From the NCBI GenBank assembly GCA_902596515.1, contig CACJUF010000005.1, positions 1-64,000 of the forward strand: a stretch of DNA of 64,000 nucleotides, given 5' to 3'. The notes below the pieces were generated by a model. It saw nothing but the letters and a program-made list of their open reading frames with translations, ran no database searches and was not told the DNA's origin. Positions 1 to 64,000 of the stretch are shown here, piece after piece. The stretch comes from an uncultured Pelagibacteraceae bacterium. GTDB taxonomy: Bacteria > Pseudomonadota > Alphaproteobacteria > Pelagibacterales > Pelagibacteraceae. Numbering within the stretch: position 1 is the stretch's first letter; each line of letters opens with the position of its first letter. The translations under genes were made by a program, and so were the position numbers.

Positions 1-1847
1 ATAAAGCGGCAAAAGAAATGCAAAACAGAGTAAGTAAAATTTTGGGATCATCTGCTGTTGGTTTGTCTTGGCTGGGAACATTTCACTCAATATGTGCAAA
101 ATTGCTTAGGAAACATGCACCAGCTGTAAACCTAAATTCAAATTTTACAATTATTGATGCAGATGATCAAATCAGATTGATTAAGAATATTTGTAAAGCA
201 GAAAATATTGATGTCAAACAGCTTGCACCAAGATACATTATTGCAATTATTGATAAGTGGAAAAATAAAGGCTTATATCCAAGTGAAGTGAAAATTAATT
301 CTAAAGATATTTATGAAAAAACGATTTTACCTGTTTATAAAATTTACCAACAGAAGTTAATTGAGTTGAATGCTTGTGATTTTGGAGATCTAATCTTACA
401 TTCAGTTAAAATTTTAGAAAAAAATAAAGATATTAGGGATATCTATTCTAAAAATTTTAAATACATTCTTGTTGATGAATATCAAGATACAAATTTTATA
501 CAAAGTCGATGGCTTAATTTATTAGCAGAAAAAAATAAGAATATATGTTGTGTAGGGGATGACGATCAATCAATTTATAGTTGGAGAGGAGCTGAAATTA
601 AAAATTTTCTAGATTTTGACAAGATTTACGAAAATACAAAAATAATAAGACTGGAGAAAAATTATAGATCCTCAAAAAATATTTTATCTGTTGCATCATC
701 ATTAATTTCCAACAACGAAAATAGAGTCGGTAAGACACTAATATCTACGATGGATGATGGAGATTTAATTAAATTAAATTGTTTTAAAAATGGAAAAGAT
801 GAGGCAATAGGGATTTCAGATGAAATAGAGAATATAAAAAAAAAATATTCACTTAATAATATTGCAATTTTGGTAAGAGCTATCTTTCAAACAAGAGAAT
901 TTGAAGAAAGATTTTTAAAAATCGGTATGCCTTATCGAATTTTAGGGGGAATTAAATTTTATGAGAGAGCTGAAATCAAAGATTGTGTAGCTTATTTAAG
1001 ATTAATTAAACAGGAAAATGATGATTTAGCTTTTGAAAGAATAGTAAATAATCCAAAAAGGTCAATCGGTGAAAGCACAATTAAAACCATACACGAATTC
1101 TCTAAAAAAAATAAGATTAGTTTAGAGAGTTCATCAAGAAAAATGATCGGGGAAAATTTAATAAAACCGAAGGCAAAAATAGGTTTAAATTTATTTTTAG
1201 ATTTAATTTCCAAGTGGAGAAATGATTTTAAAATTAAAAAATTTAATCATGTAAAATTATTACAAATTCTTTTGGATGAATCTGGATATTCTGGAATGTT
1301 AAAAAATAAAAAAGATCTTGAAAATGAAAATCGTTTAGAAAATATTAAAGAATTACTTAGTGCTATGAAAGAATTTGATAACTTAGAAAGTTTTTTAGAT
1401 CACGTATCTCTCGCAACTTCTATTGATCAAGATTGGGAAGGTGAAAAAATAAATATGATGACAATGCATGCTGCCAAAGGATTAGAGTTTGATGTGGTAT
1501 TTTTACCCGGATGGGAAGAAGGACTATTTCCACACCAAAAATCAATAGAGGAAAAAGGGCACAATGGTTTAGAAGAAGAGAGAAGATTAGCTTATGTAGG
1601 AATCACAAGAGCTAAAAGAAATGCAATTATCTCGTTTTCGATGAATAGGTTTTATCAAGGTGATTGGATAGATAGTATGGCATCAAGATTTATTGATGAA
1701 CTTCCAGAGAATAATTTAGAGAAAAATTCATATTTTGACGAAAGCAAAGATACATTTGAGGAATTTGAATTTAATCAAGATTTTGAATTAGAAGACGATT
1801 CTAAAAGAAGCCCTGGTTGGATTCGATATCAAAAAAGAATTAAATGA
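1..1847 (+). CDS. uvrD: UvrD/PcrA-type superfamily 1 DNA helicase, 5'-truncated by window
   Basis: ATP-dependent 3'-5' DNA helicase for repair and fork maintenance. The reading frame is open to the window edge: codons before the track's ATG read KAAKEMQNR, the helicase motif Ia region normally written TNKAA-EM. The true start and the Walker A motif therefore lie upstream, and ATG 18 is internal. Visible motifs are VDEYQDTN (Walker B, motif II), GDDDQSIYSWRGA (motif III), LEKNYRSS (motif IV), MTMHAAKGLEFDVVFLPGWEEGLFP (motif V region) and EERRLAYVGITRAK (motif VI). The C-terminus is short and ends in SPGWIRYQK. Its stop overlaps the aminopeptidase ATG (ATGA), so the two are probably co-transcribed. 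UvrD and PcrA cannot be told apart from this fragment. Confidence 0.95.
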   Translation, partial: KAAKEMQNRVSKILGSSAVGLSWLGTFHSICAKLLRKHAPAVNLNSNFTIIDADDQIRLIKNICKAENIDVKQLAPRYIIAIIDKWKNKGLYPSEVKINSKDIYEKTILPVYKIYQQKLIELNACDFGDLILHSVKILEKNKDIRDIYSKNFKYILVDEYQDTNFIQSRWLNLLAEKNKNICCVGDDDQSIYSWRGAEIKNFLDFDKIYENTKIIRLEKNYRSSKNILSVASSLISNNENRVGKTLISTMDDGDLIKLNCFKNGKDEAIGISDEIENIKKKYSLNNIAILVRAIFQTREFEERFLKIGMPYRILGGIKFYERAEIKDCVAYLRLIKQENDDLAFERIVNNPKRSIGESTIKTIHEFSKKNKISLESSSRKMIGENLIKPKAKIGLNLFLDLISKWRNDFKIKKFNHVKLLQILLDESGYSGMLKNKKDLENENRLENIKELLSAMKEFDNLESFLDHVSLATSIDQDWEGEKINMMTMHAAKGLEFDVVFLPGWEEGLFPHQKSIEEKGHNGLEEERRLAYVGITRAKRNAIISFSMNRFYQGDWIDSMASRFIDELPENNLEKNSYFDESKDTFEEFEFNQDFELEDDSKRSPGWIRYQKRIK

Positions 1848-3541
1848 TAAAAAAGAGAATAAGCAAACTCAGAAGTAAATTTTTAAAATATGGAATTGAT
1901 GGGTATGTCATACCGAAAAATGATGAATTTTTTTCTGAATACTCCAATAAAGATAGGCTCAAGTTTATTTCAAATTTCACAGGTTCTGCGGGTTATGCAA
2001 TAATTTTGAAAGATAGAAACTACCTTTTTGTTGACGGAAGATATACGATCCAAAGTAAAATTGAGAGTGGTAAGCATTTTAAAATTTTAGATTATTTAAA
2101 AATTATTAACACAAGTGTTTTTAAAAATTTGAATTTAGGAATTGATCCCACATTGTTTACCTCAAAACAAATTAAGAATTTTTTTTTAAAAAATAATAAA
2201 ATTACCATCATAAAAGAAAATCTTGTTGATAAAATTTCCAAAATACAGAATATTAAAAAATCCTCTTTTTATTCTATTGATAAAACTATTGCTGGTGAGA
2301 GCCATCACAAAAAAATCTCTAAAGTTTCTTCTTTTTTGAAAAGAAATAAATACGATTATCTATTTATTACTGCACCAGAGAACATTGCATGGTTGTTGAA
2401 TATTAGGGGATACGATAGTCCAACAAGCCCAATACCAAATAGTAATCTTTTACTTACAAAAGAAAAACAAGTTTTTCTAATTGTTGAAAAAAATAAGACA
2501 AAAAAACTTTTGAGTGAAAAAAAACTTAAAAAAAACCAGATTATTGATCCGAAGTATATCTTGGATTTTTTTGTCAAATTAAAAAAAGGAAGTATTTTAT
2601 TAGATGAGAAAACATGTTCTCTATATCTAGAGCAATTAATAGAGAAGAAATTCAAAGTGATTAAGAAAGAAGACCCAATTTATATTCTTAAGTCCATAAA
2701 AAATAATATTGAAATCAAAAATATGATCAATGCTCATATAATAGATGGAGTAGCGTTAACAAAATTTATCTACTGGATAAAAAATTTAAAAAAATTAAAT
2801 ATAACTGAGGTTGATGCTCAAAATAAGTTAGAGAAAATTAGAAGAATGAGTCCGAAATATTTATTTCCAAGTTTTGACACTATAGCTGGTAGTGGAAAAA
2901 ATGGAGCAATAGTTCATTATAGAGCTACAAATAATAATACAAAACTCTTAAAAAGAAATGAATTATTCCTATGTGACTCTGGGGGTCAATATAAATTTGG
3001 TACAACAGATGTAACAAGAACTATCTGTTTTGGAAATCAAAATAAGAATATAAAAAATATTTTTACAAATGTTTTAAAAGGACATATTGCTGTTGCTCAA
3101 ACTGACCTTAATAGAAAAAAAACCGGAAAAATAATTGACAAAGATGCAAGAAAATTTCTTAAAAAAGACCGCCTAAATTATAGTCATGGAACAGGACATG
3201 GAGTTGGTTTTTTTCTTAATGTTCATGAAGGACCTCAAGCTATCTCAAAATCTAATTCAGTAAAAATTCAAAAAGGTATGATACTTAGTAATGAACCAGG
3301 TTATTATAAAAAAGATAAATTTGGAATTCGTATTGAAAACTTAGTTTATGTAAAAAAAATTGGAAGAAAATTAGGTTTTGAAAATTTAACTTTAGCCCCA
3401 ATAGAAAAAGAGTTAATCAATTTTAATCTCTTAACCAAGCAAGAAAAGAACTATCTTTTTAATTATCATTTAAAAGTTTACTCTAAAATATCTCCATTTT
3501 TAAATAGAAATGAAAAAAAATGGTTAGCAAGTTTTATTTAA
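1844..3541 (+). CDS. pepP: Xaa-Pro aminopeptidase (aminopeptidase P, M24B)
   Basis: Cytosolic metallopeptidase that removes the N-terminal residue from X-Pro peptides. At 565 aa it matches the long, three-domain aminopeptidase P type: two creatinase-like N-terminal domains (about residues 1-300) and a pita-bread catalytic domain. Catalytic landmarks are HYRAT, CDSGGQYKFGTTDVTRT (two metal-binding Asp), SHGTGHGVG (metal His), NEPGYY and GIRIENL (two Glu ligands). The ATG sits inside the uvrD stop (ATGA), a translational-coupling overlap. The 3' end overlaps convergent ligA by 8 nt. No signal peptide is seen. Confidence 0.93.
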   Translation: MIKKRISKLRSKFLKYGIDGYVIPKNDEFFSEYSNKDRLKFISNFTGSAGYAIILKDRNYLFVDGRYTIQSKIESGKHFKILDYLKIINTSVFKNLNLGIDPTLFTSKQIKNFFLKNNKITIIKENLVDKISKIQNIKKSSFYSIDKTIAGESHHKKISKVSSFLKRNKYDYLFITAPENIAWLLNIRGYDSPTSPIPNSNLLLTKEKQVFLIVEKNKTKKLLSEKKLKKNQIIDPKYILDFFVKLKKGSILLDEKTCSLYLEQLIEKKFKVIKKEDPIYILKSIKNNIEIKNMINAHIIDGVALTKFIYWIKNLKKLNITEVDAQNKLEKIRRMSPKYLFPSFDTIAGSGKNGAIVHYRATNNNTKLLKRNELFLCDSGGQYKFGTTDVTRTICFGNQNKNIKNIFTNVLKGHIAVAQTDLNRKKTGKIIDKDARKFLKKDRLNYSHGTGHGVGFFLNVHEGPQAISKSNSVKIQKGMILSNEPGYYKKDKFGIRIENLVYVKKIGRKLGFENLTLAPIEKELINFNLLTKQEKNYLFNYHLKVYSKISPFLNRNEKKWLASFI

Positions 3542-5555
3542 GCATTTTTAACCAAGAAGACTGGTCTAAAATTTTTACACCCAAATTTTTTGCTTGATTA
3601 ACTTTTCTATTAGTTGGTTTTTCACCAACGATAAGATAATTGAGTTTTTTTGTAACATTGCTAACTATTGATCCTGAATTTTGCTCTATTAGAGATTTTG
3701 CCTCAGAACGGCTCATATTTAATAGTTTACCTGTAAACATAAATGTTTGATTGTTTAACCGGCCACCAACTTTGGGTGTTTCTGCATCTTTTACTTCAAG
3801 TAATTCATCCAAATTTTTCAACACCTTTAAATTTGTATCGTTGTAAAAAAAATTTTTAATTGAATTAATCTGAGTTTCACCTATTCCATCAATATCCATT
3901 AAATCATCAAAATTACTTTTTTTTGAGAGTGCTAGAAAATTTTTTAATGATTTTAAGTTCTTAGATATGATTTTAGCATTTTCTAAACCAATGTGCCTAA
4001 TACCTAAAGAGTAGACAAATTTTTCAAAAGAAATTTTTTTTCTTAAATTTATCGAATATTTTAAATTAGCAACTGATTGTTTGCCCCATCCATCCAAACT
4101 TTCAATTTTCTTAAAATCAAGTTTAAATATATCTTGTGGAAGTCTTATTAAATTCAAATTCCAAAAATTCTCAACTATCTTTTTACCAAAACCCTCGATG
4201 TTAAAAGCTTCTTTTGAAACAAAATGTTTAATTTTTTCTATAGACATTTTTTCACACTCATATCCCTCACTAGAGCATCTTCTTACTGCATCTTCTTTTT
4301 TTGTTGTAAAGTTAAAATCTTTAATTGTTTTTGATCCACAAGATGGACATTTAAGAGGAAAATTAAATTTTTTTGAATCTTTATTCCTCATTTTTAGATC
4401 TACAGAAATTACATGTGGTATTACATCGCCAGCTCTTTCAATTAAAACGGTATCATTTACCCTTATATCTTTTCTATTTATTTCTTCTTCATTATGTAAA
4501 GTTGCATTAGAAACAACTACTCCTCCAATATTTACAGGATTGATTTTTGCTACCGGTGTTAATGCACCAGTTCTTCCAATTTGAATCTCAATATCATTTA
4601 TCTTTGAAATTCCACTATTGGCTGAAAATTTATGAGCAATAGCCCATCTTGGTGCATTAGCAACATTCCCTAATCTTTTTTGTAATTGAAAATTATTAAC
4701 TTTGTAGACGATCCCATCAATATCAAAATCAATATCACCTCTTTTTTTTTCGATTTCGTGATAATTACTCATTAAATTCTGTATTTTTTCTAAAGTTTTA
4801 TTCAAAGGATTGGTTTTGAAACCCCATTCCTTTAAATTTTTTAAAAATTCATTTTGTGATGAAGCTTTCAAACCTTTTTCGTATCCAAATGTATAAGCAA
4901 TGAATTTTAAAGGAATTTTTTTTGTTTCTTTAGGGTCTTTTTGTCTTAAAGATCCAGAGGCTGCATTTCTTGGATTTGCAAACTTATTTTTTAATTTTTC
5001 AAAATCACTATTTTGTATGAATACTTCACCTCTTATATCGATTTCTTTTGGAAAGTTTTTTGACTCTATAAAATATGGAATATCTTTAATGGTTTTCAAG
5101 TTCTCAGTTATATCCTCTCCTTCTTTTCCGTCACCTCTGGATAAACCAGTAATAAATTTTCCATTTTTGTAAATTAAAGAAGCTGATATTCCATCAATTT
5201 TAGGCTCAGCGCTGTAAATTATATTAAAATTCTTATCTTCATTTAGAAAATTTAAAATTTTTTTTTCGAAATTTATCAAATCATTTTCATCAAAAGCATT
5301 ACCCAAAGAAAGCATTGGAACTGAATGTTTAACTTTTTTAAAAACTTTAGATGGTTTAAAGCCTACCGAATTAGATGGAGAATTAATATTATTTAAATGT
5401 TTATATTTTTTTTCTAATTTAAGAATTTCTAACTTAAGTTTATCAAATTCTTTATCACTTACTAAAGGATTATTTAGATCATAATAATGCTTATTATACT
5501 TTTGAAATAATTTTATCTTTTTTAAGTAATCTTGACTAATTTTAACATCAGGCAT
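3534..5555 (-). CDS. ligA: NAD-dependent DNA ligase LigA
   Basis: Seals nicks in duplex DNA using NAD+, in replication and repair. The 673 aa equal the normal LigA length. Domain order: N-terminal Ia domain (first ~70 aa, YYDLNNPLVSDKEFD), adenylation domain with active-site lysine in EPKIDG, OB fold, a Cys4 zinc finger (CPSCGSK followed by CSSEGYEC), tandem helix-hairpin-helix segments (GIRHIGLENAK, LMDIDGIGETQ) and a C-terminal BRCT domain (FTGKLLNMSRSEAK). It is the last gene of the minus-strand run and lies 4 nt after bamD, so it probably shares that transcript. It overlaps pepP tail to tail. Confidence 0.97.
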   Translation of the reverse strand: MPDVKISQDYLKKIKLFQKYNKHYYDLNNPLVSDKEFDKLKLEILKLEKKYKHLNNINSPSNSVGFKPSKVFKKVKHSVPMLSLGNAFDENDLINFEKKILNFLNEDKNFNIIYSAEPKIDGISASLIYKNGKFITGLSRGDGKEGEDITENLKTIKDIPYFIESKNFPKEIDIRGEVFIQNSDFEKLKNKFANPRNAASGSLRQKDPKETKKIPLKFIAYTFGYEKGLKASSQNEFLKNLKEWGFKTNPLNKTLEKIQNLMSNYHEIEKKRGDIDFDIDGIVYKVNNFQLQKRLGNVANAPRWAIAHKFSANSGISKINDIEIQIGRTGALTPVAKINPVNIGGVVVSNATLHNEEEINRKDIRVNDTVLIERAGDVIPHVISVDLKMRNKDSKKFNFPLKCPSCGSKTIKDFNFTTKKEDAVRRCSSEGYECEKMSIEKIKHFVSKEAFNIEGFGKKIVENFWNLNLIRLPQDIFKLDFKKIESLDGWGKQSVANLKYSINLRKKISFEKFVYSLGIRHIGLENAKIISKNLKSLKNFLALSKKSNFDDLMDIDGIGETQINSIKNFFYNDTNLKVLKNLDELLEVKDAETPKVGGRLNNQTFMFTGKLLNMSRSEAKSLIEQNSGSIVSNVTKKLNYLIVGEKPTNRKVNQAKNLGVKILDQSSWLKMLK

Positions 5556-5559
5556 TTTT

Positions 5560-6393
5560 TTAAAAAAGACTCTTAATTTTACTTAAAATTTTACTTTTTT
5601 CTTTTTTCTTTTCAGGAACTGAAATTTCATATTTCCTATTAAAAATTTTATAAGTTTCTTTATACCATTCTCCTGAATTGTAATTATAACCTAATAATGA
5701 AGCATATTTTAGAGACTCTTTCTCCATGCCTAATTTGTAATAAATTTCTACTAATCTATGTATCGACTCTTCTGCGTGAATTGTAGTTTCGTATTCTTTT
5801 AAAACATTCTTGAATCTATTAAGAGCAGGTATCCATTTTTTTTTTTTTATATAATGTCTACCAATATAGACCTCTTTTGCAGCGAGTATATCGTTAATTA
5901 AATCGATCTTAAATTTTGCATCATAAGCATAATCAGTATTGGGAAAATTTTCAATTACAAAATTAAATTCTTTTTTAGATAGAAGAAGTGGAGCTAGATC
6001 TTTTTTTTCACCTTCAATTGTCTCATAATAACAAATCGCTAAAAGATAATGTGCATAAGCCTTATTTTTATCATTAGGATAAGTTTTGAAATATCTTTTT
6101 ATATTTTCAATAGCCAAACTGTAATAACTTTGCATATAATAAGAATAAGAAGCCATTAAAACCGATTTAGGTGCCCATTCTGATTGTGGGAACAAAATTT
6201 CAGCCTCTAAAAATTTTTTACTTGAAGCAAAGTAATCACCTATTTCAAATAAATTCATACCCTTTTCATAAGCTGAGATCATCTCTATTTTTTGATCAGT
6301 CTCTTTTATTACCTTAATGTTTTCAGTTTTTTTACTGCATGAATGAAAAAATATAAGAGAAAAAATAATTAAAACGATTTTAAATTTATACAT
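5560..6393 (-). CDS. bamD: Outer-membrane assembly lipoprotein BamD
   Basis: Essential TPR lipoprotein of the BAM complex, which inserts beta-barrel proteins into the outer membrane. The N-terminus is a lipoprotein signal peptide ending in a lipobox (FFHSC, Cys about residue 19). The body has helical TPR-like pairs, including KGMNLFEIGDYFASSKKFLEAE and YSLAIENIKRYFKTYPND, typical of BamD/ComL. The 277 aa are slightly longer than the usual ~245, ending in a Lys-rich tail. It lies between lpxC (45-nt gap) and ligA (4 nt), so envelope and repair genes share a strand here. Confidence 0.92.
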   Translation of the reverse strand: MYKFKIVLIIFSLIFFHSCSKKTENIKVIKETDQKIEMISAYEKGMNLFEIGDYFASSKKFLEAEILFPQSEWAPKSVLMASYSYYMQSYYSLAIENIKRYFKTYPNDKNKAYAHYLLAICYYETIEGEKKDLAPLLLSKKEFNFVIENFPNTDYAYDAKFKIDLINDILAAKEVYIGRHYIKKKKWIPALNRFKNVLKEYETTIHAEESIHRLVEIYYKLGMEKESLKYASLLGYNYNSGEWYKETYKIFNRKYEISVPEKKKEKSKILSKIKSLF

Positions 6394-6438
6394 TTCCTAA
6401 ACTATATAGATTTTAGTTAAAATTATAAGAAATTTTAT

Positions 6439-7359
6439 TTAAGCTATTGATCTTAGCAAACTTCTATTTATTAATGTATGGGGTAGTGTTCTTTCCTGAA
6501 TTTCAATGATAGAAAAATTATTTTTATTGCTAAATACTTCTCTTAACAAGCTATTAGTTAAATAGTGTCCACCTTGAGAACATTTTATACTAGCTATCAT
6601 TCTGTATCCAGACGTGTAAAGATCACCAATACAATCTAGTATCTTATGATTAACGAATTCTTTTGAATTTCTTAAACCCTCTGAATTTAACACTTCCTCA
6701 CCTTTAACAACAACAGCGTTTTCTAAACTTCCACCTTTTGCAAGACCATTTTTTTTGATTTTCTCTATGTCTTCGTAAAGACAGAAAGTTCTTGATTCAA
6801 AAATCTCTGTCAGATCATCCTCATAAACATTTTTTTTGTTTCTTTGATTGCCTATTATCTGATTTTGATACTTTAACTTAAAATCGATATCCAAACTTAA
6901 TTTTGAAGGCTCAATTGAAATATATTTATCACCATTTTTAAATTCAATTTTTTTATTAATCTTAATTATTTTAATAGGTTTATTGCTCAGCTCTAAACCT
7001 GCTGTTAATATTTCCTCAATAAAAACTTTCGCTGAACCATCTAAAATTGGTACTTCCTCATTATTAATTTCAATCAATGCATTATCAATTCCAATTCCAA
7101 ATAAAGCCCCCATTAAATGCTCAATAGTTGAAACTTTCACGCCATTACTATTACTTATAGTGGTATTCAAAGCCGTGTTACTCACATTCATAAAATTTGG
7201 GTAAATTAAGTTGTTATCTTTTAAATCAATTCTTTTAAATACAATGCCAGTATCTGGGCTTGATGGTTTGACGCAAATCTTAGTTGGTTTTCCAGAGTGA
7301 AGACCGATTCCACTAAAAGATACAGACTTTTTAATAGTTTTTTGGTTTAGTAAAGACAC
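6439..7359 (-). CDS. lpxC: UDP-3-O-acyl-N-acetylglucosamine deacetylase LpxC
   Basis: Zinc deacetylase for the committed step of lipid A synthesis. The 306 aa match the family (about 305). Landmarks are the N-terminal GIGLHSGKP, the zinc-ligand histidine in STIEHLMGALFG, and the HKILDCIGDLY segment, which supplies the other zinc ligands (His and Asp). It follows the ftsA remnant by about 60 nt, where many proteobacteria have ftsZ between ftsA and lpxC. It indicates that this lineage makes lipid A. Confidence 0.97.
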   Translation of the reverse strand: MSLLNQKTIKKSVSFSGIGLHSGKPTKICVKPSSPDTGIVFKRIDLKDNNLIYPNFMNVSNTALNTTISNSNGVKVSTIEHLMGALFGIGIDNALIEINNEEVPILDGSAKVFIEEILTAGLELSNKPIKIIKINKKIEFKNGDKYISIEPSKLSLDIDFKLKYQNQIIGNQRNKKNVYEDDLTEIFESRTFCLYEDIEKIKKNGLAKGGSLENAVVVKGEEVLNSEGLRNSKEFVNHKILDCIGDLYTSGYRMIASIKCSQGGHYLTNSLLREVFSNKNNFSIIEIQERTLPHTLINRSLLRSIA

Positions 7360-7422
7360 CTAGAACTTTTAATCTGCAAATGTATAAATTTGAAAACAAC
7401 TAATATTACAAGAAAATACAAA

Positions 7423-7908
7423 TTAATTGAAAAAATCAAAAAATCTCTCAAAAAATCCTAATTTTTTTGAGTATTTATTTGTAATATGTACCTCATTTTC
7501 ATTAAAACCATCTAAGATTTTTTGCGCCATTACATACAGATTATCATTGTTATCATCTAAAAAACTATTCAAGTAATCTAAGCTCAATGTCTTATCCAAA
7601 GATATCTGATATTTTTTAAGAACATCCTCAATCGTTTTTGAGATCCTTTTAGGTATGCATATAAAACTGACTTCAATAGAAAGATTATTACAATTTTTTT
7701 TTTCTGGTAAAATTTCAAAGTAAGTTCCATCAATATAAAACTTATCAATTTTCATATGAAGAATATCAAGATCTTCTAGAGTTTTGTTACAGCAACTTTT
7801 TGCCTCTAATATTAATTTATCTATGGAATTAGAATTAATAATAATATTATTAAATTTATTTTTGATAGATAATCGAATTGGAAAAATATTCCGATGATCA
7901 ATAATCAA
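7423..7908 (-). CDS. ftsA: FtsA-like fragment, distal part (SHS2-like region plus C-terminal amphipathic helix)
   Basis: This 161-aa frame lies where ftsA belongs, after ftsQ. The middle (DKFYIDGTYFEI followed by SIEVSFICIPKRISKTIEDVLKKYQISLDKTLS) resembles the FtsA 1C/SHS2 segment that contacts FtsZ and other division proteins. The end, GFFERFFDFFN, resembles the FtsA membrane-targeting amphipathic helix. The ATPase lobes that should follow the 1C segment are missing. The track's start is TTG. The frame upstream of it has no ATG and hits TAG just before an A9 run, so it looks like the continuation of the 64-aa ORF at 7931-8125 in a frame shifted by one. Identity rests on synteny and remembered motifs. 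Confidence 0.6.
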   Translation of the reverse strand: MIIDHRNIFPIRLSIKNKFNNIIINSNSIDKLILEAKSCCNKTLEDLDILHMKIDKFYIDGTYFEILPEKKNCNNLSIEVSFICIPKRISKTIEDVLKKYQISLDKTLSLDYLNSFLDDNNDNLYVMAQKILDGFNENEVHITNKYSKKLGFFERFFDFFN

Positions 7909-7930
7909 AAAAATATTTTTGACAAATTCT

Positions 7931-8125
7931 TTAAGTTTTTTTTTCTATCTTAAAAATATTTTCATTAAGGAAATTATCTAAAAGAGCTAACTCAATTTGA
8001 TTATTTTGATTATTTGTTAATGTTTCTCCTTTATAAACAAACTCATTAGCAGAATTAATTGCAACAATTGAAAATTTATTAACCCCTAAAAAAAGAAAAA
8101 TCTTATTTTCTAAATTATTTACCAT
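7931..8125 (-). CDS. ftsA: FtsA-like fragment, proximal part (N-terminal actin-like strand region)
   Basis: A 64-aa ORF that overlaps the ftsQ stop by 11 nt, as a real downstream ftsA would. KIFLFLGVNKFSIVAIN is spaced like the first beta strands of FtsA, but the phosphate-binding DxGTS signature is gone. The frame ends right after an A9 homopolymer (coding strand GAAAAAAAAACTTAA). With 8 A's it would read on into the 161-aa frame (KKLKEFVKNIFLIID...) and give about 233 aa, against roughly 420 for a normal FtsA. It could be a real split, a sequencing indel, or a slippage-rescued gene. Confidence 0.5.
   Translation of the reverse strand: MVNNLENKIFLFLGVNKFSIVAINSANEFVYKGETLTNNQNNQIELALLDNFLNENIFKIEKKT
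7940..7955 (-). other. A9 homopolymer at the ftsA frame break (candidate slippage site)
   Basis: On the coding strand the two ftsA-like frames are separated by a run of nine A's, preceded by G and followed by CTTAA. Loss of one A, or slippage by one base, joins the frames exactly with no intervening stop codon. Poly(A) runs of this length are known sites of RNA-polymerase slippage in AT-rich endosymbiont genomes. Confidence 0.55.
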
Positions 8126-8789
8126 CTAATATTATTTGACCTTTTTGACGGAAATCAATTACTATTTCATTCTTGAATTTATCTTCATCAGATAAACGAA
8201 CAAACAAGTTTAGATCTTTTTTTACATCATTTCTCGATAATTTTATCAAATATCCCTCTGATGTTTCAATATCCCATCTTTTTGATTTAAAATAATATAG
8301 CTTTATTATTTTTTTAAAATCAAAGTTTGATTTATCAACTTCATTCTTAAAATTTAGAAATTCTTCAACATTTAAATCACCAAACACAAATGGCAGACTA
8401 GAACTTGAAAAATCATTCAGAATTAATTTTCCATTTGATCCAATAAAATAATTGGAACCATTTTTTTTTGTTTGTGCAAGTATTTTTGTTTTCTTTATAA
8501 ATATTTTTAAAGTTGAAGGATAATTTTTAAAAATTTCAAAATGCTCAATAATATCAATAGAATCAATATTTTTTTTTAAATATTGTTTATCTATATGAAA
8601 AATATTTTTAAAATTTGCATCATTAATAATACTTTCAATTTTTTTTCTTTCATTTAGATTGAGACCAATAATCTCTATTTTATTGATTTTTGGAAAATTA
8701 AAATTCATCAATGAAATATTGTTTATCGATACAAGGAAACAAAATAGTAATAAGTAAATTATAATTTTTTTACTTATTAATAGATGCAT
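8115..8789 (-). CDS. ftsQ: Cell division protein FtsQ
   Basis: Bitopic inner-membrane divisome protein linking early and late division proteins. The N-terminus has one hydrophobic helix (IIIYLLLFCFLVSI), then a POTRA-like domain (INKIEIIGLNLNERKKIESII, residues about 35-100) and the FtsQ/DivIB domain, ending in VIDFRQKGQIILDGK. At 224 aa it is shorter than most proteobacterial FtsQ, mainly through a minimal cytoplasmic tail. It overlaps ddl by 20 nt upstream and the ftsA fragment by 11 nt downstream, so it is translationally coupled within the dcw run. Confidence 0.88.
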   Translation of the reverse strand: MHLLISKKIIIYLLLFCFLVSINNISLMNFNFPKINKIEIIGLNLNERKKIESIINDANFKNIFHIDKQYLKKNIDSIDIIEHFEIFKNYPSTLKIFIKKTKILAQTKKNGSNYFIGSNGKLILNDFSSSSLPFVFGDLNVEEFLNFKNEVDKSNFDFKKIIKLYYFKSKRWDIETSEGYLIKLSRNDVKKDLNLFVRLSDEDKFKNEIVIDFRQKGQIILDGK

Positions 8790-9684
8790 CTTTTAAAATT
8801 AACTTAATTAGATTTATGAAATTAATTCCAATATACGCTGATATCTCTGGAACTAAAGATAGTTTTGTCATACCAGGCTGTGTATTAATTTCTAAAAGAT
8901 AAAATTTACCCTTAAAATATTTAAAATCTGATCTTGTAACTCCTCTACACCCCATCAAATTATGTGCTTTTAAAGTTATATTCATAAGAGCTTTGTATTT
9001 TTTTTTTGGTAAATCTACTGGAATAATATGTTCTGTCTTAGCATTAGAGTTATACTTTGCTTGATAATCATAAAATTTTCTCTTAGGTTTTAGTTCGATC
9101 GCTCCAAGTTTTTTCTTACCAATTATGGCTGATTGAATTTCTCGTCCAGGAATAAATTGTTCAATCATTACTTTTTTGTAATCTTTTAAGAATTTTAAGT
9201 TTTTTAACAAATTATTTTTAGTGCAGATGTACACATTCACACTAGAGCCTTCATTAATTGGTTTTATTACAACTGGAAAATTGAATTTTTTTTTTACAAA
9301 ACTTATGAGTTCTTTATTCGTTTTATTAAAATTATAAATAAAATATTTAGGTGTCAAAATTTTATTTTTTAAAAATATTTTTTTCGAAATTTCTTTATCC
9401 ATTGCCTTGGCAGAGGCAATAACACCCGAATGAGTATAAGGTATTCCTATTGTTTCTAAGATTGTTTGTATGTATCCATCTTCACCAAACTGACCATGTA
9501 GAGCATTAAAGATGCAATTAGGTTTAAAGTCTTTTATTGCAGATAGTAAATCTTTATCTGGTTCACATGATCTTACCAGATAATTATTTTTTTTTAGTTC
9601 TTTAGCAACCTGCTTTCCAGTCTCTAAGCTAATAATTCTTTCCTTAGAAATACCGCCGGAAATTATCAAAATTTTTTTTTTCAA
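8770..9684 (-). CDS. ddl: D-alanine--D-alanine ligase
   Basis: ATP-grasp enzyme making D-Ala-D-Ala for the muramyl pentapeptide. The 304 aa fit DdlB. Visible features are GGISKERIISLETG at the N-terminus, NALHGQFGEDG, the ATP-binding PVVIKPINEGSSVNV loop, and the C-terminal LLEINTQPGMT metal-binding motif (Glu/Asn). It sits 1 nt downstream of murB and overlaps ftsQ by 20 nt, the classic murB-ddl-ftsQ order. Confidence 0.96.
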   Translation of the reverse strand: MKKKILIISGGISKERIISLETGKQVAKELKKNNYLVRSCEPDKDLLSAIKDFKPNCIFNALHGQFGEDGYIQTILETIGIPYTHSGVIASAKAMDKEISKKIFLKNKILTPKYFIYNFNKTNKELISFVKKKFNFPVVIKPINEGSSVNVYICTKNNLLKNLKFLKDYKKVMIEQFIPGREIQSAIIGKKKLGAIELKPKRKFYDYQAKYNSNAKTEHIIPVDLPKKKYKALMNITLKAHNLMGCRGVTRSDFKYFKGKFYLLEINTQPGMTKLSLVPEISAYIGINFINLIKLILKDASINK

Positions 9685-9685
9685 A

Positions 9686-10594
9686 TTATTCCAATATCTT
9701 AATTTCTTTATCTAATTTTATACCAGTTTTTTCTAAAACTTTTTTGGAAACAAAATCAATTAAATTTTTCATATCATTAAATGTTGCATTGCCATTATTT
9801 ACAAAAAAATTTGAGTGTTTTTCTGATATATGTGCATCACCAAATTTAGTATCAGTAGAAACTGACTCTCTTATCAACTCCCAAACTTTTTTATTCGTTT
9901 GATTTATTGGATTTTTAAAAGTGCTTCCACCAGTTTTAATTTTCATTGGCTGATTTTTCTCTTTCAAAGATTTCATTTTTTTTACTTCACTGTTTACTTT
10001 GCTATAATCACTTTTTACCCCCTTAAAAGAAGCACTTAAAAAAATTAGGTCCTCAGGCAAATCGTTGTTTCTATAATCAAAATTAATTTCATTTGACGGA
10101 ATAGTTAATAAATTCCCTTTTTTATTAATTGCTTGAATTGAGAGGAGAATATCTTTGAATTCTTTACCAAAACATCCAGCATTCATCTTAATTCCTCCTC
10201 CGATTGACCCAGGAATACAGGATAAAAATTCAAACCCACTCAAATGATTCTCAGTGGCAAACTCAGATAAACTTTTATCTAAAACGGCACTACCAGAAAT
10301 AATTACATCTTCCTTCAATAAAGATATTCGATTAAAATTTTTACTGAGCTTTATTACAACTCCATCGAAAATATTATCTGAAATTAAAGTATTAGATCCC
10401 GCACCGATAACAAATATTTTTTCTTTATTATCGAGCAATTTTAAAAATTTTATTAATTCCTTTAAATTTTCAGCCTTATAAAAAACTTTTGACTTTCCTC
10501 CAATATTAAACCAATTTTTTTTCTTTAAATCTTGACCATAAATTATATTTTTATCAAAATCTTTTAGTAAGTTCTTTAGCTGAGGTATTTGCAT
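9686..10594 (-). CDS. murB: UDP-N-acetylenolpyruvoylglucosamine reductase MurB
   Basis: FAD/NADPH-dependent reductase giving UDP-MurNAc. The 302 aa suit the short (type II) MurB class. Motifs: NIGGKSKVFYKA, the FAD-binding VIGAGSNTLISD, SCIPGSIGGGIKMNAGCFG, DYRNNDLPEDLI and STFKNP (Ser proton donor), with the final Glu region EKHSNFFVN. The start overlaps the murC stop by one base. No departure from the family is seen. Confidence 0.96.
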   Translation of the reverse strand: MQIPQLKNLLKDFDKNIIYGQDLKKKNWFNIGGKSKVFYKAENLKELIKFLKLLDNKEKIFVIGAGSNTLISDNIFDGVVIKLSKNFNRISLLKEDVIISGSAVLDKSLSEFATENHLSGFEFLSCIPGSIGGGIKMNAGCFGKEFKDILLSIQAINKKGNLLTIPSNEINFDYRNNDLPEDLIFLSASFKGVKSDYSKVNSEVKKMKSLKEKNQPMKIKTGGSTFKNPINQTNKKVWELIRESVSTDTKFGDAHISEKHSNFFVNNGNATFNDMKNLIDFVSKKVLEKTGIKLDKEIKILE

Positions 10595-11988
10595 TACATT
10601 AATTCAGGTAATTTTTTCATCCAATTTGAGATTGAGCCAGCACCCATTCCTACGACGATTTTTTTTCCATAAATATTTTGTTTAAGAAATTTAGCTAATT
10701 CAATATTATTTTTAATCATAAATAGTTTTACTTTTGAATTTTTTATTATTCCTTTTGCAAAATCATTATAATTAAAACCTAATTTTATTTTTTCTCCAGC
10801 TGTAAAAATGGGGCATAATATAATTGTGTCTGCATCTCTGAAGCAATGAGTAAATTCATTTCTTAAATCTTTTAATCTTGATATTCTATGTGGTTGAAAA
10901 ATACACACTCTTTCAAAGTTATCAAAAACTTTTTTTACTCCCTCTAACACAGATTTTATTTCAGTTGGATGATGAGCATAATCATCATAAAAATCAACTC
11001 CATTGAATGTAAATATCTTATTAAATCTTCGCTGGACACCTTTAAAATTTTTAAGACCTTTTTTAATATTAGACACTGGAATTCCAACAGTAAGAGCAAC
11101 TGCAATTGCAGCTGTAGAATTTCTTATATTATGAACACCTAATAACGGGATTTGAAAGTTTTTTAAGATAGTTTTTTTTTTATTTGGTAAATTAATAGAT
11201 AAATCAAATTTTGAGAAAAGTTTTTCTTGAATTATATTTTTGATAAGAAAATTAGCCTTAGACTTGATTCCATAAGTAAAAAAATTTGTATTTTTGATAT
11301 CTTTTATTAATTCATTGTTAATTTTATCATCAATACAAATAAAAGATTTTCCAAATGATGGAACTTTTTTTACAAAGTGTAGAAAATGATTTTTTAAATC
11401 CTTCATAGATTTATAAAAATCCATGTGTTCTCTATCGATGTTGGTTATAATTGAATATGTAGGAGAGATATGAGTAAAGCTTCCATCTGACTCATCTGCC
11501 TCTAATATAGACCAGTCACTCTTACCTAATTTTGCAGTACTCTTAATTGAATTTATTACGCCTCCATTGATTATTGTAGGATCTAATTTTGTGTTTTCAA
11601 AAATAGAACTTACTAAAGATGTCGTTGTTGTTTTGCCGTGGGAGCCAACTACAACAATATTTTTCATTAAAGAAACAAGATTCGCTAACATCTTCCCTCT
11701 TTTAATTACTGGTAATTTTTTTCTTTTAGCTTCTAGTAATTCTGGATTACTTTTTTTTATCGCAGAGGAAGTCACTACAATTGTAACATCTTTTATATTT
11801 TGCTTTTTGTGACCAATAAAAATTCTGACACCCTGTTTTTTTAATTTTTCAATATTTTTATTCTTATTAATATCGCTTCCTTGAATTTGAAAACCTTTTG
11901 CCTTCATAATCAATGCAAGACCGCTCATACCTATTCCACCAATACCTATAAAATGGATAATTTCTTTTTTAGCTAATTCAATTTTCAT
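10594..11988 (-). CDS. murC: UDP-N-acetylmuramate--L-alanine ligase MurC
   Basis: First amino-acid-adding Mur ligase, cytosolic, ATP-dependent. The 464 aa fit. The Rossmann-like N-terminus has FIGIGGIGMSGLA, the P-loop is GSHGKTTTTSLV, and the central domain has NIDREHMDFY and GVHNIRNSTAA. The C-terminal domain has YDDYAHHPTEI and QPHRISR, specific for MurC. It overlaps murG upstream by 11 nt and murB by 1 nt. Confidence 0.97.
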   Translation of the reverse strand: MKIELAKKEIIHFIGIGGIGMSGLALIMKAKGFQIQGSDINKNKNIEKLKKQGVRIFIGHKKQNIKDVTIVVTSSAIKKSNPELLEAKRKKLPVIKRGKMLANLVSLMKNIVVVGSHGKTTTTSLVSSIFENTKLDPTIINGGVINSIKSTAKLGKSDWSILEADESDGSFTHISPTYSIITNIDREHMDFYKSMKDLKNHFLHFVKKVPSFGKSFICIDDKINNELIKDIKNTNFFTYGIKSKANFLIKNIIQEKLFSKFDLSINLPNKKKTILKNFQIPLLGVHNIRNSTAAIAVALTVGIPVSNIKKGLKNFKGVQRRFNKIFTFNGVDFYDDYAHHPTEIKSVLEGVKKVFDNFERVCIFQPHRISRLKDLRNEFTHCFRDADTIILCPIFTAGEKIKLGFNYNDFAKGIIKNSKVKLFMIKNNIELAKFLKQNIYGKKIVVGMGAGSISNWMKKLPELM

Positions 11989-13042
11989 TTATAATTTCCA
12001 ATATTTTTTGATTTATATTATTCCATGAGTTTTGGGAATTATGTTTTTCTAAGTTATTTTTTTTTATATTATATTCGGACTTATTCATAATTATATGATT
12101 TAAAAATTTTTCTAAATTAACGTCATTGAAGTCTTTTTGATTCATAATCCAGCAGCAACCTAAATTTCGATAAAAATTTGCGTTTTCAAATTGATGATTA
12201 TCTTTTGCTGAAACTAAAGGGATTGTTAGGAACGGTTTATTCATGATTGATAATTCTGCTAAGGTAGATGCACCAGCACGCGTAATACATAGGTCTGATT
12301 GATTTATCAAATCTGCCAAATTTTCCTCAAAATCAAAAATGGTATTTTCAATTTTAGCCTCATCATAAATACTTCTTAATTGATCAGTATTACTTTTATG
12401 AGTTTGTTGAATGATTTTGATTTTATTTTTTTTCGACAAATTAACGATTACATTTTTTACCACATTTTCAAAAATCTTTGCTCCTTGACTGCCACCAACA
12501 ACCAAAAGACAGAATGCTTTATTTTCTGTTTTAATTTCTCTTTTCTCATAAAAATTTTTTTTAACTAGTGGAGTTATTATTTGAATTTTATGTTTAAGTT
12601 TTTCGGGAAAGTTTTTTAAGTTTTCTGTATAAGTAAAAATTTTTTTACAAAAACCTAAAAAGAGTCTGTTTGCTCTACCTAAAACAATATTGGGTTCAAG
12701 TAGGTATATCTTTATTCCCAATAATTTTGCACCAAAACAAACAGGTAATGACATATACCCTCCTGTTGAAAAAACGACATTAATCTTATTTTTTTTTAAT
12801 AATAAAACTGTTTTAATCACCAAATAAATTACTTGGAATATTTTAAATATAAAAAATATATTAAGATTTAATTTAGGAGTATTTATCAAAATAATATCAT
12901 TTTTTTCACCATCTAGATATTTCAGCCCTCTTGAGTCAGAAGAAATAAAAACCTTAAAATTTGAATGCAAATGTTCACTTAGAATTTTTGCTGGCACTAC
13001 ATGTCCCCCTGATCCTCCTGTTGAAATTAATATATTTTTCAT
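11978..13042 (-). CDS. murG: MurG lipid II-forming GlcNAc transferase
   Basis: Peripheral inner-membrane GT28 glycosyltransferase that adds GlcNAc to lipid I. The 354 aa match. The N-terminal glycine loop is STGGSGGHVVPA, the second loop VFSTGGYMS. The C-domain shows VVGGSQGAKIFE and the donor-binding CITRAGASTLAELSIMNKPFLTIPL with a following DNHQ-type segment. The start overlaps ftsW by 4 nt. Confidence 0.97.
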   Translation of the reverse strand: MKNILISTGGSGGHVVPAKILSEHLHSNFKVFISSDSRGLKYLDGEKNDIILINTPKLNLNIFFIFKIFQVIYLVIKTVLLLKKNKINVVFSTGGYMSLPVCFGAKLLGIKIYLLEPNIVLGRANRLFLGFCKKIFTYTENLKNFPEKLKHKIQIITPLVKKNFYEKREIKTENKAFCLLVVGGSQGAKIFENVVKNVIVNLSKKNKIKIIQQTHKSNTDQLRSIYDEAKIENTIFDFEENLADLINQSDLCITRAGASTLAELSIMNKPFLTIPLVSAKDNHQFENANFYRNLGCCWIMNQKDFNDVNLEKFLNHIIMNKSEYNIKKNNLEKHNSQNSWNNINQKILEIINEN

Positions 13043-14166
13043 TCAGTTATTTTTCTTTTTGTTAAATTCAAAATTATACCAGACATTATAGAAATACTTA
13101 TAATCGATGAACCCCCATAACTTAAAAATGGTAAAGTCATTCCTGTAGTTGGGAATAATCTAATATTTACTCCTATATGAATCATTGCTTGCATGAGTAT
13201 TAAGCTAATAGATCCAGTTAGGATTAGTTTGATCTTTTTGTCGTTTTCTTTGTAAACTTTTTTCAGAACTGAAAATATTAATACTAGGTAGGTTAATAAA
13301 ATTAACATTATGAAGATTACTCCAAACTCTTCCGAAATTACTGAAATAATGTAATCTGTATGAGCTTCAGGGACTCTGTTTTTTAATGTTCCCTCTCCAA
13401 TGCCTTTTCCAAAAAAACCTCCACTTATTATAGCTTCTAATGCTTTATCTGATTGAAAGTTATGAGTACCCATTTCAGGATTAAAAAAAGAAAATAATCT
13501 ATCTTTTATGTATTTAAATTGTGGAAGGTAACTAATGATAGATGCTATCGTGGCTAGAGAGATAAAAAAAACTAAGCTCAAAAAAAATATACTAATACCA
13601 GAAATAAAAATCAAAACTAACCAACTAAAACCAATTAAAAGAGTTTGACCAATATCTGGTTGAAGTATCAAAAGACTCGATATCAATATAGTTAACAAAA
13701 AAGATATGAAGTATTTTAAATTAAAATTAGTATATTTTTGAGAGCAAATTATCATACTCATTATCACTATTAAAAAAGGCTTTACAAACTCAATAGGTTG
13801 TATTCTTGGCAAGACCAACAAATCAATCCATCTCTTGGAACCCTTAATCTCTACTCCAATTATAGGAACCAGGAATAACAAAACTAATGATAAACAGAAA
13901 AATATTAGTGAAATTCTATAAATTTCTTTTTCAGGTATAAAGGATAAAATAAAAATTAAAAAAAAGCCAAAAAAAACAAAAACTGTATGTTTAAAAAAAA
14001 AGAAATAAGTATTCGTATCTAATTTATCAGATGCAATTAGGGAAGTTGATACTAATGAGAAGAATAAACCCGCCAAAAACAAAATTAAGATCAATGATAG
14101 AATAGGTTTATCAATACTTTTCCACCATTGATAAAAAGAAATATAACTAAATAATTTTTCTTTCAT
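13039..14166 (-). CDS. ftsW: FtsW, SEDS-family septal peptidoglycan polymerase
   Basis: Multi-pass SEDS glycosyltransferase that polymerises septal glycan together with FtsI. The 375 aa contain about ten hydrophobic helices. Conserved segments include GSKRWIDL, LILQPDIGQT (catalytic-Asp region), the long periplasmic loop with ALEAIISGGFFGKGIGEGT, and the C-terminal TTGMTLPFLSYGGSS. It overlaps murD upstream by 20 nt and murG by 4 nt. Its place between murD and murG, with ftsI in the same run, points to FtsW rather than RodA. Confidence 0.95.
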   Translation of the reverse strand: MKEKLFSYISFYQWWKSIDKPILSLILILFLAGLFFSLVSTSLIASDKLDTNTYFFFFKHTVFVFFGFFLIFILSFIPEKEIYRISLIFFCLSLVLLFLVPIIGVEIKGSKRWIDLLVLPRIQPIEFVKPFLIVIMSMIICSQKYTNFNLKYFISFLLTILISSLLILQPDIGQTLLIGFSWLVLIFISGISIFFLSLVFFISLATIASIISYLPQFKYIKDRLFSFFNPEMGTHNFQSDKALEAIISGGFFGKGIGEGTLKNRVPEAHTDYIISVISEEFGVIFIMLILLTYLVLIFSVLKKVYKENDKKIKLILTGSISLILMQAMIHIGVNIRLFPTTGMTLPFLSYGGSSIISISIMSGIILNLTKRKITE

Positions 14167-15457
14167 TAATATATCTTTTTATCAACTTATTAAAATATGA
14201 ACCTCTTTCCTCAAAATTTTTAAAACTATCAAATGAGGCGGAAGCTGGACTAAATAAGATTGTATTATTTGAGTTTTTCTTTTTATGAATATTCTTAAAA
14301 ATTGCTGATACTGCAAGATTTAAATTTTTAAAACTTTTAAGTTCCGCATTTTTCTTTAAATCTTTTGAAAATTTTTTAAAATTTTTACCAAAGACATAAA
14401 TCTTAATATTTCTAAAATATTTTTTTGATAACGATATTTTGTCATCTTTTTTTGGAATACCACCAATTAACCAATGAATATTCTTGTACATTTCTAATAA
14501 TTCTTTTGAGGAAGAATAACTTGTTGATTTAGAATCATTAATGATGATTAATTTATTTTTGTTATAAATAATTTTCTGCCTATAATTCAATCCTTTGAAT
14601 TTATTTACGCTTTCTAATAATTTATTTGATTTTACATTAAATTTTTTTATCATTTCTAAAACAAATGAGAGGTTTGCTTGATTTGATCTTGATAAAAAAT
14701 ATTTGTTTCTAATTTTTTTCAAAATTAGATTGTTCAATTTTGTATCTACATTTACCAGTTTTAATTTAGGCTTTATTGTTTTAATTCTTTTTTGAATTAA
14801 ATGATCATTTTTATTTACAAATCCAATTGCTCCTCTTTTTCGATTATTAAAAATTTTAAATTTTGCCTCTATATAATTTTTTAAATTACCATGTCTCTCC
14901 AAATGATCTGGCGCAATATTAAGGATAGCGGCAAATTTTGATGAAAAAATTTTACTATATTCTAATTGGTAGGATGAGGCCTCAATAACGAAAATTGTTT
15001 TTTTTGAGATCTTATTTATAGATAGTATTGGTGTACCAATATTTCCTACTAATCTTACGTCTTTTTTTTGATCTTTTAAGATATCATATAGAAGTTTGCA
15101 TGTGGTGGACTTTCCGTTTGTGCCAGTTATTGTTAATGAGACATTTTTATAAAATGAGTAAAAAACATCTAGATCTGTATAGATATTCTTATTTTTTTTT
15201 CTAAGTAAATTTTTTAACTTACATTTTTTTATATCAATTCCTGGGCTTAATATAATTATATCAAATTTGGTTTTTAATAATTTTTTAAAATTGAGAGTTT
15301 TTTTTTTAATCGACTTATTTGTTTTAAGATTTGGGTTATCATCAAATAAATAAACATCATTTTTATTTCTTAAAAAATTGAATGACGAAAGTCCACTTTT
15401 TCCTAATCCATAAATTAAAATTTTTTTATTAAAGAAAATTTGTGAATTATCACTCAT
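14147..15457 (-). CDS. murD: UDP-N-acetylmuramoylalanine--D-glutamate ligase MurD
   Basis: Second Mur ligase, adding D-Glu. The P-loop is TGTNGKSTTCKLL, with NIAPDHLERHG in the central domain and INDSKSTS plus LFSPASASFDSF in the C-domain. I start it at ATG 15457 rather than the track's 15514: this gives a one-base overlap with the mraY stop (TAATG) and places the nucleotide-binding KILIYGLGKSG normally near the N-terminus. The track's 19 extra residues would run inside mraY. The product is about 436 aa, normal for MurD. Confidence 0.95.
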   Translation of the reverse strand: MSDNSQIFFNKKILIYGLGKSGLSSFNFLRNKNDVYLFDDNPNLKTNKSIKKKTLNFKKLLKTKFDIIILSPGIDIKKCKLKNLLRKKNKNIYTDLDVFYSFYKNVSLTITGTNGKSTTCKLLYDILKDQKKDVRLVGNIGTPILSINKISKKTIFVIEASSYQLEYSKIFSSKFAAILNIAPDHLERHGNLKNYIEAKFKIFNNRKRGAIGFVNKNDHLIQKRIKTIKPKLKLVNVDTKLNNLILKKIRNKYFLSRSNQANLSFVLEMIKKFNVKSNKLLESVNKFKGLNYRQKIIYNKNKLIIINDSKSTSYSSSKELLEMYKNIHWLIGGIPKKDDKISLSKKYFRNIKIYVFGKNFKKFSKDLKKNAELKSFKNLNLAVSAIFKNIHKKKNSNNTILFSPASASFDSFKNFEERGSYFNKLIKRYINERKII

Positions 15458-16542
15458 TATCTTAGTTTTAATGTAGCAAGTCCTATCACTGCTAAAATAA
15501 TAGAAATTATCCAAAATCTAATTACAACTGTTGATTCAGGCCAACCTTTCTTCTCAAAATGATGATGGATTGGTGCCATTTTAAAAACTCTTTTACCAGT
15601 AAGTTTAAATGATATTACTTGCACAATCACTGAAACTGCTTCAAGAACAAATAAACCTCCAGTAATTGCTAAAACTATTTCATGTTTTGTTATTATACCA
15701 ACTGCTCCTAAAGAGCCACCCAAAGACAAAGATCCAGTGTCTCCCATAAAAATTTTTGCTGGAGGTGCGTTGAACCATAAAAAGCCTAAGCAAGAGCCAA
15801 TGATTGCTCCACAAAAAATTGAAACTTCCCCAGTTCCCTCTATGTAAGGAATTTGCAAATAATTTGAGAATACAATGTTTCCTGTAACATAACTTATAAA
15901 TGCAAAACAAGCTGCAACAAGTATAACAGGCACTGTTGCTAACCCATCTAATCCATCAGTGAGATTTACAGCATTCGATGAACCAATAATTACAAATATT
16001 GAAAATGGTATAAAAAACCATCCAAGATTAATGATTAGGTTTTTAAAAAAAGGAAAGTATAGATTTGTTAAATCTTGATAGTCATTAAAGTAAACATAAA
16101 AACTAACACCAATTATTGCTAGTATTATTTGAAAAATTAATTTTAACTTTGATGAGATACCTGAAGAGTTACTATACTTTATTTTTTTATAATCATCGAA
16201 TGCCCCAAGCAAACCAAAAGTAATTGCGATATATAAACAAAATAAAACATTTAAATTCGATAAATCAGCCCAGAATAGTGCTGATATTAACAAACCAATT
16301 AAAATAATTACTCCACCCATAGTCGGAGTTCCTATTTTCTTAACTATATGATCTTCTGGACCATCATTACGGATAGGATTTAAAATTTTTTGTTTTGAAA
16401 AAAGTTTTATAAAAGCTCCTCCAATAATTAAAACAATAATTAATGAAGTAAAAAAAGATAAACCAGTCCTAAATGTTAGATATTTAAATACATTTAAAAA
16501 ACTAAAACTATCAACAAAATTTAGTAAAAATTGATAAAGCAT
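15457..16542 (-). CDS. mraY: MraY, phospho-MurNAc-pentapeptide transferase
   Basis: Integral membrane enzyme forming lipid I on undecaprenyl phosphate. The 361 aa carry about ten membrane helices. Signature segments are GTPTMGG near the N-terminus, FDDYKK (Mg-binding Asp pair), NAVNLTDGLDGLA, FMGDTGSLSLGG and the C-terminal APIHHHFEKKGWPE. It lies directly after the murE-murF fusion and is coupled to murD by a TAATG overlap. Confidence 0.98.
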   Translation of the reverse strand: MLYQFLLNFVDSFSFLNVFKYLTFRTGLSFFTSLIIVLIIGGAFIKLFSKQKILNPIRNDGPEDHIVKKIGTPTMGGVIILIGLLISALFWADLSNLNVLFCLYIAITFGLLGAFDDYKKIKYSNSSGISSKLKLIFQIILAIIGVSFYVYFNDYQDLTNLYFPFFKNLIINLGWFFIPFSIFVIIGSSNAVNLTDGLDGLATVPVILVAACFAFISYVTGNIVFSNYLQIPYIEGTGEVSIFCGAIIGSCLGFLWFNAPPAKIFMGDTGSLSLGGSLGAVGIITKHEIVLAITGGLFVLEAVSVIVQVISFKLTGKRVFKMAPIHHHFEKKGWPESTVVIRFWIISIILAVIGLATLKLR

Positions 16543-19386
16543 TTAATTTAAACTCTTCAAGTTATTTACTATACTGTTAAAACCTGTCGCATTTGAGGCT
16601 TTAATCATTAAATAATCATTATTATTGAAATCTTTCTTAATTAATTCAAAAATTCCTGATTTATTTTCTAAAATTCTTCCTCTTTTTACTTTCACAATAT
16701 TATAGAATATTTCTCTTACCATTTTTCCCATAACAAATACTTTATCAATATTTGTCTCGTTTATTATAGGAACTATTGATTGGTGAAGTTTTTTTGAATG
16801 TGAACCAAGTTCCATCATATCTCCAAGCAAAAGATATTTACGATATTTTTTTGTATCTATATTGTCATAATTTTTTAAGGCTGATTTTAAAGATAGAGGA
16901 TTAGAATTATAACTTTCATCAATTAAGTTTATTTTTTTGTTACCTATCTTTATTGTAGAATGATCTCCTCTTCCTGCTGGACTTCTAAAATCTAAGAAAA
17001 TTTTTTCATTAAGTTTAAGCACATCTTTGTAAATACTTATTACACTTAAAGCGCTTAAAATATTATAAATATTACTTTGAAAATTATTAGAAATTATAAA
17101 ATATTTAAACTTATCATTAAGTTTAACTTTAATTTTAAATGCTTTTTTAACTTTTTTAATATTAAACAACTGAACATTTGCTTTTTTATTTTTAATCCCA
17201 AAAGAAATCACATTAATATTATTATTTTCAGCAATTTTTTTATGTAATTTGAAAAAACTATCATCAGCATTCAAGACAACAAAACCATTGGGTAATATAT
17301 TTTTAATTATCTCTGCTTTAGCTAAAGCAATTTGTTTGATATTTTTGAAATTTTTTGCATGTGCATAATTTATGTTAGTTATCAAGCCAACATTCGGTTT
17401 TATAATATTTGTTAAATTATCTATTTCCCCTTTTTTATCCATACCAACCTCTAAAACTCCAAATTCATCACTATGTTTTAAATTAAGTAAACTTAATGGA
17501 ACTCCAAATTTATTGTTATATGATTTTGGAGAAATACTAACACTAGAAATCTTTCCTAACACATTGCCCAATAATTCTTTGAGAGTAGTTTTTCCACAAC
17601 TTCCTGTAATAGCTATAATATTTGTATCGATATTTTGTCTAAATATTTTTGAAATTTCAGTCATAAATTTTAATGTATTTCTTACTTTTATCTGACGTTT
17701 GCTATTAAATTTATTTTGAACTTTATTTACTACAACTAATGATGCTTTATTTTTAAATGCCTCTCCAATATATTTATTTCCATCATTTTTTTTTCCTTTA
17801 ATAGCAAAAAAGATATCATTCTTATTTACCTCTTTGGAGTTAATTCTTACTTTATCTACTTTTACTAAAGGAATTTTATTTTTGATTTTTGATAATTCTT
17901 TAATAATATTTATCTTAAAGTTTTTTGATAAGCTTGTATTCTTAAGTTTAATACAATCTAAAATAATTTTTTTGTCTGAAAAATAAATTTTCTTTTTACC
18001 AAAATCTTGGGTTTTCTCATGACCTTTTCCAGCAACCAACAAAATATCACCTGTATTTAAATTTTTGACAGCCTCAGATATAGCTTGTTTTCTATTTGGA
18101 ATTTCCTTTATCAAAGTGTCATGAATACCCTTTTTAATATCATCTCTTATTTTTCTTGGATCTTCAAATCTAGGATTATCATCTGTTAAATAAATTTCGT
18201 TAGAATAATCACATGCAATCTTTCCCATTTTAAATCTTTTATTTTGATCTCTATTTCCACCACAACCAAAGAGTAAAATTATTTTTTTATTTGGAAATTG
18301 CTCTTTAAGGTTTGAAAGACATATTCTAAGTGCATCGGGTGTATGTGCATAATCAAGTATTACTTTAGACCTATTTTTGATTTTACCTATTTTTTCAAGT
18401 CTTCCATCTATTGGCTTAAGTTGTGATAAAACATTTAGAATCTTGATTAAACTTATATTGCTATTTTTTGCTGCAATAATCGCCATTAAAATATTTTTTA
18501 ATTGTATTTTTCCAATAAGATTTAAATTTATTTCTCTTGTTAGATTATAGTATCTAATTTTTAATATTTGTTTCTCGCCTCTATAACTATGAGATAAAAT
18601 TTGAAATTGATTTTTGCTATTATTTAAAACCTGCAATTTCAATTTTCTAGAAATTGCGATTTTTTTTATTCTTTTAAATTCTGGTAATGTTTCATCTGTT
18701 ATTACATTTCCTTTTTTTCTTATCAAATTTTCAAATAAGTACTGTTTTGCTTTAAAGTAATCTTTAAAATTTTTATGATAATCTAGGTGATCTTGAGATA
18801 AATTTGTGAAAATACCAGATGAAAACTTTAGACCATCCAACCTATGTTGAGTTAGACCATGGCTGGATGCTTCCATAATTACATTATTAATTTTTTGAGA
18901 TTTTAATTTAGATAATATTTGTCCCATTCGAATTGGGTCTATCGTAGTATTTTGTAAATTTCGTCTTATATTTTTCGATTTTATACCTAATGTTCCGATT
19001 GAGGCGACTTTTATTTTATTAAGTTTTAACAATTGAAAATAAAAATCTGAAACAGATGATTTTCCATTTGTTCCAGTTACAGCAATTAAATTATTTGGTT
19101 TATTCTTATAAATTTTAAAAGCGATTTCTGCTAAAAGTTTTCTTATATTTTTAGTATGAATGAATAAAATATCCTTTTGAGGATTTGTTATTCTTTTCTC
19201 GCTTATAATAATTTTAGAGCCTTTTTTTATGGCAATAGAAATGAATTTATTTCCATCGAAATGGTTACCTTTTATGGCAAAAAAAATATTATCTTTTTTA
19301 ATATCTTTTGAATTGAATGAAATCCCTGAGAAAAAAATTTTTTTTTTACTATTATTTATATTGGTAAAATAATTGCCTAATAACAT
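16543..19386 (-). CDS. murEF: MurE-MurF fusion: bifunctional diaminopimelate-adding and D-Ala-D-Ala-adding ligase
   Basis: One continuous 947-aa frame holds two complete Mur ligases. Residues about 1-475 are MurE: substrate domain (IFFAIKGNHFDGNKFI), P-loop VTGTNGKSSV, and DDNPRFEDP, the motif associated with meso-diaminopimelate selection. Residues about 480-947 are MurF: a second substrate domain (DIFFAIKGKKNDGNKYIGEA), P-loop ITGSCGKTTLKEL and YNSNPLSLKSAL. The junction is a short Lys/Ile-rich linker with no stop codon. The usual state is two adjacent genes, murE then murF; fusions occur in other bacteria too. It lies 2 nt from ftsI and abuts mraY. Confidence 0.96.
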   Translation of the reverse strand: MLLGNYFTNINNSKKKIFFSGISFNSKDIKKDNIFFAIKGNHFDGNKFISIAIKKGSKIIISEKRITNPQKDILFIHTKNIRKLLAEIAFKIYKNKPNNLIAVTGTNGKSSVSDFYFQLLKLNKIKVASIGTLGIKSKNIRRNLQNTTIDPIRMGQILSKLKSQKINNVIMEASSHGLTQHRLDGLKFSSGIFTNLSQDHLDYHKNFKDYFKAKQYLFENLIRKKGNVITDETLPEFKRIKKIAISRKLKLQVLNNSKNQFQILSHSYRGEKQILKIRYYNLTREINLNLIGKIQLKNILMAIIAAKNSNISLIKILNVLSQLKPIDGRLEKIGKIKNRSKVILDYAHTPDALRICLSNLKEQFPNKKIILLFGCGGNRDQNKRFKMGKIACDYSNEIYLTDDNPRFEDPRKIRDDIKKGIHDTLIKEIPNRKQAISEAVKNLNTGDILLVAGKGHEKTQDFGKKKIYFSDKKIILDCIKLKNTSLSKNFKINIIKELSKIKNKIPLVKVDKVRINSKEVNKNDIFFAIKGKKNDGNKYIGEAFKNKASLVVVNKVQNKFNSKRQIKVRNTLKFMTEISKIFRQNIDTNIIAITGSCGKTTLKELLGNVLGKISSVSISPKSYNNKFGVPLSLLNLKHSDEFGVLEVGMDKKGEIDNLTNIIKPNVGLITNINYAHAKNFKNIKQIALAKAEIIKNILPNGFVVLNADDSFFKLHKKIAENNNINVISFGIKNKKANVQLFNIKKVKKAFKIKVKLNDKFKYFIISNNFQSNIYNILSALSVISIYKDVLKLNEKIFLDFRSPAGRGDHSTIKIGNKKINLIDESYNSNPLSLKSALKNYDNIDTKKYRKYLLLGDMMELGSHSKKLHQSIVPIINETNIDKVFVMGKMVREIFYNIVKVKRGRILENKSGIFELIKKDFNNNDYLMIKASNATGFNSIVNNLKSLN

Positions 19387-19388
19387 TG

Positions 19389-21059
19389 TTAATTAATTTG
19401 CGCGTATTTTGTGGCTAAAATAGGCCCAATCTTTTCTATAATTTGACCAACAACTTCAACTGAAGTCCAACCTGCAGTATTAAAAGGAGTTCCTTTGTAT
19501 TTTATTCCTGATCCATCTCTATAATTATAAACGTACTCACTATTTGTTTTAGGCTCATCCAACATCACAACTAAGCTATACTTAGGATTTGAGGCTGGAA
19601 ATACTGAAGCAAAAGTATTAATCTTTTTACGAGAGTATCCACTCTCTAAAATTTTTTCTGCGGTACCAGTTTTTCCTGCAACCTCATAACCTTCTACATT
19701 AGCTAGAGTTGCTGTACCTTCTTTTGTAGTTACAATTTTTCTTAATATTGAAACAAGATTTGATGAAACATTTTCCTCTAAAATTCTTTCTCCTTTAACA
19801 TACTTTTCTTTTTTTATAAGAGTTGGATTGATCCTAAAACCACCGTTAGCAATAGTAGAGTAAGCGCTAGTCAATTGTAAAATTGTAGTAGTTATTCCAT
19901 GTCCATATGAAGTTGTTGCAAGCTTACACTTTCCCCAATTAAAGGGTATTGGTTTACCCATTTCCTCTATGTCAAATTGTATTGAGTTAATTAAGTCAAG
20001 ATCATTTAAAAATTTTTTATATTTTTCAATCCCAATTGCTTGGCCGATTCTTACCGAACCTATGTTGCCTGAGCGGATTAATATTTCTTCAGCAGTTAAG
20101 TTCGAGGGAATTTTTTTGTCATATTCACTTATTTTATTTTTTCCACAAGTAATATTTTTTTCTAAATTTTTAAATTCAGTATTTGGCTCTATTATCTTTT
20201 CATTTAAGGCTGCTGCCAAGGTAAAAGTTTTAAAAACAGAACCTAATTCATAAACACCTTTAGTTGCTCTATTAATATAATTTACATCTGTAATATTTTC
20301 TCTTTGATTAGGGTCAAAATCAGGCAGCGAAATAATCGATAATATCTCACCATTATCAATATCCATTAAAATTGAGGCACTACCTTTAGTTTTAAATATT
20401 TTATTAAACCTTATTAACTCTTCTCTTATCAGGAACTGAATATCTTTATCGACAGTAAGTTGAATAGATTTATCGTTTTTTTTTAAATCTACATCTAATG
20501 ATTTCTCTAACCCAGAAATCCCCAAGTTATCATCATCTATTTGTCCTATTATATGACTAAATAAATTTTTTTGTGGATAAACTCTTATAAGATTTTCATG
20601 TGGTTTTATTGATTTATCACCCAACATCATAATTTTTTCATAATTCTCATCTGAAATTTTTTTTTCAAACCAAAAAAATTTATCTTTTGAAAGTTTTGAA
20701 TTAATTAATTCAAAATCTTTATCAGGAAAAATGTATTTTAGATTAAGTAGCAATTTTTTTTTATCTATCGCTTCAACTGGATTTATTCCAATATCAATAG
20801 AATTAACAGTTTTTGCTAAAAAATGATTGTTTCGGTCTAAAATATTTGCTCTCTGAATTTTATTAAAAGAGCCATAATTCTTTGAAATATTAGAATTTAA
20901 ATCTCTAGATCCCAGATGAGTAAGATGAATGCAATAAATTATAGAAATAAGGAAAAAAATAAAAAAAATAAATGCAATTCTATTAAATCTAATATCAAAA
21001 TTTTTTTTGTCACTTTTAAATTCAAATTCCTCTTTGTTTTCTTGGAGAATAAACTTCAT
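19389..21059 (-). CDS. ftsI: FtsI (PBP3), septal peptidoglycan transpeptidase
   Basis: Class B penicillin-binding protein that cross-links septal peptidoglycan with FtsW. One N-terminal membrane helix (IAFIFFIFFLISIIYCIHL, about 27-46) is followed by a dimerisation domain and the transpeptidase domain. Active-site motifs are ELGSVFKTF (nucleophile Ser in SxxK), RSGNIGS (SxN) and VAGKTGTAEK (KTG). The 556 aa are normal. It is flanked by ftsL and the murE-murF fusion with gaps of only a few bases. Confidence 0.96.
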   Translation of the reverse strand: MKFILQENKEEFEFKSDKKNFDIRFNRIAFIFFIFFLISIIYCIHLTHLGSRDLNSNISKNYGSFNKIQRANILDRNNHFLAKTVNSIDIGINPVEAIDKKKLLLNLKYIFPDKDFELINSKLSKDKFFWFEKKISDENYEKIMMLGDKSIKPHENLIRVYPQKNLFSHIIGQIDDDNLGISGLEKSLDVDLKKNDKSIQLTVDKDIQFLIREELIRFNKIFKTKGSASILMDIDNGEILSIISLPDFDPNQRENITDVNYINRATKGVYELGSVFKTFTLAAALNEKIIEPNTEFKNLEKNITCGKNKISEYDKKIPSNLTAEEILIRSGNIGSVRIGQAIGIEKYKKFLNDLDLINSIQFDIEEMGKPIPFNWGKCKLATTSYGHGITTTILQLTSAYSTIANGGFRINPTLIKKEKYVKGERILEENVSSNLVSILRKIVTTKEGTATLANVEGYEVAGKTGTAEKILESGYSRKKINTFASVFPASNPKYSLVVMLDEPKTNSEYVYNYRDGSGIKYKGTPFNTAGWTSVEVVGQIIEKIGPILATKYAQIN

Positions 21060-21063
21060 ATCA

Positions 21064-21375
21064 TTATTTTTCGCTATCTATAATTTTGACATTGTTTGTA
21101 AGAATTTTTTCCTTTGTTAAGTCAATAATTTCAATTTCATTTATACTCTTTTGCGTTAATTTATTTTCAAAATAAAGATTTTGATAACTAATCAGCTTTT
21201 CTGGAGAGCTTAAATAATCAAATTCAAGTTTCACATTATTTAGTTCTAAAATTAAATCTGATATATTCTCTTTTAAACTAAATAATTCCTCATCAATTTT
21301 CTTTGTAGAATTTTTTATAAAAGAGGTGATTACAATAAGTGAAAAAATTAAACTAATAGTTAGAATTTTTTTCAT
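21064..21375 (-). CDS. ftsL: FtsL-like small bitopic division protein
   Basis: A 103-aa protein with one N-terminal hydrophobic helix ([16 protein letters not shown]) followed by a heptad-like region ([29 protein letters not shown]), the architecture of FtsL, which pairs with FtsB and FtsQ. FtsL is too divergent for motif proof, so the call rests on topology and its position between rsmH (4-nt overlap) and ftsI. Confidence 0.8.
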
Positions 21376-22382
21376 AAGTTAAGTCCAAGATTTTCAATTT
21401 TGATTAAATCTTTAAATTTGTCTAAAATATCAGTTTTAAAATCATAAAAATTTTCCTTTTTAATTAAGCACCTTAATTTTGCAGACCTGGAGGGAGGGTT
21501 TTCTTTTAGTTCTAGACTTGATGGCACTATTGGCTTTTTTTGAAGTAAGTTAAATAAGATTTCTTCATGTATTTCCTCAGGTTGGTATCTAGATACACTT
21601 TTATGTTCTGAGAGACTTCTAAAGAAATATTTTACAATTTTATCCTCTAAAGAATGAAAAGTTACAATAACCAAAATACCATCTTTTTTTAAAACTTTAG
21701 CTGCATGGATCATTCCATAAATTAACTCACTTATTTCTTTATTAACAAAAATTCTTAATGCCTGGAAAACTTTAGTAGCAGAATGAATTTTTTTATTATT
21801 TCCTTTTTTTGATTTTTCAATAATTTTTACTAAATGAGGGGTATCTATTTCTTTTACCAATCTATCTTTAATAATATTCTTAACGATTAGTTTTGCATCT
21901 CTTTCATCACCAAAAGATTTGAAAATTTTAATAAGACTTTTTCCATCTAATTTATTTATTGCCTCTTTAGCTGAAAATTCATTAAAACCCATTCTCATAT
22001 CTAATGATCCAGTAGAATTAAAGGATAATCCTTTTTTTGAATCTTTAATTTGAGTGAATGAATAACCTAAATCAAATAATACACCTCTGATATTTTCATT
22101 TTTGAGTTTTAAATTTCCTAATTTACTAAAACTTAAATTCTTAAAGATAAATTGATTTGGAAATTCTTTTTCAATTTTTTTTGCAGCTTTTAAACTTTCA
22201 GAATCTCTGTCAATTCCAATAACTTTGTTGTTTTTATTTTTAAGAATTTCTCGAGTGTAACCACCTTGACCAAAAGTACAGTCAATAAATGTGCCACCAT
22301 ATTGAGGGGAAATAATGCTAATAATTTCTTTTAGCAGTACTGGATAATGTTTTGTTTTATCCTGTACTATGGTGGCTTCCAT
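21372..22382 (-). CDS. rsmH: RsmH (MraW), 16S rRNA m4C1402 methyltransferase
   Basis: SAM-dependent methyltransferase that N4-methylates C1402 in the ribosomal P site. The 336 aa fit. The N-terminus has HYPVLLKEI and the SAM-binding [14 protein letters not shown]. Other signatures are [12 protein letters not shown] (family usually DLGxSSxQ), [23 protein letters not shown] and [12 protein letters not shown], with the [10 protein letters not shown]-terminal motif. It overlaps ftsL by 4 nt; upstream comes ftsZ (18-nt gap) instead of mraZ. Confidence 0.97.
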
Positions 22383-22400
22383 TTATTTTTACGAAGACCA

Positions 22401-23867
22401 TTAATTTTTTTGTCTTCTTAAAAATGCTGGTATCTCTAAGTCGTCCTCTTCATCTTCATTTTCTTGGGACAAAAGATTTTCTGTTGAAGAGGTCTCGTTT
22501 TCAGAGCTAAATAAGTCTGGTGCATCACTATCTACTCCAAACTCTTTTAAATCATTTTTTATCTCATCTTCATTAGTTGAATCGCTTAAAGCTTCTTGTG
22601 TAAAAGAACTTTCCTCATCTTTACTAGTGTTTTCAACTAAACTTTCAGCTTGTTGATTTTTTAATAATTCCTCGTGATATTGATCATTAATTTGATTAAT
22701 ATTTTCATTCGCAACAGTCTCACTAATATTTTCAGTTGATACTTCATTCTCTAATTTTAAAGCATTAGCGCCACTTGAGATTGGGGTGCTAGTTGAAAAA
22801 TTAAAAGAGGTATTAGATCCTAAATTTGAAAAATCAGAGTATCCAGGATTTCTATTTTGGATCCTATGAACCATATTAATTACTGATTTTGTCTCAGGTT
22901 GTTGTCCATCTAAAGCCGTTGCAACAATTGATACTCTAATTTTTCCTTCAAGAGATGGATCAGTTATTGCACCTATAATTACCTCTGCATCTGCCTCAAC
23001 TTCAGATCTTATTTTGTTAACCACTTCATCAACTTCAAATAACTTAAGATCTTTTCCGCCTGTAATATTGACAAGTAATCCTTTTGCACCTTTTAGAGTA
23101 TAATCATCAATTAAAGGATTGCTAATTGCCATCTCAGTAGCTTTCATAGATCTACCTTCGCCTTCAGCTTCCCCTGTTCCCATCATAGCTTTACCCATTG
23201 ATGCCATAACTGTTTCAACATCAGCAAAATCTAAATTAATGATCCCAGGTCTTACCATCAGATCCGTTACACTTTGAACCCCATGCATTAAAACATTATT
23301 TGATAGATTGAAAGACTCCTCAAATGTAGTTTGCTCATTTGCTATTTTAAATAAATTTTGATTGGGAATAACTATTATAGTATCAACATGTTTTCTTAAT
23401 TCCTCAAGACCGATTTGAGCTCTCCTCATTCTTGAAGGACCCTCATATAAAAATGGTAGTGTCACTACGCCAACAGTTAAAATATTTAATTCTTTTGCAG
23501 CTCTTGCAATTACGTGTGCAGCCCCAGTTCCGGTTCCACCACCCATTCCAGCAGCTATAAAAACCATATTTGCACCTTGTAAAACATTGACGATATCATT
23601 TAAAGACTCATCAGCTGCGGCTTGACCTATGTCAATTTTTGCACCCGCTCCTAGACCTTTGGTTAAATTTAAACCAATTTGAATTTTTGATTTTGCTTTA
23701 CTATGTTTAAGATCTTGTGCATCAGTATTAACAGCAATGAATTCCACTCCTTGCATTCCATTTTCAATCATCTCATTAATTGCATTTCCACCTGCACCAC
23801 CCACTCCCATTACCAAAAGTCTTGGTTGTAACTCTCTAATCTCTGGAGTTTTAAAGTTAATTGTCAT
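22401..23867 (-). CDS. ftsZ: Cell division GTPase FtsZ
   Basis: Tubulin-like GTPase forming the Z ring. The 488 aa comprise the GTPase domain ([13 protein letters not shown]; tubulin signature [24 protein letters not shown]), a C-terminal GTPase-activating subdomain ([24 protein letters not shown]), a roughly 140-residue acidic Ser/Asn/Glu-rich linker and the conserved tail EIPAFLRRQ, which binds FtsA/ZipA-type anchors. Its position between mraZ and rsmH is unusual. A G-rich ribosome-binding site (AGAGGGGGATAACAAG) precedes the ATG, suggesting strong translation. The intact tail matters because the resident FtsA is degenerate. Confidence 0.98.
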
Positions 23868-23885
23868 CTTGTTATCCCCCTCTTT

Positions 23886-24341
23886 TTATTTATTTAATTG
23901 ATTCTCCCATTTAAGACTTGCACGATTTAAATTTGCTTTTCTTCTTGCAGTGACCTTAAATTTTTCAAAAATTGTTGGTTCCCATATCTGAAAAGTCTTG
24001 CCTTGACCAACAAACACCATGCTATTTTTAATTTTTGCATGTTTTAGTAATTTTGGTGTAAGTGAAATTCTTCCTTCGCTGTCAAATTGTAAATTTATAC
24101 TTTCTGATAATATTGATGTAGCAAAAAAGTCTCTTTTTTCTTCAAATGGATTCAAAGTGTCTATTGAATTTGAAATTTTTTCGACTCTATCTTGGGGCCA
24201 TGCCTCTATTGATTGATTGTTAAATGATGGATAACAAATCACTCCATTGTAACCTAAATTAGATAAGTAAGATCTAAAACTTGCCGGCACCGACACCCTT
24301 CCTTTTTTGTCTAATTTGTTTTCGTAGGTTGATAAAAACAT
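23886..24341 (-). CDS. mraZ: MraZ transcriptional regulator of the dcw cluster
   Basis: AbrB-like DNA-binding protein with two MraZ/SpoVT-type repeats. The first has the N-terminal FLSTYENKLDKKGRVSVPASFR; the second has LQFDSEGRISLTPKLLKHAKI. The DxKGR and DxxGR signatures are intact in both. The 151 aa are typical. It is the first gene of the division/wall run, directly behind a consensus promoter carrying TGGG repeats, consistent with MraZ autoregulation of the whole run including ftsZ. Confidence 0.96.
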   Translation of the reverse strand: MFLSTYENKLDKKGRVSVPASFRSYLSNLGYNGVICYPSFNNQSIEAWPQDRVEKISNSIDTLNPFEEKRDFFATSILSESINLQFDSEGRISLTPKLLKHAKIKNSMVFVGQGKTFQIWEPTIFEKFKVTARRKANLNRASLKWENQLNK

Positions 24342-24360
24342 AAAACATAAATTCCTTTAT

Positions 24361-24413
24361 TCCCATTATATGGGAATATATGGGATATTATGGGTTTTTA
24401 AGCTAGGTGTCAA
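24361..24413 (-). promoter_or_regulatory. mraZ promoter with MraZ-box repeats
   Basis: Reading toward mraZ there is TTGACA (24408-24413), a 17-nt spacer and TAATAT (24385-24390), a near-consensus sigma-70 promoter. TGGG occurs three times at exact 10-nt spacing (24371, 24381, 24391) on the opposite strand, flanking and abutting the -10. This is the spacing of known MraZ boxes, though in the strand orientation opposite to what I recall for E. coli. A fourth, inverted TGGGA forms TTCCCATTATATGGGAA at the near end. Repressor binding here should block the -10 element. Confidence 0.7.
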
Positions 24414-24494
24414 TACATACAATTTATAGTTTAAATGAGCAAATTTGAATAATTTATTTCATAAATTTTTGATGGTTAGAATTAAGAAAAGTTT

Positions 24495-24848
24495 GCCAGA
24501 TAAACTATAAGCCGGGTTCTGTCATTTAAACCTATCATTTCTCTAGGTTTGAAATCACTTCCAAACTCAAGCGACTAACCCAGGTGACTAGCCAAGGATG
24601 GCTTTTAGTTTTTCAACAATGTCACCTCTACTTAGTCTTGCTCCCAGTGGGGTTTTCCAGCGTTCATTGTTACCAATAGAACCGGTGTGCTCTTACCACA
24701 CCTTTTCACCCTTGCCATGTTATGGCGGTTTATTTTCTGTGGCACTATCCCTAGGGTTGCCCCCGCCAGGTATTACCTGGCACTGTATCCTTGCGGAGCC
24801 CGGACTTTCCTCTTTAATTGCTTAAAGCGATAAGTCGTTTATCTGGCT
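24495..24848 (-). ncRNA. rnpB: RNase P RNA (bacterial type A)
   Basis: Catalytic RNA of RNase P, which matures tRNA 5' ends. On the minus strand the ends pair (GCCAGATAAAC with GTTTATCTGGC, helix P1). The two universal core segments are present: AGAGGAAAGTCCGGGCTCC near the 5' end and ACAGAACCCGGCTTATAG near the 3' end. Between them lie GGGGGCAACCCTAGGGATAGTGCCACAGAAA and GGTGAAAAGGTGTGGTAAGAGCACACCGG, typical of type A. The 75-aa plus-strand ORF at 24598-24825 is a shadow of this RNA. Confidence 0.97.
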
Positions 24849-24891
24849 AGTACAATTTATTACTAAATTAAATTTTATCAACAATAATTAG

Positions 24892-25623
24892 TTAGGACTT
24901 TATCAAATTTTTACTTAGAATTAGGCATTCCTGGTCAGAAATCCCGTTAATTAATCCCTGCCGAAATCTTCGCTGGAAGGCTTTAATTAAAAGTCTTTTT
25001 TTAGAAATAGAGCTTTTTGATTGAACTTTTATATACCCAATCTTGTGTAGATTGATAAATAAATTTTTTTCCTCTAAAAAATTAATTTTTTTGAGCCTAT
25101 ATTTGATAAGTTCTTTTTCATTTAATTGATGCCAATGTGCAAGTTTAACTTTTGCTAGTTCTTTCCAAGGGAATTTTTCACCTGGATCTTTTTTACGATT
25201 AGGAGCAATATCTGAATGTCCTAAAATATTCTTAAAATTTACTTTGTATCTTTTCGTTAAAAACCTTAAGAGTTTTTTAACTGAATTCATTTGCTTATTA
25301 GAGTATTTCTCATATAAGTTTTCATGACCGGAATTTTGTATTTCAACACCAATTGAATAACGATTTAGAGATTGAATATTTTTCCAATTTGATTTTCCTG
25401 CATGCCAAGCCTCATAAAGATCTGGAACTAAATTAATTATTTGTCCATTTTTTTTAATGAAGTAATGAGCGCTAACTTTTGATTTATAATCGGTTAACCT
25501 ATTTAAAGCTGACAGCTCGTTTTTCATTCCTGTATAATGGATAATTATATATTTAATGTTTTTTTTTTGTCTTTTAGGCGTATTAAAATTTGGAGAATAA
25601 TTTTGTGTTATTTTAAGCCACAT
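24892..25623 (-). CDS. N-acetylmuramoyl-L-alanine amidase, AmpD/AmiD type
   Basis: Zinc amidase (Amidase_2) cutting MurNAc-L-Ala bonds in muropeptides. The 243 aa hold the catalytic domain (residues about 25-165) with IIIHYTGM (zinc His), VEIQNSGHE (Glu) and GHSDIAPNRKKDPG (second His and Asp/Lys site). A C-terminal helical part (KRLLIKAFQRRFRQGLINGISD) resembles a peptidoglycan-binding domain, as in AmiD. No signal peptide is seen, so it may recycle muropeptides in the cytosol. It is divergent from mlaA, with about 65 nt between them. Confidence 0.88.
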   Translation of the reverse strand: MWLKITQNYSPNFNTPKRQKKNIKYIIIHYTGMKNELSALNRLTDYKSKVSAHYFIKKNGQIINLVPDLYEAWHAGKSNWKNIQSLNRYSIGVEIQNSGHENLYEKYSNKQMNSVKKLLRFLTKRYKVNFKNILGHSDIAPNRKKDPGEKFPWKELAKVKLAHWHQLNEKELIKYRLKKINFLEEKNLFINLHKIGYIKVQSKSSISKKRLLIKAFQRRFRQGLINGISDQECLILSKNLIKS

Positions 25624-25688
25624 TTAAGCTATAATTCTGATTAATTCTTATTTTATTTTGTTTCTCATTGTAATATACAAGATCAACA

Positions 25689-26477
25689 ATGATTAAGAAA
25701 ATTATAGTTATAATAATTACAACTTTTACGTTAGTTTCGAATTTACATGCCAGTTCAGATGGCGAATTACTTTTAAAAAAAAATGAACCATCTGAAATAA
25801 AAGATTGTTCTGAAACTTTTAACAAAGCTTCATTTGCAATCAATCAAGGCTTGGACAAAGTTATTTTTAAACCTGTCGCAAGCGTTTACAGATTAATGCC
25901 CTCTCCTGTTAAGACTGGTGTGAGCAATTCATTAAACAATTTATCAAATTTAGTTACAGTTCCAAATAATCTTCTTCAAGGAGAGTTTGCTTTAGCAGGG
26001 ATAAATGCAGGAAGATTTGTAATCAATACAACGGTGGGAATTTTAGGTTTATTAGATGTTGCATCATATTTAGGATTTGAAGAGTACACAAAAGAGGATT
26101 ATGGACAAAGCCTTGCTGTACACGGTGTTGGGCCAGGATGCTATTTAGTGCTTCCAGTATTAGGTCCTACTACTGCCAGAGACACTATTGCTTCACTGGC
26201 TAACTTTTTTGGGGGTGATGCATGGTATAATGTAACTGTAAAAAATGACACTCACTACTTTAGAGATGTAGATTATTATTCATCCAAGGTTACGAGTGGG
26301 GTTGATTTTAGGGCTAAAAACTTTGACTCTCTTGAAAATCTAGAAAAAAACTCACTTGATTTTTACGCATCTGTAAAAAGTCTTTATTTACAAGATAGAC
26401 AACAAAAAATCTTGAACAGTCAAAAGGTAGTTGAGACTCAAGATGATAGTGATTGGGAAGAAATAGAAACACAATAA
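25689..26477 (+). CDS. mlaA: MlaA (VacJ) phospholipid-transport protein
   Basis: Outer-membrane component of the Mla pathway, which removes misplaced phospholipids from the outer leaflet. The 262 aa carry the MlaA core (FNKASFAINQGLDKVIFKPVASVYR, TVPNNLLQGEFALAGINAGRFVINTTVGILGLLD, YGQSLAVHGVGPGCYLVLPVLGPTTARDT). The N-terminus is a signal peptide (VIIITTFTLVSNLHA then SSDG), but no Cys follows it, so unlike E. coli MlaA it is probably not a lipoprotein. The acidic C-terminal tail ends in DDSDWEEIETQ. It sits 12 nt upstream of mlaC. Confidence 0.93.
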   Translation: MIKKIIVIIITTFTLVSNLHASSDGELLLKKNEPSEIKDCSETFNKASFAINQGLDKVIFKPVASVYRLMPSPVKTGVSNSLNNLSNLVTVPNNLLQGEFALAGINAGRFVINTTVGILGLLDVASYLGFEEYTKEDYGQSLAVHGVGPGCYLVLPVLGPTTARDTIASLANFFGGDAWYNVTVKNDTHYFRDVDYYSSKVTSGVDFRAKNFDSLENLEKNSLDFYASVKSLYLQDRQQKILNSQKVVETQDDSDWEEIETQ

Positions 26478-26489
26478 TTTCATTACCAA

Positions 26490-27080
26490 ATGATAAAAAA
26501 AAACTTGTTAGTATTTTCAATTGTTTTTTTTTCAATAACATTGAATTCATTTTCCATAGAACCTGACATTTTTGTGCAATCCACTGTTAATAGAGCATCC
26601 AAATTACTTGGAGAAGATATTACAAAAAATGAAAAAATTGAGAAATTAAAGGTAATTGCAAAAGAAACTGTGGATATCAAAGGGATTGGATTTTATACGC
26701 TTGGAAAAAAAAGAAAATCTTTAAACGAACAGGAAAAAAAAAGATATGCTGAATTATTTGAGGAATATTTTTTAAAAAGTTTTTCTAGTAGACTAGCAGA
26801 ATATACTAATCCAGAAATTGATGTCCAAGGTAAAGAGAGGCTTAACGAAAATTACACTATCGTAAACAGTATTTTAAAAGCTACTAACGAAAGACCTGAA
26901 ATAAAAATTGATTGGAGAATCTATACTAAAAATCCAGAAAACCCGTTAATTAGAGATTTAATAATAGAAGGCCTAAGTTTAGCAAGAACTCAAAAAGAGG
27001 AATTCGCCTCTGTTTTAAATTCAAATAATGATGACATTGAAGCTTTATTTAAAGTTTTAGAGGAATTTTCAAAAAATTAA
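26490..27080 (+). CDS. mlaC: MlaC-like periplasmic phospholipid carrier
   Basis: MlaC/Ttg2D family protein that ferries phospholipids between MlaA and the inner-membrane MlaFEDB complex. The 196 aa begin with a signal peptide (LLVFSIVFFSITLNSFS). The mature part shows VDIKGIGFYTLGKKRKSLNEQEKKRYAELFEEYFLKSF and the later DWRIYTKNPENPLIRDLIIEGLSLARTQKEEFASVL, which is diagnostic of the family. It follows mlaA and is the last chromosomal-backbone gene before the tRNA-associated accessory block. The inner-membrane Mla genes are not in this window. Confidence 0.92.
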   Translation: MIKKNLLVFSIVFFSITLNSFSIEPDIFVQSTVNRASKLLGEDITKNEKIEKLKVIAKETVDIKGIGFYTLGKKRKSLNEQEKKRYAELFEEYFLKSFSSRLAEYTNPEIDVQGKERLNENYTIVNSILKATNERPEIKIDWRIYTKNPENPLIRDLIIEGLSLARTQKEEFASVLNSNNDDIEALFKVLEEFSKN

Positions 27081-27091
27081 TATTGATGAAA

Positions 27092-27136
27092 TGGTGGGCC
27101 CGCCAGGACTCGAACCTGGGACCAATACATTATGAG
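27092..27136 (-). repeat. Displaced 3' half of the CAU tRNA gene (attachment-site remnant)
   Basis: These 45 nt are identical to 29407-29451, running from the CCA end through the T arm and variable loop into the anticodon loop. Identity ends exactly after ATTATGAG (plus strand). The 5' half is absent here and unrelated sequence follows. This is the usual scar of an element that integrated at a tRNA gene and supplied its own 3' half. It is not a functional tRNA. Confidence 0.85.
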
Positions 27137-27431
27137 AGATCTGAGAGAACTAAAATTAACATTCAAATGATTGACTTATTACTAAAGTGTAAATTCGTTT
27201 ACACAATTTGGTATACAATCATTTAGAAAAAATTTCTTTTTTTAAACAAATTTGAGTCCAAATAAAAACAACAAGACTTGATTTTAATAGAATCATGCGT
27301 TGGATTTCATTCCTTTTCTCACGTTTACGTTTTTTTTTATTATTTCCCTTCCTTCGTAAACCTCTTGATAAGAAGAGGAGTGAAACTATTACCAATTACA
27401 AATTATTAACCACAAAAAAGGAGCCAAAACC
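27137..27431. other. Non-coding left end of the small element with two hairpins
   Basis: About 295 nt with no convincing ORF. GTGTAAA-TTCG-TTTACAC at 27187-27204 is a perfect 7-bp stem with a UUCG-type tetraloop, not followed by a T run, so probably not a simple terminator. CCTCTT-GATAAG-AAGAGG at 27361-27378 is a second 6-bp stem. A ribosome-binding site (AAAAAGGAG) lies just before the ATG at 27432. These could be recombinase- or regulator-binding sites or the 5' UTR of the secreted protein. Confidence 0.5.
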
Positions 27432-28007
27432 ATGAAGCGTTTTCTTGTCTTTATTTCATTACATCTATTTTTATTTTTATTAATAATTGCTTATCAGGCT
27501 CAAGCAAATGAAGATGATTGGAATGTAATAACTTCCAATGAATTTATAGTAACAACTAAACCTGGTGAAGTTATATGGGGTGATAAATTAAGTTTAATTA
27601 TTAGAAAAAATGATTGTGCGAGAATGAACATTGTTTTTTCTTTTTCAACCAAAAAAGAAAATGAAAATATCAAAAATTTACAAAATAAATTAATTCCTAT
27701 TAAAATTAATGGACATGAGGAAGATCTTGAGGTTGAGGTTATTATGGTTCAGCCCATGTTCAATTATATGAATCTAGTTTTAATGCAAGCACCAGGACTT
27801 AAAAATATTGAGAAAATGATCAGCTCAATGATGGCATGGTATAATAATGATAATTTTTTTGGAATTGAGCTCGTGAATAGTCCTAATTTTAATCCAAAAG
27901 AGTATTTTGATATTTTGAATAATAATTGGAAATTAGATGGGCTGCCTGAAAAAATCACTGAAGCACAATCAATTTGCTACGGACCAGAAGTTATTGAATT
28001 AGGTTAA
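27432..28007 (+). CDS. Secreted hypothetical protein of the small element
   Basis: I do not recognise a family. The 191 aa begin with a clear signal peptide (FLVFISLHLFLFLLIIAYQAQA, cleavage expected after AQA), so the mature part of about 168 aa should be periplasmic. It looks like a beta-rich single domain (EFIVTTKPGEVIWGDKLSLIIRKND, LIPIKINGHEEDLEVEVIMVQP) with two Cys (CARMN and the C-terminal ICYGPE) that might form a disulfide. A strong ribosome-binding site (AGGAG) precedes the ATG. It converges on the T5orf172-like gene, 10 nt apart at the 3' ends. Confidence 0.75.
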   Translation: MKRFLVFISLHLFLFLLIIAYQAQANEDDWNVITSNEFIVTTKPGEVIWGDKLSLIIRKNDCARMNIVFSFSTKKENENIKNLQNKLIPIKINGHEEDLEVEVIMVQPMFNYMNLVLMQAPGLKNIEKMISSMMAWYNNDNFFGIELVNSPNFNPKEYFDILNNNWKLDGLPEKITEAQSICYGPEVIELG

Positions 28008-28017
28008 ATCTACATGG

Positions 28018-29196
28018 TTAATCATTTTCTTTTTTGAATTCTTCCACGGCCTTATCAATTAACTTAAATGCCTCTCTCTTATTAACTAATAAGATTCTTC
28101 TTATTCTTTGGAGTAGCTCAATTTTTTTATTATTGATGTTAAAATGATCAATTGGTGGTAAATCCGATAATTGTCTTAAAGTTTTTACAAATTCATCTAT
28201 AGAATAATATGATGCCTTAGAAATAGAAAATCTTAGAGCGCGCTCATGTTGATGTTGATTAGTATTCCTAAAAAAACTTCTCATTTTTCGCGAAAATGGT
28301 AAGCTTTTGTGAGCATTACTCATTGAATATCCATAAATATTTTTAGCCTTATACTTGTATCCCTTTACTAAATTTGGAAAATTTTTTTTAATACAATCAT
28401 AAATATAATCTTTAAAATATGATCGAGCCACGTTATCTGATTTAAATGATCTTTTTTTGTAATTATCCTCTATAAATTTATTAAATAGCAAACTTTGCTC
28501 TTTATACGTTTTTTGTTCGTAATATTTTCTAATAAATATTGCTTTTTTGACTTTGAATTCACTGAATTTTTTTTTGGAACTTAAATCAACAAAATAAAGG
28601 ATATATTTTTTACTTTTTTCAATAATATTATTTTTCTTATCAAATTTAAAATCCTCTCTTAACTGACAGAGGGGAAAAAAATTGTCTAACATGTGCCAGC
28701 GATATATTTGATTATCAGATAGTTCATAACCGTTAACCAAAGGACTGTTATATTCATATTTGAAATCTTTGGACGATCTATTGCCTAAAAAATCTAAACT
28801 TTCATACCCTTGATCCAAATAATAATTAGAAACATAAAGGCAGTCCATTCTCCAAATACTAAAAAGTCTTTTATAAGTTACAGTTTTTTTTCTAATAAAT
28901 TTATCTTTTCTAATAACATTTTCTAACTCATCTCTATGAATAAATCTTAATACATGACTAAATATAATATCTGCTCTTAAATTATAGCATTCGGATCTTC
29001 CAATTCTTTGATAAGAAAACTTATTTTTAAATGATCTTTCTAATTCTTCAGCTGATAAAACTTCTGTAAAAAACAAGATTTTAGTGTGTGGAGCTGCCGA
29101 TCTATATGTTGTTAATCTTTTTTTAACTCCAGATAATGAACTTGAAATACCTATTTTGTGATGTCCATCTATTTGGGTTGTGCAATAAAAAATCAC
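28018..29196 (-). CDS. T5orf172/GIY-YIG-like protein with long unknown C-terminal region
   Basis: The first ~85 residues match the T5orf172 (MUG113) branch of the GIY-YIG nuclease superfamily: a Y-containing strand at the start (IFYCTT), HKIGISSS with RLTTYRSAAP after it, a Glu in AEELERSFKNKF, and RSECYNL. Such domains occur in phages and mobile elements. Residues 90-392 are basic and aromatic-rich with no domain I recognise. The start is GTG. A DNA-processing role for the element is possible, but it could equally be selfish or defensive. Confidence 0.65.
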   Translation of the reverse strand: MIFYCTTQIDGHHKIGISSSLSGVKKRLTTYRSAAPHTKILFFTEVLSAEELERSFKNKFSYQRIGRSECYNLRADIIFSHVLRFIHRDELENVIRKDKFIRKKTVTYKRLFSIWRMDCLYVSNYYLDQGYESLDFLGNRSSKDFKYEYNSPLVNGYELSDNQIYRWHMLDNFFPLCQLREDFKFDKKNNIIEKSKKYILYFVDLSSKKKFSEFKVKKAIFIRKYYEQKTYKEQSLLFNKFIEDNYKKRSFKSDNVARSYFKDYIYDCIKKNFPNLVKGYKYKAKNIYGYSMSNAHKSLPFSRKMRSFFRNTNQHQHERALRFSISKASYYSIDEFVKTLRQLSDLPPIDHFNINNKKIELLQRIRRILLVNKREAFKLIDKAVEEFKKEND

Positions 29197-29406
29197 TTAA
29201 TTTTAGGTCTAAATTTTGTTTTAATATCATATATATTAGATGATAAGCTTAATGCCAAAATCCCGAAATGCTTTTTCATTCTCATAAGACTAGTACATTC
29301 CTAAAAAAAACTCGACTCAATCTCGTACACAATGAAAAAATTTTTAGAGGGTTTTTTGACAAAATTTCAAAAAATCAAAACTTCTAAACGTTGATTTTAC
29401 TGGATT

Positions 29407-29483
29407 TGGTGGGCCCGCCAGGACTCGAACCTGGGACCAATACATTATGAGTGTACTGCTCTAACCAACTGAGCTACAGGCCC
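29407..29483 (-). tRNA. Intact tRNA with CAU anticodon (probably tRNA-Ile2, alternatively elongator tRNA-Met)
   Basis: A complete 77-nt cloverleaf with encoded CCA. Acceptor GGGCCTG pairs with CGGGCCC, D stem GCTC/GAGC, anticodon stem GTACA/TGTAT with loop CTCATAA (anticodon CAT), T stem CCAGG/CCTGG with canonical loop TTCGAGT. The GGGCCTGTAGCTCAG start and TTGGTC variable region look more like the lysidine-modified Ile2 species than elongator Met, but this is from memory. It is the hybrid tRNA rebuilt between two integrated elements: its 3' half is duplicated at 27092 and its 5' half at 41602. Confidence 0.95.
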
Positions 29484-29577
29484 TTGAAATTAATTAGGTA
29501 TTATACCAATTTTAAAATTCATACAAGTTAACTTTACAAACAATAGATTGTATTTTTCTAAGATTTTAGTCACAAAC

Positions 29578-29605
29578 TTTGCATTCGTTGGTAAATCCGT
29601 TGGTA
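29578..29605. repeat. Left-end arm-like repeat (GTTGGTAAA copies)
   Basis: TTTGCATTCGTTGGTAAATCCGTTGG at 29578-29603 is repeated without mismatch at 41725-41750. Within it GTTGGTAA occurs twice, 11 nt apart. Spacing to the nearest tRNA core (about 130 nt) fits an integrase arm-type binding site. Function is inferred. Confidence 0.55.
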
Positions 29606-29629
29606 AGAAAATTATCGTAAATTTTAATT

Positions 29630-30241
29630 TTAGATTATTGAATGATCCTTTAAAATTTCTAATTCAGTTTTACCAAGATGAATAAAATCAAATTTAATAC
29701 TAGGATCTATATTTTTCCTAATAAATTTTATATCATTTAAATCATTAGGATCAGCAGGATCAAACATTGCTATTTCCCAATTAGGATTTTTCAACCCATC
29801 TTTAATCCAATTATCTTCCTCTATATCAAAAACAGAAGGTTCCATTGAATTAATTGAAATATTAACCTTTTTTAAACCATCTAACTTATTTATAAAATCA
29901 GAAATTAATTTAGGCTCAAATAATAAAACATCACTAATAATATTTAAGTTTGTTGAATTAAATTCAACATTTTTTGAAAAAAATTTATTATCTTTTTTAA
30001 CCTTATATTCTTGATTTGGTCCTAAACCATCTATTTGAATAGCATAAGGAATTGTATAATTAATTTTCCACAAGAAATTTCTAATATTATTGGTGTTCTT
30101 TATAAAATCTACAATATCACTATTCCAACAAATTTCTTGGTCATCCCAAAATGATACATCTTCTCTAACCCAAAGATCTCCCCCATCATATTCAAAAGAA
30201 TTATTTTTAAGATCTTTATTTATAAGCTTTGGATAAGTCAT
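29630..30241 (-). CDS. Hypothetical acidic protein of the island left module
   Basis: Family not recognised. A 203-aa soluble protein with no signal peptide or membrane helix. The N-terminal half is rich in Asp and Trp (GGDLWVREDVSFWDDQEICW), and the C-terminal half has FDPADPNDLNDIKFIRKNIDPS. It is the last gene of the minus-strand module, 22 nt after its neighbour, and probably shares its transcript. The ATG is the only sensible start. Confidence 0.7.
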   Translation of the reverse strand: MTYPKLINKDLKNNSFEYDGGDLWVREDVSFWDDQEICWNSDIVDFIKNTNNIRNFLWKINYTIPYAIQIDGLGPNQEYKVKKDNKFFSKNVEFNSTNLNIISDVLLFEPKLISDFINKLDGLKKVNISINSMEPSVFDIEEDNWIKDGLKNPNWEIAMFDPADPNDLNDIKFIRKNIDPSIKFDFIHLGKTELEILKDHSII

Positions 30242-30263
30242 AATTAATTTTATATAAAGTTAC

Positions 30264-31160
30264 TTAAGTCTTGCTTTCTTCAATATATTCTGTTGTCAGA
30301 TCAATATAAATTTTTTGATTATCAAGATATTTCTTTTTATTTTTATCAAAACTTAAATAAGTATTTACTTCTGTAAAAATTTTAGCAGTGTCATCTGTCT
30401 TCAAAACTTTTTTTACTAAGGAAATATATTGCTCTAAAAACATAAAAAAATGCTTTTTATCCATATACTCAGCTTCTTTTCCTGCCAGTACATAAAACTT
30501 ACATTCATGCAATTTCTTAGCCACTATCTCTAAGTTATATTTATCGTAAGAAGCAAATATATTTTGATAACTGAAAGCTCTTCTAGAAAAATAATCTTTT
30601 GACTTAATGGCTTTTTTAGATAATATTTTAAAAGATTTTATTAAGTTTGTTTTATTCAATTTCTTTTTAATATTTGATGGAAGTAAATAAAATATATCAT
30701 CTGTTTTTTTTTCATTTATTAAATCAAAATGCACAAAGGTTTCCCCATATAACTTTAATTCTTTGTTTTTTTTACCTGCATAATGAAAAGTACTATTTGT
30801 TAACGATTTATCAGTCTCATCGTAAGTTAACTTTGACACGTTATATGACTGAGTTTCCAAGAACATAGGATCTTTTTCCTCAACTTGAAAAAGTTCTTTA
30901 TGCTCTTTATTTCTAAAAAGGTTAATCCCACCTCTTGTCCAAATTTGTGGATATGGATCTAAACGTTCAAATGAATACCAATCTTTACCCTTGTTAACCT
31001 TGACTATAAACTCCGATTTTTTTATATCAATTTTAGGATGATAAAATATGTTTGGTTTTTTATTTTCAGGATATTGATGATAAACATGACTCGGTAATTT
31101 GAGAGTTTTAGGAATTTTAGATTTTTTAATATTTATCTTATAAATATATACATTCGTCAT
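30264..31160 (-). CDS. Hypothetical protein of the island left module
   Basis: Family not recognised. 298 aa, soluble, Lys/Tyr-rich. The first 110 residues look beta-rich with clustered aromatics (KGKDWYSFERLDPYPQIWTRGG), and the second half is helical (LIKSFKILSKKAIKSKDYFSRRAFSYQNIFASYDKYN). It lies 5 nt after the 147-aa ORF and 22 nt before the 203-aa ORF, consistent with one operon behind the ribbon-helix-helix gene. Confidence 0.72.
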   Translation of the reverse strand: MTNVYIYKINIKKSKIPKTLKLPSHVYHQYPENKKPNIFYHPKIDIKKSEFIVKVNKGKDWYSFERLDPYPQIWTRGGINLFRNKEHKELFQVEEKDPMFLETQSYNVSKLTYDETDKSLTNSTFHYAGKKNKELKLYGETFVHFDLINEKKTDDIFYLLPSNIKKKLNKTNLIKSFKILSKKAIKSKDYFSRRAFSYQNIFASYDKYNLEIVAKKLHECKFYVLAGKEAEYMDKKHFFMFLEQYISLVKKVLKTDDTAKIFTEVNTYLSFDKNKKKYLDNQKIYIDLTTEYIEESKT

Positions 31161-31165
31161 TTCTA

Positions 31166-31606
31166 TCAGTCTATTTCAGTTAACCATTTAGGCCAAGACC
31201 TTGATTCTAATTTTCTATCAAGCTTAAATTCGTTGATAATCATCCTTAAAATCTCAGACTTTGAATACCCTTCTTTATAAAGATCTTTTGCTCTTTTAAT
31301 TTTAGCATTTTTTAGTTTTTGAACTTCTGAGCTAAATTGAACTAAATTAGATTGATCTCCACCTGAGTTTCCTTGAGCTCTTTTATTTCCTTGCATAGAC
31401 TTAGCTCTTTTTTCTTCAAGAATTTTAGTAAGCTTTTTTCTTTTCCTTAATGCTTCCTCAGCTAAAAATTTACTATTATAAATTTGTAATCCTCTAAACT
31501 CCATCGGGATATTACTGTTTTTAGTCTGGGGTGTAGAAAATAAAATTTTATATTTTCCATTTGGGTTATTTTTATCTACAGGTCTGATTTTATTATGATT
31601 ACTCAT
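31166..31606 (-). CDS. Small basic hypothetical protein with C-terminal HTH-like helices
   Basis: About 146 aa, strongly basic. I choose ATG 31606 over the track's 31612 because GAGGGG lies 6 nt upstream of it, while it would abut the earlier ATG. A charged helical middle (LAEEALRKRKKLTKILEEKRAKS) is followed by a polar linker and a C-terminal segment, KRAKDLYKEGYSKSEILRMIINEF, that reads like a helix-turn-helix. A DNA-binding or small-terminase-like role is possible but unproven. It overlaps the upstream gene by 8 nt. Confidence 0.68.
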   Translation of the reverse strand: MSNHNKIRPVDKNNPNGKYKILFSTPQTKNSNIPMEFRGLQIYNSKFLAEEALRKRKKLTKILEEKRAKSMQGNKRAQGNSGGDQSNLVQFSSEVQKLKNAKIKRAKDLYKEGYSKSEILRMIINEFKLDRKLESRSWPKWLTEID

Positions 31607-31877
31607 CCTCATCCCCTCTAGCTTTTTTAAGCATTTTTATTTCATTTTCAATCATTTGAAATTTATGTCGATCACACAAATAGCTAAAATACTTCAAGGT
31701 ATTATATGGAAGAAAATAAAGTTTTAAAATTAGGTTAAGAATAAACTTATCTTTGTAAAATTCTTTTTTTGCCTGCATTTGAAGTTCTTTATGAGTTAAT
31801 AGCCACCCAAGGTAATTTTTCCATTCATATCTGTTTTCTAATCTTTCTTTAATTATTTCATCAAGATTATTTTTCAT
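31599..31877 (-). CDS. Small hypothetical protein of the island left module
   Basis: 92 aa from ATG 31877, which has AGGAAGG 7 nt upstream and overlaps the nuclease stop by 11 nt. The track's longer version (start 31952) would lie deep inside the nuclease gene. It is helical and aromatic-rich (EWKNYLGWLLTHKELQMQAKKEFYKDKF; LKYFSYLCDRHKFQMIENEIKML), with no recognised family. Tight overlaps on both sides mark it as part of a translationally coupled operon. Confidence 0.68.
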   Translation of the reverse strand: MKNNLDEIIKERLENRYEWKNYLGWLLTHKELQMQAKKEFYKDKFILNLILKLYFLPYNTLKYFSYLCDRHKFQMIENEIKMLKKARGDEDE

Positions 31878-32646
31878 TAGCCATCCTTCCTGCGGACACA
31901 AAATAATTACAAGTTTCACATGTTCCATTAGGTTCAGGTGGTTTATTGTCATGGAGAATATCTAAATATTTTGTGAGAACTTTCATAAAGTTTTTAAGAT
32001 CATATTTTACCTCAGTAAATTTAAATGAAAAATCTATAGAAATATTATCTGTATTTTTTAGTTCTTCAGGATAGATAAATACAAGACCTAATAAACTTGT
32101 TTTATTTATAGTAATTTTCTTTATCTTTTTTAAAGTTTCCTCAACACTTTTTTTAATTGAATCAGGTTTTTTAGCCCTACTATGTTCAGCTAAAAATTTT
32201 TCATCAGTTTCTAAATTTGAATATAATAGACTGTACCCATGAAGTTGAGGTTCGTACTCATTAATTTTTTTCTCTAGATCCTTGCTAAAATCTTTACCAT
32301 TTTTTTCTTTAAACTTAGATGTCTTATAATCAATAATACCCGAGGTTCCATCCTCGAATTTAATAATAGCATCTCCTTTTCCTTTAATTCTAAAAGGTCT
32401 ATTTTTATCATCTTTTAAAACTTTAGAAAAAAATGAAATATTAAATGGATCAATTGTTTCACCTCCTTTAATATTTTTATCGATTTTTTTTACATCTCCC
32501 AAAAAATATTCTTTTTCCATGCTGTCTAATGTTTGTGTCACTCCAGCAGAAATCATTTTAGGATAAAGATTAAAGTTTTTACCTACGTAAGCACAATGAT
32601 CACACACATATGATAATTCGCTCGGGCTAATGATGTAAGTTTTCAT
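31867..32646 (-). CDS. Cas4/RecB-like PD-(D/E)XK nuclease with putative Fe-S cysteines
   Basis: 259 aa with the RecB-type nuclease core: GKGDAIIKF (metal Asp), IIDYKTSK (D-x-K catalytic strand) and QLHGYSLLYSN (Q/Y motif). Cysteine pairs at both ends (CDHC near residue 15, CETC near 243) are arranged as in Cas4/AddB-type nucleases, where they hold a 4Fe-4S cluster. The likely activity is exonuclease or end-processing on DNA. No cas genes or CRISPR array are present, so it belongs to the element. The ATG lies at the end of the ribbon-helix-helix gene. Confidence 0.82.
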   Translation of the reverse strand: MKTYIISPSELSYVCDHCAYVGKNFNLYPKMISAGVTQTLDSMEKEYFLGDVKKIDKNIKGGETIDPFNISFFSKVLKDDKNRPFRIKGKGDAIIKFEDGTSGIIDYKTSKFKEKNGKDFSKDLEKKINEYEPQLHGYSLLYSNLETDEKFLAEHSRAKKPDSIKKSVEETLKKIKKITINKTSLLGLVFIYPEELKNTDNISIDFSFKFTEVKYDLKNFMKVLTKYLDILHDNKPPEPNGTCETCNYFVSAGRMANEK

Positions 32647-32837
32647 TAGTTTAAACTCCCATTATAATGATAATGATCTTTTTCCTCTTCACCAGATTTA
32701 AAATTATTAACTAAAAATCTAACAACTTCAGCTCTGGACAACTTAATACCAGGAGTTAGTTCTGTTGTTAGCTCTTCTATTTTTTTATAGCAATTATTGT
32801 CTATCGCTACGGATTTGTACTTTGTTTTGTCAGTCAT
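32646..32837 (-). CDS. Ribbon-helix-helix (CopG/Arc-like) small regulator
   Basis: 63 aa. YKSVAIDNNCYKKIEELTTELTPGIKLSRAEVVRFLVNNFK has the N-terminal beta strand, helix and S/R-AEVVRFLV helix of ribbon-helix-helix DNA-binding proteins. It is the first gene of the minus-strand module, so it probably autoregulates that module from the repeat- and hairpin-bearing spacer upstream. It ends at the first base of the nuclease gene. Confidence 0.75.
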   Translation of the reverse strand: MTDKTKYKSVAIDNNCYKKIEELTTELTPGIKLSRAEVVRFLVNNFKSGEEEKDHYHYNGSLN

Positions 32838-32899
32838 TTACATCTCTTTCCGAACTAAAAGTTCATTTTATATTTTGGTAAAATTTGAGATGAAGTTAA

Positions 32900-32958
32900 T
32901 GTTGCACTTGGCAACAAAATGAAGGTAAAGGCTTCAACCAATTTGTGGGCTTCACAAA
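32900..32958. other. Three consecutive short hairpins in the island control region
   Basis: TGTTGC-ACTTG-GCAACA (32900-32916), TGAAG-7 nt-CTTCA (32920-32936) and TTTGTG-GGCTT-CACAAA (32942-32958), with only a few bases between stems. They lie just upstream of the ribbon-helix-helix gene, within a 250-nt stretch with no ORF. They could be a structured leader or small RNA, operator sites, or a replication/transfer origin; the sequence alone does not decide. Confidence 0.5.
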
Positions 32959-33018
32959 ATTTACCGTTAGTCAAATTATAATGATTCTTACAAGCCTTTT
33001 CAATATCAAAAAAAATTA

Positions 33019-33085
33019 TTTTCAGGGCTGTGCTCTATCCTATACTCTCCTATAAAATTTTGGAGCTTTTCAGGGCACTGCTCTA
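33019..33085. repeat. Direct repeat pair TTTTCAGGGCNNTGCTCTA
   Basis: Two 19-nt copies, at 33019-33037 and 33067-33085, differ at 2 positions and start 48 nt apart. Each is itself an imperfect inverted repeat (AGGGC..GCTCT). Between them lies a CTCC/GGAG stem. They fall directly downstream of the 57-aa ORF at 33087 and may be operators or part of a terminator for it. Confidence 0.5.
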
Positions 33086-33086
33086 G

Positions 33087-33260
33087 CTATTTTTTATTCT
33101 TAATTTTAAATCCATTTTTTTCTAAGACTTTTATTAAATTTTTTAGTCTTTCATCTCTTGAAGTATTTTGATCTCCTATACTTTCAAAAAATATAGGTTT
33201 TAAACCTTTTTTTTCTTTTGATTTAAAAAAGTCTCTAATTGATTGTATTTTTATTTTCAT
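33087..33260 (-). CDS. 57-aa basic peptide (not in ORF track)
   Basis: ATG at 33260 preceded by AAGGAGAAAC, a consensus Shine-Dalgarno at good spacing. The product starts MKIKIQSIRDFFKSKEKKG and ends GFKIKNKK; it is very basic, helical and unrecognised. It stops at TAG 33087. The strong ribosome-binding site, rare in this window, is the main support. It is divergent from the 112-aa gene that opens the defence operon, so it could be a small regulator of it. Confidence 0.55.
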   Translation of the reverse strand: MKIKIQSIRDFFKSKEKKGLKPIFFESIGDQNTSRDERLKNLIKVLEKNGFKIKNKK

Positions 33261-33407
33261 GTTTCTCCTTTAGCGTTTTATTTTAAGTCCTAGCAAGTAG
33301 AGTTATGTTCTAAATCAGGACTAATTAATCTTATCATACTTAAGACATAATTAAAAATTATATTATTAATTGTTAATCAATTTTCTTAATTTAAATACTT
33401 CAAAAAT

Positions 33408-33746
33408 ATGCAGCAATTAGAACTGTTTGATTACAGAAAAGATTATCTTTTTGATAATAAAAATCAGGTTGCTCACTGGTACGATATCCTTAAAGAAACT
33501 GAAGACACCATTAGTTATGCAGAACACATAGATCCTAATAAAGGCTATGCAATAGCAGCTATGGAATATGAGGAATATGTGGATGTGAAAAAAGATAGGT
33601 TGAAAGGATTGACCTATGATCAAATTCTCACATATTTAAAAAGTGCAAAAAAAGAAGACAGACTTAAAAAATATAAAGCACTATTGAAATTTAGAAACAT
33701 TCCTTTTGAAGCTGATCTTTTTACCTGGCATAATTCAGATTTATAA
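33408..33746 (+). CDS. 112-aa hypothetical protein opening the defence operon, with clamp-binding-like N-terminus
   Basis: Family not recognised. The first residues, MQQLELFDY, contain QLELF, which fits the bacterial sliding-clamp (DnaN) binding consensus QLxLF. The rest is helical and charged (GYAIAAMEYEEYVDVKKDRLKGLTYDQILTYLKSAKKEDRLKKYKALL). It lies 54 nt upstream of the MORC-like ATPase on the same strand and is probably its operon partner. A replication-tethered sensor or regulator is a guess. Confidence 0.7.
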   Translation: MQQLELFDYRKDYLFDNKNQVAHWYDILKETEDTISYAEHIDPNKGYAIAAMEYEEYVDVKKDRLKGLTYDQILTYLKSAKKEDRLKKYKALLKFRNIPFEADLFTWHNSDL

Positions 33747-33800
33747 ACGATTTATTTATTCAGAAAATCATTATAGGTTCAAAAGAATTAGAAATTCTTT

Positions 33801-35351
33801 ATGTCAAATAATACGATTAATATTAGACCTGGAGTAGGATATTTATCAATATTATCAGCCATCAATTATACTCCTTGGCATGCAACAGCAGAGTTTGTAG
33901 ACAATTCTATTCAAAGTTACATAGACAACAAACCTAAACTTAGAAGACTTCACAGTAATTATAAACTTAAAATTGATATTACTGTCAACGCAGCAACAAT
34001 TGAAATAAAAGATAACGCCGTAGGAATTGGTGCAGAAAATTATGAGAGAGCCTTCCAAGCAGCAATGCGACCCAAAAAACAAACAGGTTTATCAGAATTT
34101 GGAATGGGTATGAAAACAGCTGCTTGTTGGTTTTCTAATCTTTGGACTGTAAAATCAAAAGCAGTTGGTGAAGATTTTGCAACAGAAGCAAAATTTGACA
34201 TAGAAAAAATCACTAAAGAGAAGAATGACAGATTGTCTTACAAAACTTCAAAGATGAATAAAAATTCTCATTATACAATTGTTACTCTCAAAGATCTTAA
34301 CCATAATCCAAGAGGAAAAAGTGTAGAGAGAATTAAAGATCATTTAGCCTCAATGTATAGAGCTTTCATTAATAAAGATGAAATTGAAATTAGATACAAT
34401 GGTTCATCACTAAAATACAAAGAACCAAAAATTTTAAAAGCAGTAGATATGAGAGATGTGGACGATGAGGTAATCAATCCTAAAAAAAAGATTTGGAAGA
34501 AAAAATTTGATTTCACATTCCAATGTGGGAATAAAAAACGCAAAGTCCATGGTAAAATAGGAATAAGGGAAACTATGGATGGAAAAAGAGCTGGGTTTGC
34601 TGTTTTTAGAAGAGATAGATTAATATTTGGCAGTGATGATCAACCATGGAGACCTTTGAAAATTGTAAGGCAAGAAGGTTCTGCTATTGCAAAAAGATTA
34701 TATGGAGAGTTGTATTTTGATGATGAAATGGAAGTTACTCACACAAAAGATAATTTGAATTGGTCAGAGTCAGATCAAGAATCTTTTCTTAATAAATTAA
34801 AATCTGTAATTAATTCAGATGAATTACCTATAATAAGTCAGGCCGATAGATTCAAAAAAAATGATCCAACAAATGAAAATTCTAAAGCTCAAGAAAAAGC
34901 TACTGAGTCTGCTGTCGAAAAGATAAGCAAAGCTATGAGAGCCTTAGAAGATGTTGAGGCCCCTAAAAGTGTAGAGATACCTAAGGAACTTCCAAAAACA
35001 AAAAGTAAACCTATAGTGAAAAGAAAAAAAATTCACTTTGAGGATCAAATTTGGACAGTTTATATAAAACTTAACAGAGATAAAGAAACTCATAATCAAG
35101 ATTGGTTACAGATAAGCCTTGATCCAAAGAGTAGAAAAAATAAAACTATCGAAATACAAATTATGATGAACAAGGGTTACACATCTCAATATTTTGGAGA
35201 TCAAGAGCATGAGTTAGAAGGATTGGAGTTATTAGCTTCTTATATAGCTTTAGCTGAAATAATCAGTAAAGAAAGAGGAGAAAGAAATACTCACCTAACA
35301 AGGTATTATATTAATAAGATTATTGATAGTGTGCCTCCAACAATAGATTAA
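33801..35351 (+). CDS. MORC/MutL-like GHKL ATPase of a restriction/defence system
   Basis: 516 aa. The GHKL ATPase fold occupies residues about 20-250: N box TAEFVDNSIQSY (catalytic Glu, metal Asn), G1 IKDNAVGIG, and G2 GLSEFGMGMKTAACWFS. A following S5-like half (KKKIWKKKFDFTFQCGNKKRKVHG, VRQEGSAIAKRLYGELYFDD) fits MORC/MutL relatives; the C-terminal part is unassigned. Prokaryotic MORC-like ATPases next to Z1 helicases and nucleases are a known restriction-modification/defence arrangement (Iyer, Abhiman and Aravind 2008). Such ATPases act as ATP-driven DNA clamps. The Z1 gene follows 3 nt later. Confidence 0.85.
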   Translation: MSNNTINIRPGVGYLSILSAINYTPWHATAEFVDNSIQSYIDNKPKLRRLHSNYKLKIDITVNAATIEIKDNAVGIGAENYERAFQAAMRPKKQTGLSEFGMGMKTAACWFSNLWTVKSKAVGEDFATEAKFDIEKITKEKNDRLSYKTSKMNKNSHYTIVTLKDLNHNPRGKSVERIKDHLASMYRAFINKDEIEIRYNGSSLKYKEPKILKAVDMRDVDDEVINPKKKIWKKKFDFTFQCGNKKRKVHGKIGIRETMDGKRAGFAVFRRDRLIFGSDDQPWRPLKIVRQEGSAIAKRLYGELYFDDEMEVTHTKDNLNWSESDQESFLNKLKSVINSDELPIISQADRFKKNDPTNENSKAQEKATESAVEKISKAMRALEDVEAPKSVEIPKELPKTKSKPIVKRKKIHFEDQIWTVYIKLNRDKETHNQDWLQISLDPKSRKNKTIEIQIMMNKGYTSQYFGDQEHELEGLELLASYIALAEIISKERGERNTHLTRYYINKIIDSVPPTID

Positions 35352-35354
35352 TCT

Positions 35355-37898
35355 ATGAGTGAAAAAACTGTTATTTTGGAAACTAATTCGAAAAGTAAAA
35401 AAAAAAATATAACATGGCAACCAATCCGAAATGGAAAAACTTTTTCAAAATATTTAAATCTAAACAATAAATTGGAGGAAATTGATAGAAAGAATCTTAC
35501 AGACGACTCTGTAAATCTAATTGGGCAAACTATAAATCCTAGCATAATTGATAAAGTAGGAATGAATTCAACAGGTTTATGTTTTGGTCAAATTCAAAGT
35601 GGTAAAACAACTTCTATGGAAGCAATTAGTGCTTTGGCCCATGACAATAAATTCAAAATAATCATTTTATTAACTGGTAATGTAACTCCATTAGCTAGAC
35701 AGAATACTTCAAGAGTTGATCAAGCATTACAAGGAAGAGAATGGCTGGTAATAAAGAATCTACCAAAACCTGCAGCTTGGAATAAATCTGAAAATATTAA
35801 AGAAATAAGATCGGTATTAAATTCGTATACCAGTAAAAATAAGGTAATAGCTGAAACATTTAATAAAACAATATTGATATTATCAATGAAAAATCCCTCA
35901 AAAATAAATAGGGTCACAAATTTATTTTTAGAGGCATCTTCTTGGGATAACTCGTTATATAACAAGATTCCAACCATCATAATTGATGATGAGGCAGATC
36001 ACCATTCATTAAATTCCAAAGCTAGTAAAAATACTGCTGAGGACAAAGAGGATGAAGAACTTTATAAAGTTGAAGAAGGAGAAACTTGGGAAACTTTAGC
36101 TGAAAAATTTGAAAAAAGTGTTCGAGAACTAAGGGAAATAAATCCTGATTATAAAGAGGATGAAGAATTAACATTAGGTGATTTAATTAATACAGAATAC
36201 GAAGATATTAGAACCCATAGGGCTATTAAAGATTTAAGATCAGTATTTAATTTTCATTCTTTTCTAGGATATACAGCTACACCAAATGCAAATTTGCTAA
36301 CTAATACACTAAATTTTCTTTCACCAAATTTCAGCCAAATCTTGGAGCCAGGAAGTCAATATACAGGGCTTGAATATTTTTTCGGTGAACAAAAAAGTAT
36401 TGATAGATTTATTAGTTCCATGGGAAGCCAAAAAAAGATAAAAGAGTTAGAGGACTCAGACGAGAGGCCAAAGGCTTTGGAAAATGCTTTTATGCATTTT
36501 GTTGTTAGCGTTGCATGTGGATATATTTCAGGACATTCCTCAGGAGAAAATAATAGATCCATGTTCATTCATCCAGATAGACTTCATGAGTCTCACGATC
36601 AGTACATAAGATGGATTAACGGTCTAAAAATGAAATGGGATGGAGAACTTAACGCAGATAAAAATTCAGAAGAATATAAAGATCTTATCCAATATATTAA
36701 AAAAACTCTCGAAGGTATAAGAAATAATTCAGATGACAAAAATGAGGTACCAGAATTTACAGATGAATTTATTGATTTTTTTAAACAATCTTTAAATGTA
36801 ATTAATCCAATAAGATTTAATTCGAAAGAAAGTAGTATTGAGGCTCCAGAGTGGGATAGAAAATATCCACACTTATTAGTTGGTGGTGAAGGCTTAAACA
36901 GAGGTTTCACTGTTGAGGGTATTACAGTAAGTTATTTAAGCCGAGCAGTTGGAACAAGACAACAAGATACTCTTTTGCAAAGAGCACGTTTTTTTGGGTA
37001 TCATAAAAAAAATAGAAATTTTATTAAAATTTTTTTAACTGATGAATTATCTGATTTTTTTAGAGATACATTTCATAGTGATAGAGAATTGAGAATGTCC
37101 TTAAAAAGACATTCAGAAAATCCAGAAAATAATCTTAAAGATTGGCCAAGAGTATGGATAAGCAGAAACATTGGTAATTATAAATTAACAAGACCCGGTA
37201 TAAACAATAGTTGGTCTATTGTAAGTAGAAATGTTCCCCCTCCTCCAGCAAGACAAGCTTTTGCAGCAAAAATGAGAACAGTGGACTTAGATACAAACAG
37301 AGAAATTTATAGAATTCTTAGATCAAAATATGACAATAATTTAAAAAAAATCAGTTCGATAGAGCCTGTAACAAATAACAATCCATGGGCAAAAAAGGAT
37401 GAAGCTTTAATTGTAGAAAATGTAACTCTTAAATCTATATATGAAGATGTTATATCTAAAATAAAGCATGAGGCTAGAGATATAAGACCTTTTTTCATAG
37501 CCGAACAAATTATTTCTTATTATTTGAATTCAGGAAAAGATGATCTCAATTGCCCAATAATTTTTATGGATGGTAGAAATTTCCGATCACCGGATAAAAA
37601 AGATCTAGACAGAATACAAACTGCTGGGGGTCGTGATACTAAATTAAAAAACAATCCAAATGATAAAAGCTTATTTCCAGGTGATAGACTTGTGCATTAT
37701 GAATACTTGTTTGGTCAATCTAATAATGAAAGGGCTAATTATTATCCTACCTTACAAATTTATAATCTTAAAATTTATCCCAAACCGAAGCAAGAAGGAA
37801 AACCATTAGAAAATGTACCTTATTTTAATTTTTATATGCCAAATGAATGTTGGACTGATATAATTACAGGAATTAAGAAAAGTGATATTCCTAGATAA
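35355..37898 (+). CDS. Z1-domain superfamily 2 helicase/ATPase with LysM-like insertion
   Basis: 847 aa. Walker A is GQIQSGKTTS (about residues 78-87), Walker B TIIIDDEADHHS (about 206-217), and motif III GYTATPNANLL. The Z1 signature block is LLVGGEGLNRGFTVEGITVSYLSRAVGTRQQDTLLQRARFFG, with an arginine-finger-like QRAR. Between Walker B and motif III, residues about 237-280 read YKVEEGETWETLAEKFEKSVRELREINPDY and then LTLGDLI, which looks like a LysM motif, odd for a cytosolic helicase. It is coupled to the upstream ATPase (3 nt) and the downstream nuclease (17-nt overlap). The likely role is ATP-driven DNA remodelling in phage restriction. Confidence 0.9.
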   Translation: MSEKTVILETNSKSKKKNITWQPIRNGKTFSKYLNLNNKLEEIDRKNLTDDSVNLIGQTINPSIIDKVGMNSTGLCFGQIQSGKTTSMEAISALAHDNKFKIIILLTGNVTPLARQNTSRVDQALQGREWLVIKNLPKPAAWNKSENIKEIRSVLNSYTSKNKVIAETFNKTILILSMKNPSKINRVTNLFLEASSWDNSLYNKIPTIIIDDEADHHSLNSKASKNTAEDKEDEELYKVEEGETWETLAEKFEKSVRELREINPDYKEDEELTLGDLINTEYEDIRTHRAIKDLRSVFNFHSFLGYTATPNANLLTNTLNFLSPNFSQILEPGSQYTGLEYFFGEQKSIDRFISSMGSQKKIKELEDSDERPKALENAFMHFVVSVACGYISGHSSGENNRSMFIHPDRLHESHDQYIRWINGLKMKWDGELNADKNSEEYKDLIQYIKKTLEGIRNNSDDKNEVPEFTDEFIDFFKQSLNVINPIRFNSKESSIEAPEWDRKYPHLLVGGEGLNRGFTVEGITVSYLSRAVGTRQQDTLLQRARFFGYHKKNRNFIKIFLTDELSDFFRDTFHSDRELRMSLKRHSENPENNLKDWPRVWISRNIGNYKLTRPGINNSWSIVSRNVPPPPARQAFAAKMRTVDLDTNREIYRILRSKYDNNLKKISSIEPVTNNNPWAKKDEALIVENVTLKSIYEDVISKIKHEARDIRPFFIAEQIISYYLNSGKDDLNCPIIFMDGRNFRSPDKKDLDRIQTAGGRDTKLKNNPNDKSLFPGDRLVHYEYLFGQSNNERANYYPTLQIYNLKIYPKPKQEGKPLENVPYFNFYMPNECWTDIITGIKKSDIPR

Positions 37899-38853
37899 AA
37901 TAACGAAATTAAAACCACCGATTTCTAAAGATCTTAATACATATTCTGTAAAAGAAATAAAAAAAAATTCAAATCATTTAATTGGAATTAATTTTAACAG
38001 AGAAATTGCTTTATTATTTGATACAACAAAACCATACGCAAAAGGTGATGCGCTTGAATATATTCAATTAGTACACAATCAAAAGTGCATAGTAAAAGAG
38101 GACAAAAAAGAAAAAAATAAGAATTACAGTGTACTCAAATGTAGTATTGATAATCAAAAGTTAAAAGAACTTTTTTTAAAACTTTTAGAGAATATAATCT
38201 TAGAAATTCCAGATAAAATTTCTCAAAAAGATATAACGGATTTAACAAGAGATATTTTTGATTTATTCGAAAAGATTTCTAAGCCATCAAGAGAAACGCT
38301 TATTGGCTTATGGGGAGAACTGTTTGTAATTAATTCCTCTAAAAATGCTGACGTTTTAATTCAAGCATGGCACCCTGAGACTACAGACAAATTTGATTTT
38401 TTTAATCAAAATCAAGCTTTGGAAATCAAAACAACTACCTCAAATGATAGAATTCATAATTTTTCTTATGAACAATTATACGTAGGAAATGAAAAATTAC
38501 TTATATGCTCCATAATGTTGAGACAAAACCGAGATGGTAAATCACTGGATGATTTAAGAAATGAGATTTTGGGTCGAATAAAGAATAAAAATTTAAAAGA
38601 TCAATTTGAGTTAGTTTATTATAAAACAATCGGAGAAATCTCAGAAGAAGATATCAATGAATATAAATTTGATTATTCTTATGCTGAGGAAAATATTAGA
38701 TATTTTGATCTAATTAATGTTCCAAGACTAAAAGAAAAACCAATGGCAGGTGTAAAAAAGATTAAATTTCAATCAGATCTCACTGGTATAAAGTCTGTAA
38801 ATCAATTTGATGAGGACTCCTTCTATTCAAATTTATTTCTCGAAGTTAATTAA
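37882..38853 (+). CDS. PD-(D/E)XK motif protein (DUF4420-like), nuclease of the MORC-Z1 triad
   Basis: 323 aa from a GTG start inside the Z1 gene. Family landmarks are ETLIGLWGELFVI, a preceding-strand Asp in DKFDFF, QALEIKTTTSNDR (E-x-K catalytic strand) and the RIHNFSYEQL segment. DUF4420 proteins accompany Z1 and MutL-like genes in Mza-type systems. The predicted role is the effector endonuclease. Its 3' end overlaps the convergent methyltransferase by 8 nt. Confidence 0.82.
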   Translation: MIFLDKITKLKPPISKDLNTYSVKEIKKNSNHLIGINFNREIALLFDTTKPYAKGDALEYIQLVHNQKCIVKEDKKEKNKNYSVLKCSIDNQKLKELFLKLLENIILEIPDKISQKDITDLTRDIFDLFEKISKPSRETLIGLWGELFVINSSKNADVLIQAWHPETTDKFDFFNQNQALEIKTTTSNDRIHNFSYEQLYVGNEKLLICSIMLRQNRDGKSLDDLRNEILGRIKNKNLKDQFELVYYKTIGEISEEDINEYKFDYSYAEENIRYFDLINVPRLKEKPMAGVKKIKFQSDLTGIKSVNQFDEDSFYSNLFLEVN

Positions 38854-39871
38854 AAAACTGCTTTTTAATTTCTCTTGATATAACTTTAGCTAATAAAGGT
38901 GGCACTGCATTTCCTATTAATCTCCATTGATCTCTAAAATCACCAACTAATTTATAATTATCTGGAAAAGTTTGAATTCTTTTTATCTCGTTAATTCTTA
39001 AAAATCTATTTCTCCAATGGAATGGGCCCATGTTATTTGAAAAGCTAGCTTGAATAGTCCAAGAAGGTTCTTTTGGAGAAAGCTTTAATAAGAAAGACCA
39101 ATATCTTGATCGCCATTTAAACTCAGGTTTAGGATGCCCTCTTTCTTTGGTAAAAAAAAGATAATTCTCTCCGGGAGGTATTAATTTAAGTAAATGTTTA
39201 TGCTTTGAACCAGCTAAATTATTTTTGTCTTCGGGTAACTTTGTATCTAAGTCACCAATAGCTACTTTACAATTAACCCATTTTGCTTTCTTAAAAAGTA
39301 AATTATTTTCTTTTACTTTTGAATGAGTTGACTCGGGGAAATCAAATTTCCCTAATTCCTTTAACGTTCCAACACATATAAACCTTTGTCGAATTTGTGG
39401 AACACCATAATCTGCACAATTTATAACTTGATGAGATAAATTATAACCTGCTTTTTTACATTCACTTTCAAAAAAATCTAAAGCTGGTTTATGAGGTTTA
39501 AAAAAGAAACCATGAACATTTTCGAAAAAAAATACTTTTGGTTTTATTATTTTTAAAGCCTTACAAAAATACACTAGAGTATAAGAGTCTTCATCTTCTA
39601 AAGCTCTTTTCTTCTCTTTGATATAAAATCTTGATTTTGAATAGGGAGGACAAGGAGGTCCGCCAACAACAATATCAACCTTACCTTTAAATTTTGAGAA
39701 ATTTATATCTTTGATATCAGAACAAATTACATTTTTTGAAATCTTATTTTTCTTAAGTGTATCACAGGCTATATTCCAATTATCTACAGCTGCATATGTT
39801 TCAAATGAATTACTTTTAAAACCGATATCAATTCCACCTGCCCCAGAAAATAAACTTAAGATTTTATTCAT
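38846..39871 (-). CDS. DNA (cytosine-5) methyltransferase 1 of the island
   Basis: 341 aa with the m5C methyltransferase motif order: SLFSGAGGIDIGF (I, SAM), IVVGGPPCPPYS (IV, catalytic Cys; PPYS instead of the usual QPFS), FENVHGF (VI), DYGVPQIRQRFICVG (VIII), a recognition region, and IQTFPDNY with IGNAVPP (IX/X). The pre-motif IX region (PGENYLFF, SRYWSFLLKLSPKEPSWTIQA, GPFHWRNRFLR) is similar to that of the second methyltransferase at 40409, so the two are paralogues. It is antiparallel to the nuclease gene and divergent from the 171-aa gene. Confidence 0.93.
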   Translation of the reverse strand: MNKILSLFSGAGGIDIGFKSNSFETYAAVDNWNIACDTLKKNKISKNVICSDIKDINFSKFKGKVDIVVGGPPCPPYSKSRFYIKEKKRALEDEDSYTLVYFCKALKIIKPKVFFFENVHGFFFKPHKPALDFFESECKKAGYNLSHQVINCADYGVPQIRQRFICVGTLKELGKFDFPESTHSKVKENNLLFKKAKWVNCKVAIGDLDTKLPEDKNNLAGSKHKHLLKLIPPGENYLFFTKERGHPKPEFKWRSRYWSFLLKLSPKEPSWTIQASFSNNMGPFHWRNRFLRINEIKRIQTFPDNYKLVGDFRDQWRLIGNAVPPLLAKVISREIKKQFFN

Positions 39872-39904
39872 TTACTTATAACAATTTAATATTACAATTA
39901 GACT

Positions 39905-40420
39905 ATGTTGGCTAGCTCGATTTTTGATTACTTAAAAAATAAAAAATCTATATTAAAGGTTGAAAAAAACTCTAACCCATTCAAATTTAGCTATAAACAC
40001 AATAAATTTTCTTTATGTCTCAAAAATATTGGTTTTGCCTACAGAACAAATTTAGATGAATACAGAGTTCAAATAGGGGAAAAATTTAGAGAACAATTAA
40101 AAAGTTATCATCTTCAGGGTTATTGGGCTTTAATTTTAGGTTACCATAAAAAATCAAATACATATGTTGCTTGGGACAATAAACTTTTATTTAGCTCTAA
40201 AGCAAAAAATAGATCACTTTATACAAGATCAAGCATTTGTGATAGGACTGCAGAATCTTGTTTTGAGCACTATAGATATAAAGATAATCTAATTAAAGAG
40301 GAGACTGTCTCAATTAATTTTAAAGGCAAACATCTTGGACTGTACTTAGATCAAATCAAAACTTTAAATATTCATGAGTATAAAAGTTTTATAAATTTTT
40401 ACAGGAACTTAGATATTTGA
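39905..40420 (+). CDS. 171-aa protein between two m5C methyltransferases, candidate restriction partner
   Basis: No certain family. The block RTNLDEYRVQIGEKF followed by ALILGYHKKSNTYVAWDNKL and NRSLYTRSS resembles, from memory, an N-terminal domain seen in restriction endonucleases beside Dcm-type methylases (DE-R-Q, then LLGY and V-WD). No full PD-(D/E)XK or HNH site is visible, so it may be a recognition subunit acting with the DUF4420 nuclease. It is divergent from methyltransferase 1 and overlaps methyltransferase 2 by 12 nt tail to tail. Confidence 0.65.
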   Translation: MLASSIFDYLKNKKSILKVEKNSNPFKFSYKHNKFSLCLKNIGFAYRTNLDEYRVQIGEKFREQLKSYHLQGYWALILGYHKKSNTYVAWDNKLLFSSKAKNRSLYTRSSICDRTAESCFEHYRYKDNLIKEETVSINFKGKHLGLYLDQIKTLNIHEYKSFINFYRNLDI

Positions 40421-41452
40421 AACTAAATATTTTACCATTGCCTTACCCATCAATGGAGGTACTGCATTACCTATCTGTCTTTGTATAGATCTTCTATTAC
40501 CAAAAAATTTATAATTTTTAGGAAAAGTTTGTATAGCTGCTATCTCAGGAACTCTCAGTCTTCTATTAGTCCAGTGGAAAGGGCCAACCCAAGGACCAGG
40601 TTGCGCAGCTATTGTCCAAGATGGAAGATCTGCTTTTAACTTTAATAAGAAATTCCAAAATCTTGTATTTTTTTTAAAATTTGATTTTTTACCATCACAT
40701 AATGCAAGGTAGTTTTCACCAGGTTTTACCTTTTTTAATTCTTTATAATAAGTTCCAAGATTTGTTTTTTCATGCTCTTCCTCATAAATATCTTGATCAA
40801 ATTCTTCAATATGTTTACCGACTGTTTCGTAAGGTTTTAAGTTTTTATTAAATAAGTCTGGTTTATTAGGATCATAGTGAGTTTTTTGAGGCTCTTCATT
40901 ATTGAATTCTTTTTTGGAACCCATAAAAAAAACTCTTTTTCTTTTTTGAGGAACACCATAGTCCAAAGCATTGGCTTTAACCATTTTAAAATTATAATTA
41001 AATTTTTTTGTTTTTCTTAAAATAGTCTCTACTGCTTTTTTATTTGTAGGATGTAAAATACTTTCAACATTTTCAATCAAAAAGCCATCAGGATTTATTT
41101 CATCAATAAATTTGAAAAAATCATCAATACAATTTCTTGGATCCTTAGTAATTTTTCTATTTTCATTGGTTATCCAGTAACCATTTTTGGAAAAAGGCTG
41201 GCAAGGTGGACCACCTATAATTATAGTCTTGTTGCCATTTAAATATTTTTCTATTTCTTTAATTTTTGTCTTTTTAATATCATCTTTGATTATTTTTGTT
41301 TCTTTGAATTCTGAATTTAATTCGAGTGTTCTCACAGAATCTTCATCATTATCTATCGATACTTTCAATTTGATATTATTTTGTTTAGCGCCTATATCTA
41401 AACCTCCTGCACCAGAAAATAAACTAATAGCTTGTATATTTGTATTTTTCAT
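40409..41452 (-). CDS. DNA (cytosine-5) methyltransferase 2 of the island
   Basis: About 347 aa. Motifs are SLFSGAGGLDIG (I), IIIGGPPCQPFSKNG (IV), IENVESI (VI), DYGVPQKRKRVFFMG (VIII), then PGENYLAL, WTIAAQPGPWVGPFHWTNRRLRVPEIAAIQTFP (IX region) and IGNAVPPLMGKAM (X). I prefer ATG 41452 to the track's 41470 because an extended -10 (TGGTATAAT on the minus strand) lies immediately before 41470, leaving no room for a transcript start. All catalytic residues are intact. It is the last island gene before the displaced tRNA half. Confidence 0.94.
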   Translation of the reverse strand: MKNTNIQAISLFSGAGGLDIGAKQNNIKLKVSIDNDEDSVRTLELNSEFKETKIIKDDIKKTKIKEIEKYLNGNKTIIIGGPPCQPFSKNGYWITNENRKITKDPRNCIDDFFKFIDEINPDGFLIENVESILHPTNKKAVETILRKTKKFNYNFKMVKANALDYGVPQKRKRVFFMGSKKEFNNEEPQKTHYDPNKPDLFNKNLKPYETVGKHIEEFDQDIYEEEHEKTNLGTYYKELKKVKPGENYLALCDGKKSNFKKNTRFWNFLLKLKADLPSWTIAAQPGPWVGPFHWTNRRLRVPEIAAIQTFPKNYKFFGNRRSIQRQIGNAVPPLMGKAMVKYLVSNI

Positions 41453-41504
41453 AATGAGTCGTTTTATCATTATACCACAAATTATAATTGCCCTGATAAT
41501 TAGG

Positions 41505-41527
41505 TTTGTTGGTAAATGGTTGGTAAA
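41505..41527. repeat. Right-end arm-like repeat (GTTGGTAAA copies)
   Basis: TTTGTTGGTAAATGGTTGGTAAA holds two GTTGGTAAA units 10 nt apart, like the left-end repeat at 29578. It lies about 75 nt inside the right core (41602). Opposed repeats inside both ends of the 12-kb element suggest recombinase arm sites. Confidence 0.5.
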
Positions 41528-41601
41528 TTTTTATAGAAAAAAAAGTCCTCTAATGGAGGTTTATTTTAAACACTTATTTAGGATATTTTTTTTAGTCGTA
41601 A

Positions 41602-41641
41602 ATTATGAGTGTACTGCTCTAACCAACTGAGCTACAGGCCC
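41602..41641 (-). repeat. Displaced 5' half of the CAU tRNA gene (attachment-site remnant)
   Basis: 40 nt identical to 29444-29483: anticodon loop, D arm and 5' acceptor strand. Identity starts at ATTATGAG and ends at the tRNA 5' terminus (CCC on the plus strand). The 3' half is absent. It is the partner of the 3'-half remnant at 27092; the two would rebuild one tRNA if everything between were excised. Confidence 0.85.
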
Positions 41642-41724
41642 TTTAATAAATTTAGGTTTTATAGCAAATTACAGGTTAATCAATACTAATGTTTTTGTTT
41701 TGTTTCAATTTGTTTCCTTTTGTG

Positions 41725-41750
41725 TTTGCATTCGTTGGTAAATCCGTTGG
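41725..41750. repeat. Outer copy of the 26-bp island-end repeat
   Basis: A perfect copy of 29578-29603, lying outside the right boundary of the 12-kb island, about 85 nt beyond the displaced tRNA half. The rest of 41642-41890 shows no ORF. It may mark the start of another, older insertion to the right, or a duplicated tRNA upstream region. Confidence 0.6.
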
Positions 41751-41890
41751 CAATTAAATTCCAAATCTTTCATTTTCATTCAATTTAAGATTAAAAAAAT
41801 TGAATATTATTTGATTGATTTTCTATTTACAAAGATTGGACAAGCTATTTAAGATCTATTAAAAATAAATTACTTAAAATTCATCAATAA

Positions 41891-42976
41891 ATGAAAAAAA
41901 ATATTTTTTTTTTACTACCAGTATTCACCTACGGAGCTGGCCAATCTATTAAGAGAATTATATTAGATCTCAACCATAAAAAGTATAATAAAAACATAAT
42001 TTGTTTAGGAAAATGTCAGTTTAAAAAAGAACTTTTAAAGAAAAAAGTAAAAGTTTATGAATTAAATCATAAAAAATTATTATTTGCTATTACTGATATA
42101 AGAAAAATTTTAGAAAGTAATAAAATCAATAAAAAAATACTAATATCAAATATTCATTACACTAATGTTTTAAGTCTGTTATTTTTTTCTAAAATTAAAG
42201 AATTAAAAATTATTGTAACAGAAAGAACTGCGATAAGAGAATTAGATATTTATTTTGGTTTAATAGATTTTTTTAAAAAGAAGATAATAAAATTATTAGT
42301 TAAAATCTTATATAAAAAAGCTGACGCTATAATTACTAACTCTACAAAATCATCAAAAGATTTAGCTAAAATTGTAAAATTGAAAATTAACACAATATTT
42401 TCCCCATCTTATATTCCAAGTAATTTTAAAGTGAGAAAAAATAGAAATAGAAATAAAATAATAATCGTAGTATCCAGACTTTCTCAGGAAAAAAATATAA
42501 TATATATATTAAAGGCAATAAATTTAATCAAAGATAAAAAATTTATTTTAAAAATAATTGGTGACGGGGAACAAAAAAAAGAGTTGGTAAATTTTGTATA
42601 CAGAAATCAATTATCAAAAAAAGTAAAATTTTTGGATTATAAAAAAAATGTAAAAAAATTTTTTTTAGAGTCTGATCTCTTTATTAATAGCTCATTTTTT
42701 GAAGGTTTTCCTAATGCAGTTGTGGAATCCTTAAAGTATAATGTTCCTGTGATTTGTTCAAAAAGCCATGGAGGTATATTTGATATTTTAAAAAATAATA
42801 GATATGGATATTTATTTGATTTACATAAAATTGAAAATTTATCATCCATAATCTTAAAATTTTTAAATAATAGCAGTAATTTTTTAAAAAAAACTAAAAA
42901 TGCTCAAAATAATTTAAAACGATTTTCAATTAAAAAATCTGTTTTAGATTACGAAAAATTATTAGATAAACTATAA
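41891..42976 (+). CDS. Family 4 (GT-B) glycosyltransferase
   Basis: 361 aa. The C-terminal Glycos_transf_1 domain is clear: IIVVSRLSQEKNI, KIIGDGEQKKELVNFV, and the E-x7-E donor site in FFEGFPNAVVESLKYNVPVICSK. The N-terminal domain has FTYGAGQSIKRII. It probably adds a sugar to a surface polysaccharide in the cytoplasm. It is the first gene after the island scar and opens the polysaccharide cassette. Acceptor and donor are unknown. Confidence 0.88.
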   Translation: MKKNIFFLLPVFTYGAGQSIKRIILDLNHKKYNKNIICLGKCQFKKELLKKKVKVYELNHKKLLFAITDIRKILESNKINKKILISNIHYTNVLSLLFFSKIKELKIIVTERTAIRELDIYFGLIDFFKKKIIKLLVKILYKKADAIITNSTKSSKDLAKIVKLKINTIFSPSYIPSNFKVRKNRNRNKIIIVVSRLSQEKNIIYILKAINLIKDKKFILKIIGDGEQKKELVNFVYRNQLSKKVKFLDYKKNVKKFFLESDLFINSSFFEGFPNAVVESLKYNVPVICSKSHGGIFDILKNNRYGYLFDLHKIENLSSIILKFLNNSSNFLKKTKNAQNNLKRFSIKKSVLDYEKLLDKL

Positions 42977-43026
42977 CTATTACTTCCAAACAAAGGGTGA
43001 TTTTAACGAATGATCTTTATTGATAC

Positions 43027-43968
43027 TCACTTTTTGAATTTAAAAATTTTCATTATTTTTTTATAAAAATTTAATGTAATTCTTCCAAAAAAAATAAATA
43101 GTATTGCACCTGTGCTCTGTTTGTTATGAAGTCGAATTTTTAACTCATTTATTAATGCAGAAAAAAAGCTAACTTTACTTGAGAAATTACTGTTTCCAAG
43201 ATCCCCAAAAACCTCATCACTCTTGGTTCTTATTCCTTTCATTTTATTTGTAACAATAATTCTATATAGCCAGTCATAATCAGATTGTATTTTATAATTA
43301 ATATTTAAAAGTCCTACTTTCCGAAGTGATGTTGACCTAATATAAAAACCTACTACTGTAGAAGGTATAATATTAAATTGTCTTGATATATCCTCGGGTC
43401 TAAAACCTGCGTAAATTTTATTATCTTTTTTGACAGTTCCACATAAAAAATCCATATCTATATTTTCAAAAATATATTTTTTTAATATATCTAATGAATT
43501 TGGATATAAAATATTCGAGGAGTCTACTATGCCCACAAAATCTCCTCGAGCTAATACAAAACCTTTATTCCAAGCGTCCCAGAGATTTTTATCTTTTTCA
43601 CTTACCCAAATATCAATCTCATCACCGTATTCTTTAAAGATGTTTATAGTTTCGTCCCCAGAATTTCCATCAATAATAATCAATTCAATATTGGAATAAT
43701 TTTGATTTAAAATAGAGTCAATCGATTTTGATATATTTTTTTCTTTAAAATTTGGCATTACAATTGAAATTAAAGGAAACCCATTTAATGAGTTTTTAAA
43801 ATGACCGTTATATCTTGCACCTCCGCAAACTTTCTTATTTTCAGATAATTTTTCTGGAAATAACATACTAGAAAATCTATCATCTTGACGGGCTGATAAA
43901 ATTTTGGCTTCCTTAAAAAAAAATTTAATTTTTCCAAATTTATTAGTCTTTTTTATAATGTTTTCCAC
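43027..43968 (-). CDS. Family 2 (GT-A) glycosyltransferase
   Basis: 313 aa. Residues about 68-200 are a GT2 domain: PLISIVMPNFKEKNISKSIDSILNQNYSNIELIIIDGNSGD, then DAWNKGFVLARGDFVGIVDSSN. The metal-binding DxD site is unusual (DSSN). A 65-residue N-terminal extension and a basic, hydrophobic C-terminal end (GAILFIFFGRITLNFYKKIMKIF) suggest membrane association. It is alone on the minus strand in the cassette. The specific reaction is unknown. Confidence 0.85.
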   Translation of the reverse strand: MENIIKKTNKFGKIKFFFKEAKILSARQDDRFSSMLFPEKLSENKKVCGGARYNGHFKNSLNGFPLISIVMPNFKEKNISKSIDSILNQNYSNIELIIIDGNSGDETINIFKEYGDEIDIWVSEKDKNLWDAWNKGFVLARGDFVGIVDSSNILYPNSLDILKKYIFENIDMDFLCGTVKKDNKIYAGFRPEDISRQFNIIPSTVVGFYIRSTSLRKVGLLNINYKIQSDYDWLYRIIVTNKMKGIRTKSDEVFGDLGNSNFSSKVSFFSALINELKIRLHNKQSTGAILFIFFGRITLNFYKKIMKIFKFKK

Positions 43969-44087
43969 AGGCTTAAAAATTTAGCGAATAATTATATTAA
44001 CTATTTTACTCTTACTATCCTACTAATACACTAAATATATAATTTGTAAAAATATTATGAAAAATGTGTTAAATCATTTAATTAGAT

Positions 44088-44996
44088 ATGAAAAAAATTC
44101 TTGTTACGGGTTCAACTGGTTTAGTAGGTAAATATCTTAAAAAAATTATACCTAATGCAAATTATGTCTCTTCAAAAGATTATAATTTGCTTATTCAAAA
44201 TGATGTGAAAAAAATGTTTAAAGAGTTAAGACCAGAAATAGTAATTCACTTAGCTGCTAGAGTTGGGGGTGTACATCATAACATAATTGAACCTGTAAAA
44301 TATTTTGAGGAAAATATAATAATGAATACACAAATGATTAATGAATCATTCAATAATAACGTAAAAAAATTTTTGGGCTTACTAAGTTCTTGTATATATC
44401 CAGATAATATAGATGTTTATCCCATAAAGGAAGATTGCTTGTTTGATGGGGCACCACATTCAGATTTATTTTCATATTCATATTCAAAGAGATGTATGGC
44501 CATACAAATAAATGCTTATAGAAAAAAGCATAAATCAAATTTCAGCTATTTAATTCCATGTAATCTTTATGGAGAATTTGATAAGTTTGATGAGATACAA
44601 GGTCATTTCGTTGGGGCATTAATTAACAAGATTTTAATTGCAAAAAAAAATAGACAAAAATCAATTCAGCTGTTTGGGGATGGCGCCCCTCTTAGACAAT
44701 TTATGCATGCAAAGGACTTAGCTTTTATAATTAAAGAGGTAATTGATAAAGACATAAAAGAAAATTTTAATGTTGGGAACAATGAAAATTTTTCAATTTT
44801 AAAAATTGCAAAACTAGCATTAAGTGTTTGTGATGCGGAAAATTTAAAAATAGAATTTGACAAAAACAAACCAAATGGACAAATGAGAAAAGACATTGAC
44901 TTAAGTTTAATGAAGTCTTTACTTCCTGATTTTAAACCTACGCTTCTTAAAGATGGTTTAAAAGAAGTTTACGAAAAATTAGGTAAAAATGAGTAA
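44088..44996 (+). CDS. GDP-L-fucose synthase-like epimerase/reductase (Fcl/ColC type)
   Basis: Extended SDR, 302 aa. Motifs are VTGSTGLVGKYL (NADPH), HLAARVGGVHHN, LLSSCIYP, catalytic YSYSKRCM (YxxxK) and PCNLYGEFDKFDEIQGHFVGALINK, as in GDP-fucose synthase. The close homologue ColC makes GDP-L-colitose. The DegT-fold enzyme downstream carries the dehydratase-type His, so a colitose-like 3,6-dideoxy route is plausible. Its 3' end overlaps the next gene by 8 nt. Confidence 0.82.
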   Translation: MKKILVTGSTGLVGKYLKKIIPNANYVSSKDYNLLIQNDVKKMFKELRPEIVIHLAARVGGVHHNIIEPVKYFEENIIMNTQMINESFNNNVKKFLGLLSSCIYPDNIDVYPIKEDCLFDGAPHSDLFSYSYSKRCMAIQINAYRKKHKSNFSYLIPCNLYGEFDKFDEIQGHFVGALINKILIAKKNRQKSIQLFGDGAPLRQFMHAKDLAFIIKEVIDKDIKENFNVGNNENFSILKIAKLALSVCDAENLKIEFDKNKPNGQMRKDIDLSLMKSLLPDFKPTLLKDGLKEVYEKLGKNE

Positions 44997-45870
44997 AACA
45001 ATTCTTTTAGGTGGAAGTGGATTTCTTGGACCCGTTATATTGTCAAAAGATCCAGGAATAATTTCAATAGGAAGATCACCAATAGACTCCTCTTTGAAAA
45101 ACAAACATCTCAATATACCTAGTTTAGATAACTTAGAAAAATTAGATAATTTGGAGTTTGATAAAGTAATTTTTTTAATTGGAAGCTCAAATCATCATGA
45201 AATTAACAAAAAAATAACAATGGGTATTGATTACAATGTTTATCCACTTCAAAAAATTTTAAAATATTTATCAAATAGAAAATTGAAAAAATTTATCTGT
45301 TTTACAAGCATGCTTTTGTATGACCAGAGTAAATTGCAAAATCCTGTTGATGAAAAACAAGTTATAGATCCATATACTAATGATTACATATTTAGTAAAT
45401 TCTTATCTGAGGAAATAGTAAGATATTATAAAAAAAAAGTACCTTCAATAATAGTAAGATTAAGTAATATTTATGGTTACACAAAACTAATTAGGCCAGA
45501 TCTTGTTCCAACACTTATGCAAAATGTACTAAACAAAGATGAGGTTACGATATGGAATGATAAACCAAAAAGAGACTTTATTTTTACTGAAGACGCAGCT
45601 GATGCAATATTAAAGTTAATAAATACAAATTATACTGGAGTAATAAATTTAGGAACAGGTGAAATGAACTCAATCAAAACTATTACAAATGAAGTAAAAA
45701 AACTCTCTGGAAAAAATATTAGATCTCTTGACAAACCTGTTAGTGGGCCAATGGAGCTTTCTGTTGACACTACACTGACTAAGAATTTAATTGATTGGAG
45801 CCCTAAATTCACTCTAAAGGAGGGCTTAAAAAAAACTTATGATATTATGAAGAGCTATCATCAAAAATAA
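44989..45870 (+). CDS. NAD-dependent sugar epimerase/dehydratase (extended SDR)
   Basis: 293 aa. LLGGSGFLGPVIL is the Rossmann loop, FTSMLLYDQ the serine strand, DYIFSKFLSE the YxxxK site, RLSNIYGY the substrate strand, and DFIFTEDAADAILKL a common epimerase segment. The exact nucleotide sugar cannot be read from sequence. It is coupled to the upstream gene by an ATGAGTAA overlap, so the two probably act in one pathway. Confidence 0.83.
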   Translation: MSKTILLGGSGFLGPVILSKDPGIISIGRSPIDSSLKNKHLNIPSLDNLEKLDNLEFDKVIFLIGSSNHHEINKKITMGIDYNVYPLQKILKYLSNRKLKKFICFTSMLLYDQSKLQNPVDEKQVIDPYTNDYIFSKFLSEEIVRYYKKKVPSIIVRLSNIYGYTKLIRPDLVPTLMQNVLNKDEVTIWNDKPKRDFIFTEDAADAILKLINTNYTGVINLGTGEMNSIKTITNEVKKLSGKNIRSLDKPVSGPMELSVDTTLTKNLIDWSPKFTLKEGLKKTYDIMKSYHQK

Positions 45871-46055
45871 TAATAGCATAATAGAGAGAAAACCTCATTC
45901 AATACATATAAATATTTTACAATTTCAAAACTATTAAATAAAAATATGAAGAAGTAAAATTAGATATGATAACAAAGAAAATATATTTATAATTATATTT
46001 ATTTTTTTTGGACGATGTTATAAACAAATTCTATAAATACATTAATAATTAAAAA

Positions 46056-47309
46056 ATGAGCTTATTTAAAAAATCTCTTATTAGGAAAAATTACCAATAT
46101 AAACTTTTAGAAGATGGGATTTCTAAAGAAGACATTTTAAAAGCAAAAAATGTTCTTGACTCAAAACAAATCACAATGGCATCCAAAACAAGAAAATTCG
46201 AGGAGATATTTGCCAAAAAAATGGGTGTTAAATATGCATTAATGGTTAACTCAGGTTCATCAGCTAATCTTTTAGCAATTTTTGCCGCTGGAAATCCATT
46301 AAGACAAAATAGGTTAAAACCAGGTGATGAAGTTATTATCCCAGTTTTATGTTGGTCCACATCACTTTGGCCGCTAGTTCAGTTTGGTTTAAAGCCTGTA
46401 TTTATTGATATTGACCCAAAAACATTAAATGTAAATGAGGATGAATTAATTAAGAAAATTACTCCAAAAACTAAATGCATATTTTTAATTAATGTTCATG
46501 GAAACTCTTGCAATCTTTTTAAAGTAAAAAGGATAGCAACAAAAAAAAAGATAATTTTAATTGAAGATAGTTGTGAGTCACTAGGATCTAAACTTAAAGA
46601 CAAATATCTAGGAACATTTGGAGATTTCGGAACCTTTTCTTTTTTTTATTCCCATCAAATTACATCGGGTGAGGGAGGGATGATCGTTTGTCACAATGAT
46701 GAAGATTATGAAATTTTATTTGCTCTAAGGTCTCACGGATGGCTCGGTGGAACAAGATTTTATACTAGACGACTTAAAAGTTACAACCATTATGCAAAGA
46801 AATATCCTTCTTTAGACCCCAGATATATTTTTGTTAATTCTGGATTTAATTTAAGACCAACTGATATTCAAGCAGCTATTGGATTAAATCAATTCATAAG
46901 GTTAAAAAAATTAATAAGAAATAGAAATCAAAATAGAAAATTAATCATGAATTCTCTTAAAAAAGACAAAAGATGGAAAAATCAATTTCAGTTTGTTGAG
47001 CCTGCAAAAAATATAGATCCAAGCTGGATGGGTATTCCTATCATTATAGATGAAAAATATAAAAGAAAAAAAATGAAGTTTTTGAGTTATTTAGATTCAA
47101 AAGGAATTGAAACTCGACCAATTATAAGTGGAGCCTTTACTAATCAACCAGCCACAAAGTTATATAATTTAAATCCAACTAGAAAAAAATTTGCTAAAGC
47201 ACAGAGTGTGCAAGAACTAGGTTTTTTAATTGGTTTACACCAAAAAAAAATATCCAAAAATAATCTATCTTTAATCAGAGATAGCTTTTTAAACATAGAT
47301 AAAATTTAG
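46056..47309 (+). CDS. DegT-fold PLP/PMP enzyme with His at the lysine position (RfbH/ColD-like dehydratase)
   Basis: 417 aa of the DegT/DnrJ/StrS fold: ALMVNSGSSANLLA, EVIIPVLCWSTS, LIEDSCESLG, and the region that normally holds the PLP lysine reads SFFYSHQITSGEGGM. In RfbH and ColD this lysine is replaced by His and the enzyme is a 3-dehydratase, not an aminotransferase. The C-terminal GAFTNQPATKLY also resembles that group. The cofactor is probably pyridoxamine phosphate. The gene ends 1 nt before tRNA-Val. Confidence 0.85.
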   Translation: MSLFKKSLIRKNYQYKLLEDGISKEDILKAKNVLDSKQITMASKTRKFEEIFAKKMGVKYALMVNSGSSANLLAIFAAGNPLRQNRLKPGDEVIIPVLCWSTSLWPLVQFGLKPVFIDIDPKTLNVNEDELIKKITPKTKCIFLINVHGNSCNLFKVKRIATKKKIILIEDSCESLGSKLKDKYLGTFGDFGTFSFFYSHQITSGEGGMIVCHNDEDYEILFALRSHGWLGGTRFYTRRLKSYNHYAKKYPSLDPRYIFVNSGFNLRPTDIQAAIGLNQFIRLKKLIRNRNQNRKLIMNSLKKDKRWKNQFQFVEPAKNIDPSWMGIPIIIDEKYKRKKMKFLSYLDSKGIETRPIISGAFTNQPATKLYNLNPTRKKFAKAQSVQELGFLIGLHQKKISKNNLSLIRDSFLNIDKI

Positions 47310-47310
47310 T

Positions 47311-47385
47311 TGGTGGGCCGTGTTGGTTACGCTCCAACTACCCCTGCAATGTCAATGCAGTACTCTACTATTGAGCTAACGGCCC
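47311..47385 (-). tRNA. tRNA-Val (GAC) with unusual D- and T-loops
   Basis: A 75-nt cloverleaf with encoded CCA: acceptor GGGCCGT/ACGGCCC, D stem GCTC/GAGT, anticodon stem CTGCA/TGCAG, loop TTGACAT (anticodon GAC), T stem GTTGG/CCAAC. The T-loop is AGCGTAA rather than TTCRANT, and the D-loop is AATAGTA without the GG pair that normally contacts the T-loop. All stems are intact, so it is probably expressed but structurally atypical. Confidence 0.85.
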
Positions 47386-47394
47386 CCTAATGAA

Positions 47395-49221
47395 TTAACT
47401 TTCTAAAAAGCTTTTTAGTTGTTTTGATCTACTAGGATGTTTTAGCTTTCTAAGAGCTTTAGCTTCAATCTGTCGAATTCTCTCTCTTGTCACAGAAAAC
47501 TGTAATCCTACTTCTTCTAAGGTGTGGTCAGTATTCATTCCAACTCCAAACCTCATTCTTAAAACTCTTTCTTCTCTTGGTGTTAAAGTCGATAATATTT
47601 TAGTTGTTGCCTCACCTAAATTAGATTTAATCGCCTGCTCTAATGGAGCCAAAGCTTTTGTATCTTCAATAAAGTCGCCTAAACTGCTATCTTCTTCATC
47701 TCCAACTGGTTTTTCTAAAGAAACAGGCTCTTTTGAGATTTTTAAAACTTTTCTTACCTTATCCAAAGGCATGCGAAGTTTTTTTGCTAATTCCTCTGGA
47801 GTTGCCTCTCTGCCAAATTCACTAAGGATTAATCTCTGTGTTCTTACAATTTTATTAATTGTTTCAATCATGTGAACTGGAATTCTAATTGTTCTTGCCT
47901 GATCAGCAATTGATCTTGTAATAGCTTGTCTTATCCACCATGTTGCATAAGTCGAAAATTTATAACCTCTTCGATATTCAAACTTATCAACTGCCTTCAT
48001 TAATCCGATATTCCCTTCCTGAATTAAATCTAAAAATTGAAGACCTCTGTTCGTATATTTTTTTGCAATAGAAATCACGAGCCTTAGATTGGCTTCTACC
48101 ATTTCTTTTTTAGCAATCCTAGACTCTTTCTCCCCTTTTTGAACTCTGCTTACTAACTTTTTAAAGTCAGTTACCGACATTCCGAGTTTATGACTAATTT
48201 CAATTAATCTTTCTCTTATATTTCTAAATTCTTCTTTATTTTTACTAAAAAATTGTTTCCATAATGAATTAGAATCTAAAAACTTTTTCAAATTAGGATT
48301 AATTTCATTTCCTATATAAAACTTAATAAATTCATTTCGAGGTATTTTTTGATCCATCGCAAGCCTTAAAAGATTTCCCTCTAAAGAAATGATTTTTTTA
48401 TTTTCAACATAATGTTTTTGTACAAGTTCCTCTAATACTGATGGGGATAATTGCAAAGATTTAATATTTTCCAAAATATCATTTACAATTTTTGTGTATC
48501 CTTTTTCTTTTGATGGAGAAAAAGTTTGTGAATTAAGAACACAATCTAGTTTCTCTTTTTGATATTTTATTAACTTACGATATTCTTTTGTAAGTATATG
48601 AACAGTTTGTAAAATTTTTGGTTTAATTTCGGACTCCATTGCTGCAAGTGTAGGATTAAAATCATCATCACTTTCATCATTAGAATTATCCTCTTTCTCA
48701 TCTTCTCCAGCATTTTTTTGTTTTGCGCTAGGACCTGTATTTTCATCCTCCATATAATTTGTGTCAATATCAATAATTTCTCTGACTAATATCTCATCCT
48801 TTTGTAATTTTTCATCCCATTCAAATAATTGTTGTGCAGTAATAGGACTTTGAGATAAAGCAATTAACATTACATCTTTTCCAGCTTCAATTCTTTTTGC
48901 GATTGCAATTTCACCTTCTCTAGAAAGTAATTCAACACCACCCATCTCTCTTAAATACATTCTAATTGGGTCGTCACTTTTTTCGATCGTTTTGCCCTCT
49001 TCTTTAGAGGAATTTTCTTTTTTTCTTAAGACTTTAAAGTCTGACTTTTTTTCGACTAATACTATTCCCTCATTTAATATATGAATAAAAGCTTGTGATA
49101 AATTTTCATCTGATAGATTTCTCTTACCAAGAGATTTGCTTAATTCCTCGTGAGTAATAAAACCTCTATGAGTCCCTCGACCCATTAATCTAGCAAATGA
49201 TTTAGTAATAATTCTTTCCAC
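47395..49221 (-). CDS. rpoD: RNA polymerase primary sigma factor RpoD (sigma-70)
   Basis: Housekeeping sigma factor, 608 aa. Region 1.1 is N-terminal. Region 1.2 has [23 protein letters not shown], followed by a non-conserved acidic insert ([17 protein letters not shown]). Regions 2.1-2.4 contain [61 protein letters not shown]. Regions 3 and 4 end in [27 protein letters not shown]. dnaG lies upstream on the same strand, giving a yqeY-dnaG-rpoD macromolecular-synthesis cluster. Confidence 0.98.
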
Positions 49222-49288
49222 AACAATTAGAGTTAGATTGACTTATATAATATCAAATTCGCAAAAATCCATTGATAATTTATTCAGA

Positions 49289-51064
49289 TTAGTTGATTTT
49301 TCTCTCGTTTTTAAGCTCTTTTAGCTGATTAAAAGTCGTTTCACTTAAATCTTCTGAAAACTTCGATTCTAATTCTTGGATTCTTAGTTCCAAATCATGA
49401 TTAAATAAATCTTTCGAAATATCATCTAGTAGCTCTATCACTTGATTATCATTTTTAGGTTTATTTTTTAGAATATGTTTAATTGGCGCAAACTTATATA
49501 TCTTATCTAACAATTGTTTATCAATATTAAGTTTTTCAATATCAATATTTTCATTAGATTTTAATTTATTAATTGCCGAACTTAATATTTGCTTATTAAT
49601 TTCTGAGAATAATTTGATATTTTCTACTAAATGAATATTTGACTGAAAAAGAGATAAGTTATTTAAGAGCAAATATAATAAAGAAAATTCTTTTAACTCA
49701 ACAGCAGTAATTCCCTTACTTTCATTATAAAATTTTTTTGTTGATTCAAGTGATCTTGTTTTCTTAAAAGAAAACTTATTCTTATTTTGATTGGAATGAG
49801 GTGTTAATTCTGTAATTTTCTCTAAAAAAAATTCAAGAACATATTTTTTAATAAAATTATCTTTAATTGTATTTGCTATGGATCTAAGTTTTTTTTCAAA
49901 TATTGCCATAGAAGAGGGATTATTTTTAGTTTGTTTTTTATAATGGCTGAAAATAAATTGGTGAATTGGTAATTTGTTCTGTTTCATAAAATCTAAAAAA
50001 TAGTTTTTACCATTTTTATTCACAAAACTATCAGGGTCTTCTTTATCTGGAAAAAGTAAAAAAGATATTTGTTTTTCAGGTTTCAATTCTTTAATAGAAT
50101 TTTCTGCTGCTCTTAAAGCAGCTTTATAGCCACTTTCATCTCCATCGAAACAGATTATAATGTCATCAAAGAACTGATTTAATGTTAAAATTTGTTTATC
50201 AGTTAAAGAAGTACCAAGATTTGCAACAACATTTTCAACTCCATTTTTGCTTAAACCAACTACATCCATATAACCTTCAACTAAAAAAATATGATCTAAC
50301 TTATTAGATAATTTTCTTGCTTGATCTAAATTATAAAGATTTGAACCCTTTTTAAAAAAGTAAGTTTCTGGTGAATTAATATATTTTGCTAAATAATCTA
50401 AATTTTCAATTATTCTACCACCCAAAGCAATCGGCTGTCCTGAAATATTGTTTATCGGAAATATCAATCTCCCTTTGAATCTCTCTACACATTTTTTTTT
50501 CTTTTCATCAAAATAAAATAAACCACTTTCTAATAAAGTTTTTTCATCAAATTCTTTTTTAAGTTCATCAAAAAAACTTGGATTTTTTTCAACAAAACCA
50601 ATTTTAAATTTTTTAACTTCATTTTTACCTAATGATCTATTCTTTAAATAATCTCTGGCATTTGAAAATTTTTCATTTTTTAATAGCTGATCATGATAAT
50701 AATCAACATATTTGCTATAAATTGATAAATACTCTTTCCAATTTTTTTCTCTCTCTTCATCTTGTTTTGTAAATAGATATGGTTGCATTCCTGCAATATT
50801 AGCAAGATATTTTACTGCTTCTCCAAACCTTAAGTTTTGAGTTTTCATAACAAAATCAAAAATATTTCCATGCTCTGAAGTTGCGAAGCAATGATAAAAT
50901 TCTTTTTCATCATTAACTGTAAAGGAAGGAGTTTTCTCATTTTTAAAAGGTGATAGTCCAACAAACTCCTTTCCTCTTTTTTTTAAAGCTACAACTTTTG
51001 AAACAACGCTAGAAACTTTAAGACGAGTTTTAATTTCATCTAGATATTCTTTTGGATATTTCAT
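49289..51064 (-). CDS. dnaG: DNA primase DnaG with altered zinc-ribbon ligands
   Basis: Makes RNA primers at the replication fork. 591 aa. N-terminal primase zinc-ribbon fold (GLSPFKNEKTPSF...YHCFATSEHG), TOPRIM core with FLVEGYMDVVGLSKNGVENVVANLGTSLT and CFDGDESGYKAALRA, then a C-terminal helicase-binding region. In the zinc ribbon only one of the four classical ligands remains: S38 for Cys, K41 for His, C59 retained, T62 for Cys. It overlaps yqeY by 1 nt and is followed by rpoD. Confidence 0.96.
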   Translation of the reverse strand: MKYPKEYLDEIKTRLKVSSVVSKVVALKKRGKEFVGLSPFKNEKTPSFTVNDEKEFYHCFATSEHGNIFDFVMKTQNLRFGEAVKYLANIAGMQPYLFTKQDEEREKNWKEYLSIYSKYVDYYHDQLLKNEKFSNARDYLKNRSLGKNEVKKFKIGFVEKNPSFFDELKKEFDEKTLLESGLFYFDEKKKKCVERFKGRLIFPINNISGQPIALGGRIIENLDYLAKYINSPETYFFKKGSNLYNLDQARKLSNKLDHIFLVEGYMDVVGLSKNGVENVVANLGTSLTDKQILTLNQFFDDIIICFDGDESGYKAALRAAENSIKELKPEKQISFLLFPDKEDPDSFVNKNGKNYFLDFMKQNKLPIHQFIFSHYKKQTKNNPSSMAIFEKKLRSIANTIKDNFIKKYVLEFFLEKITELTPHSNQNKNKFSFKKTRSLESTKKFYNESKGITAVELKEFSLLYLLLNNLSLFQSNIHLVENIKLFSEINKQILSSAINKLKSNENIDIEKLNIDKQLLDKIYKFAPIKHILKNKPKNDNQVIELLDDISKDLFNHDLELRIQELESKFSEDLSETTFNQLKELKNERKIN

Positions 51065-51525
51065 TATTTATTTAATATTTGTTTTAACAAGGCACCAGCT
51101 TTTGAAAAATCAATTTCATCAGCATGCTTTTTTTTTAATTCACCCATTACTTTTCCCATGTCTTTAATAGAGCTTGCACCTAATTTAGAAATAGTTTCCT
51201 CACATATCTTTTTAGTATCTTCATCATTCAGCTGCTTAGGTAAAAAACTTGATAGAATATTAAATTCGTTTTGCTCAATTTCTAAAAGGTCAGAGCGATT
51301 ATTCTTTTTATAAATATCGATTGATTCGGTTCTTTGCTTCATCATTTTTTTTAATAATTTTTTAATATCTTCATCATCTGTTTCTTTTTTGTTAGGACCA
51401 GACCTATTTGAAATATCGAGATCCTTAATTGATGATAAAATTAACCTGTAAGTTGAGATTTTAGTTTTATCTTTAGATTTAAGGGCATTTTTATATTCTG
51501 TTTCAATTGTTACTTTTAACGACAT
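51064..51525 (-). CDS. yqeY: YqeY/GatB-like domain protein
   Basis: 153 aa of the YqeY family, related to the tRNA-binding tail of GatB. MSLKVTIETEYKNALKSKDKTKISTYRLILSSIKDLDI, EDIKKLLKKMMKQRTESIDIYKKNNR, EQNEFNILSSFLPKQL and the GKVMGELKKKHADEIDFSKAGALLKQIL tail are diagnostic. A role in amidation or misacylated-tRNA handling is assumed, not proven. It sits one base upstream of dnaG, a frequent arrangement, and is divergent from carA across 127 nt. Confidence 0.92.
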   Translation of the reverse strand: MSLKVTIETEYKNALKSKDKTKISTYRLILSSIKDLDISNRSGPNKKETDDEDIKKLLKKMMKQRTESIDIYKKNNRSDLLEIEQNEFNILSSFLPKQLNDEDTKKICEETISKLGASSIKDMGKVMGELKKKHADEIDFSKAGALLKQILNK

Positions 51526-51652
51526 AATTTTTTTAATCTACTTTAAAGAAAAAATTCTTCAAAAGAAAAATTGTTTTTTTACAATTTTATAATACATCTC
51601 TGTTGCGATAATAAATCAATTATTGTATTAACCTTTAACTTATGAGTTGTAA

Positions 51653-52846
51653 TTGATCAAAAAAGTAAAAAAAGCTCACTTAACAAATTCTCAAAAAGAC
51701 ACTGGTATTTTAGTTTTAGAAAATAAAAAAGTTTTTAGAGGTATCGGAATTGGACACCAGGGAGAGGCTACTGGTGAAGTTTGCTTTAACACCTCATTAA
51801 CAGGATACCAAGAAATAATATCAGATCCATCTTATGCTGGGCAAATAATAAATTTTACCTTTCCTCACATTGGAAATGTAGGGACAAACCAAGAAGATTT
51901 CGAGTCTGATAAGATATGGACTAAAGGGGTTATTTTTAATTCTGAGATAACATCACCATCAAACTATAGATCTTTTCAACATTTAGATGCTTGGTTAAAA
52001 AAAAATAAAATAGTTGGAATTACTGGACTTGATACAAGAAGTTTAACAAATTTTATTAGGGATAAAGGTGCTCCAAAAGGAACTATTGCTCACTCAAAAA
52101 AAAATAAATTTCATGTTAACAAACTTACTAATTCTACAATTAGATGGAGTGGGCTAAAAAATTTAGATTTAGCAGAAAAAGTTACTACACAAAAAAATTA
52201 TATTTGGAAGGGACTTAAGACTTGGAAAAAAGAGTATGGTTATAGAAAAAACAATCAAAATTCATTTCATGTAGTTGCTATAGATTATGGAATAAAAAAA
52301 AATATTCTAAGATATTTTTCTGATTTTAAATGTAAAGTGACTGTGGTTTCTTGTAAAACACCTGCAGAAAAAATTTTATCTCTTAAACCTGATGGTGTCT
52401 TTTTGTCTAATGGTCCTGGAGATCCAGCTGCGACAGGAAAATATGCAATCAAAATTATTCAAAATCTTATTAAAAAGAAAATGCCATTATTTGGTATCTG
52501 CCTTGGTCATCAGATACTCGCTCTTGCATTAGGTGGTAAAACAAAAAAAATGAAATTAGGTCACAGAGGAGCAAATCATCCTGTAAAAAATATGATTAAA
52601 GACAATGTAGAAATTACTAGCCAAAATCATGGCTTTGAAGTTGTGAGAGAAAGTTTACCAAAAAATATTCAAATTACCCATAAATCTTTGTTCGATAATA
52701 GTATAGAGGGAATAAGATTAAAGAATAATCCTGTATTCTCAGTTCAATATCACCCAGAGTCGAACCCAGGACCACAAGATAGTGTCTATTTATTCCAAGA
52801 ATTTATTAACAATATGAAAAAAAATGCCAAAAAGAAAAGATCTTAA
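51653..52846 (+). CDS. carA: Carbamoyl-phosphate synthase small (glutaminase) subunit
   Basis: Releases ammonia from glutamine for CarB, feeding arginine and pyrimidine synthesis. 397 aa: N-terminal CarA domain ([30 protein letters not shown]) and class I glutaminase domain with nucleophile Cys in [12 protein letters not shown] and the His/Glu pair in [10 protein letters not shown]. The start is TTG 51653, directly after an in-frame TAA. No upstream in-frame start is possible and no Shine-Dalgarno is visible. A minimal ORF ATGAGTTGTAATTGA overlaps the start. It overlaps carB by 23 nt. Confidence 0.96.
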
Positions 52847-55800
52847 AAAAATTTTAGTTATAGGTGCTGGACCAATTATCATTGGCCAAGCTTGTGAATT
52901 TGATTATTCAGGAACCCAGGCTTGTAAAGCTTTAAAAGATGAGGGTTATAAAGTTATTTTAATTAATTCGAATCCAGCAACAATTATGACAGATCCAGAT
53001 GTTGCTGATAAAACTTACATTGAGCCTATTACTTTAGAGGTTCTAGAAAAAATTCTTAAAAAAGAAAAACCAGATGCAATTCTTCCAACCATGGGTGGCC
53101 AAACCGCTCTTAATCTTGCAATGAAGGCAGAAAAAAAAGGAATTTTAAAAAAATATAAAATCGAATTAATTGGAGCAAATTCAAAAGCTATTTCCAATGC
53201 AGAAGATAGAAAGAAATTTAGAAAAAACATGATAGATATTGGGTTAGATCTTCCAAAATCTGAGATCGTAAACAATGTAAATCAAGTATCAAAAGTTTTG
53301 AATAAAATTGGTTTGCCAGCAATAATTAGGCCAGCTTTTACGCTTGGAGGCTTAGGAGGAGGAATAGCCAAAAATAAAAAGGATTACCTAAAAATTATCA
53401 AAAATGGTTTACACGAGTCTCCGGTAAGCCAAGTACTTGTAGAGGAGTGCTTAGAGGGTTGGAAAGAATTTGAAATGGAGGTTGTTAGAGATAAAAAAGA
53501 TAATTGTATAATTATTTGTTCAATAGAAAATGTAGATCCAATGGGAATACATACGGGAGACTCAGTTACAGTTGCTCCAGCATTGACATTAACTGACAAA
53601 GAATATCAAGTAATGCGAAATGCTTCTATTGCATGTTTAAGAAAAATTGGAGTTGAGACAGGTGGTTCAAATGTTCAATTTGCAATAAATCCTAAAAATG
53701 GGCGAATGGTAATAATTGAGATGAACCCTAGAGTATCAAGATCATCAGCCCTTGCATCAAAAGCAACTGGATTTCCCATAGCTAAAGTTGCTGCAAAACT
53801 TGCAGTCGGATATACATTGGATGAATTAAAGAATGAAATTACTAAAGTTACTCCAGCATCATTTGAACCAAGTATAGATTATGTAGTAACCAAAATTCCA
53901 AGATTTACTTTTGAAAAATTTTCAACCTCTCCAGCAATTTTAGGCACATCAATGAAATCAGTTGGGGAAGCAATGGCAATTGGAAGAAACTTTAAAGAAT
54001 CTCTTCAAAAAGCATTGATCTCTCTTGAGACTGGTTTCTCAGGATTAGACAGAATATTTGATCTAAACAAAAAACAAACTGAAAAAAAACTAAGAGAAAA
54101 TATTCCAAATAAAATCTTACTTGTTGCTGAAGCAATGAGGAAAAAAATCAATATAAAAAGAATTTATAGTTTATCAAAAATCGACCCTTGGTTCTTAAAC
54201 CAAATTAAAGAAATAATAGATAATGAGATTAAGATCAAAAACAATGGATTACCTAAAAATTTTGATGATTTTAACCAAATAAAATCAATAGGTTTTTCAG
54301 ATAAAAAGCTTTCTGAGCTGTCAAATTTATCTGAAGATATTGTGAGAAAAAAAAGAACTGCACTTAAAATTTTACCAGTATTTAAAAAAGTTGATACTTG
54401 TGCCGCAGAATTCAAATCTTTTACACCATACATGTACTCAACATATCAAAGAAATTTCTCAATAAATTCAGAGTGTGAAGCTGACCCATCTGTTAAGAAA
54501 AAAATTATAATATTAGGTGGAGGGCCTAATAGAATAGGACAAGGAATAGAATTTGATTATTGCTGTTGTCAAGCCAGTTTTGCTTTAAAAGCCGCTGGTT
54601 TTGAGACTGTAATGGTTAATTGTAATCCAGAGACTGTCTCAACAGATTATGACACTAGCGATAGATTATATTTTGAGCCTTTAAAGGAAGAATATGTGTT
54701 CAACATTATAAAGAGAGAAAAGGATAAAGGGAATTTAGTCGGTATCATTACGCAATTTGGTGGGCAAACTCCAATTAAATTAGCAAAATTTTTACATGAT
54801 AATAATCTCCCAATTTTAGGAACTCAATACTCATCTATTGATCTAGCAGAAGATAGAGATAGATTTAGAAAACTTTTAGAAAAATTAAATTTAAATCAAG
54901 CTGAAAGTGGAATTGCAAAAAATTTCAAACAAGCAATTGAAATATCTGAAGAAATTGGTTTACCTTTAATGGTTAGACCCTCTTATGTTCTTGGAGGAAG
55001 AGCAATGGAAATTGTTTATGAAAAAAGCCAATTAAAAAATTTTGTTGATGAAGCCTTTAAAGCAGCAGATAAAAATCCAATTCTTATTGACAAATTTTTA
55101 GATCATGCAATGGAAGTGGATGTTGATGCTATATCCGATGGTAAAGAAGTGCATGTGGCTGGGATAATGCAGCATATAGAGGAAGCAGGAATTCATTCTG
55201 GGGACTCGGCTTGTAGCTTACCACCAGTTTCAATAAAACCTTTTTTAATAAAAGAAATTGAGAAACAAACAAAAAATTTAGCCCTAGCCCTAAAAGTAAA
55301 AGGTTTCATGAATGTTCAATTCGCAATAAAGAAAGATGAAATTTTTGTTATTGAGGTAAATCCAAGAGCTAGTCGGACTGTTCCTTTTGTCTCAAAAGCT
55401 AAAGGAGTACCGTTGGCAAAGATAGCCTCGAGAGTTATGGCCGGTGAGAAACTTTCAAAATTTAATTTAAAAGATAAATCTAAAGGCATGTTTGCTGTAA
55501 AAGAGGCCGTTTTTCCATTTAATAAATTTCCTAATAGTGATTTATTGTTAGGTCCAGAAATGAAATCAACTGGGGAAGTGATGGGATTTGACAAAAATTT
55601 TGGAATGGCGTACGCAAAAAGCCAGATAGCATCGTCTAATTCCCTACCTATTAAAGGATTAGCTTTTTTATCATTAAAAGACTCTCATAAAGATGAAGGA
55701 TTAGGGCTTGCAAAAGAACTTTTAAAACTAAATTTTAGTTTGTGTGCCACAAAAGGGACTGCTGAATATATTCAAAAACATGGCATGAGTTGTAAAATTA

Positions 55801-56048
55801 TAAATAAAGTAAGTAGTGGATCACCTCATATCGTTGATGTTCTCGACTCCAAAAAAATTGCATTAGTTATAAACACTGGTGGGGGCAATACAGAACACAG
55901 ATTAAGCGATGCTATTGCTTTAAGAAGAGCAACACTTAAAAACAAAGTGCCCTACTGCACAAATATGTCAACAGCACTAGCATGTATTGAGGGTATTAAA
56001 TCACTTAAAACAAAAAAATTAGAGGTGACGTCTCTACAAAATATTTAA
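52824..56048 (+). CDS. carB: Carbamoyl-phosphate synthase large subunit
   Basis: 1074 aa, full length. Two homologous ATP-grasp halves: [29 protein letters not shown] opens the first and [28 protein letters not shown] the second. Metal/ATP segments are [21 protein letters not shown] and [20 protein letters not shown]. The C-terminal MGS-like allosteric domain contains [15 protein letters not shown]. Its 23-nt overlap with carA supports balanced subunit synthesis. It overlaps the convergent oxygenase by 4 nt. Confidence 0.98.
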
Positions 56049-56707
56049 TCAACCTTCCAATCAGTTTTAAATGTAACATAATTGACTTGAATACATCGTC
56101 TTTCTTTAACAATTTTTTTCTTTTCCATTCCGTGCCATGTATTTGGACCGCTTGTAAATAAATAACCATAATTATGTTTGTAGGGAACTGTTTTAACTTT
56201 TTCTAATTTTTCATTATAAAAATCAGTGCCTAGTTCCTCTGACTCATTTGCATTATTTACAAAAATAAGTCCTGACATTAATTTTTCTTTAATGTCACAG
56301 TGGGGCTTTAACCAAAAACCTTCACGATCACAAATAACTTCAAGTCTGACATATGAACCAGATAAATCTTTATTAATCATTTTGGAGATCGTTTCGCATG
56401 TTTCTTTAGATTGAAGTTCATTAATGAATTTTGCTAAATGTGGAAATTGAGAAGCATTTTCTTTTGTAACAAAACATCTAAATTTTATTGCCTTACCACC
56501 TGAGGCTATGCCTTCTCTGAATTCGGCGGCACCGCCATCAATTGCTCTTGTACCATCATAATTGAGATTATGTTTGCTTACATCAGGAATATCTGCACCT
56601 TCTATTTCTTTAATAGCTTCTTCACTTAAAGCATTATTATATTCCCAGTGATTAAATGGGAATTCATACTTTTTTGAGTTTTTCAATATTGAATTAAGAA
56701 AAGTCAT
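56045..56707 (-). CDS. 2-oxoglutarate/Fe(II) oxygenase-like protein
   Basis: 220 aa, cytosolic. The double-stranded beta-helix iron site is readable: KPHCDIKEK gives H-x-[23 protein letters not shown] gives the distal His and the 2OG-binding Arg. This fits the prolyl-hydroxylase-like/small-molecule hydroxylase group, substrate unknown. It is coupled by a 14-nt overlap to the upstream ELM1-like gene, suggesting a shared surface-glycan or modification function. Confidence 0.7.
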
Positions 56708-57644
56708 AATCTTTAAATTGTTTCTCTATATATCCCGATATTCTATCAGTTTCATTAAGTTTTTTATAATTCCATTCTTCTACTCCATCCCCTAAGTTTT
56801 TAATTATTTCTAAGGATTTAAAAAGCTCAAAAAAATTTTTGAAACGAATATTTTTTTTAATAGCTGGCATTTGAGCCACATATATTGGTCTCCCCGACAT
56901 AGCTGCCTCAGATATCATAGATGTAGAATCGCAAGTTACAATAATATGATTAGCTAGTTTAAGTGATGACAAATAGGCTTTCTTATCAATATCTTGAATT
57001 ATAATCTGATCATCATCAAAAAAATTTCGAGCTTTATCTATAATTCTTTGCGGTGTTCTCATTGAAGGTATAAAAATTAGCTGATAACCTTGATTTATGA
57101 AATTTTTTTTGGTTTTGACAAAAATTTCCTCAATTATTTCATCACTAAAATCATAATACTTATTTGGACCACCGGCGATAAAAGCAATTACTTTTTCTTT
57201 TTTAATTCTAGGTTTTAAATAATTAACATTTTCCTCCAACTCTTTTTCGGTAAGATAATGAATTGCTCCTTTGGTTTTAAGAACATTTTTTCCCTCAAGT
57301 CCGTCGTGTTCTGGCGCAATAACAAAATCAAAATTATTTAATGATACTTTTGGATCTTGAATATGAATGTTCATAATTTTACTTCCAAATTTTTTTTTTA
57401 AAAAGATGGATGGGACTACACTTTTTCTCCCACATGAAATTACTACATTAAATTTTTCTGATATATTGTTTTTGAAAACAAAATCTTTCACAGGTGTAAT
57501 TTTTGGAGGAAACATTTTCCAAAAATTATTTAGTTCAATTTTTTCGTGTATAAATTCAAGATTAAGAGCTTTAGCAAGCCCCTCAACTTGGCTAATCATG
57601 CCATGCATACCCTCGGTCAATAATAAACCTTTTAATTTAGTCAT
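56694..57644 (-). CDS. ELM1-like (mitochondrial fission ELM1 family) GT-B-fold protein
   Basis: 316 aa. LLLTEGMHGMISQVEGLAKAL, NVVISCGRKSVVPSIFLKK, MNIHIQDPKVSLNNFDFVIAPEHD and the later HIIVTCDSTSMISEAAMSGRPIYVAQMP match the family named for plant ELM1, whose bacterial members look like nucleotide-sugar glycosyltransferases. The biochemical role is unproven. It is divergent from trxB across about 20 nt. Confidence 0.82.
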   Translation of the reverse strand: MTKLKGLLLTEGMHGMISQVEGLAKALNLEFIHEKIELNNFWKMFPPKITPVKDFVFKNNISEKFNVVISCGRKSVVPSIFLKKKFGSKIMNIHIQDPKVSLNNFDFVIAPEHDGLEGKNVLKTKGAIHYLTEKELEENVNYLKPRIKKEKVIAFIAGGPNKYYDFSDEIIEEIFVKTKKNFINQGYQLIFIPSMRTPQRIIDKARNFFDDDQIIIQDIDKKAYLSSLKLANHIIVTCDSTSMISEAAMSGRPIYVAQMPAIKKNIRFKNFFELFKSLEIIKNLGDGVEEWNYKKLNETDRISGYIEKQFKDYDFS

Positions 57645-57665
57645 TTATCACTATATAGCTTTCAT

Positions 57666-58610
57666 ATGAGTCAAAATCCAACTAAACACACAAAAGTGTT
57701 AATAATTGGGTCTGGTCCTGCTGGATATACTGCTGCAGTTTATGCGGCGAGAGCAATGTTGAGTCCAATTTTAGTTTACGGGGCGGAGCCTGGAGGCCAA
57801 TTAACCACAACAACAGATGTTGAAAACTTTCCTGGATTTGCTGATGTTATTCAAGGTCCATGGCTTATGGATCAAATGAAAGAACAAGCAAAAGCAGTTG
57901 GAACAGAAATGATTGAAGATCATATAAGTTCAGTAAACTTAAAAACAACACCTTTTGAGGCTATAGGTGACACTGGTCAAAAATATACTGCTGATAGCAT
58001 AATAATTTCCACAGGTGCCCAAGCAAGATGGTTAAATATTAAATCTGAACAAGAGTTTAGAGGATTTGGTGTATCGGCATGTGCAACATGTGATGGTTTT
58101 TTCTTTAAAGATAAGGAAGTTGCTGTTGTAGGTGGAGGTAATGCGGCTGTTGAGGAAGCAATGTTTCTTACAAAATTTGCGTCAAAAGTAAAATTAATTC
58201 ACAGAAGAGATAGTTTAAGAGCTGAAAAAATGCTTCAAAAAAAACTTATGGAAAATAAAAAAATTGAAATCATTTGGGATACAGTTGTTGAGGATGTAAT
58301 TGGAGATAAAGATCCAAAAAATGTTAAAGGAATTAAAGTTAAGAATGTGAAAACCAATAAAATTGATGAAATAAAATTAGACGGTGTTTTCATTGCTATT
58401 GGTCATGACCCTGCAACTCAATTATTTAAAGATCAACTTAGTATGGATAATGAGGGTTATTTGATAACAAAACCAGATTCAACAGAGACTAATGTACCAG
58501 GTGTTTATGCAGCTGGAGACGTAAAGGATAAAACATTTAGGCAAGCCGTAACTGCTGCTGGTATGGGGTGTATGGCAGCACTAGAGGCTGAAAAATTTTT
58601 ATCTCATTAA
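57666..58610 (+). CDS. trxB: Thioredoxin reductase
   Basis: FAD/NADPH disulfide reductase recycling thioredoxin. 314 aa. GSGPAGYTAAVYAARA binds FAD, the redox-active pair is CATCDG, GGGNAAVEEAMFL binds NADPH, and GVYAAGDVKDKTFRQAVTAAGMGCMAALEAE is the C-terminal FAD contact. It is followed by the ADP-ribosylglycohydrolase-like gene after 1 nt, so the two are probably co-transcribed. Confidence 0.98.
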   Translation: MSQNPTKHTKVLIIGSGPAGYTAAVYAARAMLSPILVYGAEPGGQLTTTTDVENFPGFADVIQGPWLMDQMKEQAKAVGTEMIEDHISSVNLKTTPFEAIGDTGQKYTADSIIISTGAQARWLNIKSEQEFRGFGVSACATCDGFFFKDKEVAVVGGGNAAVEEAMFLTKFASKVKLIHRRDSLRAEKMLQKKLMENKKIEIIWDTVVEDVIGDKDPKNVKGIKVKNVKTNKIDEIKLDGVFIAIGHDPATQLFKDQLSMDNEGYLITKPDSTETNVPGVYAAGDVKDKTFRQAVTAAGMGCMAALEAEKFLSH

Positions 58611-58611
58611 A

Positions 58612-59559
58612 GTGAAAAATAATCTTCATGTTTTCTTAGGCGCTACAGTTGCTGATGCGGCAGCCAGGCCATTACATTGGGTATATAATCAAAAAAAATT
58701 AGGTATTTATATTAAAGGAAAAAAGGACTTTTCTTTCTTAAAAAAAAATAGAAGCCCTTTCTATGATATAAAAACTGGTAAAGTCTCTGGTTACAATGAA
58801 ATTAGCCAAGTCATGTTTCACACACTACTAGATGGACATGAAAATATAGAGAAACGTTTCAAAAAAAAAATCCTTAAAAACTTTGGCCCTGGAAGTAAAT
58901 ATTGGAAAAATTTAAAACTGAGATCTAAATATAAAAAAGTCAAAGATTGGCGTGGTATAGTCAAAGGACCGTGGATACACCAAAATATTATTGAGGCGGT
59001 AAAAAATATCAAATTAAAAAAGAAGATCTCTGGTGGTGTAAAAGTCAATGAGTCAGATGGTTTTTGTGCTACTCTTCCATATTTTCTTTATGGCTTTGAT
59101 TTTAAAAGTTTAGAAAAAATTTTCAAAATTGTAACAGTTTCAAAAATAAGTTTTAAATATGCTATGGCAAAATTTTATTTAATAGATTTTGCGTTAAAGG
59201 GAGCTGATGACCCAATCAAAGAATTCACAAAAAAATTCAATAGAAATTCTTTTTTTAAAGGAATTGTTAATGACATTAAAAAAATAAGAAAATTTGGAAC
59301 AAGGTTTGATCCAACTACGATAAAGAAACTAGGTATGGCTTGTAGCTATCCAGGAACTTTTAACAGCTCAATATATACAATTATTAATTCAAAAAATTAT
59401 AAAGATGCTATTTTAAAAACAATAAAGGCAGGTGGGTGCAATTGTTCAAGAGCAAATTTTACTGGAGCATATTTTGCAGCTTTAAAAGGTATAAATTCTA
59501 TTCCAAATAATTGGATTAAAAAAACAATCCCAGCAAAAAAAATTTTAAATCAAAAATAA
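58612..59559 (+). CDS. ADP-ribosylglycohydrolase/J1-crystallin-like protein lacking canonical metal Asp
   Basis: 315 aa from a GTG start. The fold is suggested by GATVADAAARPLHWVYN at the N-terminus and by KAGGCNCSRANFTGAYFAALKGINSIPNNWIK at the C-terminus, which aligns with the GGDTDxxGA...G...IP..W block of ADP-ribosylglycohydrolases. Here the Asp residues that hold the two Mg ions are replaced (GGCNCSRA) and no DDT motif is present near the N-terminus. It is probably a non-canonical or J1-crystallin-type member, function unknown. It follows trxB by 1 nt. Confidence 0.72.
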   Translation: MKNNLHVFLGATVADAAARPLHWVYNQKKLGIYIKGKKDFSFLKKNRSPFYDIKTGKVSGYNEISQVMFHTLLDGHENIEKRFKKKILKNFGPGSKYWKNLKLRSKYKKVKDWRGIVKGPWIHQNIIEAVKNIKLKKKISGGVKVNESDGFCATLPYFLYGFDFKSLEKIFKIVTVSKISFKYAMAKFYLIDFALKGADDPIKEFTKKFNRNSFFKGIVNDIKKIRKFGTRFDPTTIKKLGMACSYPGTFNSSIYTIINSKNYKDAILKTIKAGGCNCSRANFTGAYFAALKGINSIPNNWIKKTIPAKKILNQK

Positions 59560-62942
<3,383 letters not shown>

Positions 62943-62961
<19 letters not shown>

Positions 62962-63695
62962 TCATCACAGGTGGAGCAACAAGAATAGGTGCTGCAATTG
63001 CAAAAAAACTTTCAGGTCCAAATAAAGAGTTAGTTCTTCATTTTAATAAATCAAAATCTAAAGCACTAATTCTCAAAAAAAAATTAGAAGGCAATGGAAC
63101 TAAAGTTTATTTAGTCAAAGGTGATTTAAGTAAAGAAAAAGATATTATCAAAATTATCAAATTAGCAAAATCTAAATTAAAGTATTTTGATTGTCTTGTT
63201 AATAATGCTTCGTTATTTGAGAATGATAAATTAGCAAATTTTAATAACAAAAGTTGGGAGAAACATATATCAACCAATTTAAAAGCACCTGCACTTTTAA
63301 CTAAAGAATTTTCTAAAAATATTAGAGGAAATAATAACAATATTATTAACATTATTGATCAAAGAATTTTTAAACTAACTCCATATTTCTTTTCTTACAC
63401 TATTAGTAAATCCGGTCTTTATACTTTGACAAAAACGAGTGCTATGAGCCTTTCTCCTAAAATAAGGGTAAATGGTATTGCCCCAGGACCTACTATCAAA
63501 AATCAAAGGCAGACTGAAAAACATTTTAAAAAACAATATCTTGCTACTCCTTTAAAAAGACAGGTTGATGTTAATGAGATTTGTAATGCTGTTGACTTTT
63601 TTATAAAAAGCAGATCTATTACTGGTCAAGTGCTGGCAATTGATAGTGGCCAAAGTTTAAACTGGCAAACACCAGATGTTCTAGGTAAGGAATGA
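62943..63695 (+). CDS. SDR oxidoreductase, pteridine-reductase (FolM)-like
   Basis: 250 aa classical [18 protein letters not shown] (TGxxxGxG-type NADPH loop with Arg), [12 protein letters not shown] (NNAS), [10 protein letters not shown], catalytic [16 protein letters not shown] (YxxxK) and the closing [16 protein letters not shown]. The TGGATRIG loop and D-Q after the serine strand are like PTR1/FolM, which reduce dihydropterins. A 4-nt overlap (ATGA) with folB supports a folate/pterin role. Confidence 0.85.
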
Positions 63696-64000
63696 AAAAA
63701 AATAACTTTAAAATTGTTAAAATTGATAAAGAAAAATCTCTTTTCAATTACGAAAAAAAAATCCTTATAAACGAGTTAATACTAGATTTAAAACTTGGAT
63801 ATTATGATTTTGAAAGAGAAAATGCTCAAAAAGTAAAATTTAGCCTTGAAATAGATTATCAAGATAAAAAACCGTCAAATGATAAAGATTTAAAATCAAT
63901 AGTTAATTATGGAACTATTGTTAAACTGATAAGAAAACTGGTTAAGAAAAAACATTATAATTTTTTAGAAACTCTTGCAGAGGCTGTCTTTGACGAATTA
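63692..64000 (+). CDS. folB: Dihydroneopterin aldolase FolB, truncated by window end
   Basis: Open frame running off the window, 103 codons visible, absent from the ORF track. ILDLKLGYYDFERENAQKVKFSLEIDY is the FolB N-terminal strand pair (normally G-x-x-x-E/D-R-x-x-x-Q), followed by IVNYGTIVKLIRKLV and NFLETLAEAVFDEL with the conserved ET-AE. It makes 6-hydroxymethyl-dihydropterin in folate synthesis. There is a roughly 20-residue basic N-terminal extension. The ATG overlaps the SDR stop. Confidence 0.88.
   Translation, partial: MKKNNFKIVKIDKEKSLFNYEKKILINELILDLKLGYYDFERENAQKVKFSLEIDYQDKKPSNDKDLKSIVNYGTIVKLIRKLVKKKHYNFLETLAEAVFDEL

What the first reader, a model, noticed from the sequence alone, without database searches (positions are those of the whole stretch)
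36063..36191. LysM-like motif inserted inside a Z1 helicase
Residues about 237-280 of the Z1 protein read YKVEEGETWETLAEKFEKSVRELREINPDY...LTLGDLI, matching the LysM pattern (Y-V--GDT---IA-K--VSV-EL---N---...L--G--L). It sits between Walker B and the TATP motif. LysM normally binds N-acetylglucosamine polymers outside the cell. In a cytosolic defence helicase it could sense a phage or cell-wall-derived ligand, or be a repurposed binding module that gates ATPase activity.
Basis: partly seen in the sequence, partly recalled or inferred. Interest (0 to 1): 0.7.

Follow-up and report, generated by a model that had tools for sequence, protein, structure and literature searches.

The report
Real LysM domain inside defence helicase
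A small domain that normally grips cell-wall sugars outside the cell has been built, apparently once, into the motor of a DNA-restriction-like helicase in SAR11 ocean bacteria and kept in every relative examined; what it binds there is unknown.

Summary
Residues 237-280 of the 847-aa Z1 helicase (window 36063-36194) form a bona fide LysM domain, inserted between Walker B and the TATP motif. Alone the window copy is borderline (Pfam E 8e-4), but 16 of 17 SAR11 homologues' inserts match LysM (best 6e-8). Their profile finds solved LysM domains down to E 2.5e-20, and AlphaFold gives beta-alpha-alpha-beta, closest to solved LysM domains (rmsd 1.1-1.9 A).

The insert is clade-specific. All 18 SAR11 (Pelagibacteraceae) Z1 proteins of this family carry it and the non-SAR11 homologues inspected do not: one change on a tree, 100% SH-aLRT support. 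It is under purifying selection, acidic, and the only LysM above cut-off in this genome.

The host system is a MORC-Z1-nuclease-Dcm restriction-like operon, a class described in 2008. The LysM stays when the nuclease type is swapped, so it is not tied to DUF4420.

Glycan or phage-ligand sensing is untested. Acidic charge, a variable-length groove loop and intracellular precedents (Kbp, mitoribosomal uS10m) favour a protein-docking or gating module. This is a new domain architecture within a known kind of system; the function is inferred, not shown.

The parts
36063..36194 (+). LysM domain, residues 237-280 of the Z1 protein: strand 237-238, helix 245-251, helix 256-262, strand 277-278
   Evidence: Pfam LysM; profile against PDB 2.5e-20; AlphaFold; Foldseek
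36018..36203 (+). whole SAR11-specific insert, residues about 222-283 (linker plus LysM), absent from non-SAR11 homologues
   Evidence: distance from Walker B to TATP 102-116 aa against mostly 46; clade-specific columns 235-277
35355..37898 (+). Z1-domain superfamily 2 helicase/translocase, 847 aa, motor motifs intact
   Evidence: Pfam Z1 5.4e-33; PADLOC Helicase_II and MzaC partial; best aligned solved folds are SF2 motors such as Type ISP LlaBIII and RIG-I
35586..35609 (+). Walker A, residues 78-85 (GQIQSGKT)
   Evidence: invariant G78, Q81-T85 in 73 homologues
35985..35999 (+). Walker B, residues 211-215 (DDEAD)
   Evidence: invariant D211, D212, E213, D215
36273..36284 (+). motif III, residues 307-310 (TATP)
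   Evidence: invariant T307-P310
36477..37121 (+). Z1 domain (residues 375-589), including QRARFFGY at 542-549
   Evidence: Pfam Z1; invariant Q542, R543, R545, F546, G548, Y549
33801..35351 (+). MORC/GHKL ATPase, 516 aa, immediately upstream
   Evidence: HATPase_c_3 5.4e-17, Morc6_S5 weak; upstream of Z1 in all SAR11 loci and nearly all others
37882..38853 (+). DUF4420 PD-(D/E)XK nuclease, 323 aa, overlapping the 3' end of Z1
   Evidence: Pfam DUF4420 4e-33; replaced by an MTaX1-nuclease gene in some SAR11 loci
38846..39871 (-). Dcm-type C5-cytosine methyltransferase 1
   Evidence: Pfam DNA_methylase 1.7e-62
39905..40420 (+). MTaX1 domain protein, 171 aa
   Evidence: Pfam MTaX1 7.4e-11
40409..41470 (-). 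Dcm-type C5-cytosine methyltransferase 2
   Evidence: Pfam DNA_methylase 2.9e-56

Best explanation
Shown: a LysM domain has been inserted into a tolerant loop between motif II (Walker B) and motif III (TATP) of the first RecA domain of the Z1 translocase. The translocase belongs to a MORC-Z1-nuclease-Dcm restriction-like system of SAR11 bacteria. The tree is consistent with one insertion on the SAR11 branch, kept since under purifying selection. Inferred: it works as an intracellular docking and gating module. It would contact another surface of the same motor, the Z1 dimer partner, or the co-encoded MORC ATPase. Because it sits between the ATP-hydrolysis motif and the coupling motif, engagement or release of this contact would control when the motor hydrolyses ATP and translocates, and hence when the nuclease is licensed to cut DNA lacking the host's cytosine methylation. 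The clearest precedent is the cytoplasmic protein Kbp, in which an acidic LysM interacts with a BON domain to switch conformation; the mitoribosomal uS10m LysM is another LysM inside a cell compartment.
For: Fold and sequence identity of LysM. Insert with one change on the tree, 18 of 18 kept over about 9.5 substitutions per column of summed branch length. Purifying selection: dN/dS 0.08-0.28 in the LysM in pairs with measurable dS, 0.09-0.16 in the rest. Position between motifs II and III. Bacteroidetes homologues carry a 10-13 residue insertion at the same point, so the loop tolerates insertion. Acidic in 17 of 17, so unlikely to bind DNA itself. Kept when DUF4420 is replaced by an MTaX1 nuclease, so tied to the motor or MORC rather than to one nuclease. 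In the Z1-containing enzyme CglI the motor domain binds the nuclease and the Z1 domain dimerises (PMC4267653). Kbp LysM interacts with BON, and changing its acidic residues weakens the response (PMC5681659).
Against: No partner has been shown. MORC in SAR11 has no matching clade-specific insert. LysM diverges slightly faster than the rest of the protein (mean pairwise identity 33% against 38%), which a conserved docking surface need not do. No inter-domain geometry was available, so contacts of the LysM in the model could not be read. Defence activity of this operon class is predicted from context, not measured here.
Confidence: 0.45

Rival explanations
1. The LysM is a ligand sensor: it binds a GlcNAc-containing molecule (muropeptides or peptidoglycan fragments in the cytosol, or a sugar on hypermodified phage DNA), and binding switches the motor on.
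For: LysM domains as a family bind GlcNAc polymers (general knowledge); the closest solved relatives of the insert by profile and fold include peptidoglycan and chitin binders; the G-[DE]-T turn and the L...N...G hallmark residues are kept in most copies.
Against: All 17 inserts are acidic, awkward for approaching DNA. The groove loop between helix 2 and strand 2 varies from 9 to 14 residues and in sequence, so a conserved sugar site is doubtful. A single LysM usually binds glycan weakly (general knowledge). Groove residues were not compared with solved complexes.
Confidence: 0.15
2. The insert is functionally neutral: a compact domain captured in a permissive loop and retained because removal would now disturb folding, without a ligand or partner.
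For: The loop tolerates other insertions in Bacteroidetes; the insert diverges slightly faster than the core.
Against: 18 of 18 kept without loss across proteins down to about 29% identity and dN/dS well below 1, in genomes known for streamlining (general knowledge).
Confidence: 0.28
3. The LysM detects a phage protein, for example a phage structural or lysis component, as an infection trigger.
For: The best PHROG matches of the inserts are phage lysM-motif and lysis families, so such domains occur on both sides; defence genes often sense phage proteins (general knowledge).
Against: The PHROG match only shows that phages also encode LysM domains; no binding partner is known.
Confidence: 0.1
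4. The LysM-like pattern is a chance resemblance in ordinary Z1 sequence.
For: The window copy alone is marginal (8e-4, below the curated cut-off).
Against: 16 of 17 homologous inserts match, profile E 2.5e-20 to a solved LysM, the predicted fold is LysM, and other Z1 proteins lack the segment.
Confidence: 0.02

Closest known systems
LysM domain (Pfam PF01476, CBM50)
   Same: Sequence profile, length of about 44 residues, beta-alpha-alpha-beta fold, hallmark residues
   Different: Inserted within a helicase motor domain inside the cell, single, acidic; typical members are extracytoplasmic, often tandem, and bind GlcNAc polymers
MORC-Z1 helicase-RE-fold nuclease-Dcm operons (third operon type of Iyer, Abhiman and Aravind 2008, PMC2292703)
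   Same: MORC ATPase, SF2 helicase with the DThhQXuRhFG (Z1) motif, RE-fold gene and cytosine methylase in one neighbourhood; the paper's Figure 2 legend lists Candidatus Pelagibacter among its species
   Different: The word LysM does not occur in that paper's main text; the SAR11 helicases carry the LysM insert
MZA defence system (PADLOC MzaC, MzaD)
   Same: Z1 helicase and DUF4420-like protein give partial matches (MzaC 4.3e-18, MzaD 5e-4)
   Different: Matches are partial and the MORC protein has no PADLOC match; no full set of genes
CglI/NgoAVII N-protein (DEAD-Z1 restriction motor, PMC4267653)
   Same: SF2 motor plus Z1 domain working with a separate nuclease and a methyltransferase
   Different: Different nuclease (PLD-B3); the word LysM does not occur in that paper
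Kbp (YgaU), cytoplasmic BON-LysM potassium sensor
   Same: A LysM whose acidic residues matter, used inside the cell as a docking partner in a conformational switch (PMC5681659)
   Different: Not a helicase or defence protein; sequence match of the insert profile to Kbp is weak (E 0.48)

Membership tests
LysM domain (PF01476) | Sequence profile match | tested here: met
   16 of 17 inserts, best 5.8e-8; profile to PDB LysM 2.5e-20
LysM domain (PF01476) | beta-alpha-alpha-beta fold of about 45 residues | tested here: met
   AlphaFold; Foldseek matches nearly all LysM, rmsd 1.1-1.9 A over about 44 residues, probability near 1, though E-values are 0.06 and up because the domain is short
LysM domain (PF01476) | Binding to GlcNAc-containing glycans | not testable with these tools
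   needs a binding assay
LysM domain (PF01476) | Extracytoplasmic location (usual, not obligatory, so not a bar to membership) | tested here: inconclusive
   Inserted within a helicase motor; the N-terminus MSEKTVILETNSKSKKKN shows no signal peptide by eye; location not measured, but a cytosolic site is implied
Z1-domain SF2 helicase | Z1 domain plus intact Walker A, Walker B and TATP motifs | tested here: met
   Pfam Z1 5.4e-33; invariant motifs
MORC-Z1-nuclease-Dcm restriction-like operon | MORC ATPase, Z1 helicase, RE-fold nuclease and cytosine methylase adjacent | tested here: met
MORC-Z1-nuclease-Dcm restriction-like operon | Restricts phage or unmethylated DNA | not testable with these tools
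   needs experiment
MZA system (PADLOC) | Full Mza gene set | tested here: not met
   only partial MzaC and MzaD matches; MORC protein unmatched

The most novel reading that the evidence does not exclude
The LysM is a true intracellular pattern-recognition module: it binds a GlcNAc-bearing ligand (cytosolic muropeptides released during infection, or glycosylated phage DNA) and gates a restriction translocase, a lectin-like sensor wired directly into a DNA-restriction motor.
Probability: 0.12. Interest if true: 0.85.

Novelty: new variant of a known kind. Interest (0 to 1): 0.56.

Why it matters
LysM is a textbook extracellular glycan-binding module. A clade-wide, selectively maintained LysM inside the ATPase core of a predicted defence helicase suggests that the fold has been recruited for intracellular control, in organisms that otherwise discard spare sequence. 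It gives a defined element of about 60 residues whose removal, guided by natural homologues without it, would directly test how Z1 motors of MORC-type restriction systems are regulated.

Tried and rejected
Chance resemblance: rejected by the family profile and fold.

General feature of Z1 proteins: rejected. The insert is missing from the non-SAR11 loci read directly, and profile scans of 385 class-level and 398 phylum-level genomes found no further Z1 protein covering the whole motif II-LysM-motif III stretch; apart from one Z1-like match to the end of the stretch (G741), they rang on LysM parts of other proteins.

Partner is DUF4420: unlikely, since the LysM persists where that gene is replaced. 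A reciprocal clade-specific insert in MORC: looked for, none longer than four columns.

Searches that led nowhere: single-sequence scans of genome contigs and viral contigs found no relatives; solved structures by sequence for the full protein gave none; literature searches for LysM with anti-phage helicases or SAR11 gave nothing relevant in the open library, and the search for GlcNAc-modified phage DNA gave only two review-type papers. Phage and plasmid records hold only partial matches to the protein.

Diversifying selection on the LysM: not supported; dN/dS is below 0.3 in every pair with measurable dS, though dS is saturated in several pairs.

Full report
Observation. The ORF 35355-37898(+) encodes an 847-aa protein with a Z1 domain (Pfam 5.4e-33) and intact helicase motifs: Walker A at residues 78-85, Walker B at 211-215, TATP at 307-310 and QRARFFGY at 542-549, all invariant or nearly so in 73 homologues.

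Is it a LysM? On the whole window protein Pfam LysM scores 19.7 bits, E 8.1e-4, just under the cut-off; on the isolated segment 22.3 bits, over it; in the whole-genome scan 21.8 bits, over it and the only LysM above cut-off in this 92%-complete genome. Family evidence settles the matter. Eight of nine full-length SAR11 homologues match LysM, best 3.9e-7; 16 of 17 isolated inserts match, best 5.8e-8. A profile of those inserts finds solved LysM domains in the PDB, from LytE at 2.5e-20 through NlpC/P60 at 3e-13, Ecp6 at 3e-11 and AtlA at 5e-9. AlphaFold of the full protein (mean pLDDT 87.7, pTM 0.84) gives strand 237-238, helix 245-251, helix 256-262, strand 277-278 at local pLDDT about 90. The isolated segment (mean pLDDT 79) matches LysM domains in nearly all of its best 30 Foldseek hits, with rmsd 1.1-2.0 A over about 44 residues and probability near 1; E-values are 0.06 and up, as expected for so short a domain. 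Several of those hits are a LysM of the trypanosome mitoribosomal protein uS10m, itself an intracellular LysM.

Is it an insert? The distance from Walker B to TATP is 102-116 aa in the SAR11 (Pelagibacteraceae) loci and 46 aa in most other members of the family; Bacteroidetes members have 56-59 at the same point, and a few distant viral-contig proteins up to 68 (three larger printed gaps, L069, L073 and L104, start at an upstream acidic motif, and the true distance there is also 46). On a tree built without the insert columns the 18 LysM-bearing proteins are one side of one branch, 100% SH-aLRT, one change (quick method, with long branches that the tool flags; a count of changes cannot by itself tell gain from loss, but the wide spread of the short form favours gain in SAR11). 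Profile scans with the motif II-LysM-motif III stretch over 385 class-level and 398 phylum-level genomes found full coverage only in the window's own genome; elsewhere they picked up the LysM portion of other proteins. Other Z1 proteins in SAR11 genomes, of a more distant type, lack the insert. Caveat: of 420 confirmed genome-contig loci only the best 80 were kept, so rare LysM-Z1 proteins elsewhere are not excluded.

Selection. In the six pairs with measurable synonymous divergence, dN/dS in the LysM is 0.08-0.28, against 0.09-0.16 for the rest of the protein (dS is saturated in the other pairs). Mean pairwise identity is 33% in the LysM and 38% in the rest. No loss was seen over about 9.5 substitutions per column of summed branch length in the clade (my sum of the branch lengths). 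It is therefore maintained, at a slightly relaxed rate.

Chemistry. All 17 inserts are acidic, net -1 to -9. The loop from the invariant Asn to the conserved Gly, part of the canonical groove, is 9-14 residues long (counted on the alignment). The most conserved positions are structural hallmarks: L259, N263, G275. I did not compare groove residues with solved LysM-GlcNAc complexes.

Context. The operon is MORC/GHKL ATPase (33801-35351), Z1 (35355-37898), DUF4420 PD-(D/E)XK nuclease (37882-38853), with two Dcm-type methylases and an MTaX1 gene beside it. Non-SAR11 loci have the same genes, usually as Dcm-MORC-Z1-DUF4420. This is the third operon type of Iyer, Abhiman and Aravind 2008 (PMC2292703), whose text does not contain the word LysM. 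In several SAR11 loci DUF4420 is replaced by a protein of about 500 aa with an N-terminal MTaX1 domain and a C-terminal FEVKTF motif that looks like a PD-(D/E)XK nuclease (motif read by eye), yet the LysM is kept. So the LysM is tied to the motor or to MORC rather than to one nuclease. MORC itself shows no matching clade-specific insert.

Mechanism. In the related Z1-containing enzyme CglI, the motor domain contacts the nuclease and Z1 dimerises (PMC4267653). The best aligned solved folds of the whole model are SF2 motors, including the Type ISP restriction enzyme LlaBIII (Z 15.7, rmsd 4.9 A over 359 residues) and RIG-I. An insertion between motifs II and III is well placed to influence coupling of ATP hydrolysis to movement. 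The nearest functional precedent is Kbp, where a LysM interacts with a BON domain in a potassium-dependent switch and changing its acidic residues weakens the response (PMC5681659). I therefore favour an intracellular docking or gating role (0.45) over a neutral insert (0.28), ligand sensing (0.15) and phage-protein sensing (0.10). None of these functions is shown.

Verdict. The glycan-sensing reading remains open but is not favoured. The architecture was not found in the open literature searched; it is a new variant within a known kind of system.

Noticed in passing
window 33801-38853 compared with L034, L035, L036: The MORC-Z1-DUF4420 block diverges sharply while its flanks are nearly identical: in L034 Dcm1 is 99%, MTaX1 99%, Dcm2 98% and the upstream 112-aa gene 94% identical, but Z1 is 41% and DUF4420 43%. 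This looks like allelic exchange of the effector block between shared methylases.
   Followed up: partly
L041 11569-13116, L047 10524-12014: DUF4420 is replaced next to Z1 by a protein of about 500 aa with an N-terminal MTaX1 domain and a C-terminal FEVKTF motif resembling a PD-(D/E)XK nuclease; the 171-aa MTaX1 gene of the window (39905-40420) may be a shortened relative.
   Followed up: partly
window 31867-32646 (-): A 259-aa PD-(D/E)XK protein (Pfam PDDEXK_1 3.9e-6) lies near the operon and recurs beside several of the SAR11 loci.
   Followed up: no
L130 973-2169 (-): A 398-aa SAR11 protein with three LysM domains (37, 31 and 21 bits), apparently secreted, next to a gene that looks like a pilus-assembly component (read by eye).
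   Followed up: no
window 41891-43968: Glycosyltransferase-like genes follow the defence genes, suggesting a variable surface-polysaccharide region (read by eye).
   Followed up: no

Follow-up and report, generated by a model that had tools for sequence, protein, structure and literature searches.

A putatively recoded elbow in a tRNA-Val(GAC) of Pelagibacteraceae and its recurrence in cellular and phage tRNAs

The canonical tRNA elbow is built from the contacts G18·Ψ55, G19-C56 and T54·A58 (PMC7912444, PMC4810234), and RNase P and the ribosome are among the partners that recognise its outer surface (PMC4810234). Departures from this arrangement are found in the eukaryotic initiator tRNA-Met, which carries A54·A58 (PMC7912444), and in tRNA-Pyl and type II mitochondrial tRNAs, which possess neither the GG nor the TΨC motif (PMC7609411). 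The G18·Ψ55 and T54·A58 contacts, together with the enzymes that modify them, are treated as near-universal. Here we describe a tRNA-Val(GAC) encoded in a stretch of 64,000 nucleotides (hereafter the window; 28% GC) from an uncultured Pelagibacteraceae bacterium. It resembles the canonical elbow in its four stems, 7-nt T-loop, G19-C56, R57 and G53-C61, and in that covariation among related tRNAs maps to the 18-55 and 19-56 contacts. Unlike the canonical elbow, it has A/G at 18/55 and A/U at 54/58, and offers no target to TruB, TrmA/TrmFO or TrmH (Gm18).

The tRNA-Val(GAC) gene and its elbow

Both ARAGORN and Rfam RF00005 call positions 47311-47385 on the minus strand as tRNA-Val(GAC) with an encoded CCA (47311-47313). 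The Rfam score of 53.6 bits, compared with 72.7 bits for the window's tRNA-Met, exceeds the gathering cut-off of 29. Read 5′ to 3′ with the D- and T-loops in brackets, the tRNA is GGGCCGT TA GCTC [AATAGTA] GAGT A CTGCA TTGACAT TGCAG GGGTA GTTGG [AGCGTAA] CCAAC ACGGCCC A CCA. Its minimum-energy fold is the full cloverleaf (z = -3.7), with full arms and with all stems and the CCA intact, and the elongator tRNA features U8, A14, U33, G53-C61, C56 and the 3′ CCA are all present. The anticodon GAC (47351-47353) is expected to decode GUU/GUC, which make up 55% of valine codons in the window's open reading frames; the genome also contains a tRNA-Val(UAC), the presence of which had been proposed as a check, and its elbow is normal. 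The variable loop GGGTA (47339-47343), including A48, is the same in the normal-elbow ortholog of a congener, G082. Directly upstream lies rpoD (47395-49221, minus strand; Pfam sigma-70 regions 1.1-4), a neighbour that tblastn synteny shows to be kept in congeners of either elbow type. Elsewhere, the window encodes a complete class A RNase P RNA (24492-24846, minus strand, 296.8 bits), which includes the T-loop-reading region.

The elbow changes are G18>A, T54>A, T55>G and A58>T, with G19, C56, G57 and G53-C61 kept. By direct reading and pattern match, the D-loop AATAGTA (47366-47372) comprises U16 (47370), A18 (47369, normally G) and the retained G19 (47368), and its sole difference from the loop of the same genome's tRNA-Gly(TCC), AATGGTA, is the G18 to A change. 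The T-loop AGCGTAA (47327-47333), read in the same two ways, comprises A54 (47333), G55 (47332), the retained C56 (47331) and G57 (47330), U58 (47329), A59 (47328) and A60 (47327). A18 and G55 thus occupy the places of the canonical G18 and U55, A54 and U58 those of the reverse-Hoogsteen pair U54-A58, and both bases of G19-C56 are there. The lack of D/T-loop contact and the reduced arms of type II mitochondrial-like tRNAs are not features of Val(GAC).

The original prediction for this locus had stated that T54, T55 and A58 are all changed, which direct reading bears out. It had also described a D-loop lacking GG and a contact lost on its D-loop and its T-loop side. There is indeed no GG, but only G18 is altered and G19 is there; the supposed two-sided loss does not stand, with G19 and C56 kept and 18/55 replaced instead. 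The stems and CCA are intact as it reported, although the stems number four and not five. With G19 and C56, R57 and G53-C61 all present, the outer pair G19-C56 remains able to form, and we would describe the D/T contact as recoded in its inner layers rather than lost.

The first search alone recovered an identical gene in 20 other congeneric assemblies, which excludes a sequencing error, and found the gene at 99-100% identity in 22 of 36 other congeneric genomes. Over the 27 congeneric genomes with the swapped form, the tRNA body is 99.5% identical beside flanks (40 bp upstream and 60 bp downstream) that are 36-38% identical, the level of shuffled sequence, and this pattern rules out decay. 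Where the stems vary, the changes are compensatory and neither loop is affected, e.g., CCTCG/CGAGG in the anticodon stem and GTAGG/CCTAC in the T-stem. Natural variation within the loops occurs at position 57 (G or A), at position 20 and as an extra base after 20; among the variants read, none falls at 16, 18, 19, 54-56 or 58-60.

The same loops on other tRNAs

The D- and T-loops of Val(GAC) recur exactly on the tRNA-His(GTG) of the same genome, a gene that ARAGORN does not call. In G062, a congener whose genome is 99% complete in a single contig, the tRNA set contains one His (swapped), one Phe and one Val(GAC), and the sole tRNA-Phe is half-swapped, with A18/G55 and a retained U54-A58. At locus L029 (G000:C18), a tRNA-Phe (872-946; A18/G55, T54-A58 kept) and a fully swapped tRNA-His (about 1501-1571) lie ~0.6 kb apart. 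Across the order, the D/T pair pattern matches 194 of 297 genomes, whereas a reversed-pattern control gives almost no matches. Further afield, family f2 carries the pair on another tRNA, Thr(GGT), likewise not called by ARAGORN; the only further family with the T-loop pattern in a class-wide search, f10 (four genomes), has it on Thr(GGT) again. A CPR tRNA-His on chromosome L212, with a ribosomal protein L19 gene nearby, has identical D- and T-loops. In another genus (g7), the exact Val form of the window's genus occurs near a contig end (G131:C26:401-447), which reflects either transfer or binning contamination.

Parsing of 108 tRNAs from five genomes gave 101 with G18/T55/T54-A58, four with A18/G55/A54-T58, three with A18/G55/T54-A58 and none with a mixed 18/55 state. 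A18 and G55 therefore occur together and not singly, in 7 of the 7 cellular tRNAs with either base and in 63 of 65 in the phage set described below. Judging from the three half-swapped tRNAs, two of them Phe and the third His, A18/G55 may arise before the change at 54/58. A link of the swap to G34 anticodons, as seen in the bacterial GAC, GTG, GGT and GAA, was considered and rejected, since phage cases include TTG, TTT, TAC, CAT, TCC and CTA.

Phage tRNAs carry this elbow widely. The exact D/T pair is found in at least 120 IMG/VR contigs; among the matches listed, including four contigs of an earlier scan, 81 of 91 parsed viral matches are complete cloverleaves with 18 different anticodons, while about nine failed the cloverleaf parser, several of which resemble tRNAs with a weak stem. 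With the T-loop AGCGTAA fixed and the D-loop left free, we obtained 164 distinct viral tRNAs, which cover 17 amino acids and an amber type; in 163 of them, the D-loop shows A followed by G at positions 18-19, a placement that is partly a guess in D-loops longer than 7 nt and unambiguous in the 7-nt set alone. The exact-pair and fixed-T-loop scans combined place the swapped elbow on phage tRNAs for at least 18 amino acids. A carrier is also present in a cultured phage, as the annotated tRNA-Met of Acinetobacter phage Ac42, and a phage tRNA with the amber suppressor-type anticodon CTA (L251) has the same swapped elbow.

When the D-arm with A18 is fixed, G55 is present in 56 of 58 distinct viral tRNAs, the exceptions being one parsing error and one C55; the matching D-arm with G18 gives T55 in 97 of 106, C55 in nine and G55 in none. 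A structural scan of 342 phage tRNAs with 7-nt D-loops, in which no loop base was fixed and pattern-matching tRNAs were removed, yielded 18/55 states of G/T in 269, A/G in 63 and others in 10 (G/C in seven, and A/T, G/G and T/T in one each); the Fisher p of 8e-67 is nominal, as the phage sequences are related to each other, which inflates covariation. The loci themselves derive from pattern scans. In these phage tRNAs, the highest mutual information between the D- and T-loops is at 18-55, followed among direct pairs by 19-56; positions 54 and 58 also covary, mainly as U·A, A·U and G·G, and within the A18 class the peak is at 16-59 (U-A, A-U, C-C). As 18-55, 19-56 and 54-58 are elbow contacts in crystal structures (PMC7912444), the covariation agrees position by position with the known fold. 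The prediction that the changes are coordinated and not random decay is upheld by the exact recurrence in other tRNAs and the near-perfect 18-55 covariation, and its suggestion that the elbow is stabilised differently is supported for the 18·55 and 54·58 layers.

Two further variants were seen among phage tRNAs. In twelve, A19 with T56 replaces G19-C56, a second covarying elbow change. Where the T-loop is ATCGTNN, nearly every D-loop retains GG, and the 54·58 swap is thus possible without A18/G55.

A proposed elbow and its alternatives

We regard it as very probable, judging from conservation and covariation, that Val(GAC) is a functional, selectively maintained tRNA whose elbow has been recoded, and the alternative elbow is likely built on an A18·G55 pair plus a changed 54·58 pair. 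We propose the following arrangement. In a normal elbow, G18·Ψ55 and the reverse-Hoogsteen U54·A58 lie under an exposed G19-C56. A18 would take the place of G18 between layers 57 and 58 and pair with G55, A54·U58 would replace U54·A58, and U16/A59 would probably add a further D-T contact. With G19-C56, R57 and G53-C61 kept, the exposed surface that RNase P and the ribosome recognise could persist. We infer from the covariation that A18 and G55 would touch in three dimensions, and also infer the hydrogen-bond geometry of A18·G55 and the charging and normal translation of Val(GAC). An antiparallel kissing of U20 with G55 was rejected, as position 20 varies freely (AATAGAA, AATAGCA, AATAGGA). A point against the recoded elbow is that, in E. 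coli tRNA-Leu at least, mutation of G18:U55, G19-C56 or U54:A58 is harmful (review PMC9976931).

More broadly, these patterns could represent a second self-consistent elbow code in nature, with A18·G55 in place of G18·Ψ55, a 54·58 pair of U·A, A·U or G·G, and a covarying 16·59. Such a code would have evolved repeatedly, chiefly among phage tRNAs and streamlined or reduced bacteria, would need none of the host modifications T54, Ψ55 and Gm18, and might evade nucleases or other enzymes that recognise these; we consider the case for this wider proposal to be evenly balanced.

The elbow of Val(GAC) cannot carry m5U54, Ψ55 or Gm18 and is therefore presumably independent of these modifications. An alternative, doubtful in our view, is that loss of TruB (and also of TrmFO/TrmA) relaxed the constraint on the elbow, and that A18/G55 is simply a neutral state reached by drift. 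Within the order, 49 of 147 genomes, spread over seven of the ten genera, have the Ψ55 synthase TruB, which was not found in any sampled member of the window's genus (including G000, G012 and G062). None of the seven genomes tested has a TrmFO above cut-off, and the TrmA-family Pfam has no match in these save one weak partial in G078; the window's genome has neither a TrmFO above cut-off nor a TrmA-family match. The tRNA-Phe, moreover, carries A18/G55 both in the window's genus and in the genus g8, for which no TruB match is listed, and normal in the TruB-bearing G061 and G037. TruB absence accordingly fits a relaxed need for U55. However, A18/G55 tRNAs also occur in TruB-bearing genomes (Thr(GGT) in f2 and f10, His in G061), so that TruB loss is not required and a strict dependence of the swap on it can be rejected, and drift alone would not reach the same multi-site solution every time.

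An origin of the elbow in phage tRNAs, imported by recombination or whole-gene transfer, appears unlikely, although the distribution of alleles lends it some weight. In two members of the window's genus, G081 and G082, the tRNA-Val(GAC) that follows rpoD shares the acceptor stem but has a normal elbow (ACYGGTTA/TTCRATT). With these genes orthologous and rpoD-linked, the bases switched in concert within one gene, and no Val allele among those read has a mixed 18/55 state. G081 and G082 occupy separate places among swapped-elbow genomes in the rpoD tree, and the whole set of bases would thus have switched more than once or been exchanged by recombination; the separate normal alleles of G081 (L718) and G082 (L717) look like allele exchange, as phage import would give. 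Also in favour of import, one identical pattern has 66 matches in IMG/VR vs 4 loci in 84,980 cell genomes, although this ratio is uninformative on SAR11, whose Val, His and Thr forms the pattern was designed not to match. Two of the four cellular loci are on phage contigs (L213, L215), one is the CPR chromosome L212, and the fourth, in Alistipes (L214), was set aside as due to chance and not a carrier. Against import, no phage record in INPHARED matches the SAR11 Val gene or is its direct relative, and swapped and normal alleles share acceptor stem and synteny.

Altered elbows can reduce the use of a tRNA by the translation machinery, and Val(GAC) might on that ground be specialised for a non-translational role (regulation, or cell-wall or lipid aminoacylation), like some Gram-positive tRNA-Gly. 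This is very improbable, as the only tRNA-His has the same elbow, the only tRNA-Phe has A18/G55, and the swap spans 18 amino acids in phages. That the gene is instead a decaying or pseudo-tRNA, or an assembly error, is scarcely credible: its lower Rfam score and the coexisting normal Val(UAC) are outweighed by a sequence that is almost the same in 27 genomes while its flanks are randomised, by compensated stem variants, and by the full swap in the sole tRNA-His and half swap in the sole tRNA-Phe.

Significance and relation to known elbows

No description of an A18/G55 elbow was found in the openly licensed papers searched. A natural alternative that covaries and is carried by essential tRNAs would separate the required parts of the elbow (G19-C56, R57, G53-C61) from those exchangeable as a set, and the role of T54/Ψ55 becomes testable with natural matched pairs, such as the Val of G082 and that of G000. 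The swapped elbow would also explain why tRNA genes have been overlooked in annotation, as ARAGORN did with tRNA-His and the f2 tRNA-Thr, and suggests one reason for phages to carry tRNAs of their own.

One natural parallel is the eukaryotic initiator tRNA-Met, in which G18 and U55 are kept. It shares with Val(GAC) an A at position 54 and a changed 54·58 pair, but retains A58. Val(GAC) is like tRNA-Pyl and the type II mitochondrial tRNAs in having neither GG nor TΨC; these, however, have reduced D-loops or no D/T contact and have lost G19/C56, whereas Val(GAC) is a standard cloverleaf that keeps both bases. Suppressor tRNAs selected in vivo from randomised D- and T-loops in the Steinberg laboratory reportedly demonstrate that alternative combinations can function. 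They share with Val(GAC) the use of alternative D/T loops, and may include similar combinations, but are artificial selections. That a matched swap recurs on further tRNAs of SAR11-type bacteria and on numerous phage tRNAs points to a second functional way of building the elbow.
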